From the NCBI RefSeq assembly GCF_000002985.6, contig NC_003284.9, forward strand, positions 10,912,001-10,976,000: DNA of 64,000 nucleotides. Direction: 5' to 3'. A program made the translations under genes and the position numbers. Source of the stretch: Caenorhabditis elegans (lineage: Eukaryota > Nematoda > Chromadorea > Rhabditida > Rhabditidae). Below the pieces are notes generated by a model. That model did not search any database. It was given only the letters and a program-made list of their open reading frames with translations, and was not told where the DNA came from. Positions 1 through 64,000 of the stretch are shown here, piece after piece (position 1 is the stretch's first letter; each line of letters opens with the position of its first letter).

Positions 1-427
1 GTTATCAGCGGCTAAAATACCTTTTTTTTGTTGTAAACTTGACTTTTTATTTGTATATTAATAAGATTACTTATGAAAGAACTATTTCCCCAAATTTTGC
101 TATACAATTTTACGGTTATACGGTAGTTTTGTGTGAGAAAAAAACCAATTCAGTTTAAATCCTTCAATTATTTATTGTATAACCATTATGAAATATTGGT
201 ACAGTTGGGATATTTTTAAGTGTCTTTAAGTTGCAAAGGTAAAGAGGTGTAAACAATACAAATACAGAACACGCAAAAATGTACAGAAAACATGGTTGAG
301 CCACATGAGATGAGATATACAGTTTGAAGTATTCAAAAAGTATGAAAAATCAATTTTCAGAAAATACAGGTTTTTGTCATACATTAATCAGCAGACGAAT
401 TTAATAACTTGTTCAATTATAGGTTGT
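1..427. other. 3' flank of the BTB gene, no gene seen
   Basis: AT-rich sequence downstream of the minus-strand BTB gene. The only signal I can name is TTTATT at 171-176, which reads AATAAA on the minus strand and could be the polyadenylation signal of that gene, about 250 bp past its stop. No exon-like reading frame with splice sites was found. Confidence 0.5.
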
Positions 428-2075
428 TCAAAAAAATAAACGAGCTCGAGTATCATTCCAATCGAAAAACGATTGGGCTCTTGGTTGATAGGAGTACTGA
501 AATATAGAGTGTTTAGTTTATATTAGTTTTTACCTTGCCTAGTTATCATATTTTTGTAACTTGTTTAGAGTTAAGTTTAATTTTTTGAACATGGATTAAG
601 ATTTTTTCAAATATAACATAAAAACCAAGTCCAATACTTACTGGTCTGAAATGAATGATTCTCTCGGCAAAATAACTGCGCATGTTGGCATCTGAAATAG
701 CGGCTACTGCTTTATCAACCAACGAGATGTTTTCGAGCCGTGCAATCTTCTTGAAAATTGGATCAATATCACCGCTACTGTAAGAGTACTGGTTTTTGCC
801 TTTTACTGGGAAACGTTTGACTAACGCGTAGCACTGCGTGTGAAGAAGGTAGCAAAGCTGAATCAACGACTCCGCATCGTACAACTCATTTTTGAAGTCA
901 TCTGAAATTTTTAATAATTTCGTCACATTTGTTTGAGAAAGTGAGTTACCGCTTTTGAAATATTTCTTGATTTCTTGCTTAACCCATGGGAAGATGAGAC
1001 GATCCGAGAAGTAAACAAGAGGCGTGATGTTTTGTTCTGAAAATATCGACTGTGCTTCATTTTTAAAAACGAAAAAAAAATTACGATTGATAGTGCGGTC
1101 AAATTCAAATCCTTCCGGGCACACGTATGATAGGAACACCACAAGTTCATCTGTGTATACATCATCAAGAGTTACTTTTTCGGATGTTTTTTCGGTGTAT
1201 GAACCTGTGCGCAAACTGAAATGTTTAATATGGGATCTTAAGTTGAATACAATTTTTTTCACGGCTTCATTGGGTTTTAGTTATAGAGTTTCCCACATTT
1301 TTACAAAAACCAAATTTTTTGTTGTTCCTTTTAAGTTTATCAAAGTTTTAAAATTTAACTAGAAGTAAAGACCAGAGTAATAATTTTCTTCACCTAAAAG
1401 TAAGAAAAAGCTGTCTTCTAAGCACATTGGTATAATTTTTTTGTTTGTATGTGAACCTTTTTTCTTATTTTTGGTTTCCCTAGTTTTGTGGGCCAACAGC
1501 CGTTTCGGTTTTTGAATTTATTCTCAAATTTATTTTTTTTTTTGAAAATCATCAAGAAAAAACAACTTCCACCTTCCAGTTTTGGTATAGGTCAGGTGAA
1601 AACAGTTTTACTAAATTTTTTCCATGGACTCATTGAAGTTGGAAAACCGCCCGTTAAGGAAAAAATTGAAAATGATTTCTGATTTTAAAATATTCAACTA
1701 TAACTTTTCAAAAACATTTTTAAAAAACGACATTTTTTCCAACTCAAAAAGGGGTGACAACTCAGTTTTTACCTATTTGTTTTGGAAGTCGTCGAGTTTC
1801 CCCGCCTTTTTAAGTCTAAATAAAAAATATTTTTGTTGGTTTTTCAAAGATTATTCTATCTTTAAAACTAAATGTGACAATTAAATATTCATAATTTTTT
1901 TCAATAAAAAAACTTACATATGAAAATACTCTGACAGTTCGGCCAAATAGCTGAGGTTTACATAAAGTGTGTCAGATTGTGTGTCGATTTGAAACTTTCG
2001 TAGGACGGTCTCAGTAGAAAAAAGACTGATTTTTTCTCTAATCCCATCAAGAACCGATTCATGAATTGCCACCAT
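428..2075 (-). CDS. BTB/POZ domain protein, 3 exons, about 266 aa
   Basis: Exons 1918-2075, 642-1215 and 428-496 join in phase (801 nt). Residues from about 15 to 125 read as a BTB fold: a strand ending in LYVNLSYLAELSEYF, then an acidic VTLDDVYTDELVVFLSYV segment, then NITPLVYFSDRLIFPWVKQE and a helix ending KKYF. This is the layout of nematode BTB proteins, in which the domain dimerises and often presents substrates to CUL-3 ubiquitin ligases. No MATH domain precedes it, unlike the BATH family, and the C-terminal half matches no domain I know. The start is chosen at the ATG six bases inside an exon whose acceptor (2082-2083) follows a pyrimidine tract, as expected for spliced-leader addition. 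The C-terminal exon (23 codons) is supported by phase and a good acceptor only. Function is inferred from the domain. Confidence 0.75.
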
Positions 2076-2081
2076 CTTGAT

Positions 2082-4764
2082 CTGAAAACAGGCAAATTTT
2101 TAATGCAAAAACGGAAAACCGCAAGCTCCAAAATGTTAAATAACACAAAAAGAACAATAAGAAGGTCAATATGGAAACTAGTTTTAAGAAAACGATTTAT
2201 TTCCCAAGAGTTGTCAAACTAGCATTAAATTGAGTGTGTTCACGTAGAGAAAACATAAGATAGCGGAGACTTTCATGAAATTGACGTTAGAAAGTCATTC
2301 AAAAAAAATAGTGAAAAGGTAATTTAATGCTGCACTGTTTATGAATCTAATCCTGAAAACAGATTTTTGTGTTGTTAGAACATCTTAAACAAAAATATTT
2401 AAATTTTTAAATCTGTGAAGTTTCGCTGAGTGATCCAAGTCGGTAAAGTTGGTTGAGTTAGTATTTGGTTGTTAGTTGTAGTTGTTAGTTAGTAATTGGT
2501 ACATAGCTTTTGGAGGCAACAAAAAACAACAACAACACCATCTACGGCTGACCTCGAAGTAAAAACGCGTCACATGAAAAACCTGTGACACTAAATGTTA
2601 TCATACTATTTTTGTGATTACAAAGGGAATTTTCAAACACTGTCAAGACTTTTCCTCACTGCCAAAAATATAAATGAATGAAAAACAATTATCAACTAGA
2701 CTTTTTCCTGAGTTTTCTGCCAATGGACAACAGAATAACAGTAATTACTATTGTTTGAATGAAATTTGTGATATTCCGCACTCGTTTTTCTGAACATTAT
2801 ATACCATTATCACTATTTTGTTTCAACGCCAGTGCATCAACTGTCTATAGTCGCAGGCAGTGATACAAAAAACGGTGGAGAAATATGCTGCATCATTTAC
2901 CGTCTCAGTTCATCTTTTCAAATTTATAGCTTTTGACGGATATTGATAAACAAGTGAAAAAGTTAACTAGACTATAAAAAATGACAGTCTGATCAGTCTG
3001 TACAGACAAACGAAACATTAGTCTATTCCCTTACCATTCTGTGATAGCGCTTTGCCCCTAATAAACAAAAATGACGGATGATCGAACAATGAACAACAGG
3101 TGGTAGTTGTATTGGGGAAAAGGTGAGTGCGAAACAAACAGCTGAGCGAATCATTACAGCCAATTTGAATCAAATCTTTACGCTCGAAAGCGACAAGAAC
3201 CAAAACTAGATTGTGTCGAGAGTCAAGTGAAAGGAAAAAAGTCTCATATCTAGTGATAAAAACCAGATGGATGACACAGTAAGCGAAGCCAACAATCGAA
3301 TAAACACAAGGTGAGATACTACAAAAAGTTGCAACACAAAAATGACTGGTTGAAAGAACCTCAAGGTTAACAAAAAACGATTGGAACGTAGGTGGAGGGA
3401 TAGATGCGGAAGAGCAGAGAAGAGTATCGAGCAAACAAACTTTGTGTTTATCGGTCATATTGAACAGCTGATTGAGAAAATCTGAGATTGGTTAAAAATC
3501 CTTTGATTCAAATTTTGAAAAAACGAATTTCGTGTAAAACAAATTTCTGTTGAGCAGTTTGATTCTTCAATAGGTTCGGAGTTGCTATTAAAATTATACA
3601 AAAATACATGGCTCAGCAGTTTCTTAGTTTAAAAATTATATCTAATAGTATGCTGAAAACTATTATTACTCGTTTTTATTTCAGTTTTTCGAATTAAAAA
3701 TTTCAATTAAAAATAACAATACTACGAAGCAATTTAAATAGATATGCGCCAACTGCAAAGGGTTTTTTCAATTGAAATAATTGTATCAACAATAAATATG
3801 TTAATTACGCAAATATACTATGCACATACTAAACCAGAAATCAGAATCGCTAACTGTTTTCTAAAGTAGAACATATTGTTTTTGGACTTTACTCTTCTGA
3901 AGTTCTTATCTTGCGGAAATAGTGACCCCGCATCAAAATAACTTGTTCGTGGTGTCAACAAATTGTACAAATATCATGTAACAATAGATCAAATTAAATT
4001 ACCAAAAAGAACTGGTAGTTTTCTTTTGTGAATGCAGGTTTTCAACCAAATTAAGTGAATAGTAGAGAGGAGAATCAGATTAATAATCAAGAAAAAAGGA
4101 ATTTATTCAAAATCGATACGTAACAACACACAAAAATATAGTGGTCAATAGAAGACACTCTGAAAACATGAATAGGTAGAAGGACACAGAGAGAAAACAA
4201 GGTTGACTCCAGGGAAGACAATTGACGCGCGCGCATATTGCCACAGGTGGTGGACATGGTTTGAGTTGTCTTTCAAAGAAAAAATTTGATATTGAAAATT
4301 TGAAAGTGAAAAGGATTATTTTGAATATGAAAATAAAACTTCAAACAGTAAAGTGATAATTGTAGTGACCACTGATAAGAAAAAAACGTGATGAAGTGTT
4401 TTTAAAATATTATTCCAGAAAACACTGCTTTGGTATCAACTTGGTTTGTTATTAGAGTTACCATTTTATCAATAACCAAAGACATAACTAGGTTACATAA
4501 GTATCTTTTGAGAGATAATTTTAATATTTGGATAACTCAAGTAGTGAAAGAATTACACATGTTTATTATATAAAATTACGAAGAAATATGTTTATTACCA
4601 TGACTTTTGCAGACTAGTTGTTTTTAAATAAAGTGTATATATTAATTTAATAGACCGGATAACCCAAGAAGAGAATCACAAGTGAACAAACCCAGCAAAG
4701 TTTTACATATACTCGAAAGATAAAACAGGTCGGTCATTCAATTGTTTAAGCGAAACTAAATAGA
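2082..4764. other. intergenic, no supported gene
   Basis: About 2.7 kb of AT-rich DNA between the BTB gene and the transporter, both on the minus strand. It would hold the BTB promoter and the transporter 3' UTR. A 146-codon minus-strand frame at 3018-3458 is Ser/Cys/Phe-rich without splice support or a recognisable domain and is not called. A GC-alternating stretch lies at 4226-4235. Confidence 0.5.
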
Positions 4765-7713
4765 TTAATTTGATTTCAGCTGTCGTAGCTTTGAATACAC
4801 TTCGCTCTTTTTAGCTATGGTGTACAGCATTGAACCCAGAAGAATGATTAAATTACTGAACCACCTGTAATGTTTCATTTTAGGATTGTATTGAACAATA
4901 CCAAACTGCGGTATCTACCGTTCCACGTCTAGCAACTGCCGAATTTACTTAAATAGGAATTTGAAGCTATGTTTGTGAAGAGTATTTAGAATTGTGTTCA
5001 GAATCCCATATTACATAACGAATTATTGTTTTCTATTGCATAAACTAGCATTCCCATCAGAATTGAGACTTTTTCGCACTTTCGTTTTCGAAAACGAAAA
5101 GAAAAATTTATTTTCGTCAAAACTATGAAAATTACGAAAAATGAAAATGCTAAAGAAGTCCCAGCTCTGATTTCCATATCAAATTTGAAGCAACTTGAAA
5201 TTTTCTATACACTGAAAACTCGAATTAAATCTACAGAATGCAACCAAGTTGCTTTTTTTTGCAAAAAGTTCACTAAAGAGTGTAGCAGCCAAAAGTCAAA
5301 TCATCTATACACTAGGCATTTTTAACTTTAAGCTTTCTTATCTATCACATTGCTTACCATAAATATGACTTCACTTCACTATAAAGAAACACTGCTATGA
5401 CGGTCTGGGATGCAGATTTTGCGGTTGCCGAGATGTTATGTGTAAGAGGAGATGTTGCCTGAAACTTGAAGGTTGCTATGGTAAACTTGCCTTACAATTT
5501 TTAAGGTATGTATAGTAAATCACTACTCTAGTTTAATAATTTTTGGTTGCTTTTCTAGATTTCCATGCGGATTCATGTACACTATAGAATTCGAAATAAA
5601 CTTCCAATGTGCGCGTTATTGGAAAACACTAGGTTTTTCCTATTTGTAATGCACACATATTTTGCTGTATTCTAGATATAAAATGTCAACGTTGAGCAAT
5701 GGATTACAACCGGTTTGCGCGGTAATTGGAAATTACCGGCAATCGGCAATCCAGGCAATTGCCGAAATTGCCGATTGCAGGACATTTCAGCCTAATTTAA
5801 ATCCTAAGTATGTTTCAGAAATTGAACAAATTTCACCTTTTTTAGTATACGGTTAGACATTTTCTTACAAAAAGCCTATGATCATTTAAGGTTTACATTA
5901 TTTTGAGCTTGAAAAGAGAACAATTTTTAGTAAAATTTATGTTTAGGCTCTTGTCAAACGGCAATTGCCGCGCACCCCCGGGTTACAATAATAATTTGGA
6001 AAACACAACCGGATTCTAATAACATTCAATATCCAATATTAAAATTTTCAAGTAAACTAACTTTAATTTGCCATCCTGTAACATAATTCATTACAAACCC
6101 AAATATTCCTGATATAAATAGCAATTGCCAAAATGACCAAGTTGGGAAATGATTCCAAATTTTGCCAAAATCTCCATTAATGATAATTAGAGGAAGGAAA
6201 AGTAGCACTGCTAGAATATTATTGTACCATGTCAATTGCCAGATACAGTTACCAACTTTTGGCAGAATTCTGTGAGAAAAATACTTATTTGGCTTTATTG
6301 TTTGAGAAAGTTGTTTATTAAACTTTTGAACAAGTACCATAGTATTTCTAAATGTGAGAAATATTCACCAACAATCGCATTGTTGTACTACAAGTTTTTC
6401 TATGAAATTATTTTAATTTTTAGTACACTTACGATTTTGTGTATAAAGCGTTCAAAGCAACTGCCAAAGAAGCGAACATTCCGTAAAGAACCCCACTTGT
6501 AGTTAATGGATCTTGAGACTCTTGATCCGATCCTATCCCAAAACCAATTAATATAACCAAACAAGAGACATTCACGCCTTTTGTTGAGTTATCTCCAAAA
6601 AATACATACGTCAATATCTGAAACCGATATTTCACAATTGACAATAGCATCGACATTTCCTACCACAGTAAAGACGGTTGTAATTGATCTTCCAACGTAG
6701 TAAAATGCTACACCAACATTTCGAAGACACAAGTTATTGAATGAGATCATTGCCACAAAAACAATTGAAAGTGGTAAAACCTCAAAAAAAAATTTTGTAA
6801 AAGAACAAAGTAAAAAAAGCTATCTTACTTCAACGTTTAAATAATGCATTTCAAACTTTTCATCTAGTAAGTCATGTTACTTTCAAAATACTTGAATATA
6901 TTTTTTTACTAAGAATTTGTAATTTTTGGAGATGATTCAGTTTTTATTTAATCTTTGCCGCCACATTTCGACTCTAAATAAAAAGTGTTCCAAATTTTTT
7001 GAAACGTTTTATGATGATAGCTGGACATTTCAGCATCAAAGCAATTTTTTTTTCCCAATAATTCCCCCACTGATAGTGCTCCACCATTAAGCTCCGGACA
7101 TGGAATTTGAGTTATAACTGTTTTCTTCGCAATTTTGCCAGATTAGATTTTCTCAAAAAAAAGTATGCCAATTAGTCATTAAAACACCTACTGCGATTGG
7201 ATTTAGCTAATAGCAAATTGTTCATCGAATTGAATAGATATTTTCAGAACACTAATCCGATATTTGCTGTTTTATGCACTAATCAACTGATTCAAGTTTT
7301 TGTGAACAGTAATTATTGAGATTCGACTGCTCTGGAGTCTGGTTTATTCATTTTCAATATCTGTTGCTCACATCTATGCATGTTTCGAAATTTATGTCCA
7401 GCTTTGAAAACGTCTTCAAATATTTGGTTTTGAAGGATCCCCAGCGAAGGACCAAACATATTCCAATCGTCACTAGGCACTGGCAACATGTTATAAACAA
7501 GGGAATATCCAGCTGTAACACAACTTTTTTGCAGTTACAAGTGGGTACAGTGACCCGCACCAACCTCGGCACCTATCCCAGACAGCAGATGTTTATTTAT
7601 AAATACCAATCCTATTGAGCATACCCTGAAATCGACAGCTGCATTTTGTACCAGGGTAAAGTTTTTTATTACCAGTACGAAGCAATAGGAAACACAATGT
7701 TGCTAGAAACCAT
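4765..7713 (-). CDS. GDP-fucose transporter-like protein (SLC35C1 family), 9 exons, about 326 aa
   Basis: Exons 7673-7713, 7565-7625, 7372-7512, 6829-6855, 6664-6780, 6433-6617, 6062-6269, 5358-5458 and 4765-4864 join to 981 nt without a stop. The protein follows human SLC35C1 in collinear order: [100 protein letters not shown] and a last membrane span ending in a Lys-rich tail. This family carries GDP-fucose from cytosol to Golgi lumen for fucosylation. About ten membrane spans are expected. It starts directly at span 1, so it lacks the N-terminal cytosolic stretch of the human protein (364 aa). The 27-nt fourth exon has a weak acceptor (AAAAG) and is the least certain piece; the better-looking TTACTAG acceptor upstream breaks the frame. 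Known worm nucleotide-sugar transporters are named nstp; I cannot assign which one this is. Confidence 0.85.
5717..5973. mobile_element. MITE-like element with GCGCGG(T/C)AATTG inverted ends
   Basis: The left end GCGCGGTAATTG (5717-5728) is matched in inverse by CAATTGCCGCGC (5962-5973). The interior left part carries further short palindromes (ACCGGCAATCGG, CAATTGCCGAAATTGCC). TTACAA occurs on both flanks (5704-5709 and 5983-5988), a possible target duplication or part of longer ends. It sits wholly within the 603-bp intron between two transporter exons and carries no coding capacity, as expected for a non-autonomous DNA transposon copy. Confidence 0.6.
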
Positions 7714-9231
7714 TTACTCGTTGCGGATTGCAGGTGCTAAACACCAGGTGGTTCTGAAAAAATATTTTTAAAAAATAAATGAATTTTGAGTAATTAGCAG
7801 ATGTTACTCAATTAGTTAATGTGAAAGGTAGTGCCAGGCGTTGCACTTTAATATGCAGCCGCCACGAAGTTGGCAGTAAAAATGATAATAAATTGAGTTT
7901 TTTGAGAACAAAATGCGTGTATATAGAACTAGAGAACGGGCTACCAATATTTATCATCAGCCCATCGTCAATCTTATCTTCTTCACGCAACCTCTAGGTG
8001 AAGCGCAAAGCATTTTTGCACTGTCTTTCTTTTCCACAAAACCAAAAAAAACCTGACAAATTGATATCAGATACACAACTTTACAACTAGATAGTGTCCA
8101 TGAGCTCATATGAATTCCTGATAATCATCAATTAGTCTAGTTATGAATTAATTGAATATTTTTTCGACTGGTATATATAAATATAATTTTATTAATATAT
8201 TATAATATATGTGAATATAATTTCAAATTAATTCTATATGTTAAAAACCTCCTATTTTGCGAATTTAGATTTTGGTTCACTTATAATACTTCACAAAATG
8301 TTTGAATTTGAAAGTGTATCTGCCAAAATAACAAAACACCAAACATAAAGATTGCCTGCTTGCTCATATTTTTCGTGAAGGTTTCCCCTGACTGTCTGGA
8401 ATAACGAAAATTGTCTTGATTATTTTTAATCTTAGATTTTTGAACAGTTCCGACTGAGCTGTTTTTCTGTGTTGGTTGTTCATAACTTATTTTTGGATAT
8501 AACGTTCCAAAACATAACAAATTATAATTTTTAGTTTTAAATTTATGAAACAAAACAGTGATGCATTGAAAACAGGACTGTTAAAACTGGGGAGAGATGG
8601 TTGGTGGTGGGGTAATCAAAAATGACAGAGAACAACTAACTATTGAGGAAAAAGGCGGAAAACAGTGAATTGAGAAAACCCATGGAATTCCAAAGGCTCA
8701 GAGAGCATACAAGAAATAAGAAAATCACCGTTACAAAATTGAGGAATATATGTGTTTTGTGGTAGAGAAAAATGGGAGTGTTAGAAACTAAAAAATAAAA
8801 ATGAAGAAAGCTGGGATGAGATGGATGATTTTTGGGAGTGGGATTGTGTTGGTGGGAAAGTACTGAGAAATGATTCAAAATGCAACAATAACTACAGAAA
8901 AAGGAAAGATTTGGATTGTGATTGTTATTATGAATTGCCTCGTATGGAAAGAGATAGGGAAAGATTTGAAGTATTTGGGAAACCCCGAAAACAGCATTGA
9001 AATGCAATCTTCATGGCTCAAAACTACTGCAATTTATCAACATTGTCCAGTTTAAAAAGGATAAATGTGATAAACTTTTGATAGGATTTGATATTCATGT
9101 TGAATTGTATATCCATGCAAGTACAGGAAAACGATTGATGGCTAAGTTCGGAACAAAGAAAGGGAAAGGTAGAGGATAATAACAGGAAGAGACATCAGTT
9201 CATAACAGTGGATACAATTTCTCGCTCGGAA
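7714..9231. other. intergenic: transporter 5' flank and dgn-1 3' flank
   Basis: The right part, next to the dgn-1 stop at 9232, is probably its 3' UTR; a 123-codon minus-strand frame at 8636-9007 is low-complexity (His/Phe/Ser/Asn-rich) and follows from the AT/CA composition. 8161-8240 is an almost pure A/T stretch. No other gene signal was found. Confidence 0.5.
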
Positions 9232-11509
9232 TTAAGGAGGAATGAATGGAGACTGAAGCTTTTGGTTCGATGATGATGAAGCATGTCCGAGACGTGGAGA
9301 GTTGCTGGCGATTGGTGGTGGTGGCTTGTACAACGGATTCTCGTGCTGAGACACCTGCAAAAAAGAAAGATATAGATTTTATCTCGTTCGGAGATGTGCG
9401 CAGAAATAAGCGAAACTACGCAACAAAATATTTTTCTCTCGTTTTTCCTTACCTTGAGTGGTGGACGTTCCTCACGAGCGAGCATTGGAGTTCCGGCGTG
9501 TGTTGGATCATTCTCCTCAACCTCATCTGGGAAGACAACTGGAAGGCCCTTGGACACATATTCGGTGCTCGTTGACTTCTTCTTTCCACTTTTCTTGATA
9601 CAAGCACAGTAGATAATGATGGCAACCGCAATCAGGAGAAGAAGGAAAAGAAGGACGCAGATGAGCAACAGCTGCGAGTCAGCTTCTTGAATTGATTCAA
9701 CAGTTGGAGCTGTAGTGCTAATTTCGACTGTCTCATCACAGTTTCCGTGGCGGATCATAGTGGCGGTACGCACATAGAATTGATTTCCCATAGTTTTGAC
9801 AAACTCCGTCTTAGTTCTCATCTTTTGCTTGATAATCATCTTTGAGGCCATAGCATTGATTGCAGCTTCATCGCATACTTTGTATGGAATTGAATTGTTG
9901 CTGAAAGCCACCATTGTTTTGTTGTTCTTGTATCCAATTTCTTGAATAGTGAAACTGTTGACTGGAGCCTTGAGGGATCTGGCAAGAGCACGGACGAGCA
10001 AGTTTCTCTTTGAAGGATTGGTAGCCATTTGCTGGGGAGTTGGTTGATCCATTTCTAACTGGACACGGTGATTGGTTGGAAGAGCTGGCTTCACATTGAC
10101 CTGGAATGGAGCAGATGCGAGTTGTCCAGCTTTGTCACGAGCTTCGAGACGGTAATTGAATTCTCCAGTTCTCATTGGAACTCCGATGAGTCCCTTGTTC
10201 GATTCGTTGATCATCCAGACTTCAGCATTGTCAAGAGCCAGAACCGAGAGCTTCATCTTGAAGGTGTCTCCATCTTCTGCATCCTTGAATGTTTCTGATG
10301 GAATACGAAGGTCGCACATTTCTCCTCTGAAAATTTGTTATGATTAGAAACTTTTTATGAATATTAATTTCTCTACCTTGTGCAAGTGAATGATGGAAGT
10401 CTGTTGAGAAGGATTGGTTTGTTGTCAGTGATTCTTCTCGTGGTACGGATGAGCTCAGTTGTTGTACGCAAGTACTCGGCAGTCGTGGGATCTTCAGCCT
10501 CTTTTGTTGGTTTTGGAGCCATTCCCGGCTTGAAGAATCCTTTAGCTAATTTAATCGAGTCATAATCAACATCCTCTCGATCAACGAAGTCATCCATGTA
10601 ATTGAGTGCTTCATCGAAATCTTCACAGGCAACCTTCCAAATAGCCATATACTGTCCATGAACGGCTTCTTGGTTGATTTCTTCGAGCTCTCTATTGATC
10701 AAACTGAAGTTGAACGAGTAGATACGCACAGTCTTGATTTCTGGATCCAGCTCCAACTCATTCATTGCAAGTGCAGTGTTGATTCTGTTGGCGAGCTGAA
10801 ATTTTGTTAAATATTCTCTTGACTATCTTGAAAGTAACTTACCGACGCCTCTTGCTCGTGGTAGGTTTCCATCCAGAAAGTGTTGTTGGCTCCACATGGG
10901 CTTATAGTTTCTTCCTCGACATTCAGGTACAGGTAAACGGGCTTGCGTCCTCTTGATTTGATCTATAAACCCGCATGTTACACAGAGTGCCTCCTACACA
11001 TCTCACGCGCTCTCAGGGACCACATATTTCTCTCTCATTTATCGATATAGCGACTTGAAAACAACTGCAGCTGGTTTCTCCGTGGATAGTACATTCAGAA
11101 ATATCTAGATGCTTCTATTAATTTGTTTCAGAAATTTCTTTGATGACTCACGTGCCACCCCAAGTACCTTCCCGAACTTCTCGTTTTCGTCCAAAAGAAC
11201 CGTCGCACTTTTATTCTACAAGCCCACATTCTCTCACTTCTGTATGCTCACTCCTATTCTATTTCTATACCATTTTCTTCGATGACTCACCATGACAGTG
11301 TGCCTGCCAACGTCGTTTTCAGTTGGGATACCCGTTAGCGTCTGGTCGCGAACCATGAGCCATGAAGGAAGTGGGCCGGAATCCTTTCCAGTAGCAATGG
11401 TGTAGTTGTCTCCAAGGTTGTGCTCAAACAGTTCTCCAATAAACACACGGGTGTCGGAAATGGCGGTTGTCACTAGTAGCAGGGTGGATACCAGGAAAAT
11501 GAGACGCAT
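9232..11509 (-). CDS. dgn-1: dystroglycan, 5 exons, 584 aa
   Basis: Exons 11291-11509, 10843-10962, 10377-10795, 9453-10326 and 9232-9354 (1755 nt). The N-terminus is a signal peptide (MRLIFLVSTLLLVTTAIS). A cadherin-like module follows (GPLPSWLMV, LTGIPTENDVGRHTVMV), then a dystroglycan-type region and a second cadherin-like module (LIGVPMRTGEFNYRLEARD), one transmembrane span near residue 440 (LLLICVLLFLLLLIAVAIII), a Lys-rich juxtamembrane stretch and a proline-rich cytosolic tail (YKPPPPIASNSP, ending FIPP). Dystroglycan links basement-membrane laminin to the cell cortex; the worm gene is known for epithelial and gonad morphogenesis rather than muscle. I see no long Ser/Thr/Pro mucin stretch, and the vertebrate PPxY motif that binds dystrophin WW domains is not obvious. 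A TTTTTTTTAG acceptor ends at 11520, 11 bases before the ATG, consistent with SL1 trans-splicing. Confidence 0.95.
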
Positions 11510-13679
11510 TGTGAACGGTCTAAAAAAAATGTATATAAGACAAAAAGGCTTTGATAAGTTATGAGATCTGAGCTTAAAATTCGAATTATAAGAAACAGTG
11601 AAAATCGTTGAAAAAACAACTGTGTTGCTAGTCAGTAAAAAAGGGGCGGCTGCTTGTGCTTGGTGAGGGAGGAGACGAGAAGAAGGGGTCGCGTGCAAGA
11701 ACTGAACACCGGGCCAGAGGAGGAAGGCGGGCAGTGCCCAGATTGCCCCTGAGAGGCGGAGTCATGATCAAACCGTTCGAAATATTAAGAGCACATTAAG
11801 AATCTACATGTGTGCTTTTCACATTTCCCATATTATTGATTTTCGACCACTGAAAAGTTGAGATATAGAGGAAACATTTTTAAAAAAGTGCTAGAGATTG
11901 AAGAAAATTGAAGAATAAACAGGCCCAGAAACAAAACGAAAGAAACGGGAAATTCACCAGGTTAATTGTGAGCCCCTCTTAACAAAATATTTCTAATGTT
12001 GAAAAATCTTAAATTTAGTTTTGAAAGTTTGAGTTTCAGCCACAATATAACCAAATTTCATACAGTTTTATTGCCTGAGGAGACAGACTAAAGTAGCAGG
12101 CTGTTACATAAAACGAACTAATACTAAGGAACTTCAGAGAAATGTAAGTATAATCCTATGATGCAAAAGAATGGCGTCCGGGAACTGATTTGAATATTCA
12201 AAACAGTTGAACACAAATACCGGACCGATTAAGCCTTTTCTCTGTATGCGTTGCGCATTTTGATTTGCAACATCATGCTGAACAAAAGCAGCAGAATAAA
12301 CATTTTCTCAATAGGTGGTCAGTTGCGCAAAAACATGCCACAAAAAAGAGATGACGAAAAGGAGATAACTTTCTACTTATAGACACAAAAAATGAAAGGA
12401 ATTATTAAGCGCACTGGAGCATTCTCTTAAGATGGGATGTTGCGATAAATTGGGAGTGCATATTGGCGGTACAATTACCTCTCACATCATTTGTCAAACT
12501 TGACAACGTATTCTTAATGAGCCGACTGTACAGTGTGTACATGTGGAGTGACTCAGACACTCAATCGACGGGAGGTGGACGGAGAAGACGTACCCCCGAA
12601 ATTTTGATGTTTCATCACCGTTCGCCACGCAATGAATAATCAGTTCTGCTGTTCAGTTTTCTTTTTTTTTCACCTTTTTCTCTGCTTGCATATGTTCTAT
12701 TTCTCTGATAACGGAGAAAAATTGAACACATTTGACCTCTACAGCAGTCTCACGTTTTACAACTATGCTTCCAAACACTGTGCGAAGGACTTTAAATATA
12801 AGACTCAAATAATCAGACGACTACGATTTACAATCACATCACACTTTCTGCACGAGCGGTACCATTAAGAAGCAGATTCTAAAAGCAACATGTGCCTGTC
12901 TGTCATCTCATCATTAGAATCAACAGATGGTCACACGTCGGCATAATGGAGTCCGCGAAAAGCTACAGTCTGTTGGCGGCTTCTCGCTACTTGCCTTCTC
13001 GCGTACGGTTTATGGCTCTTCTTAACTCAGCTCCCTTTTTGCATTTTTATAAACAATTGTACTCTTGCAGGCCTTTGAGCAAGGAGTCTATACACTGTAT
13101 AATGATATGAATACGGAAGGAAATTAGCAAATGAGAGAATCAAATATACGGTTACATTGATATTCAAAGTGTGTGAAGCAAGGTAGAGAAAAAAGGTGAA
13201 TAAGAGCAGAGGTGCAAAGGAAAGAGTTACAAATCAATTGTAGTGCAAATATTGCGTTTTTTGTTGGATGACCCTTATTAACCGTTCACACATCTTTCAT
13301 TGAAGAAAGGAGAGTGATAAAGTAATATAGGGAGAAGAGAAGAAACATTCGAATATAAAATTGAAAACCATGTCGGTAGAAGAAGAACAACTTTAAAATT
13401 CATATACAACGGCAAAGTTTTTTCTAAAACACTTCTAAAAAACTAGACATTAAACAAAAAATTTTGTTTTTTTTTAATTCTGGGTAGATGAATGCGTTTT
13501 TCAAGTCAAGTCATAAATAGTATTTATTTATGAAGATAAAATATTTTTATTTTTCAAATTGTTGAATTTTGAGCAGGAGTAAAACTAATTTTCTAAATAT
13601 TATTGTAACTTCAGTTTTAAATTACATTTTCTCAAGTATCAATTTTTCCTATAATAAAAAGAAAGGGTATAGAACTCTA
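11510..13679. other. 5' flank of dgn-1, no supported gene
   Basis: Upstream of the dystroglycan start. It contains a GC-richer block (11640-11765) and long AT stretches. The short frames here (for example 12632-12868 and 12892-13110, plus strand) lack splice support and domain signal. It is most simply read as promoter and enhancer sequence for dgn-1. Confidence 0.4.
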
Positions 13680-13930
13680 CTAGCCATTTGGATAAAATAT
13701 GGAATACAATATAATTATAGTAATTAGAACGATGTATACGAGCATAATTAGGCGAAAGGCGGCCCATACAACTCGCAAAATATAGTTCTTACTGTTCTCC
13801 GAAGATGCGCGCCGTCGACAAGGTAATACCGACTGAGGCTGTTCAGATATGCCTAACAATGCCCTCACGACATTTTCGAGATCGCATAATTGTCGTCGAG
13901 AGCGGTAATCCTGGGAATCTGTGGGACATA
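13680..13930 (-). CDS. possible 3' exon of an unknown protein with a C-terminal membrane span
   Basis: A minus-strand frame ends at 13680 and encodes a basic soluble stretch (DYRSRRQLCDLENVV), then a 20-residue hydrophobic span (FRLIMLVYIVLITIIILYSI) four residues before the stop, the layout of a tail-anchored protein. The frame extends to about 14015, but the codon there is GTG and no in-frame ATG opens it, so if real it is an internal or terminal exon; a CCCACAG acceptor lies near 13921. I found no convincing upstream exon and no family match. Confidence 0.25.
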
Positions 13931-14015
13931 CGGAAGGTAAAAAGATTGAAGACGTGAGACGAGATGGTGACACAAGAAAGAGAAAAATGAGAGCAGGTGT
14001 ACATTTGACTGACAC

Positions 14016-17000
14016 TAGTGCTCCGTTGACAACCTGTGACTGAGGATTACCTTATTTCACAAAAAGAACACACAAAAACCCAGTGAGAAATGATCGTCTC
14101 AGTTCATTGTTCTGACACCTTTCCGTGCGCGAAATTGGTTGGATTAACGTCCAGTGAGGAACGTATTGAAGATGAAACGAACGTGCTAATTAAATGAACG
14201 ATGAGGATGATGATGGGTGCCGTTTGCCATCTATTAGGCATGGATTACCTGGCTTAACGTTCTCGAATTGCTTGAATCGACAGCCACTGTGCAAAGGGTA
14301 ATTGTATACACTTCTAACACGGGAACACCGGAGACAAAACGTACTGCTAAAACTGAGACTAACACGCCTATTGTTCTGGTTTCGTACTTCGACTGCTAGT
14401 AGTCAGCGCGTTCGTCTCATTCTCATTGTCCGGATCCCCATGTTGACAGGAACCAAAAGTATTAGACTTTTGTTTTTTAATAAAAAAATGAAACGGTAAA
14501 TCATGAATCATTCCTCAAATATTTTTCAGCCACCAGCTTCCATTAAGTCAATTTTGACAATTTTTCCAAAAAAATATTTGGTGTAAGAGCAAAAAAAAAG
14601 AAAGTGATATCACAAGAGATTAATTGAAAAATTCCTGAAGCACACTCCTGTGAACAAGCTAAAGTTTTTTGGTCGCTCACAATGAAGCGGACATAAATCA
14701 TTATCAGACTAGAGGATTAAAAGTTTGTAATGTTGCGGTAAAATCTTTAAACTATATAAGCATAATCAGAGAAGTGCAAATTTAGTTAATTCAAAATGTT
14801 AGATCATAAATTCAGTTATTCAATGTGACCGTATTCATATTAATTTGGAGCCGATTTTCTCATAAGCTGTTGAAAATATCTATTCACCACCGGGCAGATC
14901 GTAAACCATCTGATTGAATACAGATTTCCTTATGTAATCTATCCGTATTGTGCAATACTTTTGACGCGACAACGAGGGCAAGAAATGGCACTGTGTGCAG
15001 CTGCGCGCGTTGAAGCAGATGCTTGTAACGACATAAAAGAGCTCCTGCGTTGAAGAGATGGCACACAAATGGGGGCACGATTCCATCACATATCATCAAA
15101 TTGAGAAGAGTCAAGGAATGGACAAGGACGTTTGGACAGAAATCAGATTTGGATAGCGTAGATTTCGAGTAAAAAACCCCGCGTCAAAAAAGTTTCCTCA
15201 GCAAAAAAGAGAAAGTTGTGCGTATGGGTAGGGTCAAGCACGAGGCAAGCCCTGTTGACCAAACATATAAAGTGAGAGGCGAAAAATGTGGGGAAGGACG
15301 GAGATGGTCCTATTTGGTCGGCTCAACCTCATAAAGTTGCGTCACCGTACCTGTGGCCAGGTGTGTGCAGGATGGAGCAAACGAGGAGGCAACGATTGGA
15401 AGATAAGCCTAATGACTGGGTGTTCAGACGTACAATGCGGGTCCGTTTGGAACAATTACAATTTTTCTTGGTCAATTCAAGACGGATGGTGATATTTATA
15501 AGGATGAAAGAAGAACGGATGACGAGAGCTAATCAGAAATGGACATGCGATACGTTACGGCTACGAAGAGAGAGGAGGAGGAAAATGGCATGCAACATTT
15601 GAGCAGTCTAATAAAGCCGAACACAGATGAAGAACGAAGCGGTGGCCAATATTCAATCTGCATAATAAATAAGCGATCCGTACAAACAAAGACGTTTCCT
15701 TCGTGGTCTTCCGTCCTTCCGACACTCCCTACGGACCATGAACCGACCGACATAAGAAGGCCAGCTCCCACGGGAGCTTTTGGTATGGTGTCTCGAATGA
15801 ATTTTGCATATAAATAGAAGAAACCGACCGAAACATATTGAAAACGGAGATTCGATTTATTTTCCATCTTATCTTTTATTGAGTCAGTTCAGAGGGGTTT
15901 CAATTGTCACTTTGACACCTTATTAGCAACCGAACAAAGAGTGCCGGATTTGCTAAGTGAGTGTAAAAACAAGATTATAAAAACAGTGGGCCTTCTTATT
16001 CTAGTCTTTTGAATGTTTTGATTGACGTAAGATCTTGGGCCACTTTGTTTCTTTTGAGAATTGCGAAGACGAACATTGTTGAGTAAAATTTAGTAGGGAC
16101 GAAATTTTTTGAGAATAACAAAACATTTTATGTGCGCCAAAACTTTTTTCGATTTTTTGGTTCTTCAAAAAACTGAAAAACGGAAATTTTCGCTTTTGAG
16201 AAAACTGCAAAAACAAATTCTGAAAACACTCCAAAATCGGTATTTTTATACAGAATGCAATATTTTTATTACTGATGACGCCCTATTTCATACAAACAAC
16301 ATACATAAATTGCACTTTTTCAAACTGGACCCTAATTTTTTTTCGATTTTTTGGGTTTTTCGGCTTTTTGACCCACACCGCAAAATTGAAAAACCGAAAA
16401 ACGTGAAGAACGGAAAACAACATTTTTTGTTAAGATTTAGGTTATTTAGAGAAAAAACTCGGTTTTTCGAAAAAAAAAAACTAGCAGACAATTCATATAA
16501 TACCTAAAAACCAGGATGTTTTCGAGTTAAGTGAATGTTTCAAAATAAGGACGTCACTCTGAAGTCGTACGAAAATTTTTTTTGAAACACCTATCTCTGT
16601 ACACATATGAGTAGTCACAACATTTGTGGCTTCGTACACCTTTGAAGTGTTTTTGAATGCACAAACATGACGCCGCTTTTTTTGGATTTGTGCCAAGAAG
16701 CAGAATAAGTTTTTCAGGCAAATACAAAAGAAAACATCTCGTTTTCTGTGTACAAAACTACATATATCAGGAAACGAGATTTAGTAAAACATTTTATAAG
16801 ACTAAAAGAATTGTTTAGTTACATAGGAAAATTTTTTTAATGCCTCGAAAAACTTCCGGGCACGCGTTCGAAACTGGCATTAAAAAAAGTCTCACCTCTA
16901 TGTGTTTATCAATAAGCCGGGACTAAAAAATGGGTGCGCCAAATTGAAATTTCGTTTTCGATTCTAATCACAAGTTCGGTTCAATACACGTTGTCGTTCT

Positions 17001-20000
17001 GAAAATCGAAAGTAACTTTTGCAACATATACGTTCAAGACATGAAATGGAGCGGAAAACTTCAAAAAGGGGTGTCCTTTTGAAACTTGGCAAAAAGCGAT
17101 TTGTATCAGTTGACAGACTAATTTACGATAATGTACATATTGAAGAAACTTTCAAATTGGAACTTCTGAGATCTGATGAATATAGGTTTTTCAAAAAAGA
17201 ATAAAAAAGCTAGCAATGTGTATAGTTTTGATGTGAAAATAAATATCGTAAGAGAAAAAGAAACACTGTCAGTTGCATACCTCATAAATATAATCAAGGA
17301 GGTATTGAAATTGCCGAAAAAACGGTTATCAGAGGAAAGAGATAGCAAGTACGAAATGAAGAATGCAACCTGGAAAATTCGCTTTCTCTTTTGTTGCATC
17401 CCTCCTTGTTGATAACACACTATGAATGTGGTTTTGACAAGAAAAACATACGCACACAGTTTGAAGCATTTTTTTTTCTTGTCACCAACCATTCGGATGA
17501 ATTATACCCGAAAATGTGTGTACACTCGTTGGAGGATAGGGGAAAAAGAGAAAATGGTCAAGGTAGGTAAACAGAAAGCTTTCATAAACGTTTTTCTTAC
17601 CATTTTTTTGCCTTTTCTTGGGCATAAAAGTTAGAGTTACTACAATGAATGTCAGTGTGGTTTGTACTATTTTCTGCATACGCAGAGGGAAATCAAAAAT
17701 ATCAATAGAGCGAAGAAAAGCGGTGAGTTTCAAAAAGGCTCTTCCCATGAAATATAACCCCCATTGTAATTAAAATTCTGAAAAAAAAACCAGAGTGCAA
17801 TGAGTTTTTGAATGCGCCGTCTATATGCGTGGCAAGGGAATACAGCTATTTTCATTTTATCATATGTATATTTTCATATCTATATGAAGTTTGCAAATAT
17901 ATAAAACAAATTTTTTACTAATTTCGAAGAGCACATTTAAAAAAGTTGAAATTTAAACGAAGATATTAGATTGCAAATATCAATCTGTAGTTTTGTTTGA
18001 TTTTGAAGTTATTCAAAACATAAAACGGTAATGGATTTTCAAAAGAAATAAAATAGAGTCTAACAAAACAGAAAATTAGGATTTCCAACAATTTTTGCTT
18101 TTGATAAGACACGCTAGATGTTGTTGATCATAAAGCCACGGTAATCATTGTCCTGGCCAAATGTAGAACTAATTAAATTTTGCGACAAAGTCCCTGTTGT
18201 CATAAAAATGTGATTTTTCCAGTCCTACGTTATTTAGAATTTAACACGATCCGTCCTGCTATTCAAGGAAAAATAAAATCAGGGCGTTTCTTGTTAGTGG
18301 TTTCTCGGTATGTGTGTCCAATACACTAATTACTCGATGGTGATTGAAATCAAATATCAAGACAGGAAAGAGGACACGAGTAACTGATAAAGGTCAAATG
18401 CACATTAAACTTAACGCACAAAAAGTTAGGCAATGTCGTAGAAAGTGGTGTGTGAGGAGATAGAATGGTGAGTCAGGAACGGTAGAGGGTTTTCTATTCG
18501 AAAGAATAAAAATCTGTTTTCTAGTAAAATTGAAAAGAGTGAGAGATTGAGAGAAAAATAATGGAATAAAATCGGAATGGTGTTTACATCATTTCCATAT
18601 TAAAATTTTGAATTGGAAATTTAAAATACAAACTACTGGTACATATAGGAATATGAGATACTTTGAATTTTCAAATTTACAGTTTAGATATAACTGCATA
18701 ATAATACCTTTTGAAAAAGATTCTTATACTTCTTCAAGGTCATCAATTAACAGAAACAAAACAAAAAAAAAGATTGCGTGGTTCAAAGATATAGTTTCAT
18801 ATTTCTTGCAATTGCATTCAAAAAGCAAGCAAAATGACCTTCCGAGTGAAGCGAGTAAAAAACGAGGACCAAGCCAGTTTGACCAAATGTCTCACTATTA
18901 TATGATCCGATTCGTAGACTGCAACGATGAGAATAATAATTGTAGAGTATCAAATGAATAGTGGGGCAATTTTGAAAGAAGAAAAGTGGAATGAGAGGAA
19001 AATAGCCAATGGTCACAATGGCTAAAAACGACCACATGAGGCTCACGTCCCTGTATTGACCACTAATGAAGATAATTTAAGTGAAACGTTTAAATAATAT
19101 GATTTGGTCGGTTCACAATAATAAAAAATTAATTTCTCGTTGTATTTAGTTAACTAATGGAATTACGCTCATAATTTTTCCGATCCTGCGGAACTTCAGA
19201 TAAATAATTTTTTGTCATATTATGACATGTGCATGCAGTACAGAATAAAAATGCAAGATTATTACAATTTGGCAATTTGTTTCGAATATTTACTTCACTG
19301 GAGAAGTATGTTGTTCAATTACTACTAATTATCAAAATTAAAACATTCTTAGGAAACGAAAAATTGACTACCAAAAATAATAATGAACTAAGAAAATTTT
19401 TGAAAACAATGAGCTATATCCATATCCATCGGAGCCAATGTTGACACTACAACCTGTCGAGAAAACAAAGTGAAAAGTGGATATGCATGCAGGAGGTGTC
19501 CGGTTTCGAAACCGATTGAATTATCCTAATGAATTTGGCAGCGAAATACAATAACGTAAAGAAGCAAAAGTGATGGAACAGAACGTAGTGTTTTGCTCCG
19601 GCCGGCATTGACATGGTCAGTGCACGCTAAGCCAGATGACAAATAAGAATGTCATGGTTACGGCGGGTTACGAACCCGGGTCACAGTTGAAATGTTTCTC
19701 AACAAGCGGAGACGTTTTATGGATGTCGCATTCTTCTGGATTCACACTTTTGAATTCTTAGAAAATTGAAAGTTTAGAAGAAGTATCGAAAGTAAAACGC
19801 AACCTTCTTTTGTTGATACTTTCAAATAAACAGAAGAAGATTTGAGATTTATGAGTAGGAACAAACGTGGAAAAGGTAGGGTGGCGGTAAACACGAATTT
19901 ATTCCCATTTCTGTATGTTCCACCGTACTAGTAGCCTCCGCATTTTTTACGATATAATATGGTGTTGGCGGTTTCCCAAATCGCTACAAACTGCCATAAT

Positions 20001-21442
20001 GTCTAGCGGAGGCCGTTGAAAAGAAGGCCCCCGTTTGCAAAAAAGCACTGACAGTAAAACAGGAATTTGTGAGAAACCGCGTGGGGAGAAGGAAAATGTA
20101 GGAAAAACATCAGAGAAGCGTATTAAATTTCTTGGGAATATTAGCAGAAAATGAGGAAGAGAGGTGACCTGATGCACTTATAAGTGCAGATAGGTAAATC
20201 ATAATATTATGAAGGCAATGGATAAGAGGAAGACCCGAGTATGGTATTGCGCAACACGCATACACACACAAAAGATTGACTGGAGACTCAGACATATCTC
20301 TATCAGCTATGCCACCTCAATGGTTTATGACTTGTCCCCTCTAGTTAGATGCGCAAAAAGATAAAAGAAGAGGCAAAGAAGTCGATGATGAGCCAATAGG
20401 CCAAGTGCTTTTTTGTTTACAACATTGCATTCCCCCATCATCTGAGTCCTATTATATCATTATGAAATAATAGAGATGTGGGAATTAATGATGATCAACT
20501 GAATATTGTGTTTTACTTCGAAAACCGAGAATAAATAGTATGAATCTTTGAGATCTAATATTTTGGGGTACTTATGGGGTTCGTTTCCTCAAAAATGTCT
20601 AAATTTTTTAACACAAAATACTTTTCTCTTTTTCCACAAGTAAATGTTTCTGCCGTTACCACTTTCATTTTTAGGCCCGAAATTATGACAAAAGTTTACG
20701 TTTCAATTCAAAAAACTTCAAAAAATATTTTTGGGGAGGGATGTGGCAACTAAACTTATAAGTTCCACTTATGGCTTAAAATGCTATGAAATTTATTGAA
20801 AATACTTTTTTTCAACTTAGCAAAGCTCTTTTTAAGTTCTAAGCTTGACACAACCTGTATCAATAAATCTTGATAAAAATCCTTGATATACAGAAGTTGA
20901 ATGATATTCATTACTTCTGTGATGTTTGCCTTATTCTGTTTCACTCAATCAGTAAAAATATACAGAAACTGTACGGAAAAAGGAAAAAAACTGACGTTTA
21001 TTACATGAAAAGTGTCAAGACGTTGAAAGGGTCGATTGAAAAAATGGTAAGTAGCTCGATGCGAAAAATAGAAAAATAATCTCCATCTTTTCGGGACTCT
21101 TTTATTTTTCAAACGGATTTTTCTGTACTATTGTTTTTTACGGATATGGTTACGTTAAGCAGAATAAAACAAAACTCCACAATTTATATACCGCCTCTAA
21201 GGTTTTGCGATGAAAGACTTTTTTCACAATAAGAAATCTTCAAAGAAAAACAGTTAAAGAAACATTTTTATTAACACATTTTCTTATTATCACTATTTCA
21301 GGATTTCGATAAAACAAAATTGAAACTTGACGTTTGGTGTTTAAAAACCTTGCAAAGTTATTTTTAAACTGATCAAATAACAAAAACATACTCTGATTAT
21401 GCAACTCAAGGACGTCTACACACATTTGCCTCTTCGTTCTCA
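14016..21442. other. long gene-poor stretch
   Basis: About 7.4 kb without a gene I can support. Features seen: an inverted-repeat-like segment around 16330-16410 (GGGTTTTTCGG against AAAAACCGAAAAAC), a GC-rich palindrome CGGGTT-ACG-AACCCG at 19664-19678, and scattered homopolymer A/T runs. Short frames around 14880-15114, 15286-15867, 16001-16507 and 17019-17748 overlap each other on both strands and have no domain signal. Confidence 0.4.
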
Positions 21443-21811
21443 CTACTCTCGAACTTGCGATGCGGAAACTTGAAAGATATTATACACGCGCCGGCGGAAC
21501 CAACCGAGTGCTGCTGCTATCAATCCGCCAACCATGATCATGATCGGAAGTGGCATTTTACATGTAAACGGTAAATATCCAATTAGAAGTGTGAATTTTG
21601 GCACTAACATCGGAATCGAAATTAGAATATAATTTTTGCAGCGAAATTCCAAATTCAAAATGACATAAACAAGAAGGCAAAGAATGGAATTTGTGAAGTT
21701 GACAACAAAGAGAACGGACGTTGGGTACCAGAAGTGTGAAATTGAATCTTTGTATTGGAAAGGAGAAGAAGGGGGGATAGAAGAGGAGGCTAGATGAGCA
21801 TGCATGTGCAC
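21443..21811 (-). CDS. possible exon of an unknown multi-pass membrane protein
   Basis: A minus-strand frame of 122 codons. Its C-terminal two thirds contain three hydrophobic stretches (SVLFVVNFTNSILCLLVYVI, then a second ending TLLIGYLPF, then MPLPIMIMVGGLIAAALGWF) followed by a basic tail, RRRVYNIFQVSASQVRE, and a stop. That pattern looks like the end of a membrane protein, but the N-terminal portion is low complexity, I found no partner exons, and a second minus-strand frame overlaps it. Unknown; kept at low confidence. Confidence 0.25.
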   Translation of the reverse strand: MHMHAHLASSSIPPSSPFQYKDSISHFWYPTSVLFVVNFTNSILCLLVYVILNLEFRCKNYILISIPMLVPKFTLLIGYLPFTCKMPLPIMIMVGGLIAAALGWFRRRVYNIFQVSASQVRE

Positions 21812-24800
21812 TGAATACCAATCATCCCGAAATGCTCAACCAACTAGTATATTAGATCATCCGGAGCCAAGGAGAATAGAGAACAAGGACCAACACAACT
21901 CATAAACAATGAAGGTTTGTTCCAAAACAGGAGAATCTCAGTGGGACACGTAGAAGATGGAGAAAATAGGGAGCAGGATGGATGGCTTCTGAAATAGAAT
22001 GCAAAATGAGCTACTAGTTCTGCAAATAAATGAAATTTGCAATTTTTAGAAAATGAAAAATCAAACTGGGATTTCGAAAAAAAATCAAGACGGGAATCTT
22101 CAGCAACAAGTGTGAAATCCTGATGATTTTAATCGTAGTACAACTTTTTTTCAAAGAAAGCTTGCCGAATTTTTTTTGCGATTTTGGTATCCTAATTCTT
22201 TGGCGGAAAAATATTAGATCAAAGCAAAAGATTTATCGGGGGAAAGTTTATTTGCTGTTTGGGTTGTTTTAGAAAATATCTGTTGCATTTGATATTTGTT
22301 GGCGATGATAAACTACATACATCATCTCACAATGAAAAAAGGTAACTACAAGAATTAACTGAATACTTTTGGGGGGTGTATCTTTTATTATGACTAGGCT
22401 TACAAAATCAAAAAAGGACGGTCTAAACAAAATTTTACGCAAAATCTTTCAAAAAAAATTGTAGAACGTTCAAGCCTCGATTTTCAAATTAGTTCAATTT
22501 AATGCACGTTAATTGAATTTGTAGAAAAATACACATATGTGGTTTGAATGATCTTGACATTTTCCATTCAAATTTAATGTATTGTTACATTTTTTTGTTT
22601 ATTAAGACGAGGTGGAGCAGCTGTATATGTTCTAATGAATCACAACGTTTACAGCTTTCTTTTGAAAAGCGAATGACCACCCAGAATTGCCAAAATGACC
22701 AAAAATGAAAAGAAAATAGAGAAAGGAGGACAAGTGATTTATACGTGTCGTCCTCTGTCATGCCTTTCCGTGACTACCAATTTTGCAGGTGTTATGGATC
22801 CAGGTGTATGAGACGTCTGTCGGTCTGTTCGAAATTGCGAGGAGTTGCGACCTTGGCACACACAACAAGGATCTTGGCTTGGGTGTGTATGTCTGTTGCG
22901 CGAAACATTTCAATTTTGAGGAAAAAAGCGTGAAAACGTCCTTTCAATGCGCGGCTGCAGTTCAAAAGTTAATCTGTGGCAGCGGAGCGAGTAAAAAACA
23001 GAGTCAGGACACAAGCGCGAACACTTTAATTAAATCTCAAGGTATGTCCCGGTCTCTCACTCTCATGGGGAACCCAAAGGGATCTGTATATGTGTATTCA
23101 CATGGATGAACCGCAAAAAGACCGGGTCGAACAAATAAAACGTGGATTAGCCCGATGTTTGGGGTAGATGGCTTGTCGGAGAAAAGTGGACCTTATTGGA
23201 GGGGGAAGCGGAGAGCATAATGTTGTTTAGGTTGCGGATGAGCACCCGGAAAGCATGTTCGGTGTGGTTCAGTGAACGCAAAAACGTGTGTCGCGGTTAT
23301 TTGAAACAAATAATATATGTTTTAATTAGAAAGATGCGCTAAATTTACAGCGGCTTTTCACAAAGGAAAATAGAAACAAAGTAATGGCTCTTAGTAAAAA
23401 ATTTCGAACGAGGATTTTGTTTTTTTTTGTGAGGGGTACATTTTTAAAAATTTAAGTTTTATGAAAAGAAAAAAAAAACTTTAAATGTATCTTACTAAAA
23501 TTTTATTCTCGTGAAGAAATCCGACAGCATTCAAATTCAAAACTCAAGTAAACCAAATCTGAATTGGCTCTGGAAGTAGAAACATTCTTATTCCTCGTTG
23601 AAAAAAATTTCATTATCACAATTATTTCATATTTCATTCGCTGTTTTTTATTTATTTTCAAAGTAAGCGTCTATGTACAATACACAAGTAACATGATTTT
23701 TTCTTAATTTCAGCAACAAATTGAAAAAAAAAACAGAATTGGGATTTCAAAATGTATTCTCATCAGAATAAACAATTCGTTTTACACCCGATATTTAACA
23801 ACAAAATTGCTTAGAATTAGCGGTGCCATAATGAGTTTCTGAAATGGAATTCGGTAGAACCAGAGGCTTTGAGCGAGGTCTATTCATCTCGTAAAAGCTG
23901 GAATAGCCACATCCCACCCTCAATTTATGGTGTTCTTTCTAAATTACGAAACGAGCCGAAACTGAGACCACAATAATACTCCGAAAGGGTGATGCTGGCA
24001 ATTACTGGAGAAAGACTCGGTGTGTGCTGAATCATAAAACAAGAAAACATTGTTTCGAGTTTTGAAAATGTATGTGCTTGTGTGTGTGTGTGTGGCAAGC
24101 CTAATCGGGTAATAAATGCAAAGTGCAACCGACACAACGGAGAAAATTGAACGGTGTTTTGAAAGAGAATAGGGAGAAAGAAGGAGAAAAATTGTGAAAT
24201 GAGAAATGGCCACCCATGGAGAAGGTGTATGTCCAATGCAACTGAATGAGAAAATTGACGTCTCAAATGTAACCAGAGGCCATGAAGGAACAAAAAAGAA
24301 ACGAGCAGCAACGAGAACAAAGGAGCCAAGATGTGCTCAAATTGACAATATTTTCATAATCATCTTCTGAAAAAACTATACTGAATAAACTCTGTTTTGC
24401 TCTTTCTTCCCCATTACTGAAAAGTGAAGTACGGCCAGTGGAGAAAAACTGTTCCTATGATACTAAAATTATCCCATATCCTAACAAAACTTTTCAAAAA
24501 TTTTGCGACTTTTTTTAATTTCGAGCAAAAAAATGAACTGAGTTTTCATCACAAAAAAGTAATTATAATATTAGATATAACTGGTTTCATTGCATTTTTA
24601 AACTAATTTAGAGCCTGGTGAAAATGCTTCAAATGTTCTATCTGAAACTTTTTTCACTCAGCTCGATCAAACTTTTTTTTCAAATTGGAAATCAAATTGT
24701 GATCCGAGATACATTCCTTCATATTACTTCACAATAATTATCGATTAAAACAAATAGTAGTTATTTGTGTGCCAGATGTTATACAATAAACATGGTTGCA

Positions 24801-26341
24801 TTCATCTCCATCCTTCAGTAGAACTTTTAAATTTTCAAAATTACAGTAATCTCAGTTATTTTTGCTCAATATTTGGCAATTGGCAGAAAACGGTAGGGCA
24901 AAAAAAACAGCCTACGAAAAGAAGAAATATGCTAAAATACTGGGCAAAACATCATTGTACAGCTAAGTTAAGTGGGCATTCAAATTAAGTTATAATCAAA
25001 GTTCTGTTTTACAAAAAACATTCAGTTCAGCAAATTTCTCTCCGACTCCAACAAGATCTAATACTAAAAAACTCTAACAGCACACTTACAGGTGAAACAC
25101 CAAGTATAGTGTAATCCAAAAGCAAATCGAAGACAATTAAAAAAAAATACAATTTTTCCATAGAGGATCATTTTGACCAGATAAATTACATGAGAGTAAT
25201 CGACAGACCGAATCCTTAAGATATTTGGATTACGATTGTTTGGTAACAAGTAGTGAGAATATACCTAATATTACATTTTTAAAGATATGTAATGTGGAAA
25301 ACCACAAATTTAATGAAACAGAGGTGGTATTGAAAACGAATCAAGAAGAAATAGAAGCAACAACATGTAAGTACATTCAAGTGGATGAGTTCTTCCAAAA
25401 CGGGGATGGTTGGCCAATTAGCGGATAAGCGTTCGCCCAATGTCCATGAATATAAAAAGAAGGGGAAAGCAGAAGAAGTATTTGTCATAACCATAATAAA
25501 GTGGCTGGGGACCAGAAGTACATTTAGACTTGTACAAAACATGGTGGTAATGTGCATAGTTTAGTTGCAGAAGATCGGGGGGTGTTAAAATACATGTGAA
25601 CGCAGAGAAAACAAAGATTCCAACGGGAGAGCGTGCTTGCGGGCAAAACTTCTGTCGTAAGACATCAGTTGGGAGATAGCGCTGGGCACAAAATATATCC
25701 GGGAGAGAGCAGCGGGCCCTCTTCTCACCGCCGATATTCGCCATCATTCGCTCCTCATTTCAATTCGTTTTCTTCTTTCTTTTTCTACCACCATCACGCT
25801 TTTTGACTGCGTAATTTTTGCACGGACTGTGTAAAGTGTACCGCTCGTTTAACAATCGCAACTTGAACAATCCGATTAGTGGACAAAGAATTAGATATTC
25901 CATAGAGCGCGAAAGTGGGCATTGGTACAAGATCAATTACATAATGAATGAAAGTTACAAAAAGTAGTTACCAGGGATACCAGTTACTATTAAAACTACG
26001 CAAAAAATATGTAAGATTAATGTGGAACTTACATGAACTAATACTAATCAAAGACTTATAAAAGAGTTTGAAAGTGAAATGTATCGTAAGTCTTGAAACA
26101 ATCATTATTTTCAAAGCTTATAAAAAATATGTTCTGCAAAATAAATTTCTCACAAGATTTTTTTTATACGGTTTTATAGCTTAGAAGTTTTTTTTTCAAA
26201 AAAGAATTTATCCAAAATTTGAAAAACAGTCAAACAAAAAATAAAATACTGGCAGGAAAAAATAAGTTGAAAAATAATCTCGAATGTTATCAGCTAAAAC
26301 CAATTTTTCGAGCAATTGGAATGTATATGTACAGCGATAAA
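21812..26341. other. gene-poor stretch downstream of the acid phosphatase
   Basis: About 4.5 kb with no supported gene. It includes a short TG repeat (about 24077-24094) and two overlapping minus-strand frames around 25279-25747, neither with splice partners or a domain. The part next to 26342 should be the 3' UTR of the phosphatase. Confidence 0.4.
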
Positions 26342-29300
26342 TCACAAAATCAAAAGCATGACGAAAATGATGGCAAAAATCAAGGTTGACTGACGGGAGA
26401 AGGCTGATTCGCATATCTACAAATTCAATATATTTCCAACGGACACTGACCACCCGGTTGTCTTACATCTTCCAAATGCTCAAGACTCTTGACTCGTACA
26501 CCATTCACCGATTTGATGAATTTGGAAAGATGACAATCAGTCGAACATCCTGGAACAAACATTTCGTGCACGTCATCTGGGTTTTCTGTTGTCGTGTTGC
26601 GAAAGTATATCTAAAATTAAATGATTCTGAGTTTGAATTGTGTAATTATTTATTGCAGCCAGAATAATTGGAACATAGTATAATCTTCATTTTCCCTTTT
26701 GAATATTTAAAACGAGAACTATTTTTCATTATTTGAATAGTAAATTACTCTTTCTTTGCGTGTGGAGAATGTACTCCATAATTAACTTTTGGTAAAAGCA
26801 AGTTGACGAAAAAATTAATAATATATTCAACATTTTAAGAATTAATAAGTGAATATTTTGTAGATTTTTCTGGCTTGGAAAAATATTACTTTTGAAAAAT
26901 ACCATTTTGAAAACCATTTTTAATCACTTTTGGATAAAATTTTTTTTAATTTTTTGATATAAAGTAATTTTCGAAAGGTGTTTAAAAAATTACCATGCGC
27001 TCTTCTTCAAAACGAATTCTAAGGTTTAGAAACCCTGGAACTTTTGAATTACCTGCGAGCAATTTTAGCAATACGTTCCCACATTTTTAATGATTTCAGA
27101 GAAATATGTAGTTTACGAATTTTCTAAAAAAAAACTTTAAGGTGTCCTTTTGGTCTCTATATACTAAATACTTTTTTGGATACATGATCAATTTACTTTA
27201 CAAACCTTTACATTATTTCCTGTGTGCAACTCAATCATAATACAAGCAGTATATGGAATCAATTGATGATTACTGATTCCCAATCCATACATGAGAGCAG
27301 ATAATGTTCCGTCGTGCTGAATTTCAAATTATAAAATTAACAATTACAGTTGTTTATTACCGACGAATATAGTAACGCTTTTTTTGGGCTGATATGTTGC
27401 GAAGCTAACACCAAGCTTTCAGTCCAACTGTTGATGAGGTAGCCCGCCCTAAATCAAAAATTCATACTGTTTTATACAAAAATACTTACATGAACTTTGC
27501 TTTTGCTCTGCTATTAAACAACTGTAATCTCGCGATTCTTCTTATTTCTGCAATGGTATCGAGAAGGCTCTTTCCATTTACTTTTTCATCTATCCAGTTA
27601 GGAAAAGGAAGCCCATTGTAGTGCTGCAATTATCATACTGTAAACGATCTTCTCGAAATAGCGTAATACGACTAACTTCCAGTATGACATTGTAAACATC
27701 TTTGATATTTCCGTATTTTGTTTGATGAGAAGTGTGATTTGAAATAATTTCAAGTTCCCTCTTGTATCTGAAAATACTAATATATAGAAGCTCTTATGCA
27801 GCAATCGGTCTTTTGTTTGGTAAAAGTTGACTATCATTTGTAGATTTTTTGTATATATTAGTGAGATTAAACAAGAAAGTATAAATGAGTTTTCGAGTAT
27901 ACTAAAAAACCTAATTGAAAATAACTTGGTTAAAAAAATTGACAAAAAAACACAGTTCAAGTGATATGTCACCTTTAAGCGACGATGATATTCTGGAGTG
28001 AAGGATTTACAAAGCTTTTTAGCTTTTTAGTCGAGAATTCACAATATTTTTTACTACTTTCACACTCAACATTGAAAAAAAAATCACGAAAAATAGTTCA
28101 AACACGTCAAGAAATTGAAAAAAGCTTACAATTTTCACTATGGGAAATTAAAACTAAATTGCTATTTTTCGAAATTGGTAGTAATAAAAAACTACAATTG
28201 ATATTATTTTTGGTCTGCAAATCTTAAATTCAAAGTTAAATTTGTAAAATGTGAAAACTTCATCAATATAGAAAAAAAGGCATGTTTTTTTTAAACTACC
28301 GTATTTCCTCTATTAGTAAGGCATGCAAGCAAAAATTGTCCGAGTTGTACTCATATTTTGCCTATTTTGACTTGTTATACCAAGTCTGTAAAAGTTTTCC
28401 TAACTTTTAGAACGATTTTATAATGCAAATTTTGAATTCCTAAAAATAGGGAACAAATGAAGGGGAGCAAAACTATTAAAGGTGCAAAACTAATAGAGTG
28501 TGCAAAACTAATTTTCGATTAGTGATTTTAGATTCAAAACTAATGGAGGTGCAAAACTAATAGAGGTGCCTAACTAATAGAAGAAATAGTGTATACCACT
28601 TACTAAAATTTCAAAAACTAAAAACCCCCCGGACTCTTACTATTGGCAACAGAAATGGATAAAAATTCTCAAAACGTTAGGAAACTTACTTTACATTGAT
28701 TTCTGATTCGATTTTCTTTCTTTCTTCTGCAACTATTCTCTGATATGCAGGACATTGAATTTTGCTGGGACGTAACATCTGTAATTTTTTTTAATTCACA
28801 AATTTTTCCTGACTTGATATCATACAGGATCAGGCTTTCCATTTGTTCTTATGGGAATTGGTTGCCAAAATCTAAATTTTTCTTCGTTCCAAACTTGCAA
28901 TCCATCTGGTGGAAATAAGGCAGTCGCCACTGACTGGGCAGTTTCAATCGCACGATCCGCGTCAGATGAGCGAATACTTATCTTAAATAAAATCAAGTGG
29001 TTCTATGCATCGCTGCAAAATAAACATTTATTTTTCTCACCTTTTTTCGGTCAAACACGGGAAGTACTGACCCTTGATAGCGTCGTCGTAGAAATTTTCC
29101 GAGTTTTGTTGCTTGGTCGATGCCAACCTGCAAGTGAAACAGAAACGAGTGGCGTGTATTTTTTTTAGATTCCAAAAACCAACATTTGTCAGTTGGTTCC
29201 ATCCGCGGGGCCAGAATGTCTCGTTGTGAGGGTCGCTTGGATATGGTAGGTTCTCCGGTGCTCGATCTCCGTGTCTCCAAACGGCTAGTAGAAACTCAAT

Positions 29301-29354
29301 TTCAGCCGCACAGGGTAACAGTAGAGAACAACAAAATAAGTAAAAATGTTTCAT
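26342..29354 (-). CDS. histidine acid phosphatase, membrane-anchored, 10 exons, 381 aa
   Basis: Exons 29184-29354, 29041-29127, 28826-28981, 28690-28778, 27677-27767, 27490-27623, 27361-27448, 27206-27316, 26467-26610 and 26342-26416 sum to 1146 nt in frame. A signal peptide ([17 protein letters not shown]) precedes the catalytic RHGDRAP motif, whose His is phosphorylated during hydrolysis of phosphomonoesters. [12 protein letters not shown] and the late HD pair ([15 protein letters not shown]) complete the active site, so the enzyme looks functional. IYFRNTTTE and PGCSTDCHL match the usual C-terminal region. It then ends in a hydrophobic tail, [15 protein letters not shown], suggesting a luminal or cell-surface enzyme anchored at its C-terminus. 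The ATG is one base after a TTTCAG acceptor (trans-splicing). It belongs to the worm acp/pho acid phosphatases; I believe it is acp-4 but cannot confirm. Confidence 0.9.
28297..28597. mobile_element. MITE-like element with TATTTC(C/T)TCTATTAGT inverted ends
   Basis: The left end (TATTTCCTCTATTAGTAAGG, within 28302-28321) is repeated in inverse at the right end, where CTAACTAATAGAAGAAATAG (about 28570-28589) reads as TATTTCTTCTATTAGTTAG on the other strand. Inside are several copies of GCAAAACTAATAG. It lies in the intron between phosphatase exons 28690-28778 and 27677-27767. No coding capacity; probably a non-autonomous DNA transposon copy. Confidence 0.6.
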
Positions 29355-30566
29355 TCTGAAATGATTATGGTTTTTTTTTAAATTTGAAGGAACACTTTTT
29401 TAAACAATCACATGAGAATGACAGAGAATCAAGTTAAAACATTTTCAAAAGTTGTAAAAACGTAATTGTTAAATTCAAAACAATTTCAATTGAATTTTTG
29501 TACTGTTTACGTGTGATAGAAACTGTAATACTAAGACTATAAATCATAGGCTAAAGACAGGGAAAGAAAAAAAAATCGTAAATTCATACTAAACAATTAT
29601 TTTTTTCATACATATATTTTTGAACTGAAATTTTTTGGCGAATTGCCTTTTTCGTACTTTGTATTGTTTTCCTATATTTTTCTAAATTCTGTAAAAACAA
29701 AATTTTTACAATTAACAAAATACCTAAGTACTGAATTAGAGTAGACTGAATTAAAATTCCTGTTTGAGAAGTTAAAAAGGAAATGCGTTACAATTGAGCA
29801 ACGATCATAAATTCAACACTTAACAAATACTAGCTTCATCAATGACATACTAATAACTGACAAACTTGAGAAATCAAAAATCTAACCTGTTAATAAGGAA
29901 ATTCCGATAAGCTATGTCTCATCCCTTGGAACATCTTTTAATCCTATCAATTTCTCAATATACTACCGAAAAACTCAACAAATCCCCCAAACAGAAATGC
30001 GATCAAGCACGAAATGTGGCTATGAAAAAGCAAAAACAATTTTGTAGAAACAAGCAAATATATTGAAAGTGTGTTTGTGTAGTAACATCTCATCATCCAA
30101 CGTGATGTTGTTAAACTTCATTGTTGTGACTCGGCGACAGGCTTTTGAGAAAAATTGGGAGAGAAGTGGGGAAAAATGATAAGCCATGTCTTCCATCATT
30201 TTTTTTCGGTTTGGTCTCCAAGTATTTTTCATTTCGTCTCAAAGGTTATGAGAAGATTGAGCATGAAGAAAAAAGAAAGACAAAAGAGCAATTTTATTGA
30301 GAGCCAAATAACTTGATTGAACATGTCATTCAAATAAACTAGTCGATGAAAAAAATGGGACAAATGCATCACCTGTTGTTGCTGATCCCAACGATTCATC
30401 TTCACATTCACTCTCTAATTTACAAATTAATGATCCTAATATTTTTACAAATTGCTTTGTCTGATTTCATGAATTTAATGGTTTTTTTTTAGATGTATAC
30501 ATACATATTTGTGTTTCTTTCTAATTGTTAGAAATAACCGTAATTTAAAGTAAATGTGTATTTATA

Positions 30567-30818
30567 CGGGACACGGGTGGCTAAGTGTTAGTGGTGTAGT
30601 ACTGTCACCCAAGAGGTCTCAAGTTCAAGCCCCCCTCACTTGGAAAATTGCTTGGAAATTGGTGGTGAATTTGGTCCACGAAAGGTAAATGGGCCATACC
30701 ACTAGTCCCGATACGGCTTAAATTAAGACTAGAAAAGATATAAATGCCATCAGTAACCCTCATAAATCTCTTGTTCGCAGGAGGCTTTGTAGGCTCACCC
30801 TTGAACCAAACGGACAAC
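30567..30818 (+). repeat. SINE-like repeat with tRNA-type A and B boxes, copy 1
   Basis: The left part contains GGTGGCTAAGTGTTAGTGG, which resembles a Pol III A box, and about 40 bases on AGTTCAAGCCC (30622-30632), which resembles a B box. The right part (30717-30818) recurs in opposite orientation at 57941-58042 with strong similarity. A tRNA-like head joined to an unrelated repeated tail is the structure of a tRNA-derived SINE; that identity is inference from these boxes. Confidence 0.55.
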
Positions 30819-32026
30819 TTTTACTTTCGGTGTTTTAGATTGGAGGATAAATTTTGGGAATATTTTGTTAAGCTACGAACAAAAACTCAAATATGGATCA
30901 GCATTTCTGCAAGGGTTTGTAATTGAATCTGTTGACAAAATATATTGCATTGTTGTACAGTTCAATAAACCTTTTTTGATGTATTAAAATATTTGAAATA
31001 TTTAATTCAAAAGCTATTTTTAAATAAAATTATAAAAATTCTTCAACGTTTTAGCAAACACATTCAAAATGAAAAGGAAAGAAATATAACTTATCGCATG
31101 TTCCCAGAGATTCAAAAACCGATTATCGCGGCAGAATCGTTGACGGTTTTTCTTGAAAGTTGATAAAATGCGGAAAAGATGAAGTGCGCGGTAAAAAATG
31201 AGTTCTATATTAGTGTCTGCAAAAAGGTGTCGGACCCTAAGAAGTACAGATACAAAGATCAAAGATAGTTAGGTTAGAGACGATTGATACATTGTTAAAA
31301 AAAAAAGTGATAAAGTGATGAGAATATGTAGTAACAGTTTTTCGTATTTTGGTTATGCTTCAGAAAATACGAATGTGTAGGTGTTCTTGATATATATTTA
31401 TAAATAGGTTAGGTACTGAACAATGATTCATCAATGGATTAGAACGGCTTATTTGTGATTTTACTATGTTGCAAAATTTCCATCATGACACATTATTGAC
31501 GAATAGTTCAGTTATAAAATGGATATCTAATCTAGGAATGGTCAAGATACGAGCAAAAAGCATAAAAACATTTCCTTGAAAAATTACACTTGAGAGTAAT
31601 ATTAGAAGTCGAACGTCTTCACAAAAACGCGTTCATTTGCTGTTCGGCCAGAAAAGTACTAATAACAGGAAAGCGATTAGTTCAAAAGTAATTATTCAAA
31701 CTCTCTGGTATGATGTATTAATGGAAGCCTGGAAGGAAAAATAATTTGATTAACCAAAGTCAATATTACAAAAACGATGTCAAATCGCTCGCTCTTTGAT
31801 TTCCCCGTTTTATGATTCCCGCGGTATTATTCCCGCGGTTTCCATTTCATGACCGCCGTCGCCCCATCATTTACATAATTCGATCAACTCTTCCGTATAT
31901 AAGACTATTTCTTGGCCTCTTGCAGCACCCCTCAATCATTCAGTCAATCATTCAACCAACTTGTATTTGCTATTATTATTTAATAAATATTACTTTGGGA
32001 ATCACGTTTAAGATCTTAACCTGTCC

Positions 32027-32323
32027 TCAGGACAATAACGATGATGTCTGAAAATATAAAAATAAATATCTGTATGTACAAAAATAACCAAGCTTTATGA
32101 ATGCGATCTTTTTTCCAACGCTAATATTTTTCTTCTCACGTTTCTGAAAAAACCCGTTTGAAAATAGAATTTATCATTTATATATTTTTTAACTTGTAAC
32201 ACTGTTTATGTTCTTTATGCATATTGAAACTGTTTCAGTACGTACCGAATCTATAGACGCGCCGAGGCCAATAATCGATAATACAACGAGGTGGTCCATA
32301 TTGTGCGAGTAACTTGTGACTAC
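32027..32323 (-). CDS. possible two-exon small secreted or membrane peptide
   Basis: A minus-strand exon 32246-32323 is bordered by TTTTCTTACAG and GTACGT and includes an ATG followed by a hydrophobic run (MDHLVVLSIIGLGASIDS). A second exon 32027-32047, after a TTTTCAG acceptor, adds six residues and a stop in phase. The exon is also open in a second frame, so the reading is uncertain, and no homology is apparent. Confidence 0.2.
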
Positions 32324-33466
32324 CTGTAAGAAAACGGGCTAAACGGAAGAACAACGTTCAAAAAATAATTCATCCCTCCAAAATCCACAACAAACGGTTT
32401 GCAATGTATGCATATTTATTTATAGGCGTTTTTCAAATACATTGGGTACATAAGAGATCTTGGTCAATCTTTCACGAGAGGAGAGTAGAAAAATATGTTA
32501 TAACATCACATTAAGAGAATAATCTGGTGGAAAAATCAAAATAATCACTAGTAAAGGTGACGAAAAAAAAAAATTTAAATTACAATTTTTTAATTGCCGA
32601 AGAGAAACTTGTTTTGAATTCAGATAGGGCAAGAAAATATGGAACATTTAGTAAAGAAACTATTATAGGAATCGGAAACTCTGACACATCCTTCAAGATC
32701 TACATGGAAAGTAAGATGTGCCACAAATGAAGATGTCGAGGAAAAGGATTTTGTTCTTGAAGGATTTTGACGATGGCAACAAGAAATATTGGGTATTGCA
32801 CCCTTGTAGTACAACGAGTACATATGTTCTATCATGTTTAATCAATGAGTTGTATGAATCTCCTAGAAGGGGGAGATAATTTAGATAATGGAGGGGTGCA
32901 TATACTACATAACAATTAAAAATAGCATTGATCCCATGTTATCTTCTGCTGACAGTCTAAACAACTGATAATTGTATACCTGCATCTGATTCTATTTTTA
33001 GTTTTACCTATAAATCAGCAAACTTGGTTAATAAATACCAATATACTTTAATGAAAATTCGTGTTAAGGAGTGGTTTTCTGAAACTGTACAACACTTTGA
33101 TTGAAAGCTTGTTTGAATGTTAACTGGCTTGTATGTTTTGATGTTATATTCAATGGGCTGTGAAACAACTTTATTGTAGAATTTAAGAATAAAAATTTAA
33201 ACCACATTGAAAATGCAAATTATGGCAGTGAATGCTATTAAAACATAAATTTCAAAGATAAAACAAACTTTAATTTAACCTATCGTTGAAAGGCATTTGC
33301 ATAATGGAAGACGTGAAAAATACAATTAATTGACTAGATATAGAGATTCGACTATTTGAGGCGGTGTTGTATGAAAGTATTGAATATAAGTACAAATTGA
33401 AAAACATAAATATGAAAGAAATGGGCGATGTAACCCTGTCTGACTGATTTTTTTTAACACAAAAAA

Positions 33467-36400
33467 TTAGCATGGTGGCTTTGGTGGGCACTGAGTCAAT
33501 CCACGGCATTGCTGGGATTCTTCGGCAAGACCGATGCAGTGACATCCGGATTCTCCAACACATTGACGGCTTCTGTAAGATATAATTCAGATTCTTAACA
33601 TGTCTTCATCAAAAACTATTTCAGACCTAGATTGTACTCCAACTTCGCATGCAAGTTGTGTTGAGCATGGACTCCATTCGCACCTGGACATTTGAAAAAA
33701 CTAATTAATACCAATGTAACAGTTTTAACTACCAAGTATTCCAAGCGCATTGAGGAGCACATGACTGACTGTTACATTCCTTTTCTTCACGATCTGGTCC
33801 ATCGCAGTGGCATGATGAATCCGGACTTCCAGCGCTGTTCAAACATGTACGAGTGCGAATTGACTGTAATTCATTATTACCCCGTTCTGAACATATATTC
33901 AATATATCTCACCTGACCACCCCCGCATTCCTTGTCGCACATGGACCAGTGACACCACTCAGACCAGTTGCAGCAAGATTGCCCTTCGCAAAGGGTAGTT
34001 TCAATACTTGGTCCTTGGCAAGTAGTGGCTTCTTGCCCGTTTGGTCCAAGGCACCCACGAGTTCTAGTCCGTTGTCCGGGTCCGCACTTTGAAGAGCATC
34101 CTGACCACTCGCACCACTCTGTCCACTCGGCACATGGAGGTCCGTAGCAGAATTGGCTCTCTTCGTTTGGTCCTTGGCAATCAGTTCCAAATTGGCAGAC
34201 ACGTTGTCTCCGCTTCATTCCGCTTCCGCATGAAGCCGAGCATGTAGACCACTCTTGCCATGGAGACCAAAGAGAGCATGGTCCACCATCACAGGCACGT
34301 TGTTCAGTCTTTGGTCCTTGACAGAGATGATCACCGAAAACACCTCCGAGACATGTACGCTGACGAACTGCGACTCCTTGTCCGCAAGTCACAGAGCATT
34401 GTCCCCAATCTTCCCATTGAGACCATTCTGGGCATGGTCCAGCACTGCATTGCTCAGATTCGTAGTCCTTTCCTTCACATCTGTTTGTACCAAGATGACA
34501 GAATCGAGTTCTCTCGCGTTGACCTGATCCACAGCTAGCAGAGCAAGTTGACCACTCGCACCATTCAGACCATGTCTGACATGGGCCAAGATTACATGGC
34601 TCAGTCTCATAATCAGCTCCTTGGCAGTTATTGGTGGAGCATTCACGTCTTCTTGATTTAGCTCCATCTCCACAGGTGCATGAGCAGGTAGACCAGTCAG
34701 ACCAATCATGCCAAACTCCAGAAACAACTGGTGGGTTGACACATCCTTGTCCATCGCATGCTGGCGGTGGTGGGGGAGCTGGACGATATCTGGTTGGGTA
34801 GGGCTGTGGAAGTGGTGGCTGAGTGGCAGTGTTGATCACTGGAGCAAGAACTGGCGGTGGTGTTGGGCGTTCTTGTTGTGGGGCCTGTGGAACTGGGGCG
34901 CAGAAACCTCCTGGGCATGGATCAGCCTTTGGACGAGCTGGATGTCTCTGATTGAAGTTCTCGCGGTATTGAGACATTCTCTGCTGATAGAGTTGAGCAT
35001 GTTGATCGAGTGGAGAACGCTCAAGTTCTGGTTGCTGCTGTGGCTGCTGCTGTTGCGGATGTTGTTGTGGAGGGACTGGCCCACTTTGGAGTTGGATTTG
35101 AGATTGTCCGAACTGTGTTGTCTGTTGTGGCTGTTGCTGTGGATTTTGTTGACGTTGCTGCTGTTGTTGCTGCTGTTGTTGTTGTTGCTGCTGTTGTTCT
35201 CTCTGCCTTTGAAGATGAAGCTCGTGAGTTCCAGAGAAGGACTGTGGCTGTTGTGGTGGTCGCTGTGGTGGCTGTGGCTGTGGTTGTGGCTGTGGCTGTG
35301 GTGGACGTTGCTGCTGCTGCTGTTGCTGTTGTTGTTGTTGTTGCTGGTGCTGCTGAAGACGAGCCTGATGTTCTCTGTGTTGTTGTTCTCTTTGTTGCTG
35401 TTCCCTTTGCTGCTGCTGTTGCTGTGCACTTGGGTACTCTGGGGCACGTGGCGCATACTGCTGCGCTGGTGGAGCTGGGACTCTTTGTGGAGCAGATCTA
35501 GCTGGACATCCACGACGTTGGATTTTTCTTCCGTATTCGCATGCCTGAGAGCGCACCTCGTGTCCGTTACTGGAGCAATGGGACCAATCTGTCCAATCTC
35601 CGACTCCTTCAACAGCTTCATCGCCTTGTTCTAAAATCACAACTTTATATAAACCGAAGTAACGATCGAAATCTTACGTCTCTTCTTTCTGTCAACCTTA
35701 TCGGTAGACGAAGCCAAACCGTCCTCCTCCAGTGGTGGATGAGCATCAAATTGGTGGCAGTCGACGACCAGTTCGAGCATTCTAACAATATCTTTCTTGT
35801 TTTCTGGCTTTTGCTCGACAAGGTCAATTTTATCTTGAACCGAGTTGTCGGAGAAGAGGTAGCAGAAATGCTTCTTTGTTTCGTTATGCAAGTAGTAGTA
35901 AACCACTGAAAACAAGTTGAACTTTTTTGTGAAGTTAATGTTTTTTTAGTCTTCATGACCCCAAACGCAGAGATCAAATTTCGAAGACGGAGTTTTGCGA
36001 ATCAAGGAGGGGCAGTGTAAATTTGCAAAAGCAATCAGTTAAAGAAGCAGAAAAAGAGATATTTGCGGATGAGTGTCATTTGTTATAGATATTGCTTGAC
36101 ACATCACATCAATCTTCTTGGGCCGGATAGGATCCGGTGCAAAAATGAAAATTTTACCTGCGGAGCACTCTGGGAAGATGTCCACGCATTTCTTCTGACA
36201 CTCGTAGGCGGTTGCCTGCATCATCAGCAATGGAGATGATCCTTCTGAAATAATCAAAGTGGTACGTGGACACACACGAAGTTAATGACGGATAATTGAT
36301 TTATGTTTGTTTTGCTGCAAACACCTAATGCGTGAATTGTCAATAAATGAAACTAAAACAATAATTTATTTTTCATCAATGATTTTAGAAATACTAGTTT

Positions 36401-36902
36401 TTAGATGACTTGTATCAATTTTTTAGTGAAACGCATATGTTAATTAGAAACCAATAATATTCAAAAGGAAAATAAGATTTTCAGAACAATACAGTTTTTA
36501 AAACCTAGAGAAGTTTAATGAATTATAGTGATGAGATAAAATATTAATTTTTCAGGGGAAATGACCTGATGTAATTCAATGAACTTACCAAGAGCAGTGT
36601 TGTTGTGCATTCTGGCGCACAAATCATCAATTTTTGTGACATTTTTTCCTCTGGATACCGAGATTCTACCTGAAACTTGTTTTTCTTACACTTGCGTATC
36701 AACTTCACTGTTAGTAATACCTTTTGTGTATGACAAGCTTGAGGTTCATGCTTTATTTTTTTACCTATTACACCTTACTTCTCGCCCTCTCATAATGAAA
36801 GCTGAACCTCAAACCAGTTTCCATCTATAAACATATATACTCACCTGCGTCGGCTAGGCAGAACAAGACCGCTAAGGCGAATAAGCCTACAGTAGCCTGC
36901 AT
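33467..36902 (-). CDS. secreted PAN/apple + Gln-rich + multi-TSP1 protein, 8 exons, 821 aa
   Basis: Exons 36845-36902, 36589-36669, 36158-36244, 35678-35905, 33913-35630, 33733-33863, 33627-33683 and 33467-33572 (2466 nt). After a signal peptide (MQATVGLFALAVLFCLADA) comes a Cys-bearing module at about 22-110 (DLCARMHNNTAL, YECQKKCVDIFPECSAVVYY, FCYLFSD) that resembles a PAN/apple domain. A first TSP1 repeat (WTDWSHCSS) follows at about 158, then a Gln/Pro-rich tract at about 201-351, then seven tandem TSP1 repeats from about 456 to the end. Repeats carry WxxW and CSxxCG cores (WSTCSASCGSG, WGQCSVTCGQG), the sites that in other proteins receive C-mannose and O-fucose. The last repeat is divergent (CEWSPCSTQLACEVG). 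Likely extracellular matrix; no symbol assigned. An acceptor (ATTATCAG) lies seven bases before the ATG. Confidence 0.88.
35030..35480. repeat. CAG/CAA-type trinucleotide tract encoding poly-Gln
   Basis: Read on the minus strand, mixed CAG and CAA codons give Gln runs broken by Arg, His and Pro (QREQQQREQQHREHQ; alternating Gln-Pro). On the plus strand the same tract reads as Leu/Trp-rich frames. Mixed codons suggest selection or ageing rather than a recent pure-repeat expansion. Confidence 0.85.
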
Positions 36903-36959
36903 GTTGCGGCTGATAATGGACGGGACCGCGGACACGAGAGTGCACAACAAGTGACTGAC

Positions 36960-37045
36960 GATGATACTGGGCGGAGTCGAGAAACAAGAAGAGAGGTAAG
37001 AAAAAGAAGAAGATGAAGAGGAAAAAGAAGAAGAAGAAGCTGAAA
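36960..37045. promoter_or_regulatory. purine-rich tract upstream of the TSP1 gene
   Basis: A GAA/GAG-rich stretch (plus strand) starts about 60 bp upstream of the TSP1 gene start codon; on the coding strand it is a CT-rich tract. CT-rich tracts just upstream of worm genes are common in promoters. Assignment rests on position and composition only. Confidence 0.35.
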
Positions 37046-38856
37046 CATCAGGGAGTGATAAAAAGAATGAGGAAGGGGGTTGAAAATACTACTGTAGTAT
37101 AGGAAAGAAGAGAGGTATCAACTTTTCTTTCTATTTTTTTTAAGGAAAAATGCTCTACGCTTCTACTCAAACCAAAAGTGAGGCTAAAGATCAAAAAGAG
37201 TTGTGCGGTGAGCAGAAAAGTTAGAGAGAAACAGGAAGCAGTAATGGATGCTGAGAACGTTTTCAAATCGAACTCAAAGCCTGCGAGTATGCATTGATTA
37301 TGATCGAGTCTTGAAGAGTAAAATACTAGACCAAAACAGAAATTATTCAGAATTGAGCAAACCTGTGCGGGTCAGAAAGTCATGTTGCCTTCAGGAAGTA
37401 GCAAAGATTAAAAAAAAACAATTAATTTTAAAAAGTATACAAACTTTCAAGTGAAAAAAAAAACAAAATTGCTTTTCTCATAGGTAATCTGTTTGAAATT
37501 GGAATTTGTTGTTCCTATTCATATGTCTTTTGGTGTATTAAAACCCCATATCTAAACAAAATAAGTTCTCCTCCCTATGTCGTCACATATCCATCAACTC
37601 CACTTTGAGTGATATTTTATCCTCGGCACTTTTCTTCGTTTCACAACACAACACAACATTTCGCACACATTTTTCATCCTCGTTATTTATTGCACAGTTG
37701 TTCAATTTAAAATCACTTTGAGGAGGTCCACCGCGGTCATTTGTTGCTCGGAAACTATACTATAATGTTCGAAGATGAGATTGATGACATTCTAGGAATC
37801 GACTCAAAAACTCGAAACTTTTGGTTTCTTGACAAACCCATATCATGCGAGCTTTTCGAGGTTGCAAACTTCAGGAAAGCATGCATCCGAAACGTCGAAA
37901 TTTGAGCGAGCTGCTGACAAGTGCTGATGAACAAATCATATCCTTCGTGTTTTAATAAAAGCTTGGTGGCTGATGTGTCAGGCGAAAAACGAAAAAGAAA
38001 AGCAAAGAAAAGATAAGAGCAAGTCAGAAGCGGTATGGGCAACGGAAGCACACGCGACAATTTTTTCCACGAATCAGTGAGAAGCGAAGAAAGAAGAAGT
38101 TCAGGTGAAACATGAGATTCTGCTGAGAAGTGAGCAAGACAAGAGCAAAGCAGAGAGTTTGGAATGAAGCAAGTATGAAGATTATATGATTGATAGGCGG
38201 TGACTCATTAAGGTGGAATTACAAAAAATGTGAAGAGCTCATTCTTAATCACTACCAGTTGTGGGTGAATAAAATGGAGTTATGGAGACAATAATTTATG
38301 ATTTAAAATATATCAAATCACTAAAAATTTCACTGTAAGTATTAAAAAAATACATCCAAAACCAGTCGTCTCATTTTGGCAGTTGGGCACATTACAACGC
38401 TGAATGCAATTTCAAACTCAATCGAAATTATGCAGCCGTAAGAATCAAAAATACTGTGAGAGAGTACAAATTATCGGAAAGTAATTTTAAAAAACTGCCC
38501 CCCCCCCCCCCGAAATTCAATGTGCCACTTCTCTTGGTTTATTCTACTTTCAGTCTCCAATTTAAACAAAAATTAGATTTTACACTCATTTCATATTCTG
38601 ATTTTTATCCCAGACTGCATGTGACCACGTCACAAGTGTCACTTTTTGATTTTTCCGCAGCATTTTCTTTACGTTCATCATCCCTTAGCGTATCACAAAA
38701 ATTTATTACACTTATATTACGAATACGCAAATCATATGAGCCAGACATGTGCAACAATGTGGAATGAAAAAATACATACAAATATACAAATACACAGAGG
38801 GTCGGGTGAACATTTAAAACTGAAAACCAAACTCAAAATTCAAAAGAAAAACGCAT
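37046..38856. other. intergenic, between the TSP1 gene promoter and the small Cys-rich gene
   Basis: About 1.8 kb. Holds the TSP1 gene 5' flank, the (C)14 tract at 38498-38511 and the 3' flank of the small Cys-rich gene. A 101-codon minus-strand frame at 37755-38060 has no domain or splice support. Confidence 0.45.
38498..38511. repeat. 14-base poly-C / poly-G tract
   Basis: An uninterrupted run of 14 C on the plus strand (14 G on the minus). In C. elegans such G tracts are G-quadruplex-forming sites that delete when the helicase DOG-1 is lost. Confidence 0.9.
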
Positions 38857-39317
38857 CTAAATCGCAAGACATCGGCAGTCGTATAAAGTGTTGTAGGTGT
38901 AACGGAAGTTCATGCACTTGCCAGGGCAATATCCTTCAGGATCCATACATTTTCTGCAGAACAAAAACTTAATAACTTGCTGTCAGTGTCAACTTCTCTC
39001 AAATATTTTTTTCAAATAATTTACGCAATCTTAACGTACCTTGTAAAAGTGTTGAATCCGCAAATGTGTGGAGCTAATGTACCTCCTTGGACATTAGGGA
39101 CAGGGTTGTAATCAGGAACTATTCCTGACCGTATATTTCCCTGCAAAGCAAAAATGTTATATGTTCTCAAAAAAAAAAACATTTTTAAGCAATAAAAATT
39201 GTTGATGTTTACCTAGCTCACCTGATTTGCTCCATACCAGTGATTTGGGGCATACGGCCATTGCGACAACACTGCACCAACCAATAAACAACTAACGATG
39301 TAAATTTTAACAGTCAT
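38857..39317 (-). CDS. small secreted Cys-rich protein, 3 exons, 97 aa
   Basis: Exons 39222-39317, 39040-39140 and 38857-38953 join in phase (294 nt), each with good GT/AG borders. A signal peptide (MTVKIYIVSCLLVGAVLS) is followed by a Trp/Tyr/Asn/Pro-rich stretch (QWPYAPNHWYGANQ), a Pro/Gly segment (IVPDYNPVPNVQGG) and a compact C-terminus with six Cys (HICGF, KCMDPEGYCPGKCMNF, DCRCLAI). Every exon is too short to stand out as an open frame, so the gene is visible only through its splice sites. The Cys pattern suggests three disulphides, but I do not recognise the family; function unknown. It lies on the same strand as the TSP1 gene, about 2 kb upstream of it. Confidence 0.75.
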
Positions 39318-42133
39318 GAGATGGAAACGATGAAAAGTGATGAAAGTAAGTGAAAAGAATAAAAGAAAGGCGACGTGATGATGTTGTCAGTTAGTGAGGT
39401 AAAACGAGGTGAACACGAAGATTGATGGCGTCATATGTATCACAGTTTTTGTAATGGTTTCGTTCAATTTTTGACATGAATTGTTTCAGAAACCGGTGTA
39501 TTTGAACCCTGACACTCATGGTGATTAATTCTGTTTTCGAAATTAAAAGGTGTTGAGAGGTTGGAAAAAACAATACTCACCAACATTCAAATAATTGGAA
39601 AATTAAACTTTCTATAAAAATTGTTCTGTAAAATTTGTTCATTGACAAAAACTGTTACTGTTACTCTATCGTATAAAACTATCATGTGTTTTATTATACA
39701 AGATAAGATAAAGCCTCTTTTAAAATGTTATCCGTCATAATGCATTTTAACAATTTTTACTAAATTATTATTATTAATTTGATCGTTTGGGCAATTTCGC
39801 TCATGTTCTTTGTTGGTGAAAAACTTTACTGAATGATAATTATTCTAATAAATTATTGCACATTTATTTCCAAAAAAATTAAACTATGTTGAAGTTTAGA
39901 CATTTCAGTGATGTGTGTATAACAAAGAAAATGTTTCAAATATATATTAAAACTGCTTTCAGACACGCCATCATTATTGCTTACTTCCGTTTGTTTTGAA
40001 ATATTTTTCAAGCAAATATGAACCTAGGTACGTTTCTGCCATAAAACTTTCCCTTTTACCAAGCAGAACCCAAACGCATGTTGCTGTTGTGATCGTTCCG
40101 TAGGTCGCATAATAAAAGTATCTATAAATTGTTATCAGCAAGTTCCAATCGTGTCCCTGTCATGTTTAACTAAAAGTAGAATGCGTGTCATGAATTCTGA
40201 GGTAACCTTAAAATCACTAATGTCGTACATGGTCTTAAAAAGCCAAACCCTAAAGGCGCAACAAAAATGACGTACGATAATAAAAACGTATATGCCTATG
40301 GAAAATCAATCAAGAGGAGGGAAAAATGGTTATTAAGTTTTTCAGGAAAAAAACGATGACTTTATGAATTAGCACTGAAGATAGCATTTCCTAAATAATT
40401 AAATGAACAACTGATTGATGATGAAAACAAATAATGTTCATACGTGTTAGATTATTTCAGTCAACTTTCAAATACCAAATAAAATGCGCTCTGCTGAAAT
40501 TATCTGAACAATCACCATATGGCTACCATATTCTCTAATTACAATTAAGCCAGGCTTGTTTTGATGGCCATTGTTCATAAAAACGCATTAGATTATTTTA
40601 CTCTGAAATTGACGATTTTCCCAAAAACTGTTTTGAAAATAAGCTGTTCTCACAAAAAATCAGAGCAGGACTATTTATACTAATGTGTGGCTTGTAACCG
40701 TGCAAAGTTTTTATTGTGTAAAAACGTTAAAGGTGGAGTAGCGTCAGTGTGTATTTTGTCTAAATACACTTATAATGATCCAAAACGACTGAATATCATA
40801 ATAAAACACTTCAAAAAATTTTAGATTTTCATAATTTCCGGTCAAAGTTTTGGCAGATTGCCAAAATTTTGAAAATTGAAATTGAAAAAATTGTTGGTCG
40901 ACTTCCAAAATTATGAGTGGCAAAAACTGAGTAATTGTTACTTTTTGACATTAAATAAAAAATTATCAAAATATTTTTTTAAAGCTTCATTGTGATATGC
41001 GGTAATTTTGAGACCACTGGAGTAGTTTTTAGCAATTTCCCCACTGGCGCTACTCCCCCTTTAATATGTCTTTGAGGAAAGAAATTCATAGAAAAATGAG
41101 CTTGAAACAAGATAAACATGATCTAAGCCGCGAAAGCAAACAAAATGGCCAAAAAAAATACTGGAATACATAATGTTGGATCTTCAAAATAATCTGAAAA
41201 CAAAATTCGATAAACATCTAAAATGCGCTGAACTAGTTGAAAATGTTTTAGATACATTCATCAGAACTGGTTAGGTACTTTTAAATGTTTCAGGAAGCCT
41301 CAGATAAAATAAAAATTAACAAAAAAGTGCGTGCAAATTGGTAAGTGGTATTGGCAAATCGGAATTGAATTAATGATTTTGTACTTATTCTCCACGCCCA
41401 TTCGTTTTCAAAAAATTCCCGCGCTACTAGCTCATTAATTATTTAAAATCTTAACAATGCATAAATTTTCGTAATGCTTTAATTCAATGAAGGTACAACT
41501 TAAAAACTTTCTTCAGTTTGAGTCAATGTAAAGTCTGTGCAAACAGAACATGATGTATAATTATAGATCGGTAAAGCAATCAAAACGGTTTAATGGCTTC
41601 TCTCTTTCCTGACAATGATTTCCACATTTAAATGGCAATACACGGCCTCAAATTCATTGATTTTCGTTCAATTTTTTGTTTATCGTTTTGTGGTTTTATT
41701 TTCTTCAAGATTTTCAGAAATTGAAAATAATATACAACAAAAAAGAACCGCCTTGAAATAGAGAGTCGTCAAGATATTTTAATAGCCGTTTTCTTATCAA
41801 TTCATTCCTATACACAACGTTTCCAACAGATCCCTTTCTTTTGTCTAGGCCTTGTCTTATTTTTTGTACGGGTGCTTTCTTCCATATGCAAATGGTAGCT
41901 AACAATTTCTTTTTACATTTATGTCTTGAGAACGACTTTTCTCACTGAAGTTTGCTGTCGATATTTTTGTTTTCAGATTTTCTGATAATTTTTGTTCGAT
42001 TTTTATTTATTCATTTATTTAAAAGTTTATTTGAAAGAAAATCTGAAATTTCTGTGACATCACCATCCTCCATAAAATTTTTGTAAAACAAATTTTTATT
42101 CGGTTTTTTGAACTGAAATATTAAAAATTCCAG
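39318..42133. other. intergenic region between divergent genes
   Basis: About 2.8 kb between the minus-strand small Cys-rich gene and plus-strand pbo-4, so it should carry both promoters. It is AT-rich throughout; I see no exon, RNA gene or transposon end in it. Confidence 0.5.
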
Positions 42134-45100
42134 ATGTGGATTAAACTATTATTCTTTTTCACTACTCTGCTAGTATCCACAAGTGGTCTGGGGGACGATG
42201 GAATCACAGCTCTTCTTGACCCCAACTCTACAGAATTTTCAACGGTGTTACCGTCTAACAATTCTGAGAAATTTAGCTACATGTTAGCATCTGTGAAAAA
42301 CATGAACATGACAGCGTGAGTTTTAAGAAATCTCAATATTTGATTTCAAATGTCAAATTTTCAGCTCCGAATTTGAAGAGTTCATAAAAGTACTCAAACA
42401 TAGGCAATCTAAAGATCATTCTGGTGAGCACGTTGGTAATGAGCACGATGAATCACATGGAATCAGTGTTGTGTCTTGGCATTGGGACTACGTGAAAAAC
42501 GAGTTGGTGCTCACCCTATTTTTCATCGTTATCGGTCTTTTTAAACTTGGTATGTAAAAACTGTTTTATGTGGGTATGCACTCAGCTGGCGCCTTTCCTA
42601 CTTTTCATCTTGCCGCAATGACTCAAAAATTAAAACACTAGATATTTGAACGATTTGTGAGGTATCAAATAGTCAATGATCATAGACGGAAAAGTTTCAT
42701 TCCAGAAAAAATTGCACTATAATGATAAGAAACTGAATGTTTCATGATTATCATTACTTTGATATAGTATCCGGTTATACTAGATGAGAGTTGGCGAGAT
42801 TTTTTGTAAAAGTACATTGTGACTATATCCAAATTTTCGAAAAAAAAAAGTAGTGACTATATTTCCTAGTTGAAAAAGGTTTATAAGTATAATGTAATAT
42901 GATCGTATTGAAATAAAATTGATTTTTTTTTCAGTATATCACCACACCTTTGTCACTAGAAAAATTCTTCCCGAATCATGTTGCTTGATCTTTATTGGCA
43001 TTGCTATTGGATTCTTTTTTGTGTAAGTTACATCCAGATAAAGTATGTAAATAGTTTGTCTGTTCAGTGGAGATGCGACTCACGCGTCTATCAAATTCCT
43101 GGAATTCAAATCGAAAGTGTTCTTCTTCTACCTCTTGCCTCCAATTATTCTGGAATCTGCTTACTCTTTAAAGGATAGAGCATTTATTGAGAATATTGGA
43201 ACTATCCTTCTCTATGCTGTTGTGGTAAAATTGTTATTCTAAAACGAACTAAATGGAATTGTTATAGGGAACAATTTTGAACATTGTTCTGCTAGCAGCT
43301 GCACTTTTGATTTTGATTTGGGTTGGAATAATGGGAAAATACAATCTCAGTGTCATGGATATCCTGACATTCGCATCACTTGTAGCAGCAGTAGATCCTG
43401 TGGCAGTTCTCGCAGTATTCCAAGAAGTTGGAGTTAACAAGATGTTGTATTTCATGGTGTTTGGAGAGTCATTATTTAATGATGCCGTTACTATTGTTTG
43501 TTATAATCTTGCTATTGAATTCCAAACACTTCCGGATTTTACATGGTATCATGTAAGTTTACAACTATTTTCTGTGACACAATTTAAAATGGTAATTTAA
43601 GGGATTCCTAGGATTATTGTCATTTTTGTGCGTGTCAATTGGTGGTTTGATTATTGGATTAATTTGTGGTGCAATTTCCTCATTTGTAACAAAGTTTACA
43701 ACAGATGTTCGAGGTATGCAGATGTACTCTAACTGTTGAAATTCTAATTAGTTTGAAATTTGCAGTTGTCGAACCAGTTGTCTTGTTTGGAATGGCTTAC
43801 CTTGCTTATCTGGGAAGTGAAATGTTCCACTTTTCTGGAATTATTGCACTGATTGCCTGCGGATTGTTTCAAACTCATTATGCCTGTTGTAACATCTCGT
43901 ATAAATCTTTCACAAGTGTGATGTACATAACAAAAGTTTGCAGGTAAATTCAAATACTATTACTTCTTAGGAATTATATTAATTTCAGTACACTTTGCGA
44001 GTCGCTTATTTTTATTATTCTCGGAGTTATGCTTGTAAATGAAAGGGAATGGTTTTGGACAGACTGGCATCCTGTGTTCTCTGCAGTTTCGGTTGTGCTC
44101 TGTGTTGTTGTGAGATTTGGAGTCACATTTTTCTTAACCTATTTTGTCAATCAATTTACGGGTGGTGTGCGACATATTTCTTTTCAAGAGCAGTTCATTA
44201 TGGTATGATATTCAATGTTGGTAATAAGAATTTTTATAATTTTCTAGTCATACGGAGGCCTTCGTGGTGCCGTGTCTTTCTCCTTGGTTTTTATGATATC
44301 TGCAAACCCAGATGTCAAGAACACAATGCTTGGTGCAACGTATGCAGTTATCCTTTTCACCAACATCATCCAGGTTATTATTTACTTATCAAAAATTACA
44401 AGTTTAAACGGTATTAAGGGTTCTACGATCAAACTATTTGTCAAATGGCTAAATATTCGTTTGGCTAAAAAAGAAGATCACTTCCGTCTTTTCATTGAGT
44501 TTAACAATGGCATGGTGCAGCATTTATCGCAAGGAATCGAAGACTTGTGTGGTGACAAGAGTTTAAGCCTGATTGTGAGTTCTCAAGTGAGAAATTATGA
44601 TATAAAATTTCATATTTTCAGAACAGAATGAGTGAACTTTCTAAAAAATATGTTCGGCCTCTCCTCGAGAAAAATTATACTGCTAATAAAGCTAAGAAAG
44701 AAGGAAAATTGGTAGAACTCAACAGAGCAGTTGCAATGCGGTGAGATAATAAAAGAATAGTCCGTGATTCATTTTGCTCCAGCAAATTTTTATTATCATT
44801 TTTCCTTAATTAAAAATAATACCCCTAAATCCTGTAAGCCTAAAAATTCCAGAGAGGCGCTGAACAACAGTCCATCACAAAGTTCATTCCAAAGACAGCA
44901 CACAATTGATGAGATGGCGGAAAGCGGAGCTTTACCACACGACTTATTGGATGAAGAGCACCAGGGACACCATCATCACGGACAAGTGCACCCAGACAAT
45001 GAAGATGCTGACCAGCGTGCAAATGAGCTTATCAAAGACGTGTCTTCTATTCGTCAGCTCATGCACAATCCATTCGAAGATGTACGTAATTTGATAAAAT

Positions 45101-46059
45101 TGATAAGAGTCTAATGTTGAGAATAATTGTTTCAGTGCTACCTGGACCGCAATTTGACACACGAGGAGGAAAAAGAGCAAGCACGATTGAAAATGAAAAA
45201 GACAAGAGCATTCAAATTTTCTTCAGTGTAAGATTGTGAAACAAATGCAGCGTTGGATGTACTTTCTGTAATTTTTTTCAGAAGGAAAACAATAGGATTC
45301 TTTGGAAAAAAGAAGTCAGTTCGCAGACATGCCACTCAACAAGGCATCCTTCACTCTGCAATTGCAACCATCGGAGTACAATCAGTTGATCGACCATCAA
45401 CGTCAAGTGAGTTTTGAACTCATTCAGTGATACATACATAATTGTGACTGTCACTCCAAGTAGCTGTGGAGGTCTATCCGTATTCGCAACTCGTTCTCTT
45501 ATCTTGTTTGACGTTGAACAAATTGTTATTTTAAGATAAGATAACATGTGTGGCAGTTATTCTTCTGACACGGAATGTGTATTTTGAACATTGGTATATT
45601 CGCGTACTGTAGTAAAAAAAACAAACAGTAAAACTCGAAAGGATTAGCATAAGTTCCCATAGATGTTTACAAAGTTTTTGCATTTTATAAACACAGTCTC
45701 GTTTAAAAAATATGTGATAATTTGAACGGCAAAAAATCTGTCTCACAATTCTTTAAAGTTGTATGCGATGATTGCAATAAAGATTTAAAATGCATAATAC
45801 TACCGACAATATTTATGAATATGCTATTCACATGTATACATCAATTCAAGAATTAATTTTTATCCGTCCCAATTACAATTTTTATACTTCAGTGAGCATT
45901 GAGGAATTCCTGAAGTTGGTGACAATACACTCAGAAATGAAATTAATTTTTTCAGCTCGAGTAAGTGTGGAAGATGAGGAGCAGGGTTTGACAATGAAAG
46001 AAATGGAAGAGGAACACCCACTTATGACAATCACAGAAAGCGAAGAGACAAGCTTCTGA
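42134..46059 (+). CDS. pbo-4: Na+/H+ exchanger (NHE/SLC9 family), 15 exons, 783 aa
   Basis: Exons 42134-42315, 42365-42549, 42935-43022, 43068-43224, 43268-43552, 43602-43713, 43766-43943, 43989-44202, 44248-44373, 44419-44574, 44622-44740, 44853-45081, 45136-45227, 45282-45406, 45956-46059 (2352 nt). A signal peptide ([17 protein letters not shown]) and a His/Glu-rich ectodomain precede the exchanger core. Landmarks: [15 protein letters not shown], the amiloride-site motif; [40 protein letters not shown]. The long cytosolic tail includes HHHHG-like and acidic stretches. PBO-4 (NHX-7) acts on the basolateral membrane of posterior intestine, releasing protons that trigger posterior body-wall contraction in defecation. 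The ATG follows a TTCCAG acceptor directly, so trans-splicing leaves no 5' UTR. The 45-nt intron at 44374-44418 is in frame; retention would add 15 residues. AATAAA lies near 46216. Confidence 0.92.
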
Positions 46060-46760
46060 TCTACCATTTATCCAACTAATTGTAATTTATTATTTTCTTT
46101 GTTTTTCACATTTTGCGCCTTCCCATTATCTTCTAATTTTTATTTCACGTCATTCATGTTTAAATTTATATGAACTAATAAGTTCCGCTTTTTGAAAAAG
46201 ACAATACAAATTTGAATAAACAAAAGTTTCCCCCAAGACCGCCCACATAAATAGACAACTCATTTACTCCACAGTTCGCATTGTCCCTCACTCTCTCTTA
46301 CTCAGTCATCAAAATTCTTGATATATCGTATCGTGAAGATCACCGTGCTACTTCAATTAGTTAGATGTGGAAATGAATACTAATTATTTTTAAAATTCTG
46401 AAAAGTCGCCTTCATTGTTATGATGTGCAACCTCTCAGCTCATGACCTATTCACAAATTTTCTTTGTTCTATTTGATAATTTTTATCCGGTATTTAGTTG
46501 TTGGTTTCTATTCTTAGAATACTCAAACAATATAGCAAAAATCATTAGTTTTTTTTATTTTGAAAATATCATTTTGTTAGTTCACATTTCACATTTCCAA
46601 TCTGCAATTTTTCCACTTTTGGTAATCCAAGAAGGCAAAACAGGAACTTTGTGCGATTATCTTCATCCGGCTCTTAGACTATAAATCTTCAAAAAGTTGA
46701 AAATGCATAAAAAGTAAAGGTGAAGCTTTTAGACTCTACTGTTGTATATTCTTCTTCACA

Positions 46761-47168
46761 ATGCTCTTACGCGGTGTATGCCTTGCTCTTCTCATTCTAG
46801 TCACAATCGTTCAATGCCAAAATGATAATGATCTGAAAGAAGAAAAACGGAGAATAGGTTTGCATTTATTTTGGATATAGTAAATTTCAGCAGTTTTCAA
46901 CGAAGAAAAACAATTCAAATAAAAACCCCATTCATATTTATTCATTTCTCATAACTTAATTCCAGGTCTCCGACTCCCCAATTTTCTACGATTCAAAGAT
47001 CCTGATGCTCTGATGATTCACAAAAGACGAATTGGTCTCCGGCTCCCCAACATGCTAAAGTTTAAAGATAGCAGTAACATGTACCACTTGGAAAAGCGCC
47101 GAATGGGGATGCGTCTTCCAAATATCATTTTCCTTCGTAACGAAAAAAAGAATGTACTTGAGTATTAA
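46761..47168 (+). CDS. neuropeptide-like precursor with three RLPN repeats, 2 exons, 99 aa
   Basis: Exons 46761-46857 and 46966-47168. A signal peptide (MLLRGVCLALLILVTIVQC) is followed by an acidic spacer and three copies of a peptide, each preceded by the basic cleavage site KRR: RIGLRLPNFLRF, RIGLRLPNMLKF and RMGMRLPNIIFLR. Acidic or His-containing spacers separate them. This is the organisation of neuropeptide precursors cut by EGL-3-type convertases. No Gly follows the repeats, so the mature peptides would not be C-terminally amidated. I do not recognise which nlp or flp symbol this carries. It lies 700 bp downstream of pbo-4 on the same strand, too far for a typical operon. AATAAA follows near 47231. 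Confidence 0.82.
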
Positions 47169-47534
47169 TGATGATGATTTTCGTTTATCTTTTTTTTATT
47201 TCTAATTTTTATACGTATTTTTAATTTTCAAATAAAATCATCATCAAACGTTATTTATCTTGCGTGTTTTCTGATTAACCGCAGTGACTCAAAAATTCCC
47301 CGAAAACGAAAAACAGTTGAACGGGAATATGGCAATAAAACTGGGACGGGAAGCGCTCTCCTGTCCAGCACACCTCAACAACCACATCAGCGGCATCAAC
47401 ACGAGGCCCACTGTAATCAAAAATCGAATCGATATATGCAAATCGTGTATTGTCTTTCTTCCTTTCTTTCCCATTGCTTTTTGCCTACCAAACGCTCATT
47501 CCTTCTCTTCAATCAATCGAACGCCAACCAACAA
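47169..47534. other. short intergenic spacer
   Basis: Contains the neuropeptide gene poly(A) region and the promoter of the next gene. Plus-strand frames here run into the first exon of the membrane protein but lack an independent signal. Confidence 0.4.
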
Positions 47535-48845
47535 ATGGCTCCTCGTAAGGAACGAGGGATCAATCAACTTTCAAAAATGATTATAGAGAGAGACTCTCTA
47601 GTGTGCAGCTTCACCAGCTTGCCGAGCGGAATGTTTGGAATTCAAAAAGTAAGGTAGTATGTAATAAATAATTACAAAAGTAATAATAATAGTTCCTGCT
47701 CAACATTAGCTTGATGGTAGATATGGTTTTCATCATGGCTTGCCTTCTCAACTACGTCAGCTTTCACGTTGGAAACGACTTTTATGGTATAGTTTTTTTT
47801 CAATCCGAAAATATGTGTACGTGAATCTTAGATCCTTCAGCTGTTTCTGTTTCCTTTGTACACGTTGGTGCTGTTTTTGTCTGTATTGTCATCCTTTTGT
47901 CTACCATTTATGCAACATATGGACTATCTGTCATGAATCTACGCAAAATGTGCACCGCTCTATTTATTTGGGTAAGTGGTTATATTATAACAAATTATTT
48001 CTAGAAACCGCATACAAAATACCGTGCAGAGTGTGTTCCGAATGAACTAATCTAGCATTTTGAAAAAATTAATAGCAGTATCGGTTTTGGATCTTTGCCG
48101 CGTCAAATTTTTAAAAAAATATTTTGAGATGTTTTATTACGAAATTTGTTCATTTGGTAACATTTTGAATCTATTCAAGGGAAGAACCAGAACTGATACT
48201 CCTCCTTCAATGATGCTCATGAAAACTATAACTTTCAAATTTATAGCTTGGCCACTTGGCTTGTGCTGGACTATTTTTGGTCGCTGTACTGATTGCATGG
48301 GTTAGAGACTTCAACTACGATCCATTCTCTATTCAACAGTCTACCTGCCAATTCACTCGAATTCCAGATGCATGCGATGTTTCTCTTGAGCAGTACCTGG
48401 TTAGAAACAATTTTTTTTTTGAAAAATGATGACGATGTATTTTTCTCAGGCAGCAATTTCGGCGTTTGTTATCATAATTGCGTTCTTCAAGTTTGCCCAA
48501 ATTATGTGTCTTCGTGCTCTTTGCATTTTCAGCCAAGACGTTTTTCAACATGTTGATTGCGAAAGCTTTTACAATCGCTGGTGAGAATTGAAAATTTAAA
48601 AATGTATGCATTAAAAAGTTTAGCCTTACTGAGCCGGATCGTCGTCGTCGCCAAGCTCTCCGGCGTGCTCAACGTGAGGCTCAGGGAACCACTGGTGGTG
48701 AAGATAGGGAGACCGATGAAGAGGATGTAGGAATTAAAACGATGTTTTTTTAACACTTTTATATAGGTTTCAGGTGGTTGTGTTTGAACGTGTGACTGGT
48801 CGTTTTCCTGGTGGCAGTGCTATCAAAGACAACAGCATTGCCTAA
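47535..48845 (+). CDS. four-pass membrane protein of unknown function, 8 exons, about 250 aa
   Basis: Exons 47535-47544, 47587-47653, 47710-47786, 47832-47971, 48247-48399, 48450-48580, 48624-48726 and 48774-48845 (753 nt, in frame). Four hydrophobic spans can be read: MVFIMACLLNYV, HVGAVFVCIVILLSTIYATY, LACAGLFLVAVLIAW and AISAFVIIIAFFKFAQIM. Between spans 3 and 4 is a loop with two Cys (STCQFTRIPDACDV), as in tetraspan families (MARVEL, claudin and similar), but no diagnostic motif was seen. The C-terminal tail is basic then acidic (PDRRRRQALRRAQREA, DRETDEEDVVVF). The 42-nt first intron keeps frame if retained, giving an alternative N-terminus, and 47832 or 47841 could both serve as the exon-4 start. 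It converges on nas-10, with 136 bp between the stops. Confidence 0.72.
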
Positions 48846-48981
48846 AAGATTGAACGTGACGTGCTAACGATCATAAATTTGTGAACATTATTTCTCTTCG
48901 TCAAATTTATTTTTGCGGAAATAACATATACTTTGTCAAAAACAATCAAATTGGGTGAAATATACAAAAATCGAGGAGAAG

Positions 48982-51426
48982 TCAACAGAAATTGCAACTT
49001 TTCCGACAGTTACTTCTCATCCAAACATTGTGATTTGGATTGTTACATAGATCCTGAAGAGCCCATGCTCCGCAGTAAACATTCTTATCATCACATCCTG
49101 AAAATGCAAATATGTTGCAGTAATCAGGATAATCATACTCACCTGCGGATTTGCAGTACATTTTATTAAGAATCTCAACATCCGCATTGCTCATCTTGGC
49201 TCTCTGTCCAAGTAAACCAATGTTAGCTTGTTGATTGACCAATGGGATCATAGTTGGTTTGGCAATGTTCACGGCACCGGTGTATGCATTGTAATGCATT
49301 ATGCTGTCATACGCGTATTTAACTCCATATGTAGTGTAGAGTTTGGAATCGGCCACCACAAATGCATCGTACTGCTGAGGATTAATATTGCTCCAGTCAA
49401 CCTAAAAAACAAAACAGTGAAGGGGTTAATCTTGGATCAATTCTTGAAACTGTTAAAAAGTTCTAAGAAAAATGTTTTATTTTAACGATGTAAGTGGTGT
49501 GATATCTAGAAAGTGCAGAATTTAGGCGGCAAATAAAATTTCAATGAATTTTCAAGTTTATTCATTTCTTCACACTTTTAACAAAATGTTCCTGTTTAAT
49601 TTTCCAGTAATTTTTTTCTTAAACAACCTTAATATGTTTGTCTCTATCCATTCTTAAATGTTGATGATTAACTCCCAATGCGTGCATTGTTTCGTGAACT
49701 GCAATCCCTCTTCCATTTCCACATTGAAAACTAAGATACACTGGATTTGCTGGCTCGACTCTTCCAATATATGACAAACCGCAACTGAAACAATTGTTGG
49801 TTTCACGATACAAAGCACAAATAAGGCTCACAAAGATGGCGAGTTCACTTTCTGGTAGTTAATGTGGTTCCCTTTTGGCGGAGAAGCAAAATATTTGAAG
49901 CGAATGCATGTCTTTTGCTCAATTTCTGAAATGGCTCCGCGTACATCATTTTGATCTAAATTATCCAATGATGAGTCAAAAGTGTATGGAATTGGAGATG
50001 TGCTTGGCCATTTTTGGATCAAGTTTTGCTCGAAAAATATAGATGCACGTTTTGCTTTTGCTGATCCAGGCATTGGAATTGCTCCCTCGCCGCCTTTTCC
50101 TAACTCATTGAGCATAAAGTTTGCCTGAGTTTCAGTAAGGAGCAGATCTTTGTCAAATACTCCGTTGTCCTCGGGGGCAACCTGAAAACAGTATTTTGAT
50201 ACTTTAAAAAAATGTTTATTAACAAACCACTCCTTTAAGTTGCGCCTTTTCCAAAAGAGCTTGTTTTAATTGGAGAGTTCTATCGAATCTCAAATTCATT
50301 TTATCAGCCACGTTATTTCCGAAAACTTTTTTCTCGAAATCAACGGTCTGTTTTAATATTGCCTGTTTCATTTGAACATTCTTTTGTTGTTGTTGTTTGC
50401 AGTTCATTTGTTGGCAAATATTCTGAAACAATTCGATTATTTGACAAAATTTTGACTCGTGATAACTTTAAACCTAAAAATTTGAAATCTGAATGAGCTA
50501 TGGTTAAACAATGAATTTTACTTTTGATGTCTTATTTTGAAAATTTAAATTAAAATAAGAAAAACCAAGCTCTTCCAAACCAAATGAAATTCCAAATTAT
50601 TAAAAAAAAAACACTTACTCTGATGTTATTTGCAAATTGCTGACTTATTTGACCAAATTGAACTTGAATTCCATTCAGGGCATTCTTCAAATCACTATTA
50701 ATGCCTGATAATGGATCTCTGATATTGATACTGAAATTAATTTCATTGATTTTTAGAAGTTGCTAAACAACAACTGACAATGGAACTTTTGGCAACCATT
50801 TCCCACTGTCGACTAATATACCATTGAGCATTGATCCAATATCATTAAACTGAGGAAGTTGTCCGCTGTAAATTCACAAATATTATATTTTTGACATTTT
50901 AAATTTTTAGTGTATAGTTCTAGTCTGAAACTAAGATTGGAGCAACCAAAAAACAAAAAAGAAGCAGTAAATAATCAGAATTACCGGCATTTTGGATGAC
51001 CTGGAAATCTTCTACAAAACCTTCTTGCATGTTCCACCCATTCACTTTGCGGCGGTGGCGGACCGTGAGCCATTTTTCCAAGGTCGTTGTTCACATCAAG
51101 TCCTTGAGCAATTTTCCCGATTTGATCAGTTATTCCTTTTACCATCCCATTTATATTCCCGAAAATGTCACCAAGTGGGCTATTTGGTCGACTTCCCTGT
51201 AATATAGCATTATTTAAAAAACGATACAAGTTTATCGAAAAATATACCGGCCGAGAGTTAGGATGTGGTCCATTGTTGAAACCTCCTGAATAATAAAAAT
51301 ATATAAATGCGTGATTTCTTGCTCTTTACCTCCAAAACCCATTTGATTCATAAAGTCAAATTGTGGCCAACCATTGGATAGTCCAAGACAGAAGAACAAC
51401 ACACAAAATAATTTTGATGATAGCAT
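48982..51426 (-). CDS. nas-10: astacin-type zinc metalloprotease with ShK domain, 10 exons, about 534 aa
   Basis: Exons 51330-51426, 51248-51285, 50985-51196, 50797-50865, 50619-50730, 50228-50422, 49832-50181, 49628-49784, 49143-49401 and 48982-49097. A signal peptide (MLSSKLFCVLFFCLGLSNG) and a long Gln/Asn-rich prodomain precede a KAKR site before the catalytic domain (IPYTFDSSL). Zinc site: HETMHALGVNHQHLRMDRD at about residue 388; the two Glu/His ligand positions are intact, but the Glu that usually follows the third His is Gln. The Met-turn region reads YAYDSIMHYN. The protein ends in a six-Cys ShK module (CDDKNVYCGAW to SCNFC). Astacins process collagens, cuticle and signalling proteins outside the cell. 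The junction 50797/50730 uses a weak donor (GTTGCC), chosen because it alone keeps the frame. Confidence 0.88.
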
Positions 51427-51827
51427 TGAAAATCGAATTGAAATGAATAACAAAAAGTACTTGGACCTAATCTGGGAGTCTTAGTTGCCGGCAAAAAAAA
51501 CCCGTTGTCAAAAATGAATCAGGATACGGAATCATTACACAAATTTTTTTACACTGTGTTCATTTTTTTTGTTTTTTGAAAATACAATGAATTGCCGGAA
51601 TTGGTGTTTGACAAAGAAATGAATCACGGTCATTGTGAATTGAGAATGCTTCATTCTGAGAAATCAAAGAGTTTAATCATCAAGAAGCGTTTTTATTATC
51701 AACTTCAAAAACTTTATTCACTGAACAACTATGGAATGTTCAGCGGCGACATAGTCGCAGACAACATGTGTTATTCAAAAGGCTACGGCCACACATGTCA
51801 CCAGTCTCTGGGGGTAAGGAAAACAGC

Positions 51828-51899
51828 GCGTTCGTGGTGTAATGGTCAGCATGGATGCCTTCCAAGCATTCGACGGGGGTTCGATTCCCCCCGAACGCA
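51828..51899 (+). tRNA. tRNA-Gly (anticodon TCC)
   Basis: 72 bases. The acceptor arms GCGTTCG and CGAACGC pair fully with one base (A) 3' of them. The anticodon arm is GATGC-CTTCCAA-GCATT, loop positions 34-36 being TCC. The T arm is GGGGG-TTCGATT-CCCCC. The A box (TGGTGTAATGG) and B box (GGTTCGATTCC) are present, and a T-rich run follows at about 51904-51916, fitting Pol III termination. No intron. Confidence 0.96.
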
Positions 51900-54644
51900 T
51901 ATATATTTTATTTTCTCACTATTGAGGTAAATATGTCTTTTTTGTTTATAAAGTTAACTTTTTTCCTCTCTACGTATAGTTTCCAAAACAATGCCAGTGA
52001 ACATTACAACTCAGGTCATTTATTGTCATAAAGCTTAAAATTTCCTAAACATTTATTTCATGACCACTGCAATTATCGTGAATACATGGCCCACACAACG
52101 AGCTGCAAAGACAATGGGTGACAAAAAGACAAAACAATGCCCAAAATTTCAAAACTTCGAAGTTTCTCTCATTTCTTCATTCGTTTAATTTTCTCCTCCT
52201 CCTAATTTCCCAGTCACTCTTTTTATCGGTTCCTACCAAAAAAATGTACATAAATGATGACAAGCAATAAAATTGGAAAGACTTCCATTTCTTCATCCTT
52301 CTCAAGTTTTTTCACTGGATAAGAGTAAGAAGCTGTCTACTGTCAGTCACTCATGTGTGACAAACTCATCGCGACGTCTTTTAGATTGTCATCTCTTTTA
52401 ATTTTCTGCACTCATATCTTATGTTTGATATATTTGTCAGGTTTTGCGGTTGTTCTCAATGTTTAAAAGTGTTATTTCGCTCATGAAATTTATCGAACAA
52501 AACAATGTAATTTCACATTTATTCTGCTTCGGAAAGCTAATAAATTCTTAATCGAATCATAAGCGCACTGCAACGTATGTGGGGTATTAATGTAGTCCAT
52601 TGTATATTGATATGTTTACTTGTTGTATGAGTAAGCCAACAATGCCTAGAACAAATGAGCTTTTCCTGAAGGTAGGCTTGTTTTTGCTTCCTATTTATCG
52701 TTTTTAAGTCAGTTATAGTGTACATGCCTCATAAATTTTAGAACAAAAATCGTAAAATCGTGCTTGAGTCAATCTCATAAGTTATTGGAATTTAGTACCT
52801 CAAGAACAGAGACTAAAACCTTCCGAACAAAAAATAAAGACCAATAAGTAATAAATTTATGACTACAGTCAATAGCAAGTCATGGCAACTTGGTCAAAAA
52901 CCATTCCTAATTAATAAACTTTCGGACACCATTACTAATTAGTTGCCGTGATGAAATGTCTAATTTGAAAATAACAGATAGACACCCAGTGTTAAGGTAT
53001 TTAAAAGACATCCAAATGTAATTTGATAATTTCACAACGATTTTTTGCACGCGGATTTATTGGAAAATTGAAAATAACACCATAGCAAAAATGAGGCAAA
53101 GTGAGGATCAATTCGACAAATTTCAGATTTCAAAAATAGGAGTAACTTTGCTTTTTTATCAATTTTTGCTTTAAAATACTCAAAATCACTTTTAAGCATA
53201 GTGCAATAACTAATTTTGATTACTGCGACACGAACAAGTAGACAAAATTGATGTGTTTAAAATAATTTTGGTCCATTTTTTTCCAAAAAGTAAATTTAAA
53301 ACAACAAATATGGTTCTACCGTTACTCCTAATGTTTTTGTATTGTGTTTTTGTACTTTTGTATTTTTGTACTTTCCATTTTCTATAATTCTCTACAGTTA
53401 GCTTTTTGTGACTACATTGTTATATGTATTGCTCTATTTGAGGTTCACATCTCACTTTCCGTGCCACTAACCATATTTTCTCCCTGAATAATTCGCAGTT
53501 TCTAAGCGAGCTCCAAGAAGAGAACAAAACGATAGGCCCTCTTTCTCTCTTCGCACACCATTCTTTTATTTCTCTCCCCGTTTCTTCCATTTTTTGCACC
53601 CAATTGCCGAATCTCATCCACCCAAACGTTTCCTGTGTGCACTTTTCAGCTCAGATATTCCTTTTATCTTTCCCCGTTTTCGCCTTCTCTCACTCATAAA
53701 ACATGTTCGTGGTCCTAACTATAATTAAATTTGGGGACGAAGGGCAAGACCCGAATTGAAAGTTTTTACTAATCCTAAAGCTCACGCAGAAAAAAAAAAC
53801 GTTGACTGGGAGAAAAGACGGAAATTAGGACTGACGCATAGACTGCTCGCCCATACGGAGGATTTTCTCCTAATGCACATTTTCTACATCTGTCCTGTGT
53901 TCGTTTTTGATTTAAACCAAGACTCCAACATATTTGAGTGTATTCCTTTATTGTCTCGCACTAGACATTCAATTTCTCGATTCATTTGAACATGACAAGA
54001 GACCACCGGATGCTATCGGATGCAAGAATGCGGTGAATAACACCCAATCAAAGATTCACCAGTACTCTTGCAATTCTTTTGAAACAAAGTTATTTGAAAT
54101 TTGTTCAAGATTACTACGCTGTTGTGTTTTCAATAGGAATGCAATAGTAACTATCTTTATTTTTAACTTCAGTAGGTATTTTGTTTAAATTCATAATACT
54201 CCAACGGGTTTGAACTTCATGTACACACACTCCAAACTTGTCTTGATTTTTCAGAATCATAAGTCAAAGTCATAGTAATCCGCCAAATATTTCACAAAAA
54301 GAAAGATTTTTGAGCAGTCTCTATAATAGTGTATATAACTTGTAAAATTTAAATTTAAAAAAAATCTAGAATTTGGAAAGTTTTCTTCAAAAACTTACTA
54401 TTTTTTTACTAATAAACAGTTGAAATGTAGTATATATTTTTATTAACAACCATTTCTACAATTGTACTGCTTTCACTATTTAAGGTGTTTTATATTTGTT
54501 AATTTTTCGCTGAAGCTTACATACACTCCAAATTAACAATTCAAACAAATTTCAGTCATGCAATCAAACTATAGTATATCATATTTTCTATTAATCCTCT
54601 TCACAGGAACTTGTAAGTTTCCCTTGATTTGTGCACTAACGTAA
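51900..54644. other. intergenic between tRNA-Gly and lge-1
   Basis: About 2.7 kb with no supported gene. Pyrimidine-rich sequence with several CTCTC/TTCTC blocks lies at 53480-53700. The right end (54553-54612) has a TTTCAG acceptor, an ATG and a hydrophobic frame (MQSNYSISYFLLILF) with a GTAAGT donor, but this exon does not join lge-1 in phase, so it may be an untranslated or alternative first exon. Confidence 0.45.
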
Positions 54645-57600
54645 ATGCAGTACATTGTAGCGTCATATTTTACAATATGGAACTTTGTGGACCACACACG
54701 TGTTGGGGCGTTTCCGGAAGAAGTGAGTGAGAATCACACGATATTTTTCCAAAATGCGTTTTTAATAGTTTAAATTCTTAATTTAGGATTACATTCGCCT
54801 TGCGTATATTATCGGTGGAAATTTTATGACACGTCTTATGTTCATGCAGCATTTTAAAAGTGTATTGAAGTACTCTGACCATTTCTTTCGCCTACATCTG
54901 ATAACTGATGAAAATCACCGATCCGATATTCATGAGCTCATGACGTCATGGAATATTTCAAACTGCGAGTGGTTTTTTCACAATCTCACAGAGTTCGAAA
55001 AACGAGTTGCTTGGATTCCAAATTCACATTATTCAAAATATTATGGTTTGAGCAAACTTTTAATTCCTGAAATCATCGGCAATGACATTGGAAAGGTGGG
55101 TCTCGTAAATTGTTATTGCAATCACCAGTTACTTACAGATTATGTTCATGGATGTTGATATCATTTTTCAAACCAATATTTTTGATTTGTGGAAACAATT
55201 TAGAAACTTTAACAATTCCCAGGTTTTCGGAATGGTGGAAAATCTTTCCGATTGGTATCTTAACAAGGATGGTAAAAAGTCGGTTTGGCCAGCATTGGTA
55301 TGTCGTAAAATAAATATTTATTCAATGTTAGAAATGTTAGTAAATTGAATCGAATTAGTCAAGTCGATAAAATTAGTTATCCGTATCCACACCCACAGCA
55401 TCCGCATCCACAAGGTTGGGGTGAAACGGGAGCCATTGTAGCACAGTTGCAGCAACCACAACAACCACAACCGCATCCATAATATCTCTTTGCACGAATC
55501 ACAACTCCATTGCCTTGACCTTCTGAACCCAAATCATCCATTAATGCAATTGGGGTATCGTTATCAATTACAGCTAAGCTCGTGTCTTCTGATGGATTTT
55601 GAGAAATTTCAGCATTAACTTCTCCCTGAATGTTTGAAGTGATACAATAGTTTGTTTTAAGTATTTACCTGGTCATTCTGATTAACAACTACAACCTCCT
55701 TTTCTGTTCTCAAGAAGGAGTCGAATAGGTTAGCATTGATAGTGCAAACCAAAAGAGCAAGTGAAACCAAAGTCAAACGAAACATGTTTGTTGTTGTCTC
55801 TTTGCTTCCGAGTGTCTCCTTTTTATACTAAACTAATCAACACCACGCATTGTTTGAACATATGTTCTTTAATTTAATGCGCATTTTGAATAACTGTTTT
55901 TTGTGTTTCAGGGACGTGGATTTAACACTGGAATAATCATGTTTGATTTGGATAAGCTCCGGAAAAATGGATGGGCAAGCAAATGGAGAGTAGTGGCTAA
56001 CAAATATTTACGAATTCACGGAAAAACTGCCATGTCAGATCAAGTAAGAATTTTGTTCACGAAATTTCAAAAATCACCAAGCTGATCCTCTTTTTGAAAA
56101 GTATTCCGATTGCTTTGAAATTTTACAAATAGATCATAACTGTAAACCGCTGTTAATTTTCTTACAATAAACGTGGTATTGAAGTTCTCAACAAAAAATC
56201 GCTGTATACCATGTTTACTCTACTCTTTGCCTCTATTAGTTCTACACTCTTTAATTGTATTTTATCTAAATAGATGGCAAAAAATGAGTATATTTCCCAA
56301 AAATAAACAATCGAGATGATAGGTTAATAAAGAAATTTGGGTGAACAGGTCAATTCTTCATAAATAACAAATTCAGGACATATTTAATGCATACATTCAT
56401 GACTATCCGACTGAAATTATACAAATTCCATGTGCTTACAATTATCAACTTGGAGCACTCACAAAATCCAAAGAACTATGTCCGGAGACTCCACTTGCGC
56501 TACATTTCAACTCACAAAACAAGACTGTTGGAAAAAATTACGCATTTTTTGACAAGATTCGAAAAGCGTTTGATGAAATGGATGGTTCAGATCTTAAACG
56601 ACGTAGACGATCTTTTAAAGGAAATAATCAAAAAGATATCTGCCATGAATATTTACCATTAGACAATTTCCGAATTATCCCAAATGCAATTGGAAGAATG
56701 ACAAAACCTGCAGAACTCTGCATGGTGACGCAGTTTTCCAAAGATCGACTTAATCATTTTCTGGAAAGTGCAAATGCGTGGCGGCATCCTATATCTACAG
56801 CAGTATACGGGAAGGATAAAGATTTGGTAATGTTATTGCTTCAAACACGTTTTATACTCCTCAAGTTTCAGCTAGACATTGCAAAAGCCGTCACAGAATT
56901 GAATCGCACAGATATCACAATCCATCTGGTTTTTGAGGAACCAACTGAATCCTGGATGCTAGACTCTTTATATCCCATAAATTTTTTGAGAAATGTAGCA
57001 ATTGAACACGCAAACTGCAAATATATTTTAATGACTGATGTAGATTTTGTGGTACTTGGAGGTGAAAAAACAATGACGAGAATTAGAAATTCAGTTTGAG
57101 TTTTAGATTACGGTACAATAATCGATCAAACTGGAAACCTGAAACAAAAAGAAGTTCTGGTGATCCCTGCATTGGAAATGACATACCCGCAGCTGAGGTT
57201 AAATTTATCAAATTTTCTCTCGAGAAAAGATTTGGTGATAGAACATTTATTGAACAAAACCGTGAGAATAACATTTCAGATATTAAAACTAATCTTTTCC
57301 TTTCCAGATTCAAACTTTTCGGGAAACAATTTGGCCAAGTTCTCACGTACCTACAAATATTTCAAAATGGATAAAGTCAAATCGCACTTATATGGTAGCA
57401 CAAAATGTAATAAAATGTTCTAACATATTAGTTTTAGGTAAATTATGAAAAGAACTATGAACCTTATTTTGTAATCAAAAAAGAAGAATGCCCTTTTTAC
57501 GATCAGCGGTTCGGAGGATTTGGCTGGAATAAAGTAACTCATGTAATGCAACTGAAAATGATGAAGTGGGGTAAAAGATTGAGCATACTTGCAACTGTTT

Positions 57601-57780
57601 AAATTTTTCAGTTATAAGTTCTTGGTTTCTCCAACTAGTTTTATGATTCATCAAAATCATAATGCTTCAAAATCATTGAAACGCTGGAGACGTGACCCAC
57701 ATTATCAGAAATGCCTTCACACGTTAAAAAATAAATTTATGAAAAAAACTGCTAGTCGACTGGGAATCAAGCTAAGATGA
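54645..57780 (+). CDS. lge-1: LARGE-type bifunctional glycosyltransferase, 10 exons, about 618 aa
   Basis: Exons 54645-54722, 54787-55095, 55139-55297, 55912-56043, 56377-56826, 56872-57061, 57107-57261, 57308-57394, 57438-57565 and 57612-57780 (1857 nt). The N-terminal half aligns along its length with the GT8-type xylosyltransferase domain of human LARGE1: HFHLI-like FRLHLITD, AWIPNSHYSKYYGLSKLL, IMFMDVDIIF with an intact DxD at about 134-136, VENLSDWYL, GRGFNTGIIM, SDQDIFNAYI. The C-terminal half is the GT49-type glucuronyltransferase domain, with MTDVDFVVLG (DxD at about 432-434), FGGFGWNKV and FMIHQNHN. In vertebrates LARGE polymerises xylose-glucuronate on alpha-dystroglycan in the Golgi. 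A short hydrophobic N-terminus (YIVASYFTIWNF) may be the anchor; the start is uncertain because the upstream ATG exon joins out of phase. Confidence 0.88.
55377..55785 (-). CDS. nested gene: secreted Cys/Gly-rich peptide precursor, 2 exons, 121 aa
   Basis: Lies wholly within the 614-bp intron 55298-55911 of lge-1, on the opposite strand. Exons 55669-55785 and 55377-55625 join in phase at GACCAG/GTAAAT and CATTCAG (366 nt). A signal peptide (MFRLTLVSLALLVCTINA) leads a 75-residue acidic middle (FDSFLRTEKEVVVVNQ, PSEDTSLAVIDNDTP), then RAKR, a furin-like site, and a 36-residue C-terminus rich in Cys and Gly (YYGCGCGCCGCCNC ... CGCGCCGCGYG). A prepro-peptide with a basic cut before a compact Cys/Gly block resembles worm epidermal or antimicrobial-type secreted peptides, but no named family is claimed. 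TTTATT near 55317 gives AATAAA on this strand, and the region upstream of the ATG is only about 125 bp to the next lge-1 exon, so the promoter must be compact or lie in lge-1 sequence. Confidence 0.85.
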
Positions 57781-57940
57781 TTTCAGAAAGAAAACAAATA
57801 TCAATTGTTAGGACCAAGAATGTCATCAAAGCGGAGTATTTTAACATGTTGCTTTACAACTGATTTTTTTTATTTTTAATGAATATTTTTTCATTTTCAT
57901 TTTAGAACTTTCAAAAGTTTAAACGAATGCAAAGTTAAAT

Positions 57941-58042
57941 GTTGTCCGTTTGGTTCAAGGGTGAGCCGACAAAGCCTCCTGCGGGCAAGAGACTTATCAG
58001 GGTTACTGGTGGCGTTTATATTTCTTCTAGTGTGAATTTAAG
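57941..58042 (-). repeat. SINE-like repeat, copy 2, truncated tail
   Basis: Reverse complement of the right part of the repeat at 30717-30818; shared blocks include GGAGGCTTTGT, GGCTCACCCTTGAACCAAAC and CAGTAACCCT. The tRNA-like head is absent here. It lies about 160 bp past the lge-1 stop. Confidence 0.7.
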
Positions 58043-58962
58043 AAATAAAACTTGAAAACTTTCTAAAAAGCAAGTTCAAAAAGCACTAAAAGTTGATATA
58101 GAAGCCGACAAACACTAGAGCTATTGTGAATTGTTTTTAATCATGAAATATGTTTTGCAAGTCAGAAGACGTTGGGCACTGCAACACACCTCTCTACGTT
58201 AATAAGTGTCGACACGTAGTCGACACTGTAAAACAGCTAATTTAATGTCGAGCTTAAATATTAACTAGTATGCTTGAAAAAGACACTGAAAAAAGTATCT
58301 TCTCCTTATCATTGAAAACGAATTCAAGTCAAACTACATTTACCTTTGTAGTGTTTTATTATGAAGTGGTTTATATTTCTCACATTTCACCTGTACTCTC
58401 ACATAACCAACATGCAGAATATGTATTCAAAATTAGAAATGAAAGATGTTGCAAATATCAGTTTCTTTCTTCTTCTTCTCCCTTTTCTCCTTTTGGTCTT
58501 TTCAATTTTTCATTCGATAGCTGTTTTGTTTGATTCATATTTGCATCGGTAGATCGTTTTTCAAGCACACAACTGAATATCATTGACACGGAAATCTGAG
58601 AGCTCATAACAAACTTATTCAATTCCAACACATCAGTTCCGGTATATGATGCTGTTGAACACACATCGTTAAATATCAAAAGCTTGTCATTAACATTTGA
58701 TCTATCTAAGTAGTATTTTGATATGTTCCGATGTTAAGTTTCCAAAATTAAATTTTTTTTATATGTTTAATCAACGTCTCACGAATTGGACTTGTTTTAC
58801 ACTTTTCATGTGTTGTGTGTTTCTCTCATGACACCACACGAGTCTCTGTCAGATTTGCATACTAATAGGTTGGAATAGACTATTTTTGCGCAGCAAAACG
58901 GAACGTTCTCTCACAACACCCATTCTTTACTTTTCACCCATTTTCAGTCGTGAAAAGAAACT
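58043..58962. other. intergenic between lge-1 and the acidic orphan
   Basis: About 0.9 kb. A small palindrome TGTCGAC-ACGTA-GTCGACA lies near 58206-58224. A TTTTCAG acceptor at 58941-58947 precedes the next start codon. No gene seen. Confidence 0.45.
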
Positions 58963-60107
58963 ATGTCAACTACTACCGACTTTAGCAGCAGTGATTATGA
59001 ACCTACGAGTACTGAGGTTTGAAATTGTCTAAACTAGTTCAATATTTCATAAATTAGTTTTTAGGCGGACACCAGTGCAGAGCAGGACTTTAAAAATCAG
59101 AAGCGACTGTTCTGGAGTGATGGTAATGTGACTGATAAAGATAGTGACGAGGTGAGTGGGATCAACAATATAACTCGTAAAAATTTGTTTTCAGTTGGAA
59201 ATTCCTGGGTTCAATACAGTTGAGTCGGGTTATTTAGCAGATGACGAAGTAAGATTTAAAGATTTTTTTTCGAAAATTTTCATAGCTTTAAAAAATCGTT
59301 TTCAAAATTATAGGTTTCCTAAAAGACGAGTGTTTTTTTTGAGGGCCAAATTTTATAGGTATTACTCTCAATTTTCGAATATTAATCATTAATGAAAATT
59401 CGAATGCGCATTTCGAAATTTCGAAGAAAAGAAATAATAAAATTCACAGCCTAACTATTTTGTTTATATCATGATAGATACTTACGTAAACGAGTAGAAA
59501 CACTGTTTTCAGAATCTGTTGCCAGCTGAATGTGTAATTTATCAAAATACATTCAACGTTTGAAAGGAAAATATTTTTATTTTATTTTTTCACTTTTTTC
59601 CAGCAAAAATGCTCGGAAAACAAGAACTTTGTTCCAAAAGCAACCAAAAGCCCGAATATCAGTATAAATTCTTGATTTTTTTATTGCTTGCCTTTATTTA
59701 AAATATGATGAAGTAAGTGATGAATATTTTCACAAAATATTTTTAGCGGTTTAGAGAAAAATAGTCTCTATGGTTTTAAAATATTTATATTTTATTCAAG
59801 TTTGCAATTTTTCTTTTAACTTACAACACTGAATTAGATACATATTAAATTTTCCAAATTTCAAACTTATCAGTTTTTATATCTATACCGGAAACAGTTT
59901 TGTAGCAATATTAAATGTTGACGTGTTAAAATTAAGCTGTCAAACTACATACTTTATTTTAAACGTTCCAACTTTTAGAGCGACACTGATGAAACATTTT
60001 CTGAAAAGATTGAAATAAAGATCAAGAAGCGTTCGAGTGAAATGTCAAAGTCAAGCAGTCTTTTTCTAAGCGATTCCGACGGGTTTGAAGAAAGATCCGT
60101 TTTGTAA
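58963..60107 (+). CDS. acidic Ser-rich orphan protein, alternatively spliced, about 107 aa main form
   Basis: Exons 58963-59016, 59065-59151, 59195-59248 and 59979-60107 all begin and end in phase 0 and join to 324 nt. A further candidate exon starts at 59604 after TTTTTTCCAG and is open to a TGA at 59673-59675; no clean donor links it in frame to the last exon, so it probably gives an alternative short C-terminus. The protein is rich in Ser, Asp, Glu and Thr (MSTTTDFSSSDYEPTSTE, SDSDGFEERSVL) with one basic patch (IEIKIKKRSSEMSKSSS). No signal peptide, membrane span or domain; it looks intrinsically disordered, with many potential CK2-type sites. AATAAA follows near 60150. It converges with pxn-2, 164 bp between stops. 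Confidence 0.6.
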
Positions 60108-60271
60108 ATTTATGTAAATACATATTTTGTGATATATTCGTGTTCTTTGAATAAATGTGTATATTTCCGGTAAGCACTGCACACTTTATTTTTGTTTAAC
60201 AAAAAACATTAATTGAATATTACATTACATTAATTTAACATGAGATTGTTGTTGCTAGAGAGCCTCATTGG

Positions 60272-63200
60272 TCAGACTTGAGATTTGCAGAAATTGTTGG
60301 TTTTGCACCAAACTTCGCCGTCCTGAAAATTGATCATATTCAAGAAGAAAAAAATTAAATACCCCTTTTTTGAAACTATGCAAATGACTTGGAACTGTAA
60401 ACAAACAAAGTTCGACAGAAAGTTGAGCCCAAATGCCGATGACGTTGCTCAATGATTTTCCTCATTTTTTCAAACATTTAGAAAAACTGATAAAATTCTA
60501 ATCCACCACCCATATTATAAACGTTAGTTTCTTACATGGCACATGCATTCAACACAGATATCATTGGAATGATTCCATCTGTCTCCACTCTTCCGTCTTT
60601 TTCCTTTATCGTGACAGCTTTTCTTTGAGTGGTGATGTCGTCTCTTCCGCCGTTTAGCTTTTTCATCGCCACCAATTGCATTGCGAGCCAACGTTGAGCT
60701 TGATGAGCACATTGCATCGCAACATGTTGTCCACATGTTCAAGTTGATTTCCGGTAATGACTCACAGGGCTCATAGAATTGTGTGCTGTTACCGTGATAT
60801 ACGAAAATATCTCTCTGAAAAAAAGAGCGTGATGACGTGAATTAAAAATTATGCAAAGTATGAGTGAGAGGTATTTCCCGGGGTCTTGCTAACCTGAATT
60901 CGGTCAATGTCGTCACCGTTTGTGCATATGATCTTTGACAATGTAACTTTCTTGATTTGTCGAAGTTGAGCCTTTGAGAACATTTCTTCATTCTCATACC
61001 AAAATCTATCCCCATCTCTCAGGCGTTTGAATTGATCAGCAATTATACACGCAAGTGTTGGTCCCATCAACGCGTCAGCAGTTCTCTTTTCAGTAACACC
61101 TCCAACCCAAAGATCAATGTTCTCTAAAAGTTGTGTATTATTGTAATCACTGACCGTTATGCAGATTTTGAACATTAAAAGTCAGTCACGAGAAGTTATA
61201 AACGTTTTCAAACATTGTAACAAACCTGTGACACCGTAGAGGGATTGCAGTTTTGAAATGACTGTATCGTTTTGAACAATGTTTTTCATATCGGACCAAG
61301 TTTTTGGGACAGTTAGATTGCAGAACTTGCGATATTCGGTCCATGATGGTAGACCGTGGTCTCGGCCTCTTTGAATGTTGAGAGCAGCTAGGTCAAGGGC
61401 TACCTGAATTCAACCAATGTAGAAATATAAAATTTGTTCGTTGCAAATTCAAGGCACAGAAAGTGATTGAAAAAAGATTGAACGTGCTCTGGTCAAAAAA
61501 GAGTAAACGTGCACTGACCAAAAAAAATATTATACTTGCACTGACCAAAAAAATAATTAACGTGCACTTATCAAAAAGGATTAAACACGCACTGGCCAAA
61601 GAAAAAATTACACGTGCACTGACCAAAGAAAAAATTATACGTGCACTGACCAAAGAAAAGATTGAACGCGCACTGACCGAAGAAAATATTACACGTGCAC
61701 TGACCAAAAAAGATTCAACGCGCACTGACCAAAGAAAATATTACACTTGCACTGACCAAAGAAAATATTACACGTGCACTGACCAAAGAAAGTATCAAGC
61801 TTCCACTGACCAAAAAAATAATTAACGTGCACTTATCAAAAAAGATTAAACACGCACTGACCAAAGAAAATATTACACGTGCACTGACCAAAGAAAGTAT
61901 CAAGCTTCCACTGACCAAAAAAATAATTAACGTGCACTTATCAAAAAAGATTAAACACGCACTGACCAAAGAAAATATTACACGTGCACTGACCAAAGAA
62001 AGTATCAAGCTTCCACTGACCAAAAAAATAATTAACGTGCACTTATCAAAAAAGATTAAACACGCACTGACCAAAGAAAATATTACACGTGCACTGACCA
62101 AAGAAAGTATCAAGCTTCCACTGACCAAAAAAATAATTAACGTGCACTTATCAAAAAAGATTAAACACGCACTGACCAAAGAAAATATTACACGTGCACT
62201 GACCAAAGAAAGTATCAAGCTTCCACTGACCAAAAAAATAATTAACGTGCACTTATCAAAAAAGATTAAACACGCACTGACCAAAGAAAATATTACACGT
62301 GCACTGACCAAAGAAAGTATCAAGCTTCCACTGACCAAAAAAATAATTAACGTGCACTTATCAAAAAAGATTAAACACGCACTGACCAAAGAAAATATTA
62401 CACGTGCACTGACCAAAGAAAGTATCAAGCTTCCACTGACCAAAAAAATAATTAACGTGCACTTATCAAAAAAGATTAAACACGCACTGGCCAAAGAAAA
62501 GATTGAACGTGCACTGACCAAAGAAAATATTGAAGGCGCACTGACCGAAGAAAAAGAAAACACGTGCATGTGTAAATTGAATAGAACCAAACTTTTTTTT
62601 CACATTGGTTTTTTCATACATTTTTTATAAAATTATTATCTCTGTGAAACAATTAAACAAATTTTCTCACCTCATGGAATCTATTAAACAATTTTTCTGT
62701 CAATTCTTTGTTGAGAACTTGATCGGGTCTTGGCATTTTAATTGGTGCAGCAAACAGGCCACGTAGCAATGGATCAACGCCACCTTCAGAGACTAGTCTT
62801 TCCGGAGCAAAGAAAGCCTGAATATACGTTTAAATGAGAATGAAAACGATTCAAATACGCTTACGTTGTGCAGAGGTAAATGTCCCTGTTTTGTCTCTTT
62901 GAAGTCCTTATCGAAACGGAAAAGATGAGTATTGATTAAAGTATGAGCGAATCTCAAAGCTGCGGTTGCAAACTCATTTGCAATTGTTGGATTGACATCT
63001 GGATTGTATCCTTTGTACTCTCCAATTATTGTGTTATATGTTGCCTTTCCAAGAATTTTGGGGAGCCAAGCATTGTAGGTGATGTGTTGCAGCATAGCAC
63101 CAATCAACTTTCTAGTTTCTGGAAAACTTGCAAGTTTTATAATTTATTTTCCAAGCATTTATGACTTTATTCCTAAGAAATCGTAAACTCCAAAAAGTTT

Positions 63201-64000
63201 TTTTCGCTTCACAATGCAAGAAAACTATCAATCTAGTAATAAAATTTTAACTTGGAACACTCCAAAATCGAATCTTTATTTCGTTGGATTTATATTGAAA
63301 TTTTCAAAAATTCAAACAACAGGTACCTTGGAAAATAGTTTCACCATCCCAGTTTTCGTTAACTTCCAACAATCTCGATGCAATTCTGTTGTGTTCTCTG
63401 AGGAATATGGTGTGCATGCTCATGAGACCCAGCTGAAAATAAAATGAATTTTGTATTGTATTCCAAGTGAAATGTAAACCTGTTCATTGGCCCTGACATC
63501 TCCGGCAAGGAAACACTTGATCGGATTCTCGCGGGAAAAGTTACGACGGCAATCCATGTCGGAATCTTTTTCAAACGGCATGTATGGTTTATTCGCTCTA
63601 AATTTCAGAATTTTGTTTTGAGATACATGTTTTTTATTCAAAAGGTTTGTAAGACTCACCCGGAAACAATATCAAATCTTAAAAGTCCATGATCACTGTA
63701 CAAGTCTCTCAGTTCCAGAGCCTGTTCTTCACTGTTTCCATAAATTCCGGATGCATCAAGATAAGATGTTAGAAGATTCAATTGATCGCGGTAAGTTACT
63801 CGTTGGAAAATTGGCGATGTTTCTCCACTTCCACACGCAGCTCCATTCCGCTCGAATTCCATGCAAGGATGTTTTTGATACAATCCAGTATGAAGTTTTG
63901 GGTCATCAGCTTCCAGTTGAATGTTAAAGCACGGATCTGCGTTTTCGCAAGTTCTATTGCAGAATGCTCCCTCCTTGTAACTGTGTCGGGTGAGGGCTGG
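60272..64000 (-). CDS. pxn-2: peroxidasin, C-terminal part (cut by window edge)
   Basis: Exons from the right edge: 63660-64000 (continues outside), 63480-63597, 63327-63432, 62865-63118, 62671-62817, 61226-61403, 60894-61123, 60536-60814 and 60272-60322. The sequence follows animal haem peroxidases of the peroxidasin type: [81 protein letters not shown] and DGDRFWYEN. After the enzyme domain come a Cys-bearing linker, a highly basic insert ([13 protein letters not shown]) and a von Willebrand C-type end (CVECMCHDGEVWC, ending CKSQV). Peroxidasin makes hypobromous acid that cross-links collagen IV in basement membranes; worm PXN-2 is needed for embryonic morphogenesis and limits axon regrowth. 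The N-terminal LRR and Ig domains and the distal His would lie beyond the window. Confidence 0.93.
61460..62575. repeat. minisatellite in a pxn-2 intron, 105-bp higher-order unit
   Basis: The 1267-bp intron 61404-62670 is mostly tandem repeat. The basic unit is 25-27 bp around CACTGACCAAAGAAAATATT. In the left third the units vary. From about 61797 four unit types form a 105-bp block; its landmark AAGCTTCC recurs at 61797, 61902, 62007, 62112, 62217, 62322 and 62427, exactly 105 apart, with almost no divergence. Because 105 is divisible by three, long frames stay open on both strands (61827-62630 plus, 61715-62590 minus); these are repeat artefacts. Confidence 0.95.

Follow-up and report, generated by a model that had tools for sequence, protein, structure and literature searches.

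A Cys/Gly-rich prepropeptide gene nested antisense in an intron of the Caenorhabditis elegans LARGE homologue: a four-member family and a putative pharyngeal-gland element

Introduction

The HLH-6-dependent products of the C. elegans pharyngeal glands known so far are described as mostly ShK/mucin-like proteins (PMC2563036). The same study reports an HLH-6-dependent gland element, PGM1, present in 12 of 14 gland promoters versus 20 of 96 other pharyngeal promoters: its mutation abolished or greatly reduced expression of the four reporters tested, three copies of it drove gland expression in 31 of 40 animals, and a CAnnTG to AAnnTG change abolished its activity (PMC2563036). According to that work, a PHAT-5 fusion lines the pharyngeal lumen, and hlh-6 mutants feed poorly, a defect rescued by less sticky food (PMC2563036). 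Cys-rich secreted proteins are also reported in the pharyngeal cuticle, where gland products, PHAT-2 and PHAT-4 apart, are considered probably minor in the cuticle turnover at the molt (PMC9629831).

Here we describe a small Cys/Gly-rich prepropeptide gene lying antisense within an intron of a LARGE-type glycosyltransferase gene. The phat genes (pharyngeal gland toxin-related, ShK/mucin-like) are, like the nested gene, secreted, Cys-rich and preceded by PGM1, as described in PMC2563036. The nested peptide differs from them in being much smaller and in having no ShK domain (PF01549; no Pfam match at E<=10), the RAKR cut and the Cys/Gly block being features of its own. Metallothioneins have dense CxC and CC spacing, as does the nested peptide, which differs in being a secreted precursor with a pro-region and in giving no metallothionein profile match. 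A separate set of genes on chromosomes I, II and V encodes an RVKR site followed by very long Cys/Gly-dense runs and a second RKRR site; it resembles the nested peptide in its RxKR followed by a Cys/Gly stretch, but the stretch is longer and followed by the second site. The APPG and IDPB pharyngeal cuticle families, compared by description, are, like the nested product, secreted Cys-rich low-complexity pharynx proteins; they are tied to pre-molt cuticle building, as described in PMC9629831, whereas a gland element and a furin-type site mark the nested gene.

The explanation that we consider the best as a whole, and to which we give an even chance, is that the gene encodes a furin-cleaved, disulphide-rich, perhaps amidated pharyngeal-gland peptide that coats the pharyngeal lumen. 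No publication on the gene or its peptide was found in the lge-1, gland and cuticle literature, judged by titles and abstract openings; WormBase may well list the gene already, as uncharacterised.

Results

The window analysed is the whole 64,000-nucleotide stretch C6:10912001-10976000, C6 being what we take to be the X chromosome; the genome-wide searches and counts cover the C. elegans genome (100,286,401 bases, 7 contigs). The host intron (55298-55911, plus strand, 614 bp, GTATGT...TTTCAG) belongs to a gene designated here as the LARGE homologue because of its Pfam matches: Glyco_transf_8 (E 3.7e-8), by the host exons joined across this intron, and Glyco_transf_49 ('Glycosyl-transferase for dystroglycan', E 5.1e-15), by an exon downstream. 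These two matches bear out the original prediction, which had called the host a LARGE homologue. A dystroglycan gene (DAG1, E 2.5e-17) is located at 9195-10334 of the window on the minus strand, around 45 kb from the LARGE homologue (54.6-57.8 kb, plus strand). Dystroglycan is glycosylated by the mammalian LARGE counterpart; the proximity of both genes is perhaps a coincidence.

The genes preceding the host are, in order, a Na/H exchanger (42.9-44.4 kb) and an astacin-like-ShK gene (49-50.5 kb), the LARGE homologue starting at 54.6 kb; the frames of the second (48982-50467, minus strand) look astacin protease-like by eye and end in a ShK domain (ShK match). This order fits what we take to be the cosmid order, K09C8.1 to K09C8.4, which presumably places K09C8.2 before the nested gene, and K09C8.2 was therefore rejected as its name. 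K09C8.2 is described as a male-gonad marker (PMC11602045, PMC11106331).

The nested gene (366 nt, 121 amino acids) is encoded on the minus strand by two exons in frame, with the ATG at 55785. Exon 1 (55669-55785, 117 nt) contains the start codon, a signal peptide (MFRLTLVSLALLVCTINA, judged by eye) and the start of an acidic pro-region; it is followed by a 43-nt phase-0 intron (55626-55668, GTAAAT...ATTCAG) and, by the reading of frame and splice sites, by exon 2 (55377-55625), encoding the rest of the pro-region, RAKR, the mature Cys/Gly peptide and the TAA. The pro-part has about 64 residues and a net charge of -11 by residue count; the mature peptide following RAKR (55380-55484) has 35 residues, including 12 Cys and 9 Gly, and a C-terminal Tyr-Gly. 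A TATA-box-like string, TATAAAAA, is present at 55820-55827 (minus strand), with AGTATAAAAA as its counterpart in the X-linked paralogue described below; it is a weak sign on its own, since it occurs 17 times in the window versus 12.6 expected. A poly(A) signal, AATAAA, is located at 55317-55322 (minus strand); as it starts at 55322, cleavage of the nested transcript is expected near the 5' splice site of the host at 55298. By its predicted transcript ends, the gene and 126 bp of upstream DNA are contained within the 614-bp host intron, on the opposite strand. Re-reading the sequence left the original prediction of a two-exon antisense gene at 55377-55785 unchanged, including the 55669/55625 junction; its own poly(A) signal was also found, and the proposed prepropeptide plan (signal peptide, acidic pro-region, RAKR, Cys/Gly block) is backed by paralogues built on the same plan. 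The product is very probably secreted and cut at RAKR, as its signal peptide and cut site suggest.

Overlapping gene clusters are reported to be around 12 times fewer in the worm than at random, the nested type being preferred among the overlaps that are kept (PMC2330155). Antisense nesting in an intron is an ordinary arrangement, and no difference was seen between the nested gene and other protein-coding genes nested in this way.

A search for paralogues, proposed along with the original prediction, found three within the C. elegans genome, a scope that would miss distant exons: one at X:530.6 kb (57% identity to the nested peptide, E 4.8e-17) and a pair in tandem on V, at 15.798 and 15.799 Mb (E 2.1e-9 and 3.3e-9), reciprocal searches included. 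The same plan is readable in all four genes: signal peptide, short pro-part, phase-0 intron, IRAKR and Cys/Gly block; the introns of the paralogues were placed by hand at the matching position, where an unusual AAG acceptor is required in the V pair and a GTTGAA donor in the X copy. IRAKR and the C-terminal GCCGCG[YW]G are invariant in the four members, which also have a GCGC between the two. A genome search with the C-terminal pattern gave 10 sites, four corresponding to this family and six to others. The mature peptides were compared with shuffled versions because composition alone can make Cys/Gly blocks look alike: the scores of the nested-X, nested-V and X-V comparisons, with one V copy used, each stayed above those of all 5000 shuffles. 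Between the nested gene and a V copy, the resemblance of the pro-parts is doubtful (score reached by 156 of 2000 shuffles). The RVKR and Cys/Gly genes were rejected as family members, their similarity to the nested peptide not rising above composition (395 of 2000 shuffles). Judged by these comparisons, the nested gene is part of a family with four members found in the C. elegans genome. As its paralogues sit elsewhere in the genome, it is probably a copy that was placed into the intron of the LARGE homologue.

The substitutions are distributed differently on the two sides of the start of RAKR (Fisher tests on rounded counts). In the V pair there are 7 synonymous changes and 1 nonsynonymous change in the 40 codons from RAKR onward (dN 0.011, dS 0.33, p 9.5e-5) versus 9.5 synonymous and 15.5 nonsynonymous changes in the 46 codons before it; the nested gene and the X copy differ by a dN of 0.106 and a dS of 0.97 from RAKR onward (p 3.3e-5) versus a dN of 0.81 before it. 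Selection therefore keeps the mature peptide within each pair: purifying selection acts on the mature part in both close pairs, and the pro-part drifts. Across the two branches, X and V, divergence of the mature part is greater (dN 0.32-0.36, dS 2.5 or saturated). The paralogues, the purifying selection on the block and the similarity beyond composition put the frame above chance, and the nested gene is almost certainly a real protein-coding gene.

These data also bear on a function other than a coat on the pharyngeal lumen, namely an antimicrobial peptide, disulphide-rich and made by gland or epithelium, acting on ingested bacteria. The prepro plan with an acidic pro-part, a dibasic cut and a small Cys-rich mature part would fit such a peptide, as would a family of few genes, two of them in tandem, and the divergence of the mature part between the X and V branches. 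However, the mature parts are not cationic (net charges of 0, +1, -1 and -1 in the four members, by residue count), and the single nonsynonymous change in 40 codons between the tandem copies is not that of a fast-changing sequence. Neutral charge and tandem-copy conservation speak against a fast-evolving antimicrobial peptide, which we consider unlikely.

The mature peptide of the nested gene, YYGCGCGCCGCCNCATMAPVSPQPCGCGCCGCGYG, has Cys spacings of 2,2,1,2,1,2,11,2,2,1,2. The four members have 12 (nested gene), 8, 10 and 10 Cys; these numbers are all even, which fits disulphides, and the Cys form two clusters around a Pro/Ala-rich linker (7+5, 4+4, 5+5 and 5+5, split by eye). The peptide matched no Pfam family at E<=10, defensin and other Cys-rich family profiles included, and no PDB chain at E<=10 in a sequence search; the spacing had been originally described as unlike that of defensins or ShK domains, and this description holds. 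AlphaFold2, run on the single sequence of the mature peptide, gave an uninformative model (mean pLDDT 52, pTM 0.18), which is not evidence of disorder. The 12 Cys in 35 residues, the CxC and CC spacing and the two clusters around the linker would also suit a secreted metal-binding peptide, that is, a metallothionein-like Cys cluster for extracellular Zn, Cu or Cd. Against this function, which we regard as quite unlikely, no Pfam family was matched at E<=10, the signal peptide and RAKR would route the peptide through the oxidising secretory path, and even Cys counts fit disulphides equally well.

Both ends of the mature part are aromatic in the family: the peptides open with YY or QW and close on Y or W plus a terminal G or GK, the latter a possible amidation donor.

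The sequence upstream of the nested gene contains a full match to the PGM1 consensus CAnvTGhdYMAAY (PMC2563036): CATATGTTCAAAC, at 55852-55864 on the minus strand, 79 bp upstream of the ATG. Within 500 bp upstream, the consensus is present in the nested gene and in the X paralogue, whose promoter has the full match CACATGTTCAAAC at -123; neither V paralogue has a full match in its 600 bp. Both V copies carry AATATGTTCAAAC, inverted and without the E-box C; as this C is reported to be essential in PMC2563036, two of the four members should not respond via PGM1. A shorter string, ATGTTCAAACAA, is common to the four promoters, around 75-130 bp from the ATG and inverted in the V pair; it is part of CATATGTTCAAAC in the nested gene and of CACATGTTCAAAC in the X copy. 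The longest strings common to pairs of promoters were compared with those obtained by shuffling one 200-bp promoter 500 times: the 13-bp core common to the nested and X promoters was reached by 3 of the 500 shuffles, and the corresponding strings by 0 (nested gene and V copy at 15.799 Mb), 2 (nested gene and V copy at 15.798 Mb), 1 (X and 15.799 Mb), 8 (X and 15.798 Mb) and 0 (V pair).

Matches to the relaxed consensus are frequent (7 in the window versus 4.0 expected; present in 1.25% of the 126-bp slices of the window). A strict form, CANNTGTTCAAAY, is rarer: it occurs 469 times in 100.29 Mb, where its reversed pattern occurs 202 times, and only once in the window, at the nested-gene site, with 6e-4 expected in the 126-bp nested promoter. 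Among the best 30 of 150 scored ShK matches, 11 loci (around 3.1 kb, overlapping) contain the strict form, which come down to six different sites in clusters on V and I that we take to be phat genes. It is also present in 4 of the 28 loci containing TGTTCAAACAATG, one of them the nested gene; these loci are no fair control, since they were chosen by an overlapping string. PGM1 was sought after the promoters had been read, and the strict form was set after the ShK loci had been seen; the counts are consequently not independent tests, the motif and its narrowing being post hoc and the promoters of the two X-linked copies related. The promoter suggests expression in the pharyngeal glands, a site absent from the original prediction, and by this element such expression is rather probable.

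The gland element bears as well on another alternative to the gland-coat peptide, a signalling peptide that would resemble a neuropeptide ligand and end in a Tyr- or Trp-amide. The YG, YGK or WGK at the C-terminus after a conserved block and the prohormone-like cut site would agree with it; the single copy per precursor, the 8-12 Cys, the absence of Pfam matches at E<=10 and a promoter element that is of gland and not neuronal type make it very unlikely. A chance open frame or pseudogene without product is scarcely credible: the gene is known here from sequence reading alone, but the paralogues, the pattern of substitutions, the signals for splicing and poly(A) addition and a common promoter core all argue against it.

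Discussion

The explanation of the nested gene as a source of a pharyngeal-gland coat peptide builds on the gene model, the paralogues, the selection acting on the mature part within both close pairs, and the promoter core that the members have in common; from them we infer expression, processing and function. The gene would be transcribed from its own promoter, in antisense, within the intron of the LARGE homologue, and its expression in the pharyngeal glands would be turned on by HLH-6 through PGM1. The product would enter the secretory path, be cut after RAKR by a furin-like convertase and form disulphides, and its C-terminal G or GK may be trimmed, leaving the peptide amidated. Once released into the pharyngeal lumen, the Cys/Gly peptide would join a coat on the pharyngeal cuticle. 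A lining or coat function is put forward tentatively; a steady coat is likelier than a role in molting, because gland products, PHAT-2 and PHAT-4 apart, are given no large part in the molt in the account of PMC9629831.

A broader proposal, which at present must be seen as doubtful, is that these peptides constitute a nematode class of their own: Cys/Gly peptides freed by furin, with two Cys clusters and aromatic termini (YY...Y or QW...W, perhaps amidated), which disulphides cross-link into a coat of the pharyngeal lumen and whose gland enhancer was copied along into the LARGE intron. The nested gene would add to the HLH-6 gland products a distinct conserved peptide family with a ready regulatory prediction, and may be a compact example of how copying can bring a gene into an intron along with its promoter element.

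A further string, TGTTCAAACAATG, occurs at 28 sites in the genome versus 6 for its reversed form. Classified by their flanks in our own count, 11 sites are in one dispersed repeat, 2 in near-copies and 15 elsewhere, two of the latter being family promoters (the nested gene and one V copy); the sites left after removal of the repeats still exceed the control. It was rejected as a regulatory signal of many genes, as, the two family promoters apart, no RxKR/Cys-rich or ShK frame lies beside the sites. The dispersed repeat carries GGACAAAGTTGATATGTTCAAACAATG, which contains the core of the paralogue promoters, near position 1500 of the 11 loci.

Other features of the window are a 105-bp tandem repeat at 61470-62530 (9.8 copies, 93% matches), open on both strands for around 300 codons, and a gene encoding a TSP1-repeat protein with long Gln runs at 33877-35673 (minus strand).
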